From NCBI GenBank assembly GCA_027023255.1, contig JALVVU010000070.1, forward strand, positions 1-48,463: a DNA stretch of 48,463 nucleotides, written 5' to 3'. The notes beneath the pieces are model-generated. The model was not told where the DNA came from and did not search any database. It saw nothing but the letters and a program-made list of their open reading frames with translations. Shown here piece by piece: positions 1-48,463 of this stretch; the stretch's first letter is position 1, and every line of letters starts with the position of its first letter. The DNA is from Desulfurococcales archaeon (GTDB lineage: Archaea; Thermoproteota; Thermoprotei_A; Sulfolobales; NBVN01). The position numbers and the translations under genes were made by a program.

Positions 1-558
1 TGGTTCACGATCTTGCTCAGGCCCCCGACGGTGGAAGGTCTCCAGCTAATCAGCTTGGGTGCGGGGGTTGCGGTGGCTGAGGCTTTAAGGGAGATCCACG
101 GAGTTGAGGCAACGCTTAAGTGGCCCAATGACGTGCTGGTTGACAGCAGGAAGCTCTGCGGGATCCTAGTTGAGGGGAGGATGGAGGCTGATAGGATCCA
201 CTACGTGCTCGTGGGCATAGGCATAAACGTGAATAACGACATCCCCGAAGACTTGAGGGGCTTTGCCGTCTCGCTTAAGGAGTTGCTTAAGGCCTTAGTC
301 CCCAGGGTTCCCTTGCTGGCCGCCGTACTGGTTAAGTTCGCGGGAATCTACGCCCTACTGAGGCAGGGTGAGTGTGAGGAAGTGCTTCTGAGGTGGAAGA
401 GGCTATCATCAACGCTGGGCAAGGATGTTAGGGTCGTCACGCAGGACGAGGTTATTGAGGGGAAAGCCATTGACGTGGATGTTGACGGGTCCTTAGTGGT
501 TGAGGTGCATGGAACCTTAAGGAAGGTTTACGCTGGTGACGTGATCCACCTAAGGTGA
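1..558 (+). CDS. birA: Biotin--[acetyl-CoA-carboxylase] ligase (BirA-type), 5' truncated by window edge
   Basis: Contains KWPNDVLVDSRKLCGILVEG and VLVGIGINVNN motifs typical of biotin protein ligase; reading frame is probably open to the left edge. Confidence 0.9.
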   Translation, partial: WFTILLRPPTVEGLQLISLGAGVAVAEALREIHGVEATLKWPNDVLVDSRKLCGILVEGRMEADRIHYVLVGIGINVNNDIPEDLRGFAVSLKELLKALVPRVPLLAAVLVKFAGIYALLRQGECEEVLLRWKRLSSTLGKDVRVVTQDEVIEGKAIDVDVDGSLVVEVHGTLRKVYAGDVIHLR

Positions 559-685
559 GCGCACTTTAATCATCAATAATCCTAAGCCTAGATAAGGGCA
601 GGGAATGTTTATGTGGGTTGGTGGTTGGGTTTCTGTCAGGGTTCTGCGGGGCGAATGGAGGCTCCGAGCCCTGTGAGATCTAAGC

Positions 686-1018
686 TTGGATGAGGATCCT
701 GTGCCATTGGGCTCGACCACCACCTATGACTCAGCACCCCGATGGGGGGCTACGGCGCTAGCCGTCAAGACCATAGCCTACGAGAGGGAGGGGAGAAGGT
801 TAGCAAGCCATGGAGAGCTGTGGGAATATGTCGACAGGTTAATCGAGGAGACAGGAGATGAGGAGCTGGGAGACCTGTGGAGAACAGCGACAGCTATGCG
901 CGTGAACTTCTACGAGAACTGGGCACCTCAGAGAGAGGTAAGAAGGTCCTTAAAGAGAGTAGAAGCTTTCCTAGAAAAACTCAGGAAACTAAGACGGAGA
1001 ACACAGACCACTAGATAA
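686..1018 (+). pseudogene. PaREP1-family protein, apparently N-terminally truncated
   Basis: C-terminal half matches PaREP1 character (AVKTIAYEREGRRLASHGELWEYVDRL...LWRTATAMRVNFYENW); the usual N-terminal helices are missing. Confidence 0.55.
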
Positions 1019-1126
1019 CCCTAGGCTTCCACAGTCCTGTGGGCAATTATTCTTGGGCAACGAGGGTCTCTCATGCAGTGGCTTGGGTGACCGTGGCCCC
1101 TTACCCATTGACTCCTGGCTCAGTGC

Positions 1127-3487
1127 TTATGTGCCCGCAAATCTTATGGTGGCTATGGCCTGACCTAAGGCTATTCCTCCATCACCTGCTGGGGCCTTCG
1201 TTGGGAGGAGTACCTTAGTGGTAGGTGATGCTAACTTCACGGCTTTCTTCAGGCCACGCACTATGAAGTCATTAACCATTGCACCTCCGCCCAAGACGAT
1301 CGTGTCTGACTCGAACTCCTTGAGGGTCTCCGCAGCTACCCTACCTAGGGCTAGGCCTAGGCCTTCCTGGACGGATCTGGCGGCATCACGTGGCGTGACC
1401 TCCTTCCTCACGTGAACTAACTCGTACGTCTTCATCAGTGCGTCAACAACGCTAATCACCCTTACCTCACCCGCCTCCCTCTCGGTGAAGGAGTTAAGTA
1501 TGCGTGGGTCGCTCGCCGCACCCCTAGCGAAGGACTCGAGCTTGATGGCGGGCTCGCCCTCGTAAGTCCTCCTTAAGCAAACACCTAGGAGTGATGAAGC
1601 GGCATCCAAGAATCTCCCCGCGGACGATGACCACACCACGTTGCCTGACTTGATTGAGGAGGCAAGCATCCTTACCTCAACCTCACCCAGTCTCAGCCCG
1701 TTAATCGCTCCTGACGCCCTCAGCACCTTAAGCGCTTCGTCAACCCCGTACTTATGGGCTAGGGCTGTGAAGAGGTACCTAGCTGGGAACTCAACCGTGA
1801 CGTCCCCTCCAACCAGGGGTAGGTACTCGAGGTGTGCTACCCTCTCGTAGCTTAAATCTTCGTGAATAACGAAAACCTCGCCACCCCACACCGCGCTGTC
1901 ATCGCCGTACCCCACACCATCAGCTATGACTGCCACGACGCCCTTACCCAGCAACCCGTGCTCAGCCATCGTGGCTAGTGCGTGGGCGTAGTGGTGCTGA
2001 ACCTCGATTACGTGCCGCGTTCCCCACTCTCGGGCACGGGCTAGTCCCAAGGATCTGGAGGTGTATGATGGGTGCTTGTCAACTACGACCGTGGCGTTCC
2101 GCGTGATGATGCGGTAGTTGCGGATTAGGTAGTCAATAAACTTGACCAGGTCTTGAGCCGTGTCCAGGTCGCTTAGGTCGCCGACGTACTGTGTGAGGAT
2201 CACCTTGTCCTCGAACCCCACGGCCCCCGCACCCTGTAGGTCGGCGCCAAAGGCAATAACGTCCCTAGGTAACTTACGGCGTATCTTAACCCAGGTTGGG
2301 GCGTATCCCCTAGACCTCCTGAGCATGACGGGTGTCCCGTCCGTGAATCTGAGGACTGAGTCATCAACCCTATTCACTATGACCCTATCGTGGTGTAGGA
2401 AGTAGTCGACGAAGCCGGAGAGAACCTTCCTAGCGCATTCCTCGTTAATGCACATGGGTTTCCCGTGGGGGTTGCCGCTCGTCATTATGAGGAACTTATC
2501 CTTGGTTTCCTGTAGGAGTAGGTAGTGAAGGGCTGTGTACGGCAGGAACACACCCTCAACGTCCAGCCCTGGGGAGACGTACTTAGAGACAGGGGTGTTC
2601 TCAGCCTTAGGGAGTAACAGTATCGGTGACTGCGGTGACGTCAGGATCTCCTCAGCCTCCTTACTTAACTTGACGAGCTTACTCAGCACACTCAGGTTAA
2701 GGCCCATGACAGCGAAGGGCTTCGTTGGTCGCCCTTTTCTCCTCCTCAGCTCGAGCACCACGTCATCGTCGCTGGCTAGTGCGGCTATGTGGTAGCCTCC
2801 GAGGCCCTTGACAGCCACTATATTACCTTCATCCACGAGCTTAGCGGCCTCTGAGATTGGGTCCTTAGCACTTATTAGGTTCCCCTCGCGGTCCTCGAGC
2901 CAGAGCCTAGGTCCGCATTTAGGGCAGCTAATGCCTTGCGCGTGGTAACGCCTGATGTTGTTGATGTCCCCGTACTCCTTAAGGCATTCCTCGCAGAGGG
3001 GGAAGTCACGCATTGACGTGTTCTCCCTGTCGTATGGTGTCCTGTACATCATTGAGAATCTGGGGCCGCACCACGCGCAGGAGTTGAAGGCGTACCTGAA
3101 GCGCCTGTCGTTAGGGTTAAGTACTTCGGCTAGGCAGTGGGGGCATATGGCTAGGTCCGGCGGTATCATCGAACGTTTAACGACGGCACTGCCGCTCCTA
3201 AGTATCCGGAAGTCCCGTAACCCCCTAGGCTTGACCGGGGTTATCTCGATGGACTCAATTATGGCTGGGGGCGGTCTCTCCTCGATTAATCCTTTAAGGA
3301 ACCTCGAGACGGAGTCAGCGCTACCCTCCAAGTGAATCTCGACTTCAGAACCACCTACGTTCCTCACGTACCCGGCTACGCCGGTGCTTAGAGCTAACCT
3401 ATGGATGAAAGGGCGGAACCCGACGCCCTGAACTATCCCCTCAACCGTTACGTGAAGCGCTACCCTACCGTCGCTGCTTGCGTTCAT
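1127..3487 (-). CDS. hypF: Carbamoyltransferase HypF, [NiFe]-hydrogenase maturation
   Basis: Acylphosphatase domain (GIVQGVGFRPFIHRLA), paired CxxC zinc fingers (CPHCLAE...CAWCGPRF...CEEC...CPKCGPRL), YrdC-like and Kae1-like (HHYAHALATMAEHG) domains. Confidence 0.95.
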   Translation of the reverse strand: MNASSDGRVALHVTVEGIVQGVGFRPFIHRLALSTGVAGYVRNVGGSEVEIHLEGSADSVSRFLKGLIEERPPPAIIESIEITPVKPRGLRDFRILRSGSAVVKRSMIPPDLAICPHCLAEVLNPNDRRFRYAFNSCAWCGPRFSMMYRTPYDRENTSMRDFPLCEECLKEYGDINNIRRYHAQGISCPKCGPRLWLEDREGNLISAKDPISEAAKLVDEGNIVAVKGLGGYHIAALASDDDVVLELRRRKGRPTKPFAVMGLNLSVLSKLVKLSKEAEEILTSPQSPILLLPKAENTPVSKYVSPGLDVEGVFLPYTALHYLLLQETKDKFLIMTSGNPHGKPMCINEECARKVLSGFVDYFLHHDRVIVNRVDDSVLRFTDGTPVMLRRSRGYAPTWVKIRRKLPRDVIAFGADLQGAGAVGFEDKVILTQYVGDLSDLDTAQDLVKFIDYLIRNYRIITRNATVVVDKHPSYTSRSLGLARAREWGTRHVIEVQHHYAHALATMAEHGLLGKGVVAVIADGVGYGDDSAVWGGEVFVIHEDLSYERVAHLEYLPLVGGDVTVEFPARYLFTALAHKYGVDEALKVLRASGAINGLRLGEVEVRMLASSIKSGNVVWSSSAGRFLDAASSLLGVCLRRTYEGEPAIKLESFARGAASDPRILNSFTEREAGEVRVISVVDALMKTYELVHVRKEVTPRDAARSVQEGLGLALGRVAAETLKEFESDTIVLGGGAMVNDFIVRGLKKAVKLASPTTKVLLPTKAPAGDGGIALGQAIATIRFAGT

Positions 3488-3520
3488 CAGCGTCGTTCCC
3501 TGCTTTAAGGGTTAGCCGAG

Positions 3521-4990
3521 TTATTTGCTTTTCACGTCCCCAAGTACCACAGCTATGACGAGAGAGTTAACATTCGTTCGCGTTGGGCCCGTGACGAGTA
3601 GGGCATTACCTTCCTTTAAGGCGCTGTACGCGTCGTGTCGGCGCAGTACCTCCTCTATATCTACGCCCTTACCCTCAAGGATCTCCGCCGTGTAGCTGTC
3701 TACGAGGCCCCCGGCAGCGTCGGTAGGGCCGTCGGTCCCATCAGTGTCCACCGCAAGCAACGCTGTACCGCGTAATCCCTTAATTTTCCTTGATGCAGAA
3801 AGCGCCAGTTCCTGGTTGGGGCCGCCAAGACCCGGCTCCCCGAGAATGGTTACCGTGGTTTCACCGCCAGCTATTATGGCTACAGGCGCCTTAAACGGCC
3901 TCCCCCTCCTCCAGACCTCCTCAATCACCGAAGCTATCACTAAGCCAGCGTCCTTCGCTTCACCCTCAAGCGTCGTCGTAAGTACGTAAGGCGTTAAGCC
4001 CAGCTTCGCGGCCTCGCGGGCGGCACTCTCGCAGGCTAAGGCACCACTACCAACTATGAAGTTATGGACGTTAGGTAGGTCCTCCTTCAGAGTCTCCTCA
4101 ACCTCCCCCCTCATTCCCTTCTCTAGGTGTTTCCTTACCGCCTCAGGTACCTTGTCGAGTATGTCGTAGACCTTAAGCACTCTGTAGGCGTCCTCGAAGG
4201 TCGTTGGGTCCTTCACCGTGGGTCCCGAGGCGATAGCCTCCAGCGGGTCGCCGACGACGTCGGAGAGTATGAGACCTATGAGGGTGCCCTTAACGCGTTT
4301 CGCGAGCTTCCCTCCCTTAACCTTAGATATATGCTTCCTGACGGCGTTGATCTCGTAGATCTTGGCACCGCTCTTAAGCAGTAACTCGTTTGTCCTTACC
4401 TTGTCATCTAAGCTAATCCCGTCCTCAGGCATGGCGAAGATTGCTGACCCTCCCCCCGATATCAGCACTATTAGGATGTCGTTGGGCCCTACCTTCTCGG
4501 CTATACGCACACCTTCTGCCGCACCCTTAACGGAGTTCTCGTCAGGTATCGGGTGGCCCGCCTCAATCACTTTGAGCTTACGTAGTTTCTCGCCGTACCC
4601 GTACTTGGTGACCGCTACCCCCTCAACTATTAGGTCCCCTAACACGTCTTCAACCGCCCTAGCCATCGGGCATGCCGCCTTACCGAAGGCCACCACGTAA
4701 ACTTTACCCTCAACGCTGAATTCCTTCCCATAAACCCTGAGCTTGCCGTCCTCATAGCTTAACGCCTTCCTCACAGCAACGTAGGGATCCGAGTCCCTTA
4801 GTGCTGCCTCCATAATTTTCAAAGCGAGCTCCTTAGCCTTAATGTCCCCGCTAGCTAGGAGCTCCTTATACCTCTCCTTTAGCGTACCCTCACCCAACGT
4901 GATGATCCCTAAGCATTGATTGCGGGCACTCAAATAAATGGCTTCTAACTGATTACCGTGCTCACGGGTATCACATCGTGTATATGTCAC
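3521..4990 (-). CDS. Glycerate 2-kinase, MOFRL family
   Basis: VLISGGGSAIFAMPEDG, NAVRKHISKVKGGKLA, LILSDVVGDPLEAIASGPT, VDTDGTDGPTDAAGGLVD motifs. True start may be downstream of the ORF start. Confidence 0.9.
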   Translation of the reverse strand: MTYTRCDTREHGNQLEAIYLSARNQCLGIITLGEGTLKERYKELLASGDIKAKELALKIMEAALRDSDPYVAVRKALSYEDGKLRVYGKEFSVEGKVYVVAFGKAACPMARAVEDVLGDLIVEGVAVTKYGYGEKLRKLKVIEAGHPIPDENSVKGAAEGVRIAEKVGPNDILIVLISGGGSAIFAMPEDGISLDDKVRTNELLLKSGAKIYEINAVRKHISKVKGGKLAKRVKGTLIGLILSDVVGDPLEAIASGPTVKDPTTFEDAYRVLKVYDILDKVPEAVRKHLEKGMRGEVEETLKEDLPNVHNFIVGSGALACESAAREAAKLGLTPYVLTTTLEGEAKDAGLVIASVIEEVWRRGRPFKAPVAIIAGGETTVTILGEPGLGGPNQELALSASRKIKGLRGTALLAVDTDGTDGPTDAAGGLVDSYTAEILEGKGVDIEEVLRRHDAYSALKEGNALLVTGPTRTNVNSLVIAVVLGDVKSK

Positions 4991-5081
4991 GCAGTTACTC
5001 CACGCGGTAGTAAAACAACGTTACGTTTTAATTCTTCCATCATGTCATTATGTATGACCGAGTTTATGGGGGGTTGATTCG

Positions 5082-6176
5082 GTGACGAACCCTGTATTCG
5101 GTAATAATGTCTTCAGCAAGGCAGTTGGATTTGATGAGGCCCCTAAGCTCCGGAAGTTCGAAACAACCGACATAGTCCGTAGGCTAGGCGTCATCACGCC
5201 AAGGAAGGTCGTACTCAGGAACTACCCTGTGGAGAACCCCACAGCAGTGTTTAACGCCGCAATCACAGTGAAGGGTGATAAGGCGTTCGTTATCGCGAGG
5301 ATAGTTATGGGGTACTTCCTCTACGTCTCAGCTATAGTTTCCATAGAGATACCTCTGCAGGAGATTTACGACGGCACAGTGTCCCGCAAGAGCTATAAGG
5401 CAAACATAGTTCTCTACCCTTCAACAAAGTACGATATTTGGGGAGCCGAAGACCCTAGGGTATATGAATTCGACGGCAAACTATGCATGACATATACCGG
5501 CAGAACCTCCGATTACTTCAAGCCGGTGGCTTCACGAGAACGCACCCTCCCAATAACCGCCATCCTCAACGGTGAGGGTGAGTGGCGCAGGAAGTACGCA
5601 CACGTCATGCCTGAGTCACTGAGAAAGCACGTCATAAGCGATAAAGACGCGTTCCTAGCCCGCCTCGACAGTGAGGCAATTTTCCTGCACAGACCGCACA
5701 TGGATGATAATTACCAGTACCTCACCGCCAGTAGGGTTAAGGAGGAGGGCTTAGTTCGTGAGGGATTCACCGAGCTTGAAGAGTATGGGACAACGTGGGT
5801 AATGCCTCACGCGTCCTTCGAGCTTAAGTTGGGGTGGTCAGCACCCATAATGAACCTTGGCCCAGATAAGGTGGTAACGCTAGCCCACGGCGTGGATAAT
5901 GACTTAGAGGTCTACCGGGCCCTCGCCATCCTCCTGAAGTACTCAAGAAGTGAAGGCTTCGTCGTGGAGGCGGTGACGCCTACCTACATCATGGAGCCTA
6001 GGAGCCCGTCTGAGCTGTTTGGTGACAGGCCCTATACGATATTCCCGTGCGGTGCGTGGGTTGTTGATAAGGAGAAAGCCCTAGTGACTTACGGCGCCGG
6101 AGACTATATGGTGGGGATAGGGGAGCTGGACATAAACGAGTTGCTGGGCCTACTTGATAAAGGCAGGATCTACTGA
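5082..6176 (+). CDS. GH130-family glycosidase/phosphorylase (beta-mannoside-type)
   Basis: WGAEDPRVYEFDGKLCMTYTG and LVTYGAGDYMVGIGEL match GH130 (formerly DUF377) signature regions. Confidence 0.8.
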   Translation: MTNPVFGNNVFSKAVGFDEAPKLRKFETTDIVRRLGVITPRKVVLRNYPVENPTAVFNAAITVKGDKAFVIARIVMGYFLYVSAIVSIEIPLQEIYDGTVSRKSYKANIVLYPSTKYDIWGAEDPRVYEFDGKLCMTYTGRTSDYFKPVASRERTLPITAILNGEGEWRRKYAHVMPESLRKHVISDKDAFLARLDSEAIFLHRPHMDDNYQYLTASRVKEEGLVREGFTELEEYGTTWVMPHASFELKLGWSAPIMNLGPDKVVTLAHGVDNDLEVYRALAILLKYSRSEGFVVEAVTPTYIMEPRSPSELFGDRPYTIFPCGAWVVDKEKALVTYGAGDYMVGIGELDINELLGLLDKGRIY

Positions 6177-6188
6177 TCCGTTCCACAA

Positions 6189-6210
6189 CTTTTTCCTTAA
6201 TAGGGAAAAG
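6189..6210. terminator. Candidate bidirectional terminator hairpin between convergent genes
   Basis: CTTTTTCC-TTAATA-GGGAAAAG: 8-bp stem with one G.U pair and 6-nt loop, between the GH130 stop and the GHL stop. Confidence 0.35.
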
Positions 6211-6227
6211 CCCATAGAGCCTGCGGG

Positions 6228-8462
6228 CTAGCCCTTAGGCTCGACAACCACTACTTCATACTCCTTAAGCACGTTAACGTCGATGACTAGCCACTCACCC
6301 TCACCACGTGATTCTAACGTAGCGCCATTCTTGAGGGGTGCGCGCGCCACGAACTTGCTTGGGTCGCCGACACGTACTTTAATTGTGATGTTCGTGACTG
6401 GGATCACTTCCCGTGGGGGATGCACTGCTGCTGAGGTGCTGTAGCCTGGTATTGGTTGCTTTGTCCTCCCTATGCCTATGGCTTGGATTCTCTGGTTGTA
6501 CGTGTGGTTGAGGAGATGCATGATTACCCTATCGCCCTGCCTAAAGTACTCGGTGCTGACGGTTTCCGGCGCCTCCACCTTCACTGGCGCGTCATCCTTG
6601 GCCACGTGTTTCACTGCGTTCATTATTAGGCGTCTATAGGTTGGTAGCCCGATGCGCCAGTAGTGCCTGCCTAACTGCCAAGTATAGTACGCAGACCTCC
6701 CCTTACCGTGAGTGCAGGTCATTATGGCTGGTAACTCGGTGGCTCCCGCGATGGCTGGTGGCGACCTCCCTAGGGTGTATTCGAAGCCCCACTCACTCGC
6801 TGGTAGCGCTACCCGCGCCACTACCTCAGCGTCACTCTTCACTATCGTATGCCACCCCATGTGTGGGGCTACGCGTTCCCTGGTGAAGTCGTAGCTCATG
6901 TCACCCACGAGTATGGGTGCTTGATGCACGCCCTCGAGTAAGGGGTGCTTCTGATTTACTGGCGTGACGTACGTCCACGGTAGCTTAAGAAGCCCCCTGA
7001 ACCTTGTGTTAAGCACGTCAGCTAGACCGAACTCGTATCTTTCCACGCATCTGTCACCGCACGTGCTGGTTAAGTACGTAGCTATTAGACCGCCACCATT
7101 CTTCACGTACTCCTTGAGTGCCTTCAAGGCGTTATCGGGTAGGCACACAGTGTTAGCTAGTATAACCACGGAGTACTTCCTCAGGCGCTCACTCGTTAGG
7201 TCCCTCCCGGCAATGAAGTCCACAGGCACATGCTCATGCTTGAGGGCATAGTAGAACCCCCTAATCTCATCGACGTAGTGCTCCGGCTTATCACGCCCGT
7301 AGTGATCCCTAGTGATGTTCGACACAACTATCGCCGCGTAGGGGAGAGGCTCGGCACCATCTAGGTACTCCTCTATGCGTTTATGTTCCTCGAAAACCTC
7401 CTTAATCGCGTTTAGGGCTGTCCTATCCTGGGCGTAGGAGTTCGAGAATATCAACGCCCATGGTGAACCGCCCGCAATTATCGTTTCCCTTAAGCCCTGC
7501 CTTATGTTTAGGGGTGTTGACGGGACCACAGTCCTGTATAGGTGGAAGTAGTTTCGGGACGCCCATACGGTCTTCCCCTCACCCAGCATTGCCTTGGTTA
7601 GCTTGACCATCTCGGTTATGAAGCCGGGGGGCTGGTGATCAGCCTCACTGCACTCGGCGAAGACCGCGTCCAGGTAGTCCCTGCCCTCCTCCACAACGCG
7701 GTTAGTTCTTCCTGCCCATCCCCCTGGGTGGCTGTTGTACATGAATAACGCGTCCGGTTTCCTTGACTTAACGAGTGAGTGAAGCTCCTTTAACCTCTCC
7801 ACCACGACGCGGTATCTCCAGTCCCAGAGCTCCCTCCATCTACTGTCCCGCCAGTCAGGCTTCTCAGGCATGTCGTATCCGTGCTCCTCCTTAAACCTCC
7901 TTCTGCACCATTCACAATAGCATGAGCGCTCATAGTCAGGCTGGTACCTGAAGGAATCGAGGAATATTCCGTCAACACCTAACTCGAGGGCTTCAAGCAC
8001 CTCCTTTCTTATGAAGTCCCTGAATGGGCTGTTTAAGCACATCTGAGGCCATTCAGGTTCGTACCCCTCCTCGTAGTAGGGTACGTGCTCTAGGAGTATT
8101 GTCTCGCCTCTCGCGTTGACTTGTGCCCAGTTAGCGTGTTTCCTGTAGAGCCACCTGTTGGCTGTGTGGGCCACCATCGCCACGACCTTAACGCCGAGCT
8201 TCTTACCTTCCTCGACCGCGTCCCTAACTATGTCCCCGACCATCTTGCTGTGTTCCGGCCCTACCTCCCCTTCACGGTAGAATATCCGGCCCCACCCATC
8301 GCGGGCGAAGATAACTAACACGTTGGCGCCTAGGTCGTGGGCTAGGCGCGCGAGTTCAGTGCCTGTGAGACCTTCTATGCTTGATCCGTACCTGTCCTCT
8401 ATGTTGAATTGGAGAACCCTCGTTGGTTTCTGGAACCAAGGTCTTGAATCGCCTTGACTCAT
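6228..8462 (-). CDS. Putative glycosyl hydrolase (GHL/beta-galactosidase-trimerisation-like architecture)
   Basis: TIM-barrel-like N-terminus (GVDGIFLDSFRYQPDYERSCYCEWCRRRFKEEHGYDMP) and glutamine-amidotransferase-like middle domain (LKALKEYVKNGGGLIATY). Confidence 0.7.
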   Translation of the reverse strand: MSQGDSRPWFQKPTRVLQFNIEDRYGSSIEGLTGTELARLAHDLGANVLVIFARDGWGRIFYREGEVGPEHSKMVGDIVRDAVEEGKKLGVKVVAMVAHTANRWLYRKHANWAQVNARGETILLEHVPYYEEGYEPEWPQMCLNSPFRDFIRKEVLEALELGVDGIFLDSFRYQPDYERSCYCEWCRRRFKEEHGYDMPEKPDWRDSRWRELWDWRYRVVVERLKELHSLVKSRKPDALFMYNSHPGGWAGRTNRVVEEGRDYLDAVFAECSEADHQPPGFITEMVKLTKAMLGEGKTVWASRNYFHLYRTVVPSTPLNIRQGLRETIIAGGSPWALIFSNSYAQDRTALNAIKEVFEEHKRIEEYLDGAEPLPYAAIVVSNITRDHYGRDKPEHYVDEIRGFYYALKHEHVPVDFIAGRDLTSERLRKYSVVILANTVCLPDNALKALKEYVKNGGGLIATYLTSTCGDRCVERYEFGLADVLNTRFRGLLKLPWTYVTPVNQKHPLLEGVHQAPILVGDMSYDFTRERVAPHMGWHTIVKSDAEVVARVALPASEWGFEYTLGRSPPAIAGATELPAIMTCTHGKGRSAYYTWQLGRHYWRIGLPTYRRLIMNAVKHVAKDDAPVKVEAPETVSTEYFRQGDRVIMHLLNHTYNQRIQAIGIGRTKQPIPGYSTSAAVHPPREVIPVTNITIKVRVGDPSKFVARAPLKNGATLESRGEGEWLVIDVNVLKEYEVVVVEPKG

Positions 8463-8473
8463 ATTAAGTCACC

Positions 8474-8493
8474 TTTTCACGTATTTTCACGTA
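8474..8493 (-). promoter_or_regulatory. Perfect 10-bp tandem repeat (TACGTGAAAA x2 on - strand) just upstream of the glycosidase gene
   Basis: Read directly: ttttcacgta ttttcacgta on the + strand; an SD-like GGTGA follows before the ATG. Confidence 0.4.
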
Positions 8494-8595
8494 CCCCACA
8501 TAACTTGAGAGGGAATTACATGTAAGATTAAAAGACTGCTTGAGCGTGTTAGGCCTTCCTTCATTAGTTTCCCCCACCGCCTTACCTGACTTGCC

Positions 8596-9705
8596 TTAAA
8601 TTATAGCCTCACCTGAGTCCTTACGGAATACGTGGAGCTTGCTTAGGTCGAACACAACCGTCAGTTTCGAGCCTATCTTGTAGTGGTGACTTCCCGACAC
8701 CTTAATTACTAGGATCTTCTCGCCCACCCTGAGGTGTATTATCGTGTCGGACCCCAGTGCCTCGACGAAGTCTATGTCGCCAGTAATCTCAACGCCCTTG
8801 AGCTTAGGTGGTGCTAGATCCTTCGGGAACATGTGTTCAGGTCTTATGCCGGCTATGACTGTCTTCCCGACGTAGTCCTTCAGCACGCTTACTTGGTCCT
8901 CCATTAGGGGTATGCTGAAGCCCGGTCCCTCGAGGATTAGCTTCCCGTCTTTCTCAGTCACGGTTGCGTCGAAGAAGTTCATCTGGGGGGACCCTACGAA
9001 GCCCCCTACGAAGATGTTAGCGGGCCTCAAGTATATGTCCTCAGGCGTCCCCACCTGCATTATCTTCCCTGCATTCATGACGGCTATCCTGTCACCCATA
9101 GTCATCGCCTCGACTTGGTCGTGCGTCACGTATATCGTGGTGACGCCTATCCTCCGCTGCAGCTTCTTCAACTCACTCCTCATCTTAACCCTGAGTAGTG
9201 CGTCCAGGTTGCTTAGGGGCTCATCCATTAGAAGCACGTCCGGCTCAATCACTATCGCGCGGGCCACCGCCACCCTCTGCCTCTGACCTCCCGAGAGCTG
9301 ATGCGGGTACCTCTCAAGCAGGGTCTCTATCTGAAGGAGCTCGGCAGCCCACTTAACCCTGCGTTGAACCTCATCCTCCGGAACCTTCCTTATCCTCAGC
9401 GGGAAGGCTATGTTATCCTTGACCTTCATGTGCGGCCACACCGCGTAGCTCTGGAAAACCATCGACACGTTCCTGTCCTTAGGTGGTAGGTACGTAACCT
9501 CCCTATCACCGAAGAACACGTGGCCCTCATCAGGCTTCTCAAGCCCGGCCACGATCCTCAGGGTCGTGGTCTTACCGCAACCTGAGGGCCCGAGAAGCAC
9601 GACGAACTCTCCATCCCTTACATCTAGGTCTATGCCTCTGAGGGCCACGGTCTTACCGAACCTCTTGACGAGCCCCACAAGTCTCACGTCCACCACGTCA
9701 GACAC
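8596..9705 (-). CDS. Sugar ABC transporter ATP-binding protein (MalK/UgpC-type)
   Basis: Walker A GPSGCGKTT, signature LSGGQRQRVAVARA, Walker B DVLLMDEPLSNLD, C-terminal TOBE-like region. Confidence 0.95.
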   Translation of the reverse strand: MSDVVDVRLVGLVKRFGKTVALRGIDLDVRDGEFVVLLGPSGCGKTTTLRIVAGLEKPDEGHVFFGDREVTYLPPKDRNVSMVFQSYAVWPHMKVKDNIAFPLRIRKVPEDEVQRRVKWAAELLQIETLLERYPHQLSGGQRQRVAVARAIVIEPDVLLMDEPLSNLDALLRVKMRSELKKLQRRIGVTTIYVTHDQVEAMTMGDRIAVMNAGKIMQVGTPEDIYLRPANIFVGGFVGSPQMNFFDATVTEKDGKLILEGPGFSIPLMEDQVSVLKDYVGKTVIAGIRPEHMFPKDLAPPKLKGVEITGDIDFVEALGSDTIIHLRVGEKILVIKVSGSHHYKIGSKLTVVFDLSKLHVFRKDSGEAII

Positions 9706-9706
9706 C

Positions 9707-10543
9707 TCACCTGATCGTAATCCCCCACATGGAGATTAAGTACTTACGCGCTATGAACACGAATATGAGTGCGGGGAGGATCATGATGAATGAGGCTGCG
9801 AACTTAATGAAGTCTGGGGCCGCCATGGCTGAGGTAAGTATGAATGCGGGGAGCGTCCTGTTCGTTAGCGTGAGTACGGCCGCCATGAAGACCTCGTTCC
9901 ATGACATTATGAACGTGAATATCGCCGCTGCGGTCAGCCCAGGTAGTGCTAAGGGTAACGTTATCCTAAGGAATGTTTGCGTCCTGTCGAGACCGAACAC
10001 GAATGCAGCCTCCTCCAGCTCTATCGGTACGCTTACGAATATGCTTGACGTTATCAGTATGACGAAAGGCAACGCCATCGTCGTATGGGCTAGGGCGACG
10101 CCAAGTAACGTGTCATTAAGCCCTAGCCTAATGTAGAGTGTAACTAACGGCACGGCTATAACGAGCATTGGGAACATCCTTAAACCTATTATCAATAATT
10201 TAAGTGAGTCCTTACCCTTAAACGCGAACCTAGCGAATGCGTAGCCAGCTGGCAGCCCTAGAATGAAGCTAAATACTACCGTCATGCACGCCACTATAAC
10301 GCTATTCATGGTTGCTCGTGCCGCACCTAAGTCAAGCAACTCCTTAATATTAGCGAAGGTGTAATGGAGGGGTATGACCTCCTTGGGGCTATAGAAGTCC
10401 TTCGGGGTTGAGAAAGCGTAGAGTGCCGATATTACTATGGGCAGGAGGATCCAAGAACATGCTATTAAAACTATCCCTGCAAATAATATCTTGGAGAGGT
10501 AATACCTTAAGGGAGGCCTCCCCCCAATCTCTGTCCTGCTCAC
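9707..10543 (-). CDS. Carbohydrate ABC transporter permease (MalG-type)
   Basis: Six-TM permease with EAA motif (EEAAFVFGLDRTQTFLRITLPLALPGL). Confidence 0.9.
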   Translation of the reverse strand: MSRTEIGGRPPLRYYLSKILFAGIVLIACSWILLPIVISALYAFSTPKDFYSPKEVIPLHYTFANIKELLDLGAARATMNSVIVACMTVVFSFILGLPAGYAFARFAFKGKDSLKLLIIGLRMFPMLVIAVPLVTLYIRLGLNDTLLGVALAHTTMALPFVILITSSIFVSVPIELEEAAFVFGLDRTQTFLRITLPLALPGLTAAAIFTFIMSWNEVFMAAVLTLTNRTLPAFILTSAMAAPDFIKFAASFIMILPALIFVFIARKYLISMWGITIR

Positions 10544-11439
10544 CCTGCACCCACCTCTCTAATGTACTGAGCCTTAAACATCTTGATGTATATGTAGCCT
10601 ATGATCACAGATATCGCCGCTATTATTATGGCGTAAAGCGCTGCCACGCCGTAATGGTACAGCTCGGTCTGCTCGTAGTATGCCTCACCAGCGAGGACAG
10701 GGATATCTCTTCCAGCCAACACCATCACGACTCCGAATACCTGGAAGGCGAAGAGCGTCCTTATCAATAGGGCTGACTGTAAGCTGGGTTTAAGCATTGG
10801 GAATATTATATGCCTTAGCTTGACCCATGTGCTTGCTCCAAAGACTTCTGCCGCCTCTATATATTCCCTGCTTATCATTTGTAGTCCAGCGAAGATAATC
10901 ACGAAGACTATGGCTGTCGCCCTCCAGACCTCAGCAAGTACTATTGCTAGGAACTCCATGGCCCTATACTGGTAGCCGAAGAAATGTATGGGGGAATGAA
11001 TTAGCCCCGCGGCCATCAGGAACTTATTGAAGAACCCATTAGTTGACAGCATCGAGTACCATATCAGCCCACCCGCAACATCACTAATCGTTAACGGTAT
11101 TATGACTATGTAGAGCGCTAAGTCCCTCCCAACAAAGCTGGAACTAAGTAGCAGGGAGAGACCTAAAGCAATCATTACCTGAATAGGTATTATCACTGCC
11201 GCCAACATTAACGTGTTCTTAAGGGCTGCATAGAACAATGATTGAGGCGAATAGAGCAGGTAATTAATATGTGCTAAGGTGAAGTGCCCTCGACTATCTG
11301 TAAACGCCAGGATGATACCTTGTGTAAGGGGATAACCTATGAAAAAAAGGAGGTAGGAGAGGGCAGGTGCAATGAGGAAGTATGGGAGGTATCTCTCAAT
11401 AATGGAAAAGCTCTTTCGGTTTTGATCACTGCTATTCAA
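10540..11439 (-). CDS. Carbohydrate ABC transporter permease (MalF-type)
   Basis: EAA motif (EAAEVFGASTWVKLRHIIFPMLKPSL). The ORF track begins at 11484 inside the solute-binding gene; GTG 11448 or TTG 11439 are more plausible starts. Confidence 0.85.
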   Translation of the reverse strand: MNSSDQNRKSFSIIERYLPYFLIAPALSYLLFFIGYPLTQGIILAFTDSRGHFTLAHINYLLYSPQSLFYAALKNTLMLAAVIIPIQVMIALGLSLLLSSSFVGRDLALYIVIIPLTISDVAGGLIWYSMLSTNGFFNKFLMAAGLIHSPIHFFGYQYRAMEFLAIVLAEVWRATAIVFVIIFAGLQMISREYIEAAEVFGASTWVKLRHIIFPMLKPSLQSALLIRTLFAFQVFGVVMVLAGRDIPVLAGEAYYEQTELYHYGVAALYAIIIAAISVIIGYIYIKMFKAQYIREVGAG

Positions 11440-11452
11440 GGATTGCACCCCT

Positions 11453-12793
11453 CTAGCCGGAGTCAGGAGGCGGTAATGGGGCACCCGTCTCCTTGAATAA
11501 TTTCATTAACTGCGGGCCCAGCTCGCTAAGTACCTTCTGGATATCCTCTCCCTGAAGCACTATCCTTCTGAAGGCAGTTATGTATATGCTCTTGAAGTCA
11601 CCGCTCTTGGACCCGAGGCTCGGGATCATGGCGACGAGGGCATTAGGTGCGTTAAGCTGGGCATTAACACCTTCAGCAAGAACCTTAAGCGCACCACTCG
11701 GGATGCTCTTGGAAGCCTCTTGAACCGTTGGGAAGAACCCTGTCTTCTTCAGCACCTCAACCTGAGTGCTTGGCTGTGTTAGGTAGTCAATGAGCTTCCA
11801 GGCCGCCTTCGGGTTGGGAGCGTTCTTCGGTATTGCTAAGCCAGCAACCACCAGTATGAAGCCCCTGCCCTTTGGGCCTTGAGGCACGGGCACAACCACG
11901 AACTGGTTAGGCTCCTGCTCGATAGCGTCCTTAATCCTTGCGGTGTGGTCCCACGCGATCCAGACCTGACCCTTCAGTAGCGGGTCAGCCATCGCGTCCC
12001 ATGTCGTGCTGGCTGGGTTCACGTACTGCCAGAGCTTCTTGAGGTACTGCCACATCTTAACGGCATCAGGACTGTCGAAGTTCTTGACCTGGGCACCAGT
12101 GAATGCTGGGTATAGGTACCCATGCAGGAACCTCACGAACAGGCCGTGTGGACCTGCGGGGAAGCCCAGCAACTTCTTGCCGGTCTTCTCGTAGAGGTTC
12201 TTAGCCCAAGCCAGTAGGGCGTCGTAGGTCCACTTACTAGTACCCTTGATGACGTCCTCCTCAGTAAGGCCCGGAGGCAGGTACTTGAAGGCCTTCTTAT
12301 TAATGACCATTACGTAGGTGGCGGTCATCCACGGTATGTATGCTTGGATACCATGGAGCTTCGCATAATTCATTAACACCTTCGGGAACGTCCTACCCGG
12401 TAGTGTGCCGAACTTACTTAAATCCATTAGATATCCCTTGGAGGCCATCATGTCTAAGTCGCCATGAAGATCACCAATTAGGCTTATCGTCACCTTACCT
12501 GCCTGCTCCTCCGACGTAATCCTAGTAATCATCTGGGAGTAGGACATGCCAACAAACTCCACATCAATTCCTGTTTTCTTTTTGAAGTCCGCTAGCAATG
12601 TTCCTTTAACGAATGATTGCTCCTCAGGAGGTACTAGCTGTGTTGACGCCCAGATTATCTTTGTTGGCCCGCGTTGCTGAGTAGTGTAGTACCAGTAACC
12701 CACCCCAGCCGCTATGACAATAACGATTATAGCCACTATAACTCCGGCTGCGGCCTTACTAATAGCTTTACGTGTATTACGGGACAATCTCAT
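11453..12793 (-). CDS. ABC transporter extracellular solute-binding protein (family 1 type)
   Basis: N-terminal hydrophobic anchor, then a solute-binding fold (FKKKTGIDVEFVGMSYSQM...; NPKAAWKLIDYLTQPSTQVEVLKKTGFFPT); heads the operon. Confidence 0.9.
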   Translation of the reverse strand: MRLSRNTRKAISKAAAGVIVAIIVIVIAAGVGYWYYTTQQRGPTKIIWASTQLVPPEEQSFVKGTLLADFKKKTGIDVEFVGMSYSQMITRITSEEQAGKVTISLIGDLHGDLDMMASKGYLMDLSKFGTLPGRTFPKVLMNYAKLHGIQAYIPWMTATYVMVINKKAFKYLPPGLTEEDVIKGTSKWTYDALLAWAKNLYEKTGKKLLGFPAGPHGLFVRFLHGYLYPAFTGAQVKNFDSPDAVKMWQYLKKLWQYVNPASTTWDAMADPLLKGQVWIAWDHTARIKDAIEQEPNQFVVVPVPQGPKGRGFILVVAGLAIPKNAPNPKAAWKLIDYLTQPSTQVEVLKKTGFFPTVQEASKSIPSGALKVLAEGVNAQLNAPNALVAMIPSLGSKSGDFKSIYITAFRRIVLQGEDIQKVLSELGPQLMKLFKETGAPLPPPDSG

Positions 12794-13212
12794 GGTAGGT
12801 ACCTCTTAGGTAAAGGGTCTGTGCTTAGTATAAATATCTTTATATTCATCATTGAAACGTCAGAGGAAGTAAACATACTTTATTCTATTAACGCTTCAGA
12901 ATAAAGTTAAAATAGGGTTAAAAATTATTGTACGGTAATCTCTTGAATAATACGAATAGTCAATGATTAAATTAATCTAAAATTTTTACAACTTTTACTG
13001 CAATTGCTTCAGTAACTTAGTGAAATAATTATAATGAATTTAGGTGAGGATTATTCATGTTTTACGAGGCTAAATAGTGTATATGTGAAAAAAAGCTATC
13101 TAGTTAGGAGATATCTTACTTCTTATAGTAGTAGCGAAGGAGAATTTTGGGGCCTATTCAGTAGCTTATATTTACCATTAATTACTTACTTTGTTAAACA
13201 TATTTTATTTAC

Positions 13213-13926
13213 CTACGGTAGGATTCCCTCAATACATTCGGGAGGTACGTACTCAACCACCCACACCGCCTTTGATGCTCTGCGGACGGTTAAGCCCTTC
13301 TTCCTTAGGCAGTCAGCGTTTATCTTTAGGACTACCACGTCGCTACCGTGTCTGCAACCTGTCTCATACGCGTCCTTGAGGTTTGATGTTAGGTGTACCC
13401 ATACCCTCCTACCGGGGAGTATTCCCTCATGCCTTATTCTTTGCCATGCCCTCGCCGTCGTTCCGTGGTATAGGGTCTTCACGTTCTCGTCAACAGCGTG
13501 CGTTAGGGTCACTTTAATGCTGTGCCCGTATCTTGCCCTTATCTTGTTTCCGCGGATCTCGAACCTTCCTTTAGGGTCTAGTTCGGCGACCGCACGTATG
13601 TGACGCTCAGTTACCCATGAGTATAGTTCCTTATTCCTCCATGCCTTAGTGATGCCCTTAACAAGTTCCTTAAGTGTGACCCACCCTTCCTTATCTAGCG
13701 TGAGTCCGGCTTCATGAGGTATGTGTCTGAGGAGGGCGCTCATTAGCTTGCTTAGTGCCACGCGTTGTCTGTTACTCATTAATGGTTCAGCATATCCAGC
13801 GCATTCCTTAGGATTTAAGGTGTACTTAACGTCAACGCCGTTCTCCACGCATGCGTATACGTACTTATCTTCCCCCAACATCACTTCACCCCAAGCAGCA
13901 GGAATTCTACTTGCCTTTTCACACAT
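13213..13926 (-). CDS. kptA: RNA 2'-phosphotransferase (KptA/Tpt1)
   Basis: LSKLMSALLRHIPHEAGLTLDKEGWV, YGHSIKVTL, LYHGTTARAWQRIRHEGILPGRRVWVHLTSN motifs. Confidence 0.92.
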   Translation of the reverse strand: MCEKASRIPAAWGEVMLGEDKYVYACVENGVDVKYTLNPKECAGYAEPLMSNRQRVALSKLMSALLRHIPHEAGLTLDKEGWVTLKELVKGITKAWRNKELYSWVTERHIRAVAELDPKGRFEIRGNKIRARYGHSIKVTLTHAVDENVKTLYHGTTARAWQRIRHEGILPGRRVWVHLTSNLKDAYETGCRHGSDVVVLKINADCLRKKGLTVRRASKAVWVVEYVPPECIEGILP

Positions 13927-14041
13927 GACTTACCGTGACGTTAGTGTGTTGTGCCTTAACAGTATCCAGTTTCTATAGGGGGTAATAGCTCAATATAAGG
14001 AACCCACAGTCTTGAACAACGTTGAGGGAAAAAGGGTTTGG

Positions 14042-16378
14042 TTAGCTTAGTTCAACCGAGGATATAACCTTCATTGTGTTTAGGTCAACACTCTGCACTA
14101 ACGTCTGTGAGATGGCGTATAGGTAATCACCTATGTAGAGCGACCTGATGACGTCGAGGTGCCGTATTTTCCCAGCGACGCTGAGTTTGCCGCCATCGCT
14201 TATCCTTATTATGTATAGGTACCCGCTTACCTTGCCTTCACCATACACCCTCACGGGTATGCATAGATACCCTTTGGCCGGGTTTATTAGGAATGCCTTG
14301 TGATCCCATAACACTTGGGAGGTGCTCCACCCTCCCCGGATTTTAATCACTGATGTTTCTGTTATGTTCTTGGGGTTGCTTACGTCGTAGAGGGAGATCT
14401 TCAGGCCCCTTATCCTTCCGTTTTCGTCAGCGTCTAAGCCGACACCTATTAGGTAGTGGTCCTTGTATGGGTGTAGGTACTCAGAGAATCCGGGCATCTT
14501 CACGAACCCTATTACCTTGGGGTTCCTCGGATCGCTGAGGTCTATAGCGAAGAGTGGGTCGGTTCTTCTGTATGTCACGAGGTATAGGTACTTACCCACA
14601 TACCTAGCGGCGTAGACCCTCTCGCCTGGTTCCAGCCCCTCCAACTTACCCACGATCTTGAGGTTGGATGCGTTCAGCACGTACACGTTATTTACGTCCT
14701 CATAGACAGGTATGACTGTGGGAACAATGTTGCCGGAGTACCCGGCAATCCTGAATTCCTTTATCATTGTCGCTGTGGTTGCTACTCTGAAGTACCCGTC
14801 ACGTTCATCCATAGCGAATTGATCCAGCACCCTTCCGCTGACTTTTGCATGCGCTACCATTGCCGCAGTTAATCCTTCTAGCTTAAGCCTGAAGACGTGC
14901 GTCACTGTTAGCGGTCTTCCAGTGATGTTCTTTTCTAGGTACTCGTACACGCTCGTGAATATCTTGATTAGGTCCTCCTTAGGTGCGCTCCTCATGTACT
15001 CCTCCAATACGTTCCCTGCCTTCGCTAGCCTAACGTAGATTGGCAGTGACGTGTTGGATAGAGTCGCATTTATCCTGACGACCACGTCATGCGGGAGGTT
15101 GGGAAGCACCGCGTTCTTGATTACATCGAGCATTATTTCGTAGTATGACCACCGGCTTGAGAGCAGGTATATCGACTCCTTACTAACGTATACTCTGTCA
15201 GGGTAAGGCATGACATATGCTTTCGCATCGAAGTTTCCATCACTTAGGCTTAGGCCGGCCACGACGACGTACCCGTTATTGTAGGGCATTACGTCCTTGA
15301 GTGACACGTACATAATCTTGTTAGGCGGCATTACCTTGCCGTTAACGGCTGGAACCACTACTGAGGATTCTCCCTCCTCCCGACCGTAGAGAGGTATGAT
15401 GAAGTTGTTGCGAATGACCGTTACTACGTACACCTTATCCCCTATCATCCTGGCGGCCAGTACCCACCCACTTACGCTGTCCTTATACTTCAGAACTGGT
15501 TCCTCGTGGTTGCTCACGTCGTAAACTAACACTGTGGTGTTCTGGACCGGCTTAATCACGGGTATTGGGGGCGCGGGCGCCCTGGTCGTGGTTACGGTTA
15601 CCGTGGTTGTTGCCGGTGTTGAGGACGTTACTGTGTACTTAAGCACCCTGTAATACGTGGTGCTACTGTTAATCACCACTAATCGATTGTTATTTATGAA
15701 TATCCCGTTCACGCTACCCAGCACTTCGACCTTGGACACTAGCTTCATATTGCTGGGCGGGTACGCGAGTATTATGTAGATGGGTGTTCTCTGAATATAG
15801 ATTTCCTTCCCGTTCAACCGTGTCTTGATGAGGCTCGGTCTCCCAACTAGGTATATGTACCTGCCGTCAGTCTTCACGATGTCAGCCTCATCTACCCCAG
15901 CTACCTGGACGTTCGTGTGTGAGTACTCAGGTGTCGAACTCCCTGTACTGGCCGTGGTGGTGGCTGTTACCGTGGTGACGAGGGGTGTCGTTGCGAGTGC
16001 CGGCACTTTAATCCCTGCCTGAACCATTTCCGCATACACTGCTGCGCCACCAAGTGGGTAGTATTGCGTTAAGCCGCTACTGACGATGTTCGCTAGTTCC
16101 TCGTAGCTCTTTATGGGCTTCACGAATGACGCGTCACCTGCGTTGCTTGATGGCTTTGTGCTCGTTGTTGTGGTCGTGCTTGGGTGGGTATGAGTTGTTG
16201 TTGAGTTACTTAGTGCCGTGGTTATACTTGTTGTTGTGGTTGTCGGCATATGCTCCTGCATCGTGATGGTTAGTAAGGCTGTGAGACCAGCTAGTAATAT
16301 GAGTGCAAGTATGAGTGTTGCTGAGAGCTTCCCCGTCCTTAGCTTGGAGCGTACTTTATTCATCACGGTGTCCTTCAC
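14042..16378 (-). CDS. Secreted/anchored beta-propeller domain protein
   Basis: N-terminal TM/signal, Thr-rich linker, VQVAGVDEADIVKTDGRYIYLV (hallmark of the archaeal Beta_propel family), repeated propeller strands. Confidence 0.8.
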   Translation of the reverse strand: MKDTVMNKVRSKLRTGKLSATLILALILLAGLTALLTITMQEHMPTTTTTSITTALSNSTTTHTHPSTTTTTSTKPSSNAGDASFVKPIKSYEELANIVSSGLTQYYPLGGAAVYAEMVQAGIKVPALATTPLVTTVTATTTASTGSSTPEYSHTNVQVAGVDEADIVKTDGRYIYLVGRPSLIKTRLNGKEIYIQRTPIYIILAYPPSNMKLVSKVEVLGSVNGIFINNNRLVVINSSTTYYRVLKYTVTSSTPATTTVTVTTTRAPAPPIPVIKPVQNTTVLVYDVSNHEEPVLKYKDSVSGWVLAARMIGDKVYVVTVIRNNFIIPLYGREEGESSVVVPAVNGKVMPPNKIMYVSLKDVMPYNNGYVVVAGLSLSDGNFDAKAYVMPYPDRVYVSKESIYLLSSRWSYYEIMLDVIKNAVLPNLPHDVVVRINATLSNTSLPIYVRLAKAGNVLEEYMRSAPKEDLIKIFTSVYEYLEKNITGRPLTVTHVFRLKLEGLTAAMVAHAKVSGRVLDQFAMDERDGYFRVATTATMIKEFRIAGYSGNIVPTVIPVYEDVNNVYVLNASNLKIVGKLEGLEPGERVYAARYVGKYLYLVTYRRTDPLFAIDLSDPRNPKVIGFVKMPGFSEYLHPYKDHYLIGVGLDADENGRIRGLKISLYDVSNPKNITETSVIKIRGGWSTSQVLWDHKAFLINPAKGYLCIPVRVYGEGKVSGYLYIIRISDGGKLSVAGKIRHLDVIRSLYIGDYLYAISQTLVQSVDLNTMKVISSVELS

Positions 16379-16461
16379 CGTGGTCTTACCGAACCCGTTT
16401 TAGAAGTACCTTAAGAATAGAACAGTTGTTCGAACATAGTGCGAGATTCTCGAACGCCGGG

Positions 16462-17298
16462 CTAGAAGGCGGGGACGCATTCGGCTCCCGTGTCAGTGCA
16501 TGCCTTCCTCACCACATCCCTTACCGACTGGAGCCATGCCTTACTCCTTGCCTTGTTAATCACGTCATTTGGGTTTAGTCCTATGGTTCTTAGGGCTTGG
16601 CTTAACGTCTTAAGTATCTGGGGCTTCAGCCTTAGGGGATCATGGATTAGTAGTGAGCCTGTATCCGCCGCTAGCTCGGCGACGTTTCTCACACTAACGT
16701 AGTCGTCATTAACCCCAGGTATTATAGGGCCTAGGAAGAGCCATGTGGTTATTCCTGATGTGGAGAGTTCTCTTAGTGCCTTAGCCCTTTCTGAGGGTAG
16801 GGGCGCGCCCGGCTCTATGATGGCTGCCACCTCGTCTCTCAGTGTTGTTATCGTTAATCCTACCTCGACGCGGTCCCGCCACCGCTTTAGGATGTCGATG
16901 TCCCTAAGTACTAGAGGTGACTTCGTCTGTAGGTCGACCTTGAAGCCTGCTCGGAGTAGGATCTTCAGCGATTCTCTGCTGAGGTGTTGGGACGCTTCAA
17001 TCGGTTGGTACGGATCTGTTATGGTTGCTAGGCCCACCACGCCTGGCTTAAGCCTGCCCGCATCCTTGATCAGCACGTCTATTAAGTTGACGCGTATCTT
17101 GACTACCGAGCCCCACTCCCTAGCCACTTCAGCGTCCTTCACGTATGCGCGGGCGTAGCAGTAGGTGCATCCGTGCGCGCACCCTACGTAAGGGTTTAAC
17201 GCGTAGTCTATGTCTGGGAGGCCTGAGGGGGTTAATGCCCTGGACGTCTTAGTGAATGAGTACCTAATGAAGGTGGGCTTAGTGGTGCTTAACCGCAT
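16462..17298 (-). CDS. Radical SAM protein, SPL/COG1533-like
   Basis: NPYVGCAHGCTYCYARAY (CxxxCxxC cluster) and TDPYQPIE motif typical of SplB-like radical SAM proteins. Confidence 0.85.
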   Translation of the reverse strand: MRLSTTKPTFIRYSFTKTSRALTPSGLPDIDYALNPYVGCAHGCTYCYARAYVKDAEVAREWGSVVKIRVNLIDVLIKDAGRLKPGVVGLATITDPYQPIEASQHLSRESLKILLRAGFKVDLQTKSPLVLRDIDILKRWRDRVEVGLTITTLRDEVAAIIEPGAPLPSERAKALRELSTSGITTWLFLGPIIPGVNDDYVSVRNVAELAADTGSLLIHDPLRLKPQILKTLSQALRTIGLNPNDVINKARSKAWLQSVRDVVRKACTDTGAECVPAF

Positions 17299-18595
17299 AC
17301 TCGTCGAGCCTCCTATTCCTTAATAGCTTACTCAGTATGGCTGACCTCCTAACCCACACGTTGAGGGGTACCTTAGTTAAGTTCTTGATGTCACGCAGTA
17401 GTTCCTCTAGTCTTGAGAAGCGTTTGGGCTTGCCCCGGAACAGTGCCCGGAGGTTCTCCCTAACATACCACACACCTATGGGGAGGTTGAAGCCAGGGTA
17501 GATTTCCCGGTACAGTACGGCCATCCCCTTCCTCCGTGTGCGGAGCATGAATTCCGCCGTGGCTAGCCTAGCGGCGTAGTAGCACCCGCCTATTGAGGCG
17601 TACTCGCTCCTGCCGCCGGGCCCCTCCCAATCGCCTTCCAAGCTAACCGTGGTTCCGTTGGGGTTCCATGTGGAGCCGGGGAACCATGCCTCCATCCACT
17701 CGAAGCTCCACTGACCTGGAATGATTATCGCTATGAATAGGTTCCTTGCGTGCTCCCTGATGAAGAGGAGGTACTCGCCGAATTCAGGCAGTTCCTTAAC
17801 GATCCTGACTAAGTGTCTTGACACGGTGTCGTCAACGGCCGTTATCGCCCAGCGTGTTGGCACTAAACGCCTCCTCCTGCCAGTGCCTAACGCCCCGACC
17901 GACAAAGCCTTCTGTATGCTTGACACGGGTAAGCCGCTCCTGTACAACTCGATAATGGCGTCCGTAGCCTTTAGGTCCGTGTCGTAGTACGCCTTACTCA
18001 ACGGTTTCGGGAAACGCGCATTACCAACAACTCTGAACTGCTTGGCGGGGGCCCTAGGCCCCATGGGCGGGGTTTCAGGGGCTAGGAGAGGCTCAGGTCT
18101 CGGGGGCTTAAGGAACTCCACCTCTATCTCCACGGGCTTCTCGGAGAGCGCCACTTCCTGAACCTTCATTACGGTGGGGGACCACGCGTTCTTCACGTTA
18201 ACTACTCCGTAGCCCCTGACTAGGGACAGCCTCATCGCTAGGACATCCTCTAGCTTAAGGTTGAGCCACGCTTCAGGCAGGTCATACGTGGAGGTGTCAC
18301 CCCTTAAGGGCGGCGCGGACGGACCTAACGCGACCTTAGGGTACCCGAACCTACCCACGAAAACCGATGGGGGTGAGGACCCAAATAACGAGTCCTTAGG
18401 GAGTCTTGAGGGTGCCTTAAGCACCGATAAGGTAACCGCTGCCCTAGCCCTAGCGAGTATGGGGCAGTAAGGCTTACCGCATAAGTACTTAGCACCCCTG
18501 CACAGGAGGCAGATGCTGGCGCTCACCATGACCCAGTACCGCTCCCTGAGTAGTACTTGGTTAGGAGAGAAATAAGAGCGCATTCCTCCCATCAC
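17279..18595 (-). CDS. Archaeal DNA repair protein NreA-like (DUF650/DUF651)
   Basis: N-terminal CLLCRGAKYLCGKPYCPI, PPSVFVGRFGYPKVALGP, PLRGDTSTYDLPEAWLNLKLEDVLAMR. Overlaps the downstream radical SAM gene by 20 bp. Confidence 0.8.
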   Translation of the reverse strand: MMGGMRSYFSPNQVLLRERYWVMVSASICLLCRGAKYLCGKPYCPILARARAAVTLSVLKAPSRLPKDSLFGSSPPSVFVGRFGYPKVALGPSAPPLRGDTSTYDLPEAWLNLKLEDVLAMRLSLVRGYGVVNVKNAWSPTVMKVQEVALSEKPVEIEVEFLKPPRPEPLLAPETPPMGPRAPAKQFRVVGNARFPKPLSKAYYDTDLKATDAIIELYRSGLPVSSIQKALSVGALGTGRRRRLVPTRWAITAVDDTVSRHLVRIVKELPEFGEYLLFIREHARNLFIAIIIPGQWSFEWMEAWFPGSTWNPNGTTVSLEGDWEGPGGRSEYASIGGCYYAARLATAEFMLRTRRKGMAVLYREIYPGFNLPIGVWYVRENLRALFRGKPKRFSRLEELLRDIKNLTKVPLNVWVRRSAILSKLLRNRRLDEYAVKHH

Positions 18596-18850
18596 AATAC
18601 TTTAGAGGTAGCCCTTTGGTGCGGGTCCATTAGCTTCGCACCCCATGGAGCTCCGGTCGAGGGAAACGCCACGCCCCTCCCACCTAAGGGATGGGTACCT
18701 CACCATAAAGCAGGGTCATAGTATCCGCACGTCACGATCCTCACCAATACTTAGAGAACGTTTGAAAGCATTGTTAAAGTAGGAGCAACCTCAGCATACG
18801 ATAAGGGGTTATGGGGAAAAAGAGAGTGATGTTTAGGTGTCGCTAGCACC

Positions 18851-19033
18851 TTAGTCCTGCACTGTTATGGCACCCTCTGGGCAGACGGACTCGCAGACCC
18901 TGCAGCCAATGCAGGCGTCCGGGTTCACTACCTTCGCCTTACCTCCCTGAATCTCAAGCACGCCTTGAGGACAAGATGACGCGCAGGTTCCACATCCAGT
19001 GCACTTCGCCTCATCCACTATGGGCTTGGGCAT
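18851..19033 (-). CDS. 2[4Fe-4S] ferredoxin
   Basis: CTGCGTCASSCP...CIGCRVCESVCP, 60 aa. Confidence 0.95.
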   Translation of the reverse strand: MPKPIVDEAKCTGCGTCASSCPQGVLEIQGGKAKVVNPDACIGCRVCESVCPEGAITVQD

Positions 19034-19159
19034 TGTTCACACCCCCAATACGAGACTTCGTCATCTAGTACATGATGCATATAAATAAATGTCTTACTAC
19101 GACCCCTACACTTAAAACAATTTTAACTACGTTCCCGTAAAACATACACACGATAATAC

Positions 19160-20335
19160 TCAACCACTAGAAAGCAATAGTATTACACGTAACACCTCCT
19201 CCCTAACTCGTTTATCGCTGAGGGCCTCAACCATTAACTTATGGGCTGCGCTTTCCCTTCCCTTAGCTAAGGCCTCACATACTTTCTTTAGGTCTGCATG
19301 CGTGACCATATCCTTAATGCAGGCCTGCCTTATCACGGTAATCCATGTAGGACCGGGCCCACCTAACTTAAACTCGCGTGCAGACTCAGGTATTCTGACC
19401 TCCCCATAACTCTTGAGTGTGTGTAATGCAGTATTAATTACATAAGCTACGAGCACCAATGTTATGACGCCCACCACAAAGGCCGTAGCTAAGGGGGCCT
19501 CACGGTAGGAACTCATGAGTACGTAGTAGTATCGGTAGGGATTAATGATGGCCGCCACCACCTTCGGAGCGGGTTGCTCGCTACTCAGGAGTTCAGGTAA
19601 GCTCTCAGGTCTTAACACGTAGGGCTTGGCGTCGATAATAGATACTGACGCGTTACCGGCATCGGCTTTGAGAAGGGTGAGTAGCCTTACGTAAGGGTTC
19701 AGGTCACTTGGCGGGGTTAGCGCCGCGTTGGTGAATATTGTTCCGTCACCAAATACGTAGGCAGTCACCGCCCCTCTATACACGGCGGCCACAGGTGCGC
19801 CCCCGGCAGCAGCTATGACCTTGGCATCGCCCCACACCTTGAGGGGGGATGCGTAGGCGAATTCCACACTCACGCTCTCCCCGTGTATTTTGACAGGTGC
19901 CACGAATGTTGGTGTCCCATTAACTAGGAGTACCTTGCCCTCAACCCGTATAGGTACTTCAAGAGCCTCGAGGACAGCATTGCTGTACACGCCCTCATCA
20001 GCTACGACAAGGACGTAACCCTCCCTAACGAGCTTGCAGATCCTCTCAACCTCCTGCCTGCTGAGTGGCTTTGTAGGGGAAATCAAGAACACAATCCCCT
20101 TACCCCTCGGGAGGACTGTGTGCCCCCAGTCCAGGACTATTACGGTTCTCATCGATAAGTTACTGGTTAGGATGTTAACCAGTGCCGACGTACCGTCCCA
20201 CCTACTATTGAGTGGGGAAGCCCCAACATACGTCAAGCCTGCAGTGTTCGGTTCCAGCATCAACGCTAACAGGAACGCCGCAACAAGCAGCAGGAGTGTG
20301 AACCTTCCTCTACCTTCCGTGGCGACCCACCTCAA
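19160..20335 (-). CDS. DUF4350-like membrane-anchored protein
   Basis: N-terminal TM, GATase-like fold (SPTKPLSRQEVERICKLVREGYVLVVADEG; YVFGDGTIFTN), C-terminal TM; located in a MoxR/DUF58/DUF4129 neighbourhood. Confidence 0.6.
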   Translation of the reverse strand: MRWVATEGRGRFTLLLLVAAFLLALMLEPNTAGLTYVGASPLNSRWDGTSALVNILTSNLSMRTVIVLDWGHTVLPRGKGIVFLISPTKPLSRQEVERICKLVREGYVLVVADEGVYSNAVLEALEVPIRVEGKVLLVNGTPTFVAPVKIHGESVSVEFAYASPLKVWGDAKVIAAAGGAPVAAVYRGAVTAYVFGDGTIFTNAALTPPSDLNPYVRLLTLLKADAGNASVSIIDAKPYVLRPESLPELLSSEQPAPKVVAAIINPYRYYYVLMSSYREAPLATAFVVGVITLVLVAYVINTALHTLKSYGEVRIPESAREFKLGGPGPTWITVIRQACIKDMVTHADLKKVCEALAKGRESAAHKLMVEALSDKRVREEVLRVILLLSSG

Positions 20336-20513
20336 CTATGTAGGATAGGATCGCCAACCCAGAAATCAGAGATACCACCGACATGACGTACTTGCCAAAA
20401 CCAGCAGCGATCACGGCTGCGGCGAAGAAAGCTATCGCCACCGCTACAGGCACTAGGGTGGCCGCACCTGGGGAGGAACCTAGTGAAGCAGGCTTATCCT
20501 CACTACCAGCCAA
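20310..20513 (-). CDS. Small two-TM membrane protein, hypothetical
   Basis: 67-aa hydrophobic ORF overlapping neighbours on both sides in the same operon. Confidence 0.5.
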   Translation of the reverse strand: MAGSEDKPASLGSSPGAATLVPVAVAIAFFAAAVIAAGFGKYVMSVVSLISGLAILSYIVEVGRHGR

Positions 20514-21297
20514 GGCGCTTTATCACCTCCTCAACGAATCGCAACGTACTACCGAGATTGATAACGTCAACCTCCCTCAAGAGGGCTACGGAGGCGACCG
20601 CACAGGCGGCAAGGAGCACTACGCGCCCGACGCGACTCCTCCCTATGGTAAGTACCGCGAGCAGGGAGGTAAGCGTCGCCACCGCAATAGAGGGCACCAC
20701 AGGCACCCCCACTAGGATTGAGGCCCTAGTGACTAAGGCGGTCAATATGACCCAAACAAGCATTCCGGAGATCTTATCAAGCATCCGTCTACTGAGACCC
20801 CTCAACCACCTTAAGCCTATCGGGGCCGTATCTACGCGTAGACCGCGTCCAAGCGCGTAAGAAACACCTAGCGCGTACGACGCGATAGCCGACACCAGCA
20901 CCACAGCTAAGGGTTCCGCCACACTTAGTGAACGCGATGCAAGCGATGGAGCGATAACTAGCGGCATACCAACCATCAGGGCCACGTTCCCGGCAACAAA
21001 GCTTCTTGGCACGTAGCCCCTAACATCACTCAACGCTAACCTAGCGATAACCCCGACTAACGCTAAGGAGCACGCTACTAGGATACCAAGCAATGCATTG
21101 CCATTAAGAGGAATCAAAGCAGTAATCAACGCTACCATGGAGAGGACCTGAGCGCCTAATGAGAAGGATACGGATGCCGCGACGAAGGACGCTATCGCCG
21201 CGCACGCCGGGATGCCCTCAACCCTTGAGGCACACAACACTATCGATAAAATAGATAGCAGGATACTGAGTGCGGACAGGGCTTTACCCGGTTTCAA
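20503..21297 (-). CDS. Multi-TM membrane protein, hypothetical
   Basis: Highly hydrophobic ORF overlapping both flanking genes by a few bp. Confidence 0.6.
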   Translation of the reverse strand: MKPGKALSALSILLSILSIVLCASRVEGIPACAAIASFVAASVSFSLGAQVLSMVALITALIPLNGNALLGILVACSLALVGVIARLALSDVRGYVPRSFVAGNVALMVGMPLVIAPSLASRSLSVAEPLAVVLVSAIASYALGVSYALGRGLRVDTAPIGLRWLRGLSRRMLDKISGMLVWVILTALVTRASILVGVPVVPSIAVATLTSLLAVLTIGRSRVGRVVLLAACAVASVALLREVDVINLGSTLRFVEEVIKRLGW

Positions 21298-22993
21298 GGA
21301 GCGTCTTCACCTCCTGCAGGAGTTCCTGTGCTATGGAGGAAAGTTCCTTTGTTGCCTTCACGCCAGCATATCTCACACCTTCATAAAGCGTGGCCAGTTT
21401 GAGGAGCGCCCTTCCCGCGTCAGTCCTTAGGCTGCGTAGTATCTCACTAACCATCTCCCTGTGCGTTAGGTTTGCACGTAGCTCCACACCCGAGACCCTG
21501 GACGCTACCGTGACAGCTTCCCAGAACTCCCTCACCACCGCTGGTAACCCGCTCCCCACTACCCTAGGCAAGGGTCTCACTGGGGCGGGCCCCCGCTTAA
21601 TCCTGAGCGTCAGCGTAAGGGCTACGAATACCGCGAGACCTAGAAGCAGCGTGAGTAAGGGCATGGAGAGGGTCTCGACGATGCCGGTACCCTTCCCGGC
21701 CCCCGCAACGGTCTTGACGCTTCCTACCTCAGCTAGGGTTAATGACCACCACCTCGTACTTGCTGAAGACGCTGGCAGGGTCGGTAAATTCACGGACTTA
21801 ACCACCTCAACCAATACCCCTATCGCGGGGACGGTAACGTAGCTCGCTGACTGCGCTCTATGAGTCACGGTAGGGCTTCCCGACATTCCAGGCACCCGAA
21901 GTGGGTTGCTGGGTTGAGGCCTAATCCAGTGCCTAGGTATTGGAGGGCGCTCTCCCTCCGTAACGCCTGAAATAACGTTGCTGACGCTCTGGCTTGTGCT
22001 CGCCCTTGGAGGGGTCGTGTGCGTTACGCCAGGTAACACCAAGGGCGCGTTGGGGTTGAGTGTTACGTTGTTATTGGTTGCCGCAACTTCTATTGCCTTA
22101 ACTATCTCGTCAACACTCATGTTGCGTAGCACGTTGAGCGGTACCTTACTGACGGCGTTAATCACCGCAGTCACAGGTACCTTACTGAGGATCTCGATTG
22201 CCTTAGGTCCGAGTCTTTCGAGAACAGCGACTGCCTTAAGCATGTCTTTCGCATTGATTGCCGTCCAGCCGCTTCCTTGGTGTTCTCCCGTGCTTGGTGG
22301 CTGGACTACCTCATTGATTGTTTGTGGGGGTAGCTGGCAGGCCATATATGCCGCCACAATTAACGAGGTATTTTCCGCGGTCTCACGCATGATTGCGTGC
22401 GCGTTACCGTAGCGGTGGGTCGCTAAGGCTTCCTGAAACGCGGCTATCGCGGATAGAGCCCTTAGCGCTATCGAGCTATTGCCCTTCGGTGCATTCGCTA
22501 TGCTTAAGGCAACGTAGTTAAGCGCTACCTGGCACGAGGCTCTGTCGGTGAGGGTGTCCCACATGACCTTCGTGGAGTTTACGATTCCCTGCATTACCAT
22601 GTAGTTTATTGACGCGTTCAGCACCCTCACAATGTCTTGCGTCTTGATGACGGGGTTGAGCCCAGCAAGTACCTTCAGCGCCTTAAGCTGTATGCCGCCA
22701 ACGAGCAACGCGTACTCGCTGGGGCTAGTTACCCTCCTAAGCATCGCGTTACCCCACTCAATCAGGCTTGAGTTACTCCTCAATTGAGTGATCGGCTCGC
22801 CCCACCCCCTTAACCACGCTTTAAGTACATTCAATGCCGTTATCAGCGATGTAGCTTCACGAGCAACATCATCACTATGTCGTGGGGCTGGGTAACCATA
22901 GTAAGCGCTGACCGGAGGTGCCGTGATTGCCGCTAAGACGATCAAGCATAGTAGCGCCGTTACTACTCTCGCTGAAGCCGTAGTTAATGTCAT
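21284..22993 (-). CDS. Secreted N-terminal domain + TM + C-terminal DUF4129-like domain protein
   Basis: Signal peptide, long extracellular region, TM (MPLLTLLLGLAVFVALTLTL), C-terminal helical FWEAVTVASRVSGVELRANLTHREMVSEI. Confidence 0.6.
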   Translation of the reverse strand: MTLTTASARVVTALLCLIVLAAITAPPVSAYYGYPAPRHSDDVAREATSLITALNVLKAWLRGWGEPITQLRSNSSLIEWGNAMLRRVTSPSEYALLVGGIQLKALKVLAGLNPVIKTQDIVRVLNASINYMVMQGIVNSTKVMWDTLTDRASCQVALNYVALSIANAPKGNSSIALRALSAIAAFQEALATHRYGNAHAIMRETAENTSLIVAAYMACQLPPQTINEVVQPPSTGEHQGSGWTAINAKDMLKAVAVLERLGPKAIEILSKVPVTAVINAVSKVPLNVLRNMSVDEIVKAIEVAATNNNVTLNPNAPLVLPGVTHTTPPRASTSQSVSNVISGVTEGERPPIPRHWIRPQPSNPLRVPGMSGSPTVTHRAQSASYVTVPAIGVLVEVVKSVNLPTLPASSASTRWWSLTLAEVGSVKTVAGAGKGTGIVETLSMPLLTLLLGLAVFVALTLTLRIKRGPAPVRPLPRVVGSGLPAVVREFWEAVTVASRVSGVELRANLTHREMVSEILRSLRTDAGRALLKLATLYEGVRYAGVKATKELSSIAQELLQEVKTLLETG

Positions 22994-23056
22994 TGTAGGC
23001 GTCGGCCCTGAGATATAAGGGCTTCGAACGAATTATGTGTTTGGTGGAAAAACTAG

Positions 23057-24001
23057 GTGACGTTAACCGCATCACTAATTGATAGGGTGGTGAAGGAATC
23101 CTCGAAAGTGCTTGTTGGTAGGGGGCATGAAGTGAAGTTATTGATGATCGCGATAATCGCTGACGGGCACGCCCTAGTTGAGGGGGTGCCTGGAACCGCT
23201 AAGACTTTGATGGCTAAGACGGTGGCGCGCCTCCTGAACCTTTCTTTTAGGCGTATTCAGTTTACTCCTGATTTGTTGCCTGCTGATATTGTTGGTACGC
23301 GTGTTTTTGATCCGTCTCGCGGTGTTTTCGTTGTTCGTGAGGGACCCATATTCGCCAACATTGTCCTGGCGGACGAGATCAATAGGGCGTCACCAAGAAC
23401 GCAGTCAGCACTACTGGAAGCAATGCAGGAAAAACAAGCAACCATAGAAGGAGAAACAAGACCATTACCTGATCCATTCACCGTGATAGCCACAATGAAT
23501 CCTATAGAGCTGGAGGGCGTGTTCCCGCTACCAGAGGCGCAACTGGATAGGTTCCTCATTAAGGTTAGCGTAAATCAGCCATCGAGAGATGAAATGAAGT
23601 CCTTACTGCTCAGGGGGTCGTGGCGCATTGATGAGGCGTTTAACTCGTTAAGGCCTGTGGCGGGTCGTGACGAGGTAATCGCATGCCGCAGTGAGATCAA
23701 GGAGGTGAGGGTTGAGGAACCCGTAGTGGAGTATGTCACGAGGATATGCGAGGCGTCACATAATCACCCAGCCCTGAGGCTAGGGGTAACGCCTCGTGGC
23801 GCTTTAGTGCTTCTGCGGGTGGCTAAGGTATTCGCCCTCCTTAACGGTAGGAAGTACGTGATCCCCGACGACGTTAAGGCGGCGGCCATGCCCGCCTTGA
23901 GCCATAGGCTCTTCCTGAAGCCAGAATTCCTTGCGGAGGGTCTGCACGGTGAGGATGTAGTTGAGGACCTACTCAACCGTGTGGAGGTACCTAAGCCTTG
24001 A
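23057..24001 (+). CDS. MoxR-type AAA+ ATPase
   Basis: Walker A EGVPGTAKTLMAKT, RIQFTPDLLPADIVGT, Walker B VLADEINRASPRTQSALLEAMQEKQATIEG. Confidence 0.95.
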   Translation: MTLTASLIDRVVKESSKVLVGRGHEVKLLMIAIIADGHALVEGVPGTAKTLMAKTVARLLNLSFRRIQFTPDLLPADIVGTRVFDPSRGVFVVREGPIFANIVLADEINRASPRTQSALLEAMQEKQATIEGETRPLPDPFTVIATMNPIELEGVFPLPEAQLDRFLIKVSVNQPSRDEMKSLLLRGSWRIDEAFNSLRPVAGRDEVIACRSEIKEVRVEEPVVEYVTRICEASHNHPALRLGVTPRGALVLLRVAKVFALLNGRKYVIPDDVKAAAMPALSHRLFLKPEFLAEGLHGEDVVEDLLNRVEVPKP

Positions 24002-25317
24002 ATAGTACAGAGCACCAAGTAAGTGCCCGCGTAACGAGTGCCGGGTGGATTCTCGCGTTGGTGGGGCTCATGTCTCTACTTGCGTCGCTCTTTAACTCAC
24101 CACTTAGGCCGTTCCTAACGTTACTTGCCGTAGCTGCCTTCACCCCCTTCTTCACGGCACTAGGTTTATCGGCCAGCGCTTCAGGCGTGAAGCACGTGGA
24201 AGTTACTGTCGAACCCTCTGACGCCGTAGTTCCCGAGGGTAGCGAGGTCCATGTTAACGTACGTGTTAGGTCCTCCGTTTTCCGCGTAGGTAGGGTTTCT
24301 AGGGCTTTACTGGTGGCGGATCCGGGTGCTGACGTTACATTGCATGAGGTTAGGTTGTTGAGTGATGACTACACCGAGCTTTCATTTAGGGTTACTGGCA
24401 GGTTAGGTAAGCATTCCTTGGGCCCGTTACTCCTGCGCCTAGCTGTGTTAGGTGGTGTAACGGTGCTTGAGACCTCATTAGGCGTAGTAGCTCAGGTCAG
24501 GGTGGCACCAACCAGTCTAAGGGTGGCGGCACACCTAGCGCCTCCAGGCGCACGCTATGCGGGCACCACACCAGCAGGAGTTAGCGGGGCCGGCACAGAA
24601 TTCCTCATGATTCGCGAGTACTTTCCGGGGGACGACACGCGCAGGATAGACTGGAAAGCGTTTGCGAGGACGGGTAAGCTAGCCATCAAGCTCTTCGAGA
24701 AGGAGTCATCGCAGGGAGTTATCTTAGGGGTGACGATCCACGACGGTTTCTTCCGGGGTAGACCCTCGGCCTTCGAGGTCCTAGCAAGGGAGCTAGCCTC
24801 CCTAGCCTCCTCCCTCATTAAGGCTGGACTATGGGTTAGGTTAGCGGTAAGTACAGAGTACGGAGTAATCATAGGTGAAAAGGCTTCATCGCCCTCAACG
24901 ATAAGTAACGTGTTCCAGGTCCTCGCGTCGGTTGAGTGGCCTAAAGAACCTTCACACGCTGTAACCGCTAACCGCGTGCTTGGCTGGCTTATCCGTGAGG
25001 TTTTACGTTCAACGCGGGCAACCCCCTCAGTAGTGGTTATGACCGTTCTTGATGTGGTGGATGAGTCCGACATGGTGATGCTCTCATTACTTAAGAAGTG
25101 GGTTAGGGCTCAAGGTCATGAATTCATAGCGATTGCGACACCGCCGCCAGTACTTAGGATTGCCGGTGGGGACGCCGACATTAGCAACATAGGTGAAGCA
25201 AGGAAAGCCGTGACTCAAACACTACAGTTATCGCGAGCATACGGTGTGGATGTCTTTATCACACATTCTCTCAACGAAATACTAAGGAGGGTAGCTGCTG
25301 CGGCACTCAAGGTTTAA
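23998..25317 (+). CDS. DUF58 (vWA-like) domain protein
   Basis: Two N-terminal TMs, then GTEFLMIREYFPGDDTRRIDWKAFARTGKLAIKLFEKE, the DUF58 signature. Confidence 0.92.
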   Translation: MNSTEHQVSARVTSAGWILALVGLMSLLASLFNSPLRPFLTLLAVAAFTPFFTALGLSASASGVKHVEVTVEPSDAVVPEGSEVHVNVRVRSSVFRVGRVSRALLVADPGADVTLHEVRLLSDDYTELSFRVTGRLGKHSLGPLLLRLAVLGGVTVLETSLGVVAQVRVAPTSLRVAAHLAPPGARYAGTTPAGVSGAGTEFLMIREYFPGDDTRRIDWKAFARTGKLAIKLFEKESSQGVILGVTIHDGFFRGRPSAFEVLARELASLASSLIKAGLWVRLAVSTEYGVIIGEKASSPSTISNVFQVLASVEWPKEPSHAVTANRVLGWLIREVLRSTRATPSVVVMTVLDVVDESDMVMLSLLKKWVRAQGHEFIAIATPPPVLRIAGGDADISNIGEARKAVTQTLQLSRAYGVDVFITHSLNEILRRVAAAALKV

Positions 25318-25325
25318 CAGCTTCT

Positions 25326-26879
25326 CTACTTGCTCCTCACGAATTTAAGAGATAACTTAAGGAATTCCCTGCTCCAAGGCGATAACGCTAGGACTACGAT
25401 GCCGTAAAGTATTAACCCTACTAACGCATGCAGGGCAAGCACGGGTGCGTCATGCCAGAAATTCCTGACTAAGATGCTGGAGGCGCCGCTGACGTACATA
25501 TACAAACTCATTACAATCCCTCCAGCAATACCAGCTACGGTTTCGCGCTTAGGGAAGGAGAACTCCACCTTACTTTTAGCGAGCCTATACATGTAAATCA
25601 GCAGCGGGAGACTAGTTCCCAACCACGCTAGGGGATAAGGCAATACTAGGTAAGGATTATCAGTTAACCCGTAAGCATGAATCATCACCAGCATTCCAGC
25701 AGTACCTAGCCCTAATGCAACCACACAACGAATCAAGGACGCCATAGGTGACTTGAATATGGGTGTCCTACTTAATTTAATACCGTGTACCTGGAGGTCA
25801 GCTCTCTCCGAGGATGACGCGACCGTACCCAAGAGTATGGATATCGTGTATAGTAGTGACTCCGCCGTTATTATCACAAGTAATACGTAAGCATCAACAT
25901 ACGCTAACTTAAATAAGCTTAGTATGGGCTTACCCATCATCACTACTAAGAAAGTAATCCCTAGATTCACGGTCATGGCTATCCGGAGAATGTCCTCCAC
26001 ATCCCTGCGGGAAGGTACCCTCAGCAACTTGGGCGTTAGCCCGCTACCCATCGCGGATGAACTACGCGTTATTATGCTTCGCGGCACATAAGCCACACCG
26101 AGGTACGCTGTTAGATTAGTTGACGCCGTGAGGGCCGTTACTAAGGGTTTCTCGACATTTATGAGGAGGCTTGAGAAGTAAGCTATGACTGATATGTAGG
26201 CATTCTTAACTAACACAGTCACCTCCTTCAGACTAAACCTTGGTTTAGGTATGACTATTCTTTGGCGCCGTAGCAACACGTACCTAGTAATAACCGCCGC
26301 AACACTTCCAATAATCGCGGACACCATCACCCCAACTAGGCCAGCCCTAATCATCACTACTAGTGCGTAAGCCACCGCTAGTCTTGCTGTTACCCTAACC
26401 ATTACCGCCTTCCCTTCAATGTAGGGCCTAGAACTCAGTACAATAGAGCGTAGGAAGTAATTGAAGGCCTCACTCACCGTGAGAAGGGACGCGATGAAGA
26501 AGGCGCTTAAACCCCAGCCAAGAACGCTGTTGTACCAGAGACCAACTAGCACGAAGACAGCTGATGATATTGGAATGTAGATTAACGTTAAGGCATAAGC
26601 GGCTGAGACCATCTCGTATTTTTTCCTAGCATAGAACCTTAGGGACCACATACCCCAGATCCAGTGCACCATTGTCAGGACGTTCGCAACACCTATTATG
26701 GTGATCCACAGCCCGTAGTCCTCTACTGATAACTTCCTCGCCACTATCAATGTGAAGAGTATCGTCAGCAGTAACCTGTAGACTTGGCTGAGGTAATTCA
26801 CTATTGTCGAGTACCTCACCCTAATACTCGCAAGTTCCTCCTGCGTGTACTTAACCTCACCATTACTGACGTCACTCAT
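25326..26879 (-). CDS. Polysaccharide flippase-like (MOP/Wzx-type) membrane protein
   Basis: 12+ TM segments, early VNYLSQVYRLLLTILFTLIVARKLSVEDYGLW typical of O-antigen flippases. Confidence 0.8.
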   Translation of the reverse strand: MSDVSNGEVKYTQEELASIRVRYSTIVNYLSQVYRLLLTILFTLIVARKLSVEDYGLWITIIGVANVLTMVHWIWGMWSLRFYARKKYEMVSAAYALTLIYIPISSAVFVLVGLWYNSVLGWGLSAFFIASLLTVSEAFNYFLRSIVLSSRPYIEGKAVMVRVTARLAVAYALVVMIRAGLVGVMVSAIIGSVAAVITRYVLLRRQRIVIPKPRFSLKEVTVLVKNAYISVIAYFSSLLINVEKPLVTALTASTNLTAYLGVAYVPRSIITRSSSAMGSGLTPKLLRVPSRRDVEDILRIAMTVNLGITFLVVMMGKPILSLFKLAYVDAYVLLVIITAESLLYTISILLGTVASSSERADLQVHGIKLSRTPIFKSPMASLIRCVVALGLGTAGMLVMIHAYGLTDNPYLVLPYPLAWLGTSLPLLIYMYRLAKSKVEFSFPKRETVAGIAGGIVMSLYMYVSGASSILVRNFWHDAPVLALHALVGLILYGIVVLALSPWSREFLKLSLKFVRSK

Positions 26880-26981
26880 TACGTAGCTACGCCTCTGATT
26901 TCAAGAGTAGCGGTTAAGATTTTATCTCTGTATGCATGATCTTATTACCGCCATTGCAAATTACCGCAGTGGGGGCCCCTA

Positions 26982-27578
26982 GTGATGCATCGCACTTTAC
27001 TCGCTGCTGCCATCATAGCTGCCGTGGCTTCGGCCGTAATCGCTTATTACTACATTAATTACGGTTCGGCGAATCGTGATCCATTAAGCCCGCTGAGGGG
27101 TGTGCTGGGTAATGCCCCAGACTCGCTGAGGCTGACGAGCCCCGACCTTAGCGCGGGATCCACGGTACCTAGGCGGTATACTTGTGATGGCACAGATGAG
27201 TCGCCTACCCTGAGCTGGAGTAAGGGTCCTGAAGACACGGTATCGTACGCTGTGCTGATGTATGATCCTGACGCGCCCAGGGGCACGTTCTACCACTGGG
27301 TTATCTACAATATCCCACCAAACATCACCGCGCTTCCCGAGGGCGTTCCGAAAAAATTCAAGACATCCTTCGGGCTTCAGTGCATTAACGACTTTAGGAG
27401 GTACGGGTACGGAGGCCCATGCCCTCCACACGGCTCAACACACAGGTATGTTTTCGTGGTCTTAGCGTTGAATACTAAGCTAAGCCTGCCCAGTAACGCG
27501 GACGCCAGGGTATTCCTTAACGCCATTAAGGGTCACGTACTCGCTTACGGTGCCTTAGTGGTCAGCTACGGACACTAG
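26982..27578 (+). CDS. YbhB/YbcL (PEBP/Raf-kinase-inhibitor-like) protein with N-terminal anchor
   Basis: VPRRYTCDGTDESPTLSW, MYDPDAPRGTFYHWVIYNIPP, GGPCPPHGSTHRYVF. Confidence 0.92.
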   Translation: MMHRTLLAAAIIAAVASAVIAYYYINYGSANRDPLSPLRGVLGNAPDSLRLTSPDLSAGSTVPRRYTCDGTDESPTLSWSKGPEDTVSYAVLMYDPDAPRGTFYHWVIYNIPPNITALPEGVPKKFKTSFGLQCINDFRRYGYGGPCPPHGSTHRYVFVVLALNTKLSLPSNADARVFLNAIKGHVLAYGALVVSYGH

Positions 27579-27641
27579 CGATTTAAAGGATCCCATTATC
27601 CTTTAATTATTTCCTAAGCAAGTTGTGGTGGGGCGTAGAAA

Positions 27642-28013
27642 TTGCTGTCTAAGGTGCTTGAGGCTGAGGAAGGCATTGAGAAGGTAATGGGTGATGTCCT
27701 CAGAACGCTCTTCCTGTTCTCCGGCGCCCTCTGGATGCCGGAGTTAATCGGTGAGTATGAGGGCTTCGTGAGAACCTTGGGTGAGGAGCCTGTGGGGAAG
27801 GAGGTGCTTGAGGAGGCCGTAGGGAAGCTTAAGGATGCTGGGCTGGTTGACGTTAAACCCGGTATTAGGGCTACACACTTTAGCGGTGGTGAGAAAACCG
27901 TACTCATATCCCTTAAGAGGAGTCCTGAGGTGCTGGCGGCGCTGTCCACGGACTCCAGGGTCATGAGGTATAGAAGTGAGTGGGTAAAGTACATGCAACG
28001 AACATCTTTCTAA
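27642..28013 (+). CDS. Hypothetical protein, possible winged-helix-like
   Basis: 123-aa ORF with TTG start; helical amphipathic sequence with no family recognised. Confidence 0.55.
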   Translation: MLSKVLEAEEGIEKVMGDVLRTLFLFSGALWMPELIGEYEGFVRTLGEEPVGKEVLEEAVGKLKDAGLVDVKPGIRATHFSGGEKTVLISLKRSPEVLAALSTDSRVMRYRSEWVKYMQRTSF

Positions 28014-28096
28014 TTTCTAAAACACTTTCAAGGTGCTGGGGAAGAGGAAAACCCTCGTTTCGTTTTTAAGGTCTACACGATCATTCATGACGCTCC

Positions 28097-28843
28097 TCAA
28101 CACATTAGGCGTCCGCCGTTAACTCCGATTGTTTGCCCAGTTATGAATGACGCTGCTGGGCTGGCGAGGAAGTAAACTACTTCAGCAACGTCTTCTGGGC
28201 GACCGATCCTCTTTAGTGGGTGGAGCGATGCCGCGCGTTCCCTCTTCTCTGGCGTGTCGAGCACCTTCTTGACTAAGTCCGTCTCAATTATGCTGGGCGC
28301 GACCGCGTTCACCCTTATCTTGGGGGCTAGCTCTAAGGCTAGCTTCCTAGTCAACCCTATCACCCCTGCCTTCGCCGCGTGGTACGCTATGCCCGCTATG
28401 CCTGCTGTCTGCCCTACGATGCTTGAGATGTTAACTATCGCTGCTGACTCGCTCTTCTCGAGTAACGGTAGGAACGTCTTAGTTACTAGGAACACTCCCG
28501 TTAGGTCCACTCGGATGACCTTCTCCCAACCTTCCAGTGTTTCTTCCCTTATTCCCTCCCAGCTAATTATGCCTGCATTGTTCACCAACACGTCTAGGCG
28601 CGGGAACCTCTTGCTTAGCTCCCTGTATGCTGCGCTCACACTTTCCGGGTCGGCAACATCCATTCTAAGCACTACCGCCTCCGTAGCCCCCTTTCTGAGG
28701 GCTTCCTCCGCCGTCCTCCGAGCCTCCTCCTCGCTGCTGCGGTACGTTAACGCGATATGCGTTCCCGGCTCAGCGAAACGAAGCACTATTGCCTTACCAA
28801 TACCTCTGGACCCCCCAGTTACGAGGACGTACCTTTCGCTCAA
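28097..28843 (-). CDS. SDR family oxidoreductase (FabG-like)
   Basis: TGGSRGIGKAI, NNAGI, SS...YHAAKAG catalytic motif, PEDVAEVVYFLASPAASFITGQTIGVNGG. Confidence 0.95.
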   Translation of the reverse strand: MSERYVLVTGGSRGIGKAIVLRFAEPGTHIALTYRSSEEEARRTAEEALRKGATEAVVLRMDVADPESVSAAYRELSKRFPRLDVLVNNAGIISWEGIREETLEGWEKVIRVDLTGVFLVTKTFLPLLEKSESAAIVNISSIVGQTAGIAGIAYHAAKAGVIGLTRKLALELAPKIRVNAVAPSIIETDLVKKVLDTPEKRERAASLHPLKRIGRPEDVAEVVYFLASPAASFITGQTIGVNGGRLMC

Positions 28844-28951
28844 CGCGTAATCACCACTAATTCCTTAGGTACTCGCAAGCAAAAAGGTTCGCTATGTTAA
28901 TCGCGCAGTATAATAAAGTAAGTTCGCACCTTAAGGTTGGTGTTAGGCGTG

Positions 28952-29632
28952 AAGCTGCTATTACTTTCAGACATACACGGTAGGACCTCAACCCTCGAGA
29001 GAACGTTAAAAGAGGTTGAGGAGGTCGACGCAGTACTTGTTGCGGGCGATGTATCGTCGTATGCTGGTCTTAAATGGGATTACGTATTGAGTATGTTATC
29101 AAAGTACTGTAAGCGGAAAAACATTACAGCATTCGTGGTTCCGGGCAATGTAGACCCGCCAGCCTTACTCAACGCTAGGTACGGCAACGTTAGTGTATTA
29201 CACGCCTCCACGAGTACCTTAGGCAAGTACGTAGTCGTAGGGATCGGTGGGGGGATGGGGTTCAGCTTCTGGAGAGTCACGAAACTCACCGACAACGAAT
29301 TTGAGCGATTCATCAACTCCGTCCTAAGGGAGTACGGGAGTGGCTTAGCCCCTTACTCATGGCTCCTACTTACCCATACCCCGCCATACGGGACAAAGCT
29401 GGATATAATGTATACTGGGGAGCACGTTGGGTCGAAAGCGCTAAGAACATTGATTGAGGTGCGTAAGCCCCTCCTAGTCGTTAGCGGGCATATCCATGAG
29501 TCTAGGAACGTTGATTACTTAGGTAAGACCGTGCTCGTCAATCCTGGCCCAAACTATAGGGGGTTCTATGCGTTGGCGAGGATTAATGGAATGAACATTA
29601 AGGTAGAGTTACTTAGTGTGAGGAGGCTCTAA
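28952..29632 (+). CDS. Metallophosphoesterase
   Basis: LLLSDIHGR, VLVAGDVS, VPGNVD, LLTHTPPYG, VVSGHIHESR; GTG at 28952 is more likely than the TTG at 28937. Confidence 0.9.
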   Translation, partial: KLLLLSDIHGRTSTLERTLKEVEEVDAVLVAGDVSSYAGLKWDYVLSMLSKYCKRKNITAFVVPGNVDPPALLNARYGNVSVLHASTSTLGKYVVVGIGGGMGFSFWRVTKLTDNEFERFINSVLREYGSGLAPYSWLLLTHTPPYGTKLDIMYTGEHVGSKALRTLIEVRKPLLVVSGHIHESRNVDYLGKTVLVNPGPNYRGFYALARINGMNIKVELLSVRRL

Positions 29633-30599
29633 CATCCCTCAGCGCCTCACGCACCATGGGCCCGGCAGGCGAGCCTGAGACCCTTTCCGTTAACCTGCAG
29701 AAGCCACATACGTCACTCCTTGATGGGAGACCACAATACTTGCACCGAGTTAATTCAGCCTGAGTTCGTGCCTGATTAACGCCGTACCTTGTTGCCATCC
29801 TAGCCAGCGACCTCATGAACCTTAACTTAACGCCGGGGTGCCTTAAGTCAAGCTCGTAAAGGAACTTCCTGATTAACGCGTCCATACCGCCTAAGAACAC
29901 GTTAGGGCATAATGCCTTAACGAAGGGCAGGCCCTTAACGATTGCGTAGATCAGGCACTCACGTTCCGTGACTTCGTAGAGGGGCCTCACCCTCCTAGCT
30001 AAGTATCCCTCCTCGCCAGTCGTTACTGGGGCTAGTTTTAGTGCCGCACTCATATCTCCTAGTAACATGTTCTTGAGCGCGTAGGGGGCGAGGTCGTCTA
30101 TGTGGTGACCTGTCGCGACGGCATCCACACCCCACTCTATTGCGGCGGCGTTAAGCACGTACCTCTTAACGAGCCCGCACACAGCGCATGGAGGTCTGCT
30201 TGACTTGGCTGAGAGTTCAGGGATTGTTGCACCCACTACCTCCTCTAGGCTTAGGATGAAGGTATTCACGCCAAGCTTTCTCGAGGCTTCCTTAACAACC
30301 CTTAAGCTCTCGTTGCTGTACTCGCCGAGACCTAAGTGTATGTGTAGAGGCATGACCTTAAGCCTCAGTTCGGGGGCAACCGCAGTTAATGCTGAGAGGA
30401 GGGTTATCGAGTCCTTGCCGCCGGAGACCGCCACCAATACACTCTCACCCTCCCTAAGTAAGCCGTACTTCTCTATCGTGGTGGCTACCCTTCCCTCAAA
30501 GTACTCTATGAAGTGCCTTTCACAGAGATTCATCCTAGCGTAAGGTATCTTAATCACTGCTTTAGACCCGCACTTACTGCACTTAGCCACAGTGCTCAC
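29613..30599 (-). CDS. ttuA: TtuA/NcsA-type tRNA 2-thiolation protein (TIGR00269-like)
   Basis: N-terminal CSKCG...CERHF zinc finger, PP-loop SGGKDSITLL, PPCAVCG, C-terminal CKYCGLPS...CGFC. Start set at GTG 30599 (VSTVAKCSKCG) rather than the ORF's 30689. Confidence 0.85.
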   Translation of the reverse strand: MSTVAKCSKCGSKAVIKIPYARMNLCERHFIEYFEGRVATTIEKYGLLREGESVLVAVSGGKDSITLLSALTAVAPELRLKVMPLHIHLGLGEYSNESLRVVKEASRKLGVNTFILSLEEVVGATIPELSAKSSRPPCAVCGLVKRYVLNAAAIEWGVDAVATGHHIDDLAPYALKNMLLGDMSAALKLAPVTTGEEGYLARRVRPLYEVTERECLIYAIVKGLPFVKALCPNVFLGGMDALIRKFLYELDLRHPGVKLRFMRSLARMATRYGVNQARTQAELTRCKYCGLPSRSDVCGFCRLTERVSGSPAGPMVREALRDVRASSH

Positions 30600-30600
30600 C

Positions 30601-30813
30601 TCACCCAGCCGACCTAACCTCGTAGACCTCGACTTCATCACCATCCGCAACCACGTCGTCCTCCATGAGGGGCTTCCCGCCCTTAACAACCACTACCTCG
30701 TAAACCCCGTAGCCGAGTTCACGTAAGAGCGTCATTACCCTCATGACCTTACGGCCGGGTTTCTCGATAGTTACTTCCCTTTTAGTAGGGTATATCTTGA
30801 CGCGGACAATCAA
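30601..30813 (-). CDS. MoaD/ThiS-family sulfur carrier-like protein (TtuB-like context)
   Basis: 70-aa ubiquitin-like ORF (KIYPTKREVTIEKPGRKVMRVMTLLRELGYGVYEVVVVKGGKPLMEDDVVADGDEVEVYEVRSAG), directly upstream of ttuA. Confidence 0.75.
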   Translation of the reverse strand: MIVRVKIYPTKREVTIEKPGRKVMRVMTLLRELGYGVYEVVVVKGGKPLMEDDVVADGDEVEVYEVRSAG

Positions 30814-30820
30814 TAGAGCT

Positions 30821-31630
30821 TCACCACATTGAGACAGTCCTTATGCCCTCCTTCAGTAACCTCCTCAGTTGAACCCTAAATAACGCGTACGCTACTAGGA
30901 GGAAAATTAGTGAGTAAGTCACGCCAATCACCTCCGTCTCCCACAGCGGGAGCACCGTGTTCGATACCCCTAAGGAATACCTGATTAGCTCTGCTGGGTA
31001 GCTGAAGGGCGTCGCTAATGCTAGGGTCTGGAGGGCTTTAGGCATGTAGCTCAGCGGCACTAAGCCCCCGGTAGCTATCGGGAGTATGAAGCCCACTAAC
31101 TCAAGCACGGGTCCCGCTGACCCAACGCCTATCGTGGTTGCCCCTAATAGCATGGCGTAAGCGAACAGCACCACAACCATCGTTAGTACCGCGATGAGTA
31201 GCGTTACCGGGTCCGCCACCGAGATAGCGGGTGGTCCTAGGAACGCCGTTAGCAGTAAGGCTGACGCACCCACCGAGACAGAATACCAGAGTAGCGAGAC
31301 CGGGATCACTCCCGCATACAGTAGGAATATGCTGCTACCGCTGACGATCACGTGCTCCAGCACGCCGTGAAACATTAACCACCTAAGCTCCCACGCCCAG
31401 TCCCACGTGGCTACCGAATAAGCTATGAATATTACGACAGCAGTCAGCGCTAAGCCCGAGATATGCCCGGGTGGCACGCCCGGCGGCCTGAAAAGCAGGA
31501 GCGGCGCTATGAACAGCGATAACCACACGCTGAGCGATAGTATCCCTATGACTAACCCATGGCTCCTGATGAGTTCCGCCTTGAGGTACGCTAGGAACAC
31601 CTGCTTAACTGCCTCGAGCCTCCCCATCAC
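30821..31630 (-). CDS. ABC-2 type transporter permease
   Basis: Six-TM ABC-2 pattern with GLVPLSYMPKALQTLALATPFSYPAELIR. Confidence 0.85.
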   Translation of the reverse strand: MMGRLEAVKQVFLAYLKAELIRSHGLVIGILSLSVWLSLFIAPLLLFRPPGVPPGHISGLALTAVVIFIAYSVATWDWAWELRWLMFHGVLEHVIVSGSSIFLLYAGVIPVSLLWYSVSVGASALLLTAFLGPPAISVADPVTLLIAVLTMVVVLFAYAMLLGATTIGVGSAGPVLELVGFILPIATGGLVPLSYMPKALQTLALATPFSYPAELIRYSLGVSNTVLPLWETEVIGVTYSLIFLLVAYALFRVQLRRLLKEGIRTVSMW

Positions 31631-32484
31631 GTAGTCACCCCCGACTCAAGCTTCCTCCTCTCCCACCTCAGCACTGCGTACCTCCCGGGGGGTGCGTAAA
31701 GCACCGCTAGCGCCGCACCGACCCCCAGAAGCATTAGGGCAGTTGAGGCCTCCGCACTCAAGCCATTCGCGAGCATTAGTTGAATCGCCGCAACAGGGTG
31801 TGATGGCGGAAGAACCCATGAGAGTATGCGTGCACCTAAGGGCATTAGGTAGCGCGGGTAGAAAGCGCCGAGGAGGATCATGAGTAGGGGCCTAATGACG
31901 TTCAGCACTCTCCACGACTCTCCCGACATGCTGTAGATGGCGCCCATGATCAGCATCGCCAGCGTGGAGAAGAAGAGCCCGCCGGCAGCAGCCATGCCAA
32001 TCACTATTAGAGCCATCACCACGCCCTCAACCCCGCGATAGTAAGTCAGTACCGGAAGCACTGTCGCGGCGCCAGTGGTTAGCGTTATGGTTAGCCTAGG
32101 TAGCGGCATTGACACGTAGAGGGCTATCCTTGACACTGGTGACGATATTATGTAGGGTAACGTCCCCATGTTCTCGTCATAGATTGGGCGCCAGAGGATG
32201 TCGTCGGTCACGCTTAACACAGCTATTATGACGAAGGAAGCAACTATGAAGAACTCGACAGGATCCACGCCGACCCTGGAGATAAAGACCTGCGTGGACC
32301 CCATTGCCGAGCCTATGAGGAGGACGAAGAACGTGAACATGTATGGATAAATAATTATGAGTAGGAGGAGGGACTTCCTGCGGAAGACGTCACCGTACAC
32401 GAACATGAACTCTGCCTTAAGTAGCTCGATGAACTCACTGAGCTTCATCACCGCCACCCGTGAAGTAAATGAATACATCCTCAA
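31627..32484 (-). CDS. ABC-2 type transporter permease
   Basis: ABC-2 pattern with LLGAFYPRYLMPLGARILSWVLPPSHPVAAIQ; start may be a downstream Met near 32450. Confidence 0.8.
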   Translation of the reverse strand: MRMYSFTSRVAVMKLSEFIELLKAEFMFVYGDVFRRKSLLLLIIIYPYMFTFFVLLIGSAMGSTQVFISRVGVDPVEFFIVASFVIIAVLSVTDDILWRPIYDENMGTLPYIISSPVSRIALYVSMPLPRLTITLTTGAATVLPVLTYYRGVEGVVMALIVIGMAAAGGLFFSTLAMLIMGAIYSMSGESWRVLNVIRPLLMILLGAFYPRYLMPLGARILSWVLPPSHPVAAIQLMLANGLSAEASTALMLLGVGAALAVLYAPPGRYAVLRWERRKLESGVTT

Positions 32485-33460
32485 GCGTTGGTTCCTCTAC
32501 CTTAAACCTCAGTATTTCCAGGCCCGCCGACGTGATTGCCTTAATAACCTCGTCAACAACGTTTTCGAACTTACTTATCTTAGCCTTAATTTCGAGGACT
32601 GATGGTTCAACCTCCTTGACCTCAGGCTTAACCCCTATAATGGACTCCATTACTTTCTGAACGTTAGTTACTGTGGTCCCGTCACCCCTTACTGTGAGGG
32701 TAAGTAGGCGTAGCCCCGGTATCTTAGCTTTAAGCTCGTCTGGCCGCCCCTCCGCCACAATCCTGCCCTTACTTATGAGTAGTATCCTGTCACAGACTAG
32801 CTCCGCCTCAAACATGTTGTGCGTTGTGTACAGTATTGCCTTACCTTCCTTATGCGCTAGGTCAGCCACTAACTCCCTTATCCTCCTAGCCGTCGGTGGG
32901 TCCAACCCTAAGGTCGGCTCGTCGAGAAGCAGAACGGGAGGGTTCTTGAGTAGGGCCCTAGCTAGGGCTAGCCTAGCCTTCATGCCTAGGGAGTACTCTT
33001 CGAATAACCTATCCTCAGCCCCCATCGCTTTAAGCCCTAGAAGATCCATTAACTCATCAACGCGCTTCCTTAGCCTCTCACCCTCCATGCCGTAGAGGGC
33101 GCCAAAGTACAGCAGGTTTTCCTTACCGGTTAATTTGCCGTAGAACCCTTTCTCCACGCTCAGCATTAACCCTATTCTCCTCCTGACTTCCTTAGCCTGT
33201 TTAACTACGTCGAAGCCCTCCACTAACGCCGTACCGCTGTCGGGAAGGAGTAGCGTTGATATGATCTTGACGGTAGTGGTTTTCCCGGCCCCGTTAGGGC
33301 CCAGCAAACCCACTACCTCACCATGCTTGACGTTGAAGGAGACGCCCTTCAGAGCCTCAACGGCTTGCTTCTCGGACCTAAACAATCCTTTCTTGCTACT
33401 CGTCCAGTAAGTTTTCCTTAGTTCCCTCACCACTATCGCTGGGTCTGGACGTAGTGACAA
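32435..33460 (-). CDS. ABC transporter ATP-binding protein (ABC-2 exporter)
   Basis: GPNGAGKTTTVKI, EEYSLGMKARLALARALLKNPPVLLLDEPTLGLDP. Confidence 0.93.
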   Translation of the reverse strand: MSLRPDPAIVVRELRKTYWTSSKKGLFRSEKQAVEALKGVSFNVKHGEVVGLLGPNGAGKTTTVKIISTLLLPDSGTALVEGFDVVKQAKEVRRRIGLMLSVEKGFYGKLTGKENLLYFGALYGMEGERLRKRVDELMDLLGLKAMGAEDRLFEEYSLGMKARLALARALLKNPPVLLLDEPTLGLDPPTARRIRELVADLAHKEGKAILYTTHNMFEAELVCDRILLISKGRIVAEGRPDELKAKIPGLRLLTLTVRGDGTTVTNVQKVMESIIGVKPEVKEVEPSVLEIKAKISKFENVVDEVIKAITSAGLEILRFKVEEPTLEDVFIYFTGGGDEAQ

Positions 33461-33558
33461 CGTTAATCACGCTCCCGTCCTCCGCGACCGGGTTTCCTCT
33501 CCCTTCTACAACCTATAAATGTTAGAGCCTCAGGCCCTCCCGTGAAGTCTAAGGCGCC

Positions 33559-33580
33559 GAGGTTGGGACGGAAGCCCCAC
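33559..33580 (+). mobile_element. Candidate IS200/IS605 TnpB right-end / omegaRNA-like relic
   Basis: GAGGTTGGGACGGAAGCCCCAC resembles the conserved end of archaeal TnpB elements; no ORF remains. Confidence 0.3.
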
Positions 33581-33675
33581 ATACTTGGTGCTCGATCCTT
33601 CCTCATGCTCTTACCCATGTAAGTTATGGCGTGTTCAGGGTTATCCTAGTTAATTCGCTGTGGTGGTCAGAAGGT

Positions 33676-33707
33676 GAGCAACAGTCTCTAATCAAGCGAA
33701 GTTGCTC
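33676..33707. repeat. Perfect 7-bp inverted repeat GAGCAAC-N18-GTTGCTC
   Basis: Read directly from sequence. Confidence 0.7.
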
Positions 33708-33725
33708 AAGGCACTAACCAATAAT

Positions 33726-33768
33726 AAGTAAGGATGGATACATATGCTTTTTATCCTACCCCTTACTT
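33726..33768. repeat. Long imperfect palindrome AAGTAAGG..GGATA-N11-TATCC..CCTTACTT
   Basis: Read directly; could act as the terminator of the DUF47/PiT operon or be a transposon-end hairpin. Confidence 0.65.
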
Positions 33769-33821
33769 CGACGGGATCCATTCCTTACTCAAGCCGCCTG
33801 CATTGTGAGGATCTACTGGCT

Positions 33822-34493
33822 TTATGCGTGCATCACCGCTATTGACCTGATCACGTCGGCAGAGTTCTCACATTCGTCAGAGCTATTCTCTAGCTCATCA
33901 ACTAGCTCCTTAGTTATGATGCATACCGACACCTTACCTGCCTCATCGCAGAACCTCAATACCTCCTTCATCCCCTCCATGCGAATATCGTCTATGGATT
34001 CCTCTATGCGTTCAACCTCATCGGCCAGGCGAAGGGCCTCCTTAGGGTCACTCCTCACTATCTCTACGGCCTTAAGCAGTAGTGTTGAGGCTTCCTTCAC
34101 ACCTGAAGCCATCTTCACCAGTATCTCCCTAATGCTCTCTGGCACTGTATTAGGGTCTACTAGCGTGGCTCGCTTCCCTGCCGCTTTAAGGTACGCCGCT
34201 ATGTCGTCATTTATTAGCACTAGCCTTATCAATTCCTCCCTATCTATAGGGTGTAGGTAGCCCTCACTAAGTTCCTTTATGACTTCACGCTTGTAGTCGT
34301 CTGCCTTCTTCTCTAGCTCGTAGGTTTTAGCATAGAATTCAGCGACGTCGTTAGCGTCACCTTCCCTGAACTTCCTGAAGAGCAACTCCACAGCCTCCGC
34401 TACCTGCTTGACCGCTTCGAGGTGGTCACGGGCTTTCCTCAGCACCTCCCTCTCAACTCTCCTGCCGAGCCATGACCATGTGGATGCACACAT
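33822..34493 (-). CDS. DUF47/PhoU-like phosphate transport accessory protein
   Basis: Helical protein with EKKADDYKREVIKELSEGYLHPIDREELIRLVLINDDIAAYLKAAGKRA; adjacent to PiT. Confidence 0.88.
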   Translation of the reverse strand: MCASTWSWLGRRVEREVLRKARDHLEAVKQVAEAVELLFRKFREGDANDVAEFYAKTYELEKKADDYKREVIKELSEGYLHPIDREELIRLVLINDDIAAYLKAAGKRATLVDPNTVPESIREILVKMASGVKEASTLLLKAVEIVRSDPKEALRLADEVERIEESIDDIRMEGMKEVLRFCDEAGKVSVCIITKELVDELENSSDECENSADVIRSIAVMHA

Positions 34494-34500
34494 CCTAGTC

Positions 34501-35523
34501 TCACCCCCAAGAAATGCCTGTTAGAGAGTACATAATTAGTCGGAACACTACCGCGATACCGGCTGCTGCAGGAACCGTTAGGAGCCACGACAGCATGATC
34601 TTCAGCATCACACCCCAATTCACCCCCTTAACTCCGTGTCTAGCCATGCCCACCCCAAGCACTGCTGAGACAGATGCATGAGTAGTTGATATCGGCATGC
34701 CATATCCCCAAAGCATCGTCGGTATGGTAGTGTACACCCACACCACGGATGCGTTGGCTATGACTGCCGCTGCAGCCATCGTCATGTCTAGCCTGGTTAT
34801 CCTAAACGCCACCGTCCTAATGACGCGTGGTCCAAGCATGAATCCCCCGAGAGCTATTCCTGCCGCACCAAGCATCGAGAGACCCACTGCAGTCCTGTAG
34901 TCAAACCCCGTAGCAATTCCTCCAGCCCTCACTACCGCCGCGTAAACCCCCGTGGCGTTACCGACATCATTAGCTCCAAAGGCGTAAGCAGAGTATGCGA
35001 GGCCAGCGATGAGAAGGGCCCTCAGGAATTTCTCCCTGCGTGCATCGTCCTTAACCCTAGCAAACAAGTACCTAAGAACTACGTAGAGGCCCGCGGCAAG
35101 CAACGCCGCCCCTATAGGGGAGGTTATCCAGCTTAACACCACCTTAACTAATACGCCATAATTTATCCCCGTGTACCCCCTCATTAAGCACCTAGCTAAC
35201 GCGACCCCAAGCACAGCACCGACAGATGAGTGAGTCGTTGATATCGGTAACCCTTTCCACGACGACATTATTATCCAGAAGGCAGTCGCCATCGACGCTG
35301 CTAGCGCGTCGCACACGGTCTCGATCTCCGCTATGCCTCCACCGAACGTCTTAATCACCATCCAGCCCTGAATCACGGATCCCAAGAAAGCGAATGCCGA
35401 GAATAAGGCAACAGCCTTCTTGATGCTCAGAGCTCCCCCACCCACAGCTGTCGATGTTGGGTTAGCCGCATCATTCGAGCCTATGGACCAAGCTACATAG
35501 AACGCCAAGGCGAGCCCTAACAA
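34501..35523 (-). CDS. PiT-family inorganic phosphate transporter
   Basis: GSNDAANPTSTAVGGGALS, GLPISTTHSSVGAVLG, FGANDVGNATG, GMPISTTHASVSAVLGVG. Confidence 0.95.
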   Translation of the reverse strand: MLGLALAFYVAWSIGSNDAANPTSTAVGGGALSIKKAVALFSAFAFLGSVIQGWMVIKTFGGGIAEIETVCDALAASMATAFWIIMSSWKGLPISTTHSSVGAVLGVALARCLMRGYTGINYGVLVKVVLSWITSPIGAALLAAGLYVVLRYLFARVKDDARREKFLRALLIAGLAYSAYAFGANDVGNATGVYAAVVRAGGIATGFDYRTAVGLSMLGAAGIALGGFMLGPRVIRTVAFRITRLDMTMAAAAVIANASVVWVYTTIPTMLWGYGMPISTTHASVSAVLGVGMARHGVKGVNWGVMLKIMLSWLLTVPAAAGIAVVFRLIMYSLTGISWG

Positions 35524-35582
35524 GACTAAAGGCCCTACCGTCGTAGCCCAGCATTTTTTCGAAAGATCAAATATTAAACATT

Positions 35583-35656
35583 AAAGTTCAAAGTTCGCAG
35601 AAATGATGAAGGAAAAACGCTTCAATTTCTCTAAAGATTAATTAGAGAAGATTAAT
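35583..35656. promoter_or_regulatory. Repeat-rich divergent promoter region between PiT and the C25 protease
   Basis: AAAGTTC x2 tandem (35583-35596); TCTCTAA-N7-TTAGAGA palindrome (35628-35648); AGATTAAT direct repeats at 35635 and 35649. Confidence 0.45.
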
Positions 35657-35721
35657 CATCCTGGTAATTGACTATTTACTTATTTAGGTCAGCCCTCACT
35701 CAATCACTAGGTAATGATGTA

Positions 35722-38700
35722 ATGCCTTTGGCACGATGCACTCACAGAAAGGCGTTGGTGCCTGCCATTACGATCGCATTAGTCCTTCTCCTATCTTTTA
35801 TCACGCCTAGCGTAGCGCCTAGCTTGAGGCAGCGTGATAACCCCATTAACTACGTGTTAGCTAGGAATGGGTTCGTTGGGCTACCCGCGATTGCCCCGTT
35901 ACCTACGCTAGTACCTGCGTCCACGAGTGCTGGATTTATTGGCAACGTGTCGGCGGTTGTGACAACCTCCGATCAATCCCCTCCGCCCATACCTAAGCCT
36001 GTCAGTTACCCTGAAAGTCCTGGGACTATCTTGATCTTACCTCAAGGTACTCTAACCCCTCAGCATTTGAAGTCCCTAGGTGTGAGGTTTGAATACGTTA
36101 TAGTTACTTCATCCACATTACTACGGAGCGTCATTCCCCTAGCGGCGATCCATGCCGCCGAAGGTATGAACGTACTGGTAACTACTATGGACTGGATTAA
36201 AGCCCATTTCCCGGCGAAGAAGCCCTGTGATAGTTTAAGGGACTTCGCGCGATTCGCTCACTACGAGTTGGGTGCGGTGTACCTACTCCTTGCCGGTGAT
36301 GTGGACGTGGTTCCCACCGCTTACTGGTACTCGGAGGATCTTTTCTTGGATGCTGGTGAGGACGCGTATAAGGCGACTGACCAGTACTACGCTTTCCTAG
36401 ACGGTAACTGGGATCCTAACGGGAACGGCAAGCTTCTCGAAACCCTAGACACTAACGGGGACAACATACCTGACGAGAACCTCGAGCCCTTACCTGACTC
36501 CGTGCCTGACCTATACGTCGGTAGGTTACCGGCATCAACGCCCTCACAGATGGAGGCACTAGTCAATAACGTAATATCGTACCTGACCAACCCACCGCCT
36601 GGAAACTGGATTAGAAAAGCAATCTTAATTGCCGCAATAGCGAACTTCCGGAACGAATCTGGATCCAACGTACCTAAGGTCGACTTAGCTCAGGTCGCAC
36701 AGTACGTGTACAGGCTCCTCCTACCCTACAACTACACGATCATCCGGGTCTACCAAGATGAGGGCTTGGAGGCTACTACATACCCCCACGAGGTCAGCTT
36801 AACTCACTCTAACGTCGTGAAGCTACTCTCTGAAGGTAGCGGACTGCTTTACTCTGCAGCGCACGGCATACCGTTGGCTCAGGGCATGAAGGTATGGCTT
36901 AACGATACGAACGGTAACGGCATACCCGACAAAAATGAGATCACGTTCAGGTATTTCCTTCAGGTCTGGGATCCTGTGGACAATCATGGAAGGAGGTTCC
37001 TCGCGTACCTAGAAAGTTGCTTGACAGGATATTACGACTTCAGCCAGGATTCCTTGGCAGAGTATTTACTTAGGCACTCAGCCATAGCTGTCGTAGCCTC
37101 GAGTAGGGTCTCGTACTACCAAGTCCCGTGGCCCGGGCCTGGAGGGTGGCTCGATCAGGAGCTAGCGTACCTGTTCTGGAAGGAATTAACGAGCAACGCT
37201 GACTGGAAGCCGGGGCCGGCTCTTGAACTCAGTAAGTATGAATATATCAAGGAGCATGGCGGCAACGCATCCGCAATGAAGTTCATGAGCAAGAAGGACC
37301 TCCTAGACTACAACCTCCTAGGGGACCCAGCAATAACGGTATGGGTAAGCAAGCCGCTGAGGTTAAACATAACGTATGGGAGGTTAAGGGCGGGTACAAC
37401 TAATAAGATCATCGTTCAGGACGCGGCAGGTAGGCCGGTAGCTAAAGTCCTCGTAGCAATATACAGCGCGATAACCGGTAACCTACTCGCGTACAGCTAC
37501 ACGGACTCCTCAGGCGTCGCTACCCTCAACATACCGCCCCTCCAACACAACACTAAGGTATACATAGTGGCCCGTAAGGACGGATATACCTACGTCTTCA
37601 GAACAGCTTATGTTGCATATATTGGCGCTCCACCGGTCATTAACCTGAACTCACCTAACAACGAAACAATCTACGGCGCAGTAGTCCCCGTACTCGCCCA
37701 CATAGTGGACCCCGACGGTAACGTAACCGAGGTTAATGTCACAATTGAGGGTCCCGGCCTAAACCTCACTAAGTCGTACGCACCACGTAAAGCTGAATTC
37801 ACGGTGAACCTCACGGTCAGAATCAACGAGAGTGGTACCTACACGGTCACGGTGAGTGCTGTAGACAACGACGGCAACCGCGTAGCGGTTAAGAGAGTGT
37901 TCTTGGTTGACGTTACGCCCCCAACCATTACTGTAGAGGGCATCCGTAACTCCTCTATCACGAGCAAGGCTGGGGGCGTGATCCGCATCAGGGTTGAGGA
38001 CGTAAGCGGTGTGAAATATGTTGAGGTGGCTCTCGACGGAAAGGTGATTGCTAGGGAGTGGAACCTAAGCAAGAGCGCCGCGTTTAACGTCACGATCCCC
38101 TCGAATGAGGGGCCACACGCGCTACTGATTGTGACGGAAGATAATGCCCGTAACGTAGCTCACGAAGTAATCCTGTTCTACGTTGATTTAACCCCACCAA
38201 CTATAGATGTGTATCCAGCCATAAACAACTCAGTAATAAACCAGCACGTAGTGAAGAGTCTCATCATTACATGTAATGATAATTATAGGGTCGCGTACGT
38301 CACAATATACGTTGACGGTAAGCTCTCACTAAACGTTTCAAGGTACGAGCTGAAGAGCGTTAACCTAAGCAGGTTAAGTGACGGTCAGCACAACATAACA
38401 ATCATGGCCTTCGACGCCGCCGGAAACAGCAAGCGCGTCACCCTGCTCTTCTACGCGGACTCCACCCCACCCTCAGTAAAGTTGGCGGGGATCACGCCAG
38501 GAACGTATATCAACAAGTCCTCACTCACACTGCAGACCATCATGCATGATAACATCGGGTTGAAGTACGTTAAGATACTCCTCAATGGGAAAATCGTACT
38601 CGAGAAGACCTTCACTAAAGGCAACATCTCCGCATACCGTGAGGCGCTTCACGGCACAACGAACGTAGATCTCAAGCTAACGTTAAGCCTCAGTGACGGT

Positions 38701-39675
38701 CGCTACGTACTCGACGTCATCACGGCGGACCTAGCAGAGAACATCATATCTAAGAACATAACGTTCTACGTAGATACGACCCCACCTAAGGTTAAGGTAC
38801 TAATGCCTGAGAACGGTTCATACGTGAATACCACGGGCGTAACAATTAATGTAAGTGCTACCGATAACCTGTGCCTCGCATCAGTAATTGCGTACGTCAA
38901 CGGCTCGCCTGTGAAGCTAGTTAATGGGGTAGGCAAGTATGAGGCACCTGGCGAGGGCAAATACATCCTTAAGGTAAGTGTGAGGGACTGCGCAGGAAAC
39001 AAGGCCTCCAGCGACGAGGTTTTCCACGTGGACTTAACCCCTCCATCCATAACGTTCATCAAGCCTAGGGCGGGTGCCGTGGTTAGGACGCCTTTCCAGC
39101 TAAGCGTCAGTGTTAAGGATAATTATGGCGTGCGACTTATCTACGTCGTTATGGACGGTAGGGTGATCAAGGAATTCCGCCTCACGAAACCCCAGATTAA
39201 GTATGGAGTTAACGTAAGCCTTTCTGACCTGCAGGAAGGTCCCCACCGCATCGCTGTCGTGGCTGAGGACGTAGCAGGGAATGTTGGTAAGGGTAGCGTC
39301 ACATTAACAATTGATAATACGCCGCCAACGATATACTATATTAATGGAACTAAGTCATTCACTGAAGGAACCCTCAGGTTAGTGTTCAGGGTTAGTGAGC
39401 CGGTCAGTACGTTTAAAGCCTTGGTTGACAGACGCGCAGCAAAGGTGTTTAGGGTTGGGGATAATGAATGGGCAATCACGTTAAGTGACCTAAGCCCCGG
39501 AAAACATAACATCACAGTAATTGCCAAGGATCTGGCGGGCAATGTCGGCACGCTTAAACTAATCATCAGTATTAGCCATGCATACGTGCTTGAGGCAGTT
39601 GCCGCAGTGTTGGGGTTAGTGATCATAGTTATAATCGCACTATATTTACGGAGAAAACGGGGAGTGAATCCCTAG
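35722..39675 (+). CDS. Cell-surface gingipain-like (C25/caspase-fold) peptidase with Ig-like repeats and C-terminal TM anchor
   Basis: YLLLAGDVDVVPTAYW, putative catalytic His (SAAHG) and Cys (LESCLTGYYDFSQDSLAEYLLRHSAIAVVASSRVSYY), at least six DxTPP Ig-like repeat starts, C-terminal VLGLVIIVIIALYLRRKRG. ATG 35722 precedes a signal peptide better than TTG 35668. Confidence 0.8.
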   Translation: MPLARCTHRKALVPAITIALVLLLSFITPSVAPSLRQRDNPINYVLARNGFVGLPAIAPLPTLVPASTSAGFIGNVSAVVTTSDQSPPPIPKPVSYPESPGTILILPQGTLTPQHLKSLGVRFEYVIVTSSTLLRSVIPLAAIHAAEGMNVLVTTMDWIKAHFPAKKPCDSLRDFARFAHYELGAVYLLLAGDVDVVPTAYWYSEDLFLDAGEDAYKATDQYYAFLDGNWDPNGNGKLLETLDTNGDNIPDENLEPLPDSVPDLYVGRLPASTPSQMEALVNNVISYLTNPPPGNWIRKAILIAAIANFRNESGSNVPKVDLAQVAQYVYRLLLPYNYTIIRVYQDEGLEATTYPHEVSLTHSNVVKLLSEGSGLLYSAAHGIPLAQGMKVWLNDTNGNGIPDKNEITFRYFLQVWDPVDNHGRRFLAYLESCLTGYYDFSQDSLAEYLLRHSAIAVVASSRVSYYQVPWPGPGGWLDQELAYLFWKELTSNADWKPGPALELSKYEYIKEHGGNASAMKFMSKKDLLDYNLLGDPAITVWVSKPLRLNITYGRLRAGTTNKIIVQDAAGRPVAKVLVAIYSAITGNLLAYSYTDSSGVATLNIPPLQHNTKVYIVARKDGYTYVFRTAYVAYIGAPPVINLNSPNNETIYGAVVPVLAHIVDPDGNVTEVNVTIEGPGLNLTKSYAPRKAEFTVNLTVRINESGTYTVTVSAVDNDGNRVAVKRVFLVDVTPPTITVEGIRNSSITSKAGGVIRIRVEDVSGVKYVEVALDGKVIAREWNLSKSAAFNVTIPSNEGPHALLIVTEDNARNVAHEVILFYVDLTPPTIDVYPAINNSVINQHVVKSLIITCNDNYRVAYVTIYVDGKLSLNVSRYELKSVNLSRLSDGQHNITIMAFDAAGNSKRVTLLFYADSTPPSVKLAGITPGTYINKSSLTLQTIMHDNIGLKYVKILLNGKIVLEKTFTKGNISAYREALHGTTNVDLKLTLSLSDGRYVLDVITADLAENIISKNITFYVDTTPPKVKVLMPENGSYVNTTGVTINVSATDNLCLASVIAYVNGSPVKLVNGVGKYEAPGEGKYILKVSVRDCAGNKASSDEVFHVDLTPPSITFIKPRAGAVVRTPFQLSVSVKDNYGVRLIYVVMDGRVIKEFRLTKPQIKYGVNVSLSDLQEGPHRIAVVAEDVAGNVGKGSVTLTIDNTPPTIYYINGTKSFTEGTLRLVFRVSEPVSTFKALVDRRAAKVFRVGDNEWAITLSDLSPGKHNITVIAKDLAGNVGTLKLIISISHAYVLEAVAAVLGLVIIVIIALYLRRKRGVNP

Positions 39676-39721
39676 ATCTTCCTTTATTAGGGTGCTCACG
39701 CTGATTTAACGCGGTTCTAAA

Positions 39722-41272
39722 ATGACATTTGCTGGCCTAGCTACGGCGCTGTCGATACTACTGACCCTAGTGGGTTCCCTACTTAATTTAAGGTGGATAA
39801 GGCTAGGCAGCACTGTCTTCCTAGCCGGAACCCTAGTTCTTTTCATGAGGGTTACTTACTCGTTATTTCACTTAAGCGGGCTCTCTAGCGTTACGGCAGT
39901 GCAGGCTGTCTTTATCGCGTCGCTCTGCGTAGTGTGGGCTACGGCGGCGTCACGCGCACTTGCCATGGGAAGAATCAGGGATGTTAGGTCCGTGTTTCTT
40001 GCCGCAGCGCCTTCTTTTTACATATTGGTGTTGCTGGCGATTTTGATTAGTTCCGGCACATTACATGCTGTGTTAATTGATGCCTGCGTCGTCGCCCTAG
40101 TAGGGATTATTGTCGCGTCTAGGGGGCACAGGCCTCACGGGTTGGGACGTTTCGTGGCTGCGGTGTTGTTACCTGCGTCCTTACTTATTCATACCTCTAG
40201 CGTTGTTGGAGCCGAGCTTAGTGAGAGTAGCCTCAAGATTGTCATTCCCCTACTTGGATATGCTGTACTTGCTGCTGTCGTGCCCGCTCACCCATGGTTT
40301 TTGAGGGTAGTTACTGAGCGTGATGACGCATTCATAACTGCGGCGGCGGTAAGCGTTGTTTATCTGGGTTACTTCGGACTGACCTTAGGGTTAAGTGAGG
40401 TTGCGGATGACGTGACGCTCTGGGCTTTCAGCATGTTGGGCTTCGTGACGTTGTTTTACGCGTCCGCACACGCCTTCGCGAGGCGTGATTTAGGCGGATG
40501 CATCGCATACTATGTCTCAGCAACCACGGGATTTTTCTTGTCCTTCACCAGCATCTTAATGTTGCTTAGGGTCGACACCGCTATGTTCATTGCCGCGATT
40601 GTGGGTGCTGGCCCGATAATGTTCGTGCCCGCAATCCTACCTCCTACTGCCCGTCGGCCGAAGTCGGAGGTTGCACACACTCTAACTTCCGCGCTACCTC
40701 CTACGCTGGCCTTACTGTTGGCTTCGGGTGCCTTTCCCTCAATAAGTCTTGCTGGTAGAGCTTTGCTGGCGGCGACACTTTCGGGTTTGCAGGGATTGTC
40801 CTCCACACCGGTACTGGGGTTGCTTGTACTTAGCATAGCGATGCTCTCGGCGGCAGTAGCTAACTCCCTTAAGTTTAGGATGAGGTTGTGGGCTATGCTG
40901 GCTTCGCCATTATTTATGAATGCATCGTTAACCCTGATACTCTTTTGCGTCCTGCTACGGTTGTTACTAGGCCCGCTCACGTTAAGTGTTGCTCAGTTCA
41001 TGCCTTGGTTGCTCTTAATAGGTTTTACCTCAGGCTTTAGCGCTTGGCTTCTTGTGTGGCATGAAGTTCTAGGTGGTTTTCTGGAGAGGATCTTCACACA
41101 CCTTCCTAGCGCCGTAGTTAGTCTTGAGATGAGATTCAGATATGCTGCCGAGGGAATCATGGAATTACTGGAGGTTGTCGAGACAGAGGAAAGGTTCCTT
41201 GCTACCCTATCCCTACTGGTTCTGCTCGCGGCTACCGCGGCAGTAATACTTTTAGGAGGTGTTATGCCGTGA
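39722..41272 (+). CDS. Divergent antiporter-like (MrpA/NuoL-type) membrane subunit
   Basis: About 14 TMs, position immediately upstream of MrpB/C/D homologues, weak VVPAHPWFLRVVTERDDAF match to the NuoL/MrpA FPxHxWLPDA region. Confidence 0.5.
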   Translation: MTFAGLATALSILLTLVGSLLNLRWIRLGSTVFLAGTLVLFMRVTYSLFHLSGLSSVTAVQAVFIASLCVVWATAASRALAMGRIRDVRSVFLAAAPSFYILVLLAILISSGTLHAVLIDACVVALVGIIVASRGHRPHGLGRFVAAVLLPASLLIHTSSVVGAELSESSLKIVIPLLGYAVLAAVVPAHPWFLRVVTERDDAFITAAAVSVVYLGYFGLTLGLSEVADDVTLWAFSMLGFVTLFYASAHAFARRDLGGCIAYYVSATTGFFLSFTSILMLLRVDTAMFIAAIVGAGPIMFVPAILPPTARRPKSEVAHTLTSALPPTLALLLASGAFPSISLAGRALLAATLSGLQGLSSTPVLGLLVLSIAMLSAAVANSLKFRMRLWAMLASPLFMNASLTLILFCVLLRLLLGPLTLSVAQFMPWLLLIGFTSGFSAWLLVWHEVLGGFLERIFTHLPSAVVSLEMRFRYAAEGIMELLEVVETEERFLATLSLLVLLAATAAVILLGGVMP

Positions 41273-42039
41273 GAAGGTGCCGAAGGTTGCTTGCCGCTTT
41301 AGCGGTTGTAGTGGCTTCGCTCGCTATGGCTTACCTAGCGACGTTGAAGGGTGTCACGTTGCTTCCTGTTAGGGTCGAGTTGGGTGAGGCCGGGGCTTAC
41401 TACGTCACGCATTCGTACGTGATTGGTTTTAGCTTATGGGTGCGCTCTGTCGTGAATGCCGTTATCTGGGATTTCAGGGCTGTGGACACGTTCTTTGAGA
41501 CCGCAGTCCTCTTCGCCGCATTGCTTGCCGCACTCACGTTTACCGCGGAGCTAAGCGGAGCCCCACGAAGGGCAGGTAAGGGGGCGATGCTCTCACCGGT
41601 CGTCACTACGGTGCTCAAGCTATCGCTTCCCTTAGCGCTTGCTGTGGCTGGGGGGTTGGCTCTGGAAGGGCACCTCTCACCAGGTGGTGGTTTTCAGTCT
41701 GGCGCGGTTGTTGCGGTCATGGCTTTTCTGTTTATGGCCGTCCACGGCGTGTCTACTGGTTGGTTTGGTCATGTTAGAACCCTGCTCCTCACTAGGAGCG
41801 CAGCGTTACTCGCCCTCTCTGTGCTCGCCGTAGCGCCAGCCATCATGGGAATGCTATACGGTTTAGGCCCCTACGCACTAACTGGGAGGCCTGTGCCCAA
41901 GCTAGTGGTTCCTGGATGTTGTGTGGTTCCCGTGTACACCGTATTGCTTAACGTTTTCGAAGCGATCGCCGTTGGGGCCGCCTTCACTCTTGTCGGTCTT
42001 ATCGTATGGTCGTCAATAGGTGGTGAGGATAGTGAATGA
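41269..42039 (+). CDS. MbhE-like + MrpB (MnhB) fusion
   Basis: NAVIWDFRAVDTFFETAVLF (MbhE-like), then GGLALEGHLSPGGGFQSGAVVA (MnhB signature). Confidence 0.82.
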   Translation: MRRCRRLLAALAVVVASLAMAYLATLKGVTLLPVRVELGEAGAYYVTHSYVIGFSLWVRSVVNAVIWDFRAVDTFFETAVLFAALLAALTFTAELSGAPRRAGKGAMLSPVVTTVLKLSLPLALAVAGGLALEGHLSPGGGFQSGAVVAVMAFLFMAVHGVSTGWFGHVRTLLLTRSAALLALSVLAVAPAIMGMLYGLGPYALTGRPVPKLVVPGCCVVPVYTVLLNVFEAIAVGAAFTLVGLIVWSSIGGEDSE

Positions 42040-42445
42040 AGTAGACCTATTCCTTTTGAACTTAGCTATGGTTTCCTTGCTGGTGTCGATGGGGATAGGT
42101 ATTGTTGGCGTTATACTCAAGAGGAACGCTGTTAAGAAAGTGATTTGCTTGGGGATAGTCAGCGACGCCGTGGCGGTGCTACTAGCATTTATAGGCTTTA
42201 GAGTTAAGTACCCCTCACTCCCTCCCGTCTGGCTGTTTAAGGAGGGTAATGGGCTAGAGCACGCATTGAGGGTCTTCGTGGATCCCTTGCCTCAAGCCCT
42301 CGTCGTCACCTCCATCATAATAGGTGTGGCGTTCACGTTGTTCCTGTCAGTGGCTGTTGTGAGGTTCTATGAAGACTACGGCACGCTGAGTTTCGAGAGG
42401 GTGCTTGAGGAAGTTGAGGGAGAGGTTGAGGAGGGAAGTGAGTAA
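42020..42445 (+). CDS. MrpC/NuoK-like subunit
   Basis: DPLPQALVVTSIIIGVAFTLFLSVAVVRFYEDYGT, the MrpC signature. Confidence 0.88.
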   Translation: MVRIVNEVDLFLLNLAMVSLLVSMGIGIVGVILKRNAVKKVICLGIVSDAVAVLLAFIGFRVKYPSLPPVWLFKEGNGLEHALRVFVDPLPQALVVTSIIIGVAFTLFLSVAVVRFYEDYGTLSFERVLEEVEGEVEEGSE

Positions 42446-43929
42446 TGCAGGTCGTGTCCCCAGCACCGCTGCTATGCGTCGCTGTTCTCGCACCGGTCGT
42501 CACGGTGTTCACGTTACTCGTAGCTAAGGTTATGCGTAACGCTTCACTAGCTACTACTCTTTTCTGGGGTGGACTAGCAGCTGAGCTCGCTGTGTCGGTG
42601 CTGGTGGCTCTACGGGTGTTCGCTGGTGAGGTGCTTATTTATGCTTTTGGTGGGTGGCCCCCGCCAGCAGGCGTGGTGCTCATGGCTAACCGTGTTGCTG
42701 GCGTGTTCCTTCTCGTTGGTATTGCCGTTATTTTTGCCTGTGCTATTGCTTTGAAGTGGTTCTTGCGTGACTCAGGTGCTGACTTAGTGGCCGCATATGC
42801 CTTTACGTTGCTCTTTGCTTCCGGTTATGCGGGGGTCGTGTTAACCACTGATTTGTTTAACGTTTATGTAATGATGGAGTTACTCTGCATTTCTTCATAC
42901 GCCTTACTTTCCTTGAGGAGGGGGAGGGCCGTTGCTGCCGCCCTGAAGTACGCTGTGTTCGGTGGCTTGGCAGGCTTGATGCTTGCATTGTCTGCTGGCG
43001 TAATGTACGGCTTAAGCGGCTCGATGTACTTTGGCGATATTTCCCTCGCTGGTGTGGCTGGCTTAGGCGTGGCGGGAGGCGTCGCTGCATTAATGACTGT
43101 GTGGTCGCTTTCGTTCTTCTCCGCCTTATTTCCGAGCCATTTCTGGCTCCCTGACGCTCATTCCGAAGCTGTACCTCCGTTCTCCGCAATACTTTCTGGC
43201 GTGAGTGTCTTCACGGGGTTCTATGTGCTGGTCCGGTTAACTGATGTAGGGTTAAGCCCCATGGGTTTTGCAGCATCATTAGTTCAAATATTGGCGCAGG
43301 TCGGGGCCCTCTACGCCGCGGTAGCTATGCTCGTACAGAGAGACGTTAAGAGAATGCTAGCCTATAGTACAGTCTTGAACGCCGCATACATGTTCATGGG
43401 ATTAACTGCAGGCGTAGGTGGCGTCTCGGCTGCGTTGCTTCACGCCCTCACCCATATGTTGGGCAAGGCTCTGGCTTTCCTCTCTGTTGGGGTGTTAGTT
43501 AAGTGGGTTGGGTCTAGGGATATCTACGTTTTAGAGGGTATGGGTAGGGCCGTGCCCGGCGTGCTCATACCGCTGACAGCCAGTGTACTGAATCTAGTGG
43601 GCGTCCCCCCGTTTCCTGGCTTCATAAGTAAGGTTACCCTTTATGGGGCACTAATGACTCACGGATCCTTATCGGCAGCCTTAGTACTTGTCCTAACTTC
43701 CGGTATCGCCGCATTATCTTACATTAGATTACTTGAGCACCTGTGGCATTCCCCAGTGAAGCACGTAGGAGTATTCAAGTTACCCCTTACGATGTCCTTT
43801 GCCATCTACGGCCTAACGGCGGCGATGGTTCTGCTGAGCGTAGCATGCACACCACTAGTGAGAATCTTCAACAATGCGCTTGGTGTTCAGCACATCGTAT
43901 ACTCTCTAGCGGAATCAGTGATGCCTTAG
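42445..43929 (+). CDS. MrpD-like proton-conducting transporter subunit
   Basis: FNVYVMMELLCISSYALLSLRR, FPSHFWLPDAHSEAVPPFSAILSG, DVKRMLAYSTVLNAAYMFMGL, HMLGKALAFL. Confidence 0.88.
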   Translation: MQVVSPAPLLCVAVLAPVVTVFTLLVAKVMRNASLATTLFWGGLAAELAVSVLVALRVFAGEVLIYAFGGWPPPAGVVLMANRVAGVFLLVGIAVIFACAIALKWFLRDSGADLVAAYAFTLLFASGYAGVVLTTDLFNVYVMMELLCISSYALLSLRRGRAVAAALKYAVFGGLAGLMLALSAGVMYGLSGSMYFGDISLAGVAGLGVAGGVAALMTVWSLSFFSALFPSHFWLPDAHSEAVPPFSAILSGVSVFTGFYVLVRLTDVGLSPMGFAASLVQILAQVGALYAAVAMLVQRDVKRMLAYSTVLNAAYMFMGLTAGVGGVSAALLHALTHMLGKALAFLSVGVLVKWVGSRDIYVLEGMGRAVPGVLIPLTASVLNLVGVPPFPGFISKVTLYGALMTHGSLSAALVLVLTSGIAALSYIRLLEHLWHSPVKHVGVFKLPLTMSFAIYGLTAAMVLLSVACTPLVRIFNNALGVQHIVYSLAESVMP

Positions 43930-43987
43930 TGGATATTAATTTCATAGGTGCAACCCTTGCGGTTAGAATTTAAACGACCCCTTTGCA

Positions 43988-44686
43988 TTAATGCAGTAAA
44001 AACGTCTTGAGTAGCAACACTGCTATGAAGCTCGACGCGCTTATGAGTACGTTGTCGTCAATGGGGTTGAATTCGTAGTGCTCGACGAAGGATGCCAGAG
44101 CGGCTATGGGCACGCCCCATAAGCTGTTTAGGAGCAACACACCTATTGGCGCGCAGACAGCGAACATCGCGATGTTACCCCACCATGACTTGGTACGCTT
44201 CTTGAACATTGTGTTCCTAACTACGCCTGTCACTGCGTCGCCGAACGCCATGAAGAGTATGGGGATTAACGCGTATACAGGGCTACCCAGTATGAACCAT
44301 GCTAGTAGCATTGAGACGCCCCACATTAGGCAGAAGTTAACTTCGAACATGTTGTCCTCAACTTGGAACCAGTCCATCAGCTCACCTTTCCTGTGGGGTA
44401 TGTAGGTGAAGATCGCCATTATCATCGCTATTATGAACGGTATTATTGGGGATGTAAATAGGAAAGGAACCAGAAGCGCCACGACGCCTCCGGCAAAAAC
44501 ATGAATTAACTTCCTGTTGTAGTAGACGGCAACGTTATGCTTCATCCCTCTCGAACGCATGAAGTCATACGCGAACTTCGTTGCCCGCACCACGGCGACT
44601 GCGTAGATGAGCATTACTACCGCGATCACTGCCTCAAGCACTAGGTTTTTAGGGGTTAGGACTTCCCAGTGGAGGCCGATTTCCAA
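43988..44686 (-). CDS. Dolichol kinase-like / CTP-dependent prenol kinase family membrane protein
   Basis: YYNRKLIHVFAGGVVALL and AFGDAVTGVVRNTMFKKRTKSWWGN. Confidence 0.75.
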   Translation of the reverse strand: MEIGLHWEVLTPKNLVLEAVIAVVMLIYAVAVVRATKFAYDFMRSRGMKHNVAVYYNRKLIHVFAGGVVALLVPFLFTSPIIPFIIAMIMAIFTYIPHRKGELMDWFQVEDNMFEVNFCLMWGVSMLLAWFILGSPVYALIPILFMAFGDAVTGVVRNTMFKKRTKSWWGNIAMFAVCAPIGVLLLNSLWGVPIAALASFVEHYEFNPIDDNVLISASSFIAVLLLKTFLLH

Positions 44687-44879
44687 CGAAATGCACCCTC
44701 TAAGACGTTATGGTAGCGTGAAGGGTTTTTATGGGTGTGGGTTGCTAATCTCACCTTAAACACTGTTTACAACGATGAAAGCAAGTGCCCTATGTCAGAC
44801 CGGATTCATACTTCATCACCCCTCTGCGCAGGGGTTCAAGGCCCCCCAACACATCATCCAAGTATATTATTAGGAGGCA

Positions 44880-45857
44880 GTGAGAGGTAACTTTAATTCG
44901 GCGGTACCCATCCCCTATGGTGCGGGACCGAGTGTTGGGATGGTGCCGATGCAGGTCGCGGCGTTAGGTATGTTAATGAGTGTGGGTGCTGCCGTGGCGT
45001 GGGCTGTGACGCCTGCCTTAATCAAGGTGGGGCTTAAGTACCTTAATGACCCCGTATTATTCACTGGAATCAGGTTCGTGACCTCACTCGCTCTCTTCAC
45101 TCCAGTCATACTTCTCCTAGGCTTCTCAGGTGATGTGTTCAGACCCGTCATAGCGTTAATGATTGTTGTGTCTGCTGTGCTCGGTCCTGGCTTAGGTGAT
45201 ATTGCTTACGCGTACGCCATAAGGGAGTTGGGTACTGGTTTAGCAGTCCTCATCTCGTATCAATACATACTGGTGGCTCAGTTAAGCGCTATTGCCTTAC
45301 TGGGAGAGCGAAAGAACATCATGGTACTGACGCTGACCCCCATAGCGCTCTTCGGAGTGTACCTTGCTGTGCGGGACGAGGGGAAAAGGCAAGGAGGTAG
45401 GCTTAGTCGTGCCGGGGTGCTCTTCGGGGCCGCGGCGGCCGTGTTCTGGGGGATGAGCGTTGATGCAGTGTCTTACGTTGCTAAGTACTCTAGTGTAGAC
45501 CCCTTTACCCTAGCCTTCGTTAGGTCAGCGGTGCTTGCGCCAGTACTTCTCACCGTGGGTTTCCTTAGGGTTAGGAGACGCTCGGGAGTTGGGGAGACCA
45601 TGACGCGTTCGAGGCTCCTGCGGGGCGCGCTCTTTGGGATGGCGTCGGGCGTGGTTGCGTACTTTATTGGTTTCTCGCTCTTTGTGGTGGCCATTAGGGA
45701 TATCGGTGTGTTGGTGCCTACGCTAGCAACTGCCCTTACGCCGGTGTTAACGCAGTTTATTTCTGCGGGAACCATCGGTGAAGCCCTTACGCGGGGCAGG
45801 CTAGCTGGGTCCGTAATCGTGGGGTTCGCTCTAGCTATGGCTTCGTTGATGCCGTAG
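44880..45857 (+). CDS. DMT superfamily (EamA) transporter
   Basis: Ten TMs in two EamA repeats (AWAVTPALIKVGLKYLNDPVLFTGIRF...; FVVAIRDIGVLVPTLATALTPVLTQF). Start (GTG 44880 or a later ATG) uncertain. Confidence 0.85.
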   Translation: MRGNFNSAVPIPYGAGPSVGMVPMQVAALGMLMSVGAAVAWAVTPALIKVGLKYLNDPVLFTGIRFVTSLALFTPVILLLGFSGDVFRPVIALMIVVSAVLGPGLGDIAYAYAIRELGTGLAVLISYQYILVAQLSAIALLGERKNIMVLTLTPIALFGVYLAVRDEGKRQGGRLSRAGVLFGAAAAVFWGMSVDAVSYVAKYSSVDPFTLAFVRSAVLAPVLLTVGFLRVRRRSGVGETMTRSRLLRGALFGMASGVVAYFIGFSLFVVAIRDIGVLVPTLATALTPVLTQFISAGTIGEALTRGRLAGSVIVGFALAMASLMP

Positions 45858-45901
45858 CTACGCGCATTAATTACTTGCGAGGTAAGTATTCCTAGGCGGT
45901 A

Positions 45902-46594
45902 TTGAGGGTCTCAGGTATGAGGGAGCATGATGACCTTGAAGAGAGGGTTAGGAGGTTGGCGTTAGAGGCTGGTTGCGGTGATGCCAAGGTGGTGGTTAGT
46001 AAGTATTTCCCAGGCATCGCGGCGATTCCGTGGCTGAACGTTGTGCTTGTTTCTGAGGCCGTTGCGCGGAGCCTTAGTGACGAGCATTTGAGGGCGATAC
46101 TGACGCATGAGGCTTACCACTTAACAATGGTTAAGGATCGAAGGAGGTTACTGCGTAACTTACTCACGAGTGCCTGCGGTTACATGTTGTTAGTTGATGC
46201 TGTCCTACTCATCACTGCTGTCCCATTATGGTTACTGATTAACGCGCCTTTACCGGGTAACCTACTTTACGAGATTCTAGCTGCGGTATTGACCGCATTC
46301 ATTATACTGGTCACCTTCCCTTACGCGTCACTAATCGTGCGGAAGCTTGAGTCAAGGCTAATGCGTTGGATTCCCTTCGGGGCTGAGGAGGCTGAGGCTA
46401 ATGCCCACGCTGCGCGAGTGGTTGGTGAGGCGGTATTCATGGAGGCAGTAGTTAGGTATAGTGAGGCGCTAAGGAGTGCTGTAAGGGATCTTGGTCTGCT
46501 TGGGAGGTTATTTATGAATTCCATCCGCGTTGCTGAGGCTGTGAACCCTCACCCCATGCCTGGTGAGGTGGTGAGTGGTGAAAGGCGTGAGTAG
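45902..46594 (+). CDS. M48-like membrane metalloprotease
   Basis: LSDEHLRAILTHEAYHLTMVKDRR (HExxH), TM pair, putative third ligand EEAEANAHAARVV. Confidence 0.7.
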   Translation: MRVSGMREHDDLEERVRRLALEAGCGDAKVVVSKYFPGIAAIPWLNVVLVSEAVARSLSDEHLRAILTHEAYHLTMVKDRRRLLRNLLTSACGYMLLVDAVLLITAVPLWLLINAPLPGNLLYEILAAVLTAFIILVTFPYASLIVRKLESRLMRWIPFGAEEAEANAHAARVVGEAVFMEAVVRYSEALRSAVRDLGLLGRLFMNSIRVAEAVNPHPMPGEVVSGERRE

Positions 46595-47225
46595 GCAGGT
46601 AACTCCCCGCATTCCCGGCTCAGTCATTAGTAAGGAGTTCTACTGTAGAAGGCCGGACATAGTTGCCCGTGACTTGCTAGGGAAGCTACTAGTCCGTGAC
46701 GTTGACGGTGTTAGGCTCTCGGGAATCATTATCGAGGTCGAGGCTTACTTCGGTTCCGAGGATCCTGCCTCGAGAGCTAGGAAAGGTGGGGACCTGAGGC
46801 GAACCCTTTACGGGGAGTGCGGCTTAGCCTTGGTGTATGGCATACACACTCACTGGATGCTTAACGTAGTTGCTCACGAGGACGGTGCCGGTGGTGCCGT
46901 CCTTTTCCGTGCTATAGAGCCTGTGGAGGGTGTGGATCACATGATGAGGTTCCGTGGCTTGGGGAGTTTGTCGAATGTTAAGTTACTTACGTCTGGGCCG
47001 GGCAGGTTAACCCGCGCGTTACGCGTGGATAAGTCCTTCCATAAGACACCGATGTACGTTAGGAGAGCGAATGGGTTATGGGTAGAGGACGTCGGGTTAC
47101 GGGTGAGTGACGATGATATTGTGCGTGACTTCAGGGTAGGTGTGACTGAGGATTTAGATGAGCCGTTTAGGTTCTACCTAGCGTCATCTAATTTTGTTTC
47201 CGTCCGGAAGGTTAGGAAGGCTTAA
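46575..47225 (+). CDS. DNA-3-methyladenine glycosylase (AAG/MPG family)
   Basis: ARDLLGKLLVRDVDGVRLSGIIIEVEAYFGSEDPASRARKG, GLALVYGIHTHWMLNVVAHEDGAGGAVLFRAIEPVEG. Confidence 0.9.
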   Translation: MVKGVSRQVTPRIPGSVISKEFYCRRPDIVARDLLGKLLVRDVDGVRLSGIIIEVEAYFGSEDPASRARKGGDLRRTLYGECGLALVYGIHTHWMLNVVAHEDGAGGAVLFRAIEPVEGVDHMMRFRGLGSLSNVKLLTSGPGRLTRALRVDKSFHKTPMYVRRANGLWVEDVGLRVSDDDIVRDFRVGVTEDLDEPFRFYLASSNFVSVRKVRKA

Positions 47226-47279
47226 TGACCCCGTTTCCTTAATTAACTCCTTAATCGTCTCTATTCGCGGTGCTTAACA

Positions 47280-47723
47280 CTGAGGGAGAAATTCGGCATA
47301 TATGTTCCTGAGTCGCTTGCTCAGGAGCTTGAGGAATGCATGAAGGCTTTAGGAATTAGGAGTAAGTCAGCCTTGGTTAGGGAGGCTCTCAAGCTATTCA
47401 TAAACGAACATAAATGGGAGACGGCCGAGAATGCAGTGGGTATTATAGGTGTCATCTACGACCATTCCCGCAAGGGTGCTGACGAGGAGCTAACCGATGT
47501 TCAGCACGAGTTCCTTAACCTGATAGTCTCGACACTACATGTGCACCTAGATGAGGATCACTGCATGCTAGCCATAGTTGTACGGGGCAGAACTGAAGAG
47601 ATTAAGGAGCTTCTGGGTAAGCTCGTCAATATTCGAGGTGTCAACATAGCGAGAACTATGCTACTAGCTGTTGAAGAGGGAGGACACACCCACCCACACA
47701 CGCATCGCCAACGCACCGAGTGA
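47280..47723 (+). CDS. nikR: NikR-like nickel-responsive regulator (non-canonical start proposed)
   Basis: RHH domain (REKFGIYVPESLAQELEECMKALGIRSKSALVREALKLFI), ACT-like domain with metal ligands VQHEF, LHVHLDEDHC. The ORF track starts at internal ATG 47340, removing the DNA-binding strand. Confidence 0.85.
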   Translation: MREKFGIYVPESLAQELEECMKALGIRSKSALVREALKLFINEHKWETAENAVGIIGVIYDHSRKGADEELTDVQHEFLNLIVSTLHVHLDEDHCMLAIVVRGRTEEIKELLGKLVNIRGVNIARTMLLAVEEGGHTHPHTHRQRTE

Positions 47724-47740
47724 AGCGGGTATGACCCCCG

Positions 47741-48463
47741 TCAAACGGGACAGAAGGACAGGTTTTTAGCGAAGGGACAGGACCCGCATGACGGCGTGTT
47801 ACCTAGGCAATCATATGTGTTCTCTAAGGTGTAGCTACAGTACTCAGCCAACTCGCAGTCCAAGCAGGAAGGCATCTGCCCAGACCTTACGGCGAACCTG
47901 AACCTCACGTAGTCCGGTGACCTCCAAATGTTGAGTAGGCTCTGCCTGCGGAGGTCACCCATGGCAACCCTCCTGACGTGTCTACTTACGCCGAAGAGTG
48001 TTGGGGTCCAGTCGTGGGCAAAGTACATGCATGGAGCCACCACCCCGTCACTGCATATGTACGTGGCTCCGTAACCTATGAATGGACATAGGAAGTAGCT
48101 CCTGACATTGAGGTATGTCGACTGTACCGATAACTTCCCGTCCATCGCCTCCTTACTTACCTCGGCAATGTCCCTCAACACTTCCTCGGTGCACTTAGCA
48201 TCGCCTAAGCACGTTAGGTTCTCGACCTCCTTATTGGGTGGTATTAAGTTGCTGTAGACTAGCCTGTTAGCCATTACCTCTTTGGCCAGCAAGGAGGCTT
48301 CAATTACTTGACGGTAGTTTATCTTGGTTATTGTGAATATTATCGTTACCGCAGGTTTGGGTGAATGCTTAGCGAACTTTAGCTCCTTAAGCCTTTTCAG
48401 TCCCTCAAGTACCCTAGTAAGCGAACCCCCTAACCTTAGCTTCGAGAACGTCTCCACTTCAGG
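47741..48463 (-). CDS. SPASM-type radical SAM protein C-terminus, possibly tungsten-cofactor oxidoreductase maturase; 5' end beyond window
   Basis: Cys-rich C-terminus CPFIGYG..CSDGVVAPCMYFAHDW and CLDCELAEYCSYTLENTYDCLGNTPSCGSCPFAKNLSFCPV. Confidence 0.6.
   Translation of the reverse strand, partial: PEVETFSKLRLGGSLTRVLEGLKRLKELKFAKHSPKPAVTIIFTITKINYRQVIEASLLAKEVMANRLVYSNLIPPNKEVENLTCLGDAKCTEEVLRDIAEVSKEAMDGKLSVQSTYLNVRSYFLCPFIGYGATYICSDGVVAPCMYFAHDWTPTLFGVSRHVRRVAMGDLRRQSLLNIWRSPDYVRFRFAVRSGQMPSCLDCELAEYCSYTLENTYDCLGNTPSCGSCPFAKNLSFCPV

Follow-up and report, generated by a model that had tools for sequence, protein, structure and literature searches.

An archaeal four-gene Mrp-like block that lacks the cation module and the TM7 lysine of MrpD

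A block of four genes, encoding in order an antiporter-like A subunit, an MbhE-MrpB fusion (EB), MrpC and MrpD, is real, and on balance we lean, judging from sequence, towards regarding it as a derivative of the stand-alone Mrp complex that would handle protons without sodium coupling and in which A would serve as a clamp. The coupling of MrpA/MrpD-type proton movement to Na+ or redox chemistry is a standing question for Mrp, MBH, MBS and respiratory complex I, and a clade that has dispensed with the cation module and the TM7 lysine of MrpD while keeping the rest makes a natural minimal test system, one that could tell whether this lysine serves coupling or conduction. We found no earlier description of such a four-gene block in the open-access literature searched.

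What does the locus encode, and where else is it found?

The window, by which we mean the whole 48,463-nucleotide stretch of contig from an uncultured Desulfurococcales archaeon that was analysed, carries the block at positions 39722-43929 as four overlapping plus-strand open reading frames:

39722..41272, + strand: A-like subunit, 516 aa, a degenerate antiporter-like subunit of MrpA-N/MbsH' type with a C-terminal lateral-helix region
41269..42039, + strand: EB, 256 aa, an MbsE-like MbhE-MrpB fusion
42020..42445, + strand: MrpC/NuoK-like subunit, 141 aa (PF00420, 8.9e-17)
42445..43929, + strand: MrpD-like subunit, 494 aa (PF00361, 4e-43)

This is the gene order given in the original prediction, which had also reported that MrpE, MrpF, MrpG and DUF4040 are absent; indeed, neither the open reading frames of the window nor a profile search place any of them beside the four genes, whose neighbours are a gene for a C25 peptidase and, on the minus strand, an unrelated gene. 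EB matches the MnhB profile (7.6e-10) and, weakly, that of MbhE (2e-4, under that profile's cut-off), and the best solved relative of its family profile is the MbsE fusion (6u8y_E, 1.3e-22). Its residues D73 and E77 are invariant and match the proposed Mrp cation exit in motif and spacing, MrpC retains D49, and both proteins are otherwise ordinary members of their families.

The proposed search for the same block in relatives was rewarding, since it recurs in about eight archaeal genera, the clade comprising eight genomes recovered by profile among 229 genomes of the class together with three of the window's genus. A-EB-C-D with unrelated flanks is seen in the window's genus and in genomes G124, G125, G031, G042 and G214 (locus L021), and one genome, G153 (locus L023), has an eight-gene version, F-G-DUF4040-E-A-EB-C-D. 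In a concatenated EB+C+D tree, from which the TM7 and TM8 columns had been removed beforehand, the block forms one clade (SH-aLRT 100) with G153 as sister to the rest; only the concatenated tree yields this clade, since D alone, or EB+C alone, gives no single clade, and by the AU test the D data are compatible with one (p 0.65). The window's block falls in this clade and has the hydrophobic TM7 site and E-H-x-W-H motif in D that go with it. Loss of the cation module is therefore the probable origin of the four-gene form, given that its sister lineage still has all eight genes.

What has changed in MrpD?

The D subunit has what one expects of an Mrp (CPA3) MrpD homologue, namely a PF00361 match and the antiporter fold, its model (pLDDT 87) having TM-scores of 0.90-0.91 to MrpD (7qru_D, at 0.90, and 6z16_D) and MbsH. 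The positions that matter are these:

42877..42879, + strand: MrpD E145, the TM5 Glu, kept (E in 87/87 rows)
43117..43119, + strand: MrpD F225, where the TM7 Lys is lost (opposite MbsH E219 of PDB 6u8y in the alignment)
43210..43212, + strand: MrpD F256, at the TM8 Lys position (opposite MbsH K250 in the alignment)
43441..43467, + strand: MrpD H333 to K341, the TM11 His and Lys, kept (opposite MbsH H330/K338; helix 323-355)
43630..43632, + strand: MrpD K396, the true TM12 Lys (FISKV), kept (opposite MbsH K393; K in 10/10 block D)
43735..43749, + strand: MrpD EHLWH signature, E431-H435, at the C-terminal end of TM13

Both the kept TM5 glutamate and the missing TM7 lysine (FSALFP) had been called correctly; in this confident model F225 closes helix 205-225, where the discontinuous TM7 is interrupted. 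The site is hydrophobic (F, L or I) in all ten block MrpDs, which likewise all retain E145, H333, K341 and K396; the TM7 lysine is thus absent from 10/10 block sequences as against 12 of the 77 other archaeal MrpD rows, which, on these alignments, is more than chance. Two other readings stood only in part. The segment HMLGKALAF, put forward as TM12, is TM11 with H333 and K341, although a TM12 lysine is indeed kept, as K396; and F256 (in VSVFTGFY) does replace a TM8 lysine present in MbsH, but that lysine is not canonical here, being found in 22 of the 77 archaeal rows as against 41 with asparagine, so that we reject its loss as a special trait. Within TM4-TM8 of the N-terminal half-channel no compensating titratable residue has been gained clade-wide, bar one loop position (the alignment column after residue 161), which is missing from the window's protein.

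The E-H-x-W-H motif after TM13 is a new signature common to the block MrpDs, with E in 10/10, H432 in 9/10 and H435 in 8/10. The pattern EH..[HYK] occurs in none of the 77 other archaeal rows, and a search of 398 genomes of the phylum for DNA encoding EHLWHxP gave four matches outside the window's genus, none of them in an MrpD. One might go further and propose a distinct class within the complex-I superfamily, a four-subunit proton device with neither cation nor redox partner, controlled by E-H-x-W-H, which at the cytoplasmic face would sense pH or metal, and with an MrpA that can be reduced to a clamp. We regard this as doubtful, but if it were true, nature would have separated the proton half of Mrp from its cation half.

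What has become of the A subunit?

No match to the A-like protein was found in Pfam, NCBIfam or the PDB. When compared by hhalign with the block A family, however, it scores 94.7% (E 6.4e-8, 439 columns), against 0.1% for reversed controls and 0.2% for block D, and it is colinear with the antiporter-like subunit family (MrpA-N/NuoL/MbsH'); we therefore reject the idea of an unrelated membrane protein, and on these profiles it is a degenerate block A. Its model, built with family rows, is weak (pLDDT 54), and among the 50 Foldseek matches listed for it all are antiporter-like subunits.

40079..40081, + strand: A-like D120, the TM5 acid, kept (D or E in 11/11 A rows)
40268..40270, + strand: A-like L183, where the TM7 Lys is lost (K in 8/8 block A rows outside the genus)
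40757..40759, + strand: A-like R346, at the TM12 Lys position (K in 8/8 outside the genus, R in 3/3 within it)

Of the family's channel set (an acid in TM5, Lys in TM7, His/Lys in TM11 and Lys in TM12) only D120 survives, the stretch bearing the TM11 His and Lys having been deleted; none of the block family's A subunits has a Lys in TM8. Alignment bears out LAAVVP and VVYLGYF as the TM7 and TM8 positions, and the TM12 lysine is missing as claimed, its place being taken by R346, which is invariant across three species. Neither large subunit of the window therefore has the TM7 Lys/TM5 Glu pair typical of Mrp (CPA3), in that F225 and L183 stand for the lysines and the acids, E145 and D120, are kept. 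What does not hold is the idea of a joint loss in both large subunits: the A subunits of all eight relatives outside the genus keep their TM7 and TM12 lysines, and a single event is rejected. The TM7 loss in MrpD belongs instead to the whole clade, and the decay of A is a distinct event, seen in one genus.

Could the block in the window's genus simply be a functionless relic that is being lost, A first? Such decay would accord with the degenerate A, with a genome of the same genus (G004, 97% complete) that is missing the A subunit and with the very long branch of the window's D, but we consider it very improbable, because two species have all four frames undamaged and a third has an intact A, dN/dS is 0.13-0.28 and A contains a stretch under strong constraint, and EB, C and most motifs of D are retained. 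For A itself dN/dS comes to 0.18-0.28 over the whole protein and to 0.06-0.09 in residues 111-282, values that indicate that it is under purifying selection.

Where is the cation module in these genomes?

The full A-G set including DUF4040 in one operon, as in Mrp (CPA3), is not found here. It had been noted beforehand that E, F, G and DUF4040 genes elsewhere might form a normal complex, and such genes do exist in the window's own genome (three F, three G, three DUF4040 and two E), but all of them lie within three hydrogenase-type complexes. Two single-contig relatives, G124 and G031 (both 99% complete), have two MnhB but MrpE, DUF4040, F and G in single copy, this sole set being at another locus far from the block; they allow us to reject, for the clade, an assembly gap that hides E/F/G. 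Free E, F, G or DUF4040 genes are found neither in the window's genome nor in these single-contig relatives.

One could still imagine a mosaic, in which the block assembles with the E, F, G and DUF4040 of the hydrogenase operons or serves the hydrogenases as an alternative membrane arm, so that a full antiporter or redox pump would exist after all. At least one E/F/G/DUF4040 set is encoded elsewhere in each of the ten block genomes checked, and the ordinary character of EB and C speaks for such borrowing as well. We nevertheless think it unlikely, given that the redox operons have EB, C, E and D of their own as far as the contigs can be read, that the block is far from these operons in single-contig genomes and that the missing TM7 lysine would still disturb the coupling site. 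Nor did the suggestion of a scaffold for another redox complex gain positive support, as no NuoB/C/D/H/I homologue adjoins the block in any copy with visible flanks, although the block may still play such a part.

How does the block compare with known systems?

One of the closest known systems is the MBS arm of Pyrococcus furiosus (MbsH', MbsE, MbsG, MbsH; PDB 6u8y), which has the same four subunit types, fusion included. The block thus resembles an MBS/MBH/complex I arm in combining an MbhE-MrpB fusion, MrpC, MrpD and a second antiporter-like subunit, but it has no redox subunits encoded alongside, nor MbsA, B, C or D, and in the window it has a degenerate A-like subunit and the E-H-x-W-H signature. 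MbsH likewise lacks the TM7 lysine, with a glutamate (E219) where the block MrpDs are hydrophobic, and is called a proton pump all the same (PMC7684303).

Seven-subunit Mrp of groups 1 and 2 (Bacillus, Anoxybacillus, Dietzia) also has MrpA-N, B, C and D homologues in one operon, the same MrpD fold and no redox subunits, but the block lacks MrpE, F and G, the DUF4040 part of MrpA-C and the TM7 lysine of MrpD, and its MbhE part is fused to MrpB rather than to MrpA. The stand-alone mrpEFGBB'CD of Pyrococcus furiosus is another archaeal complex that has lost a part, although the reduction is the opposite one, MrpA being missing and the cation module kept (PMC8415708). The eight-gene Mrp of G153, sister of the four-gene blocks, also lacks the TM7 lysine in MrpD (it has Ile) but keeps the cation module, and its MrpD has a TM8 Lys and E-A-I-W-H instead of E-H-x-W-H.

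How might the complex work?

In current models of Mrp the Lys/Glu pair of MrpD is the element that couples protons to cations, and the cation path requires E, F, G and E706 of MrpA-C (PMC7419157, PMC9568556). With the cation module absent even from single-contig relatives, and with the missing MrpD lysine belonging to the coupling pair, a standard Na+/H+ antiporter is unlikely, as the original prediction had argued, and the fact that relatives keep the same four genes suggests that the block probably handles protons in another way.

Returning to the proton-handling derivative that we favour, the block keeps the proton side of Mrp (A as MrpA-N/MbsH', EB as MbsE, C as MrpC and D as MrpD) and lacks both DUF4040 (MbsD) and the MrpE, F and G that make up the cation module. 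Since both the cation path and the lysine of the MrpD coupling pair are gone, we infer that the complex does not swap Na+ for H+. Protons would still pass through MrpD by its C-terminal half-channel (H333, K341, K396), which would act either as a gated leak or as a unit whose driving force is not Na+. The A of the window's genus would have given up proton translocation and would stay as a structural clamp by way of its C-terminal lateral-helix region, much as in MBH, where MbhI retains nothing but this region, in the shape of a shortened HL, the helix that joins the two antiporter-like subunits (PMC7684303).

The remaining alternative is a shortened Na+/H+ (or K+/H+) antiporter, in which cations would pass straight into the EB/C/D interface and exit through D73/E77 of EB, with an MrpD that works without its TM7 lysine, as MbsH does with a glutamate. 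The invariance of D73/E77, the retention of the TM5 Glu of MrpD and of D49 in MrpC, the precedent of MbsH E219 and the loss of the TM7 lysine in some other archaeal MrpDs are all in keeping with this. We hold it to be improbable, however, because MrpE, F, G and the DUF4040 Glu, which make up the whole cation entry route known so far and are reported to be essential in Bacillus-type Mrp (PMC7419157), are gone, and a hydrophobic residue, not an acid, occupies the TM7 site in each of the ten block MrpDs. Even so, the block may have kept some part in cation handling, since EB retains the pair that resembles the proposed Mrp exit; cation-module proteins encoded elsewhere in the genome could also be borrowed.

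What is the four-gene block?

The original prediction, an Mrp-like module with channel lysines lost in both large subunits, has proved partly right: the four-gene block, carried on contig C70 (the window) of a 1.7 Mb archaeal draft genome, is real and conserved, while the reading of the residues was in part wrong. The block is made up as follows.

39722-41272, plus strand: A-like subunit, 516 aa, no family match
41269-42039, plus strand: EB, an MbhE-MrpB fusion, 256 aa, MnhB match and weak MbhE match
42020-42445, plus strand: C (MrpC), 141 aa, NuoK/MrpC family match
42445-43929, plus strand: D (MrpD), 494 aa, PF00361 match at 4e-43

All four genes overlap head to tail, and a block at 90-94% identity is found on WAOL01000090.1, from a Desulfurococcales MAG. 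The 3' neighbour is an unrelated minus-strand gene and the 5' neighbour a C25-type peptidase with Ig-like domains (35668-39675, plus strand, 1335 aa); such a peptidase with Ig-like repeats adjoins the block 5' in all three block-bearing species of the genus.

Which channel residues remain in MrpD?

Aligning D to the solved MBS complex gives the following correspondence with its MbsH subunit.

Channel positions of D and their MbsH equivalents
TM5: D E145, MbsH E138
TM7: D F225, MbsH E219
TM8: D F256, MbsH K250
TM11: D H333, MbsH H330
TM11: D K341, MbsH K338
TM12: D K396, MbsH K393

The motif HMLGKALAF, originally placed in TM12, is thus TM11, because H333 and K341 match the TM11 residues of MbsH and K396 matches the TM12 lysine. 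The AlphaFold model of D, built on a 37-sequence alignment, is confident (pLDDT 87, pTM 0.90) and superposes on MrpD and MbsH structures with TM-scores of 0.90-0.91; its TM7 is broken (205-225 and 235-241), with F225 lying at the break. This TM7 site is F, L or I in 10/10 block sequences; in the 77 other MrpD sequences it is K in 65, E in 5, G in 5, L in 1 and Q in 1. At the TM8 site, K is a minority state. Compared with other MrpD sequences, the block shows no titratable gain within membrane helices TM4-TM8; the gained residues, E431, H432 and H435, sit where TM13 ends, within a signature [LIM]-E-H-x-W-H-x-P (E in all ten, H432 in nine, with Ala in the eight-gene locus L023 as the exception, and H435 in eight), and the pattern EH..[HYK] occurs in 0/77 of the others. 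Going by the established membrane orientation of NuoN-type subunits, we take this end of TM13 to be cytoplasmic. The lateral helix of MrpA runs along the cytoplasmic side (PMC9568556).

Where are MrpE, F, G and DUF4040?

The genome encodes four MnhB homologues, three each of F, G and DUF4040, and two of E. Apart from the window's MnhB, every one of them is part of one of three complexes that also include NuoB/C/D/I-type subunits, on contigs C109, C150 and C10; judging by the congeneric genome G004, C32 probably forms part of the C10 complex. This leaves the window's EB as the partnerless one. Since this genome is a draft, we also checked the relatives G124 and G031, both single-contig and 99% complete. 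In either genome MnhB occurs twice, whereas E, F, G and DUF4040 occur once, and this single set and the four-gene block are at separate loci. The four-gene form is therefore real, and an assembly gap is ruled out as its cause.

How widespread is the block, and how did it arise?

Five genomes (G124, G125 at locus L036, G031, G042 at L024 and G214 at L021) have the identical block gene order amid unrelated flanks, and two more (G213, L025; G142, L020) agree up to their contig ends, while at L023 of G153 eight genes follow one another as F-G-DUF4040-E-A-EB-C-D. Searching the 229 genomes of the class with the block A profile gives matches in 8, from seven genera, at E <= 1e-105; on contig C1 of G125 the two equally scoring, inverted copies of block A (12616-14466 and 34939-36789) are probably a palindromic assembly artefact. 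The A-like profile finds only three genomes in the order, every one from the window's genus, with no match in G004 of that genus. The EB+C+D tree, built without the TM7 and TM8 columns, groups the ten block sequences in a single clade (SH-aLRT 100) with L023 sister to the remainder; trees of D alone or EB+C alone leave this grouping undecided. Branching order within the clade is unsure because of long branches, that of the window in particular. The simplest history is an eight-gene Mrp in which the MrpD TM7 Lys was already gone, followed by loss of the cation module (MrpE, F, G) and then, in one genus, decay of A.

What is the A-like subunit?

Profile comparison shows it to be a block A diverged past Pfam detection: it matches the profile of six block A subunits with 94.7% probability (E 6.4e-8, 439 columns; controls, reversed profiles 0.1% and block D 0.2%), at 16-19% identity, with PF00361 matched by 0/3 A-like members and 6/6 block A. 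The TM5 acid is retained (D120) and the C-terminal lateral-helix region remains alignable; the TM7 Lys site is Leu, the TM12 site is Arg, and the TM11 segment bearing His and Lys is absent. The structure model is weak (pLDDT 54), and its Foldseek result, antiporter-like subunits in 50/50 of the matches listed, is not independent because family sequences were in the model's alignment. dN/dS against G003, of the same genus, is 0.275 for A-like, 0.147 for EB, 0.197 for C and 0.13 for D. Against G001, also congeneric, A-like gives 0.179 with dS near saturation. Within A-like, the tightest constraint falls at aa 111-282 (0.06-0.09).

What might the block do?

The published Mrp cation route runs through MrpE/G/F, E706 of MrpA-C and the MrpC/MrpD cavity; in Mrp models the MrpD TM7 Lys/TM5 Glu pair couples cation to proton, and the proton path proper comprises residues near the TM12 and TM8 lysines (PMC7419157; see also PMC9568556). 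The block no longer has the part of the cation path where ions enter, nor the coupling-pair Lys; retained are the MrpD TM11/TM12 residues and the D73/E77 pair of EB. We infer that it is a proton-handling complex that would have given up Na+/H+ antiport. Less probably, the block may borrow subunits from the hydrogenase operons, work as an antiporter with a shortened path, or be in decay. Parts of the proton-handling proposal have precedents in the Glu at TM7 of MbsH in MBS and the shortened lateral helix on MbhI in MBH (PMC7684303), and in the Mrp of P. furiosus, reduced in the opposite way (PMC8415708). We found no prior description of the four-gene block in the open-access literature searched.

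What else is seen among the redox complexes and MrpD types?

The genome's three redox complexes have large subunits whose CxxC motifs (RICGIC and DPCFSC types) resemble those of group 4 [NiFe] hydrogenases.

L012, 17189-18904: large subunit with CxxC motifs
L013, 5673-6896, minus strand: large subunit with CxxC motifs
L014, 2978-4699, minus strand: large subunit with CxxC motifs

A HypF-like hydrogenase maturation protein, recognised by eye at 1127-3487 (minus strand) in the window, fits these three hydrogenase-type complexes, and the G004 counterpart of the C32+C10 complex adjoins a CO-dehydrogenase-like gene. A different MrpD type (L012 11203-12747, in a hydrogenase-type operon; also L086, L089, L094 and L095) has Glu for the TM11 Lys and Asn for the His (SNSFGEALLF). 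Finally, in MrpD-like subunits of Methanomethylicota (L087, L091, L092, L093 and L098) the TM7 site is Gly and the TM8 site Gln, another loss of channel lysines.
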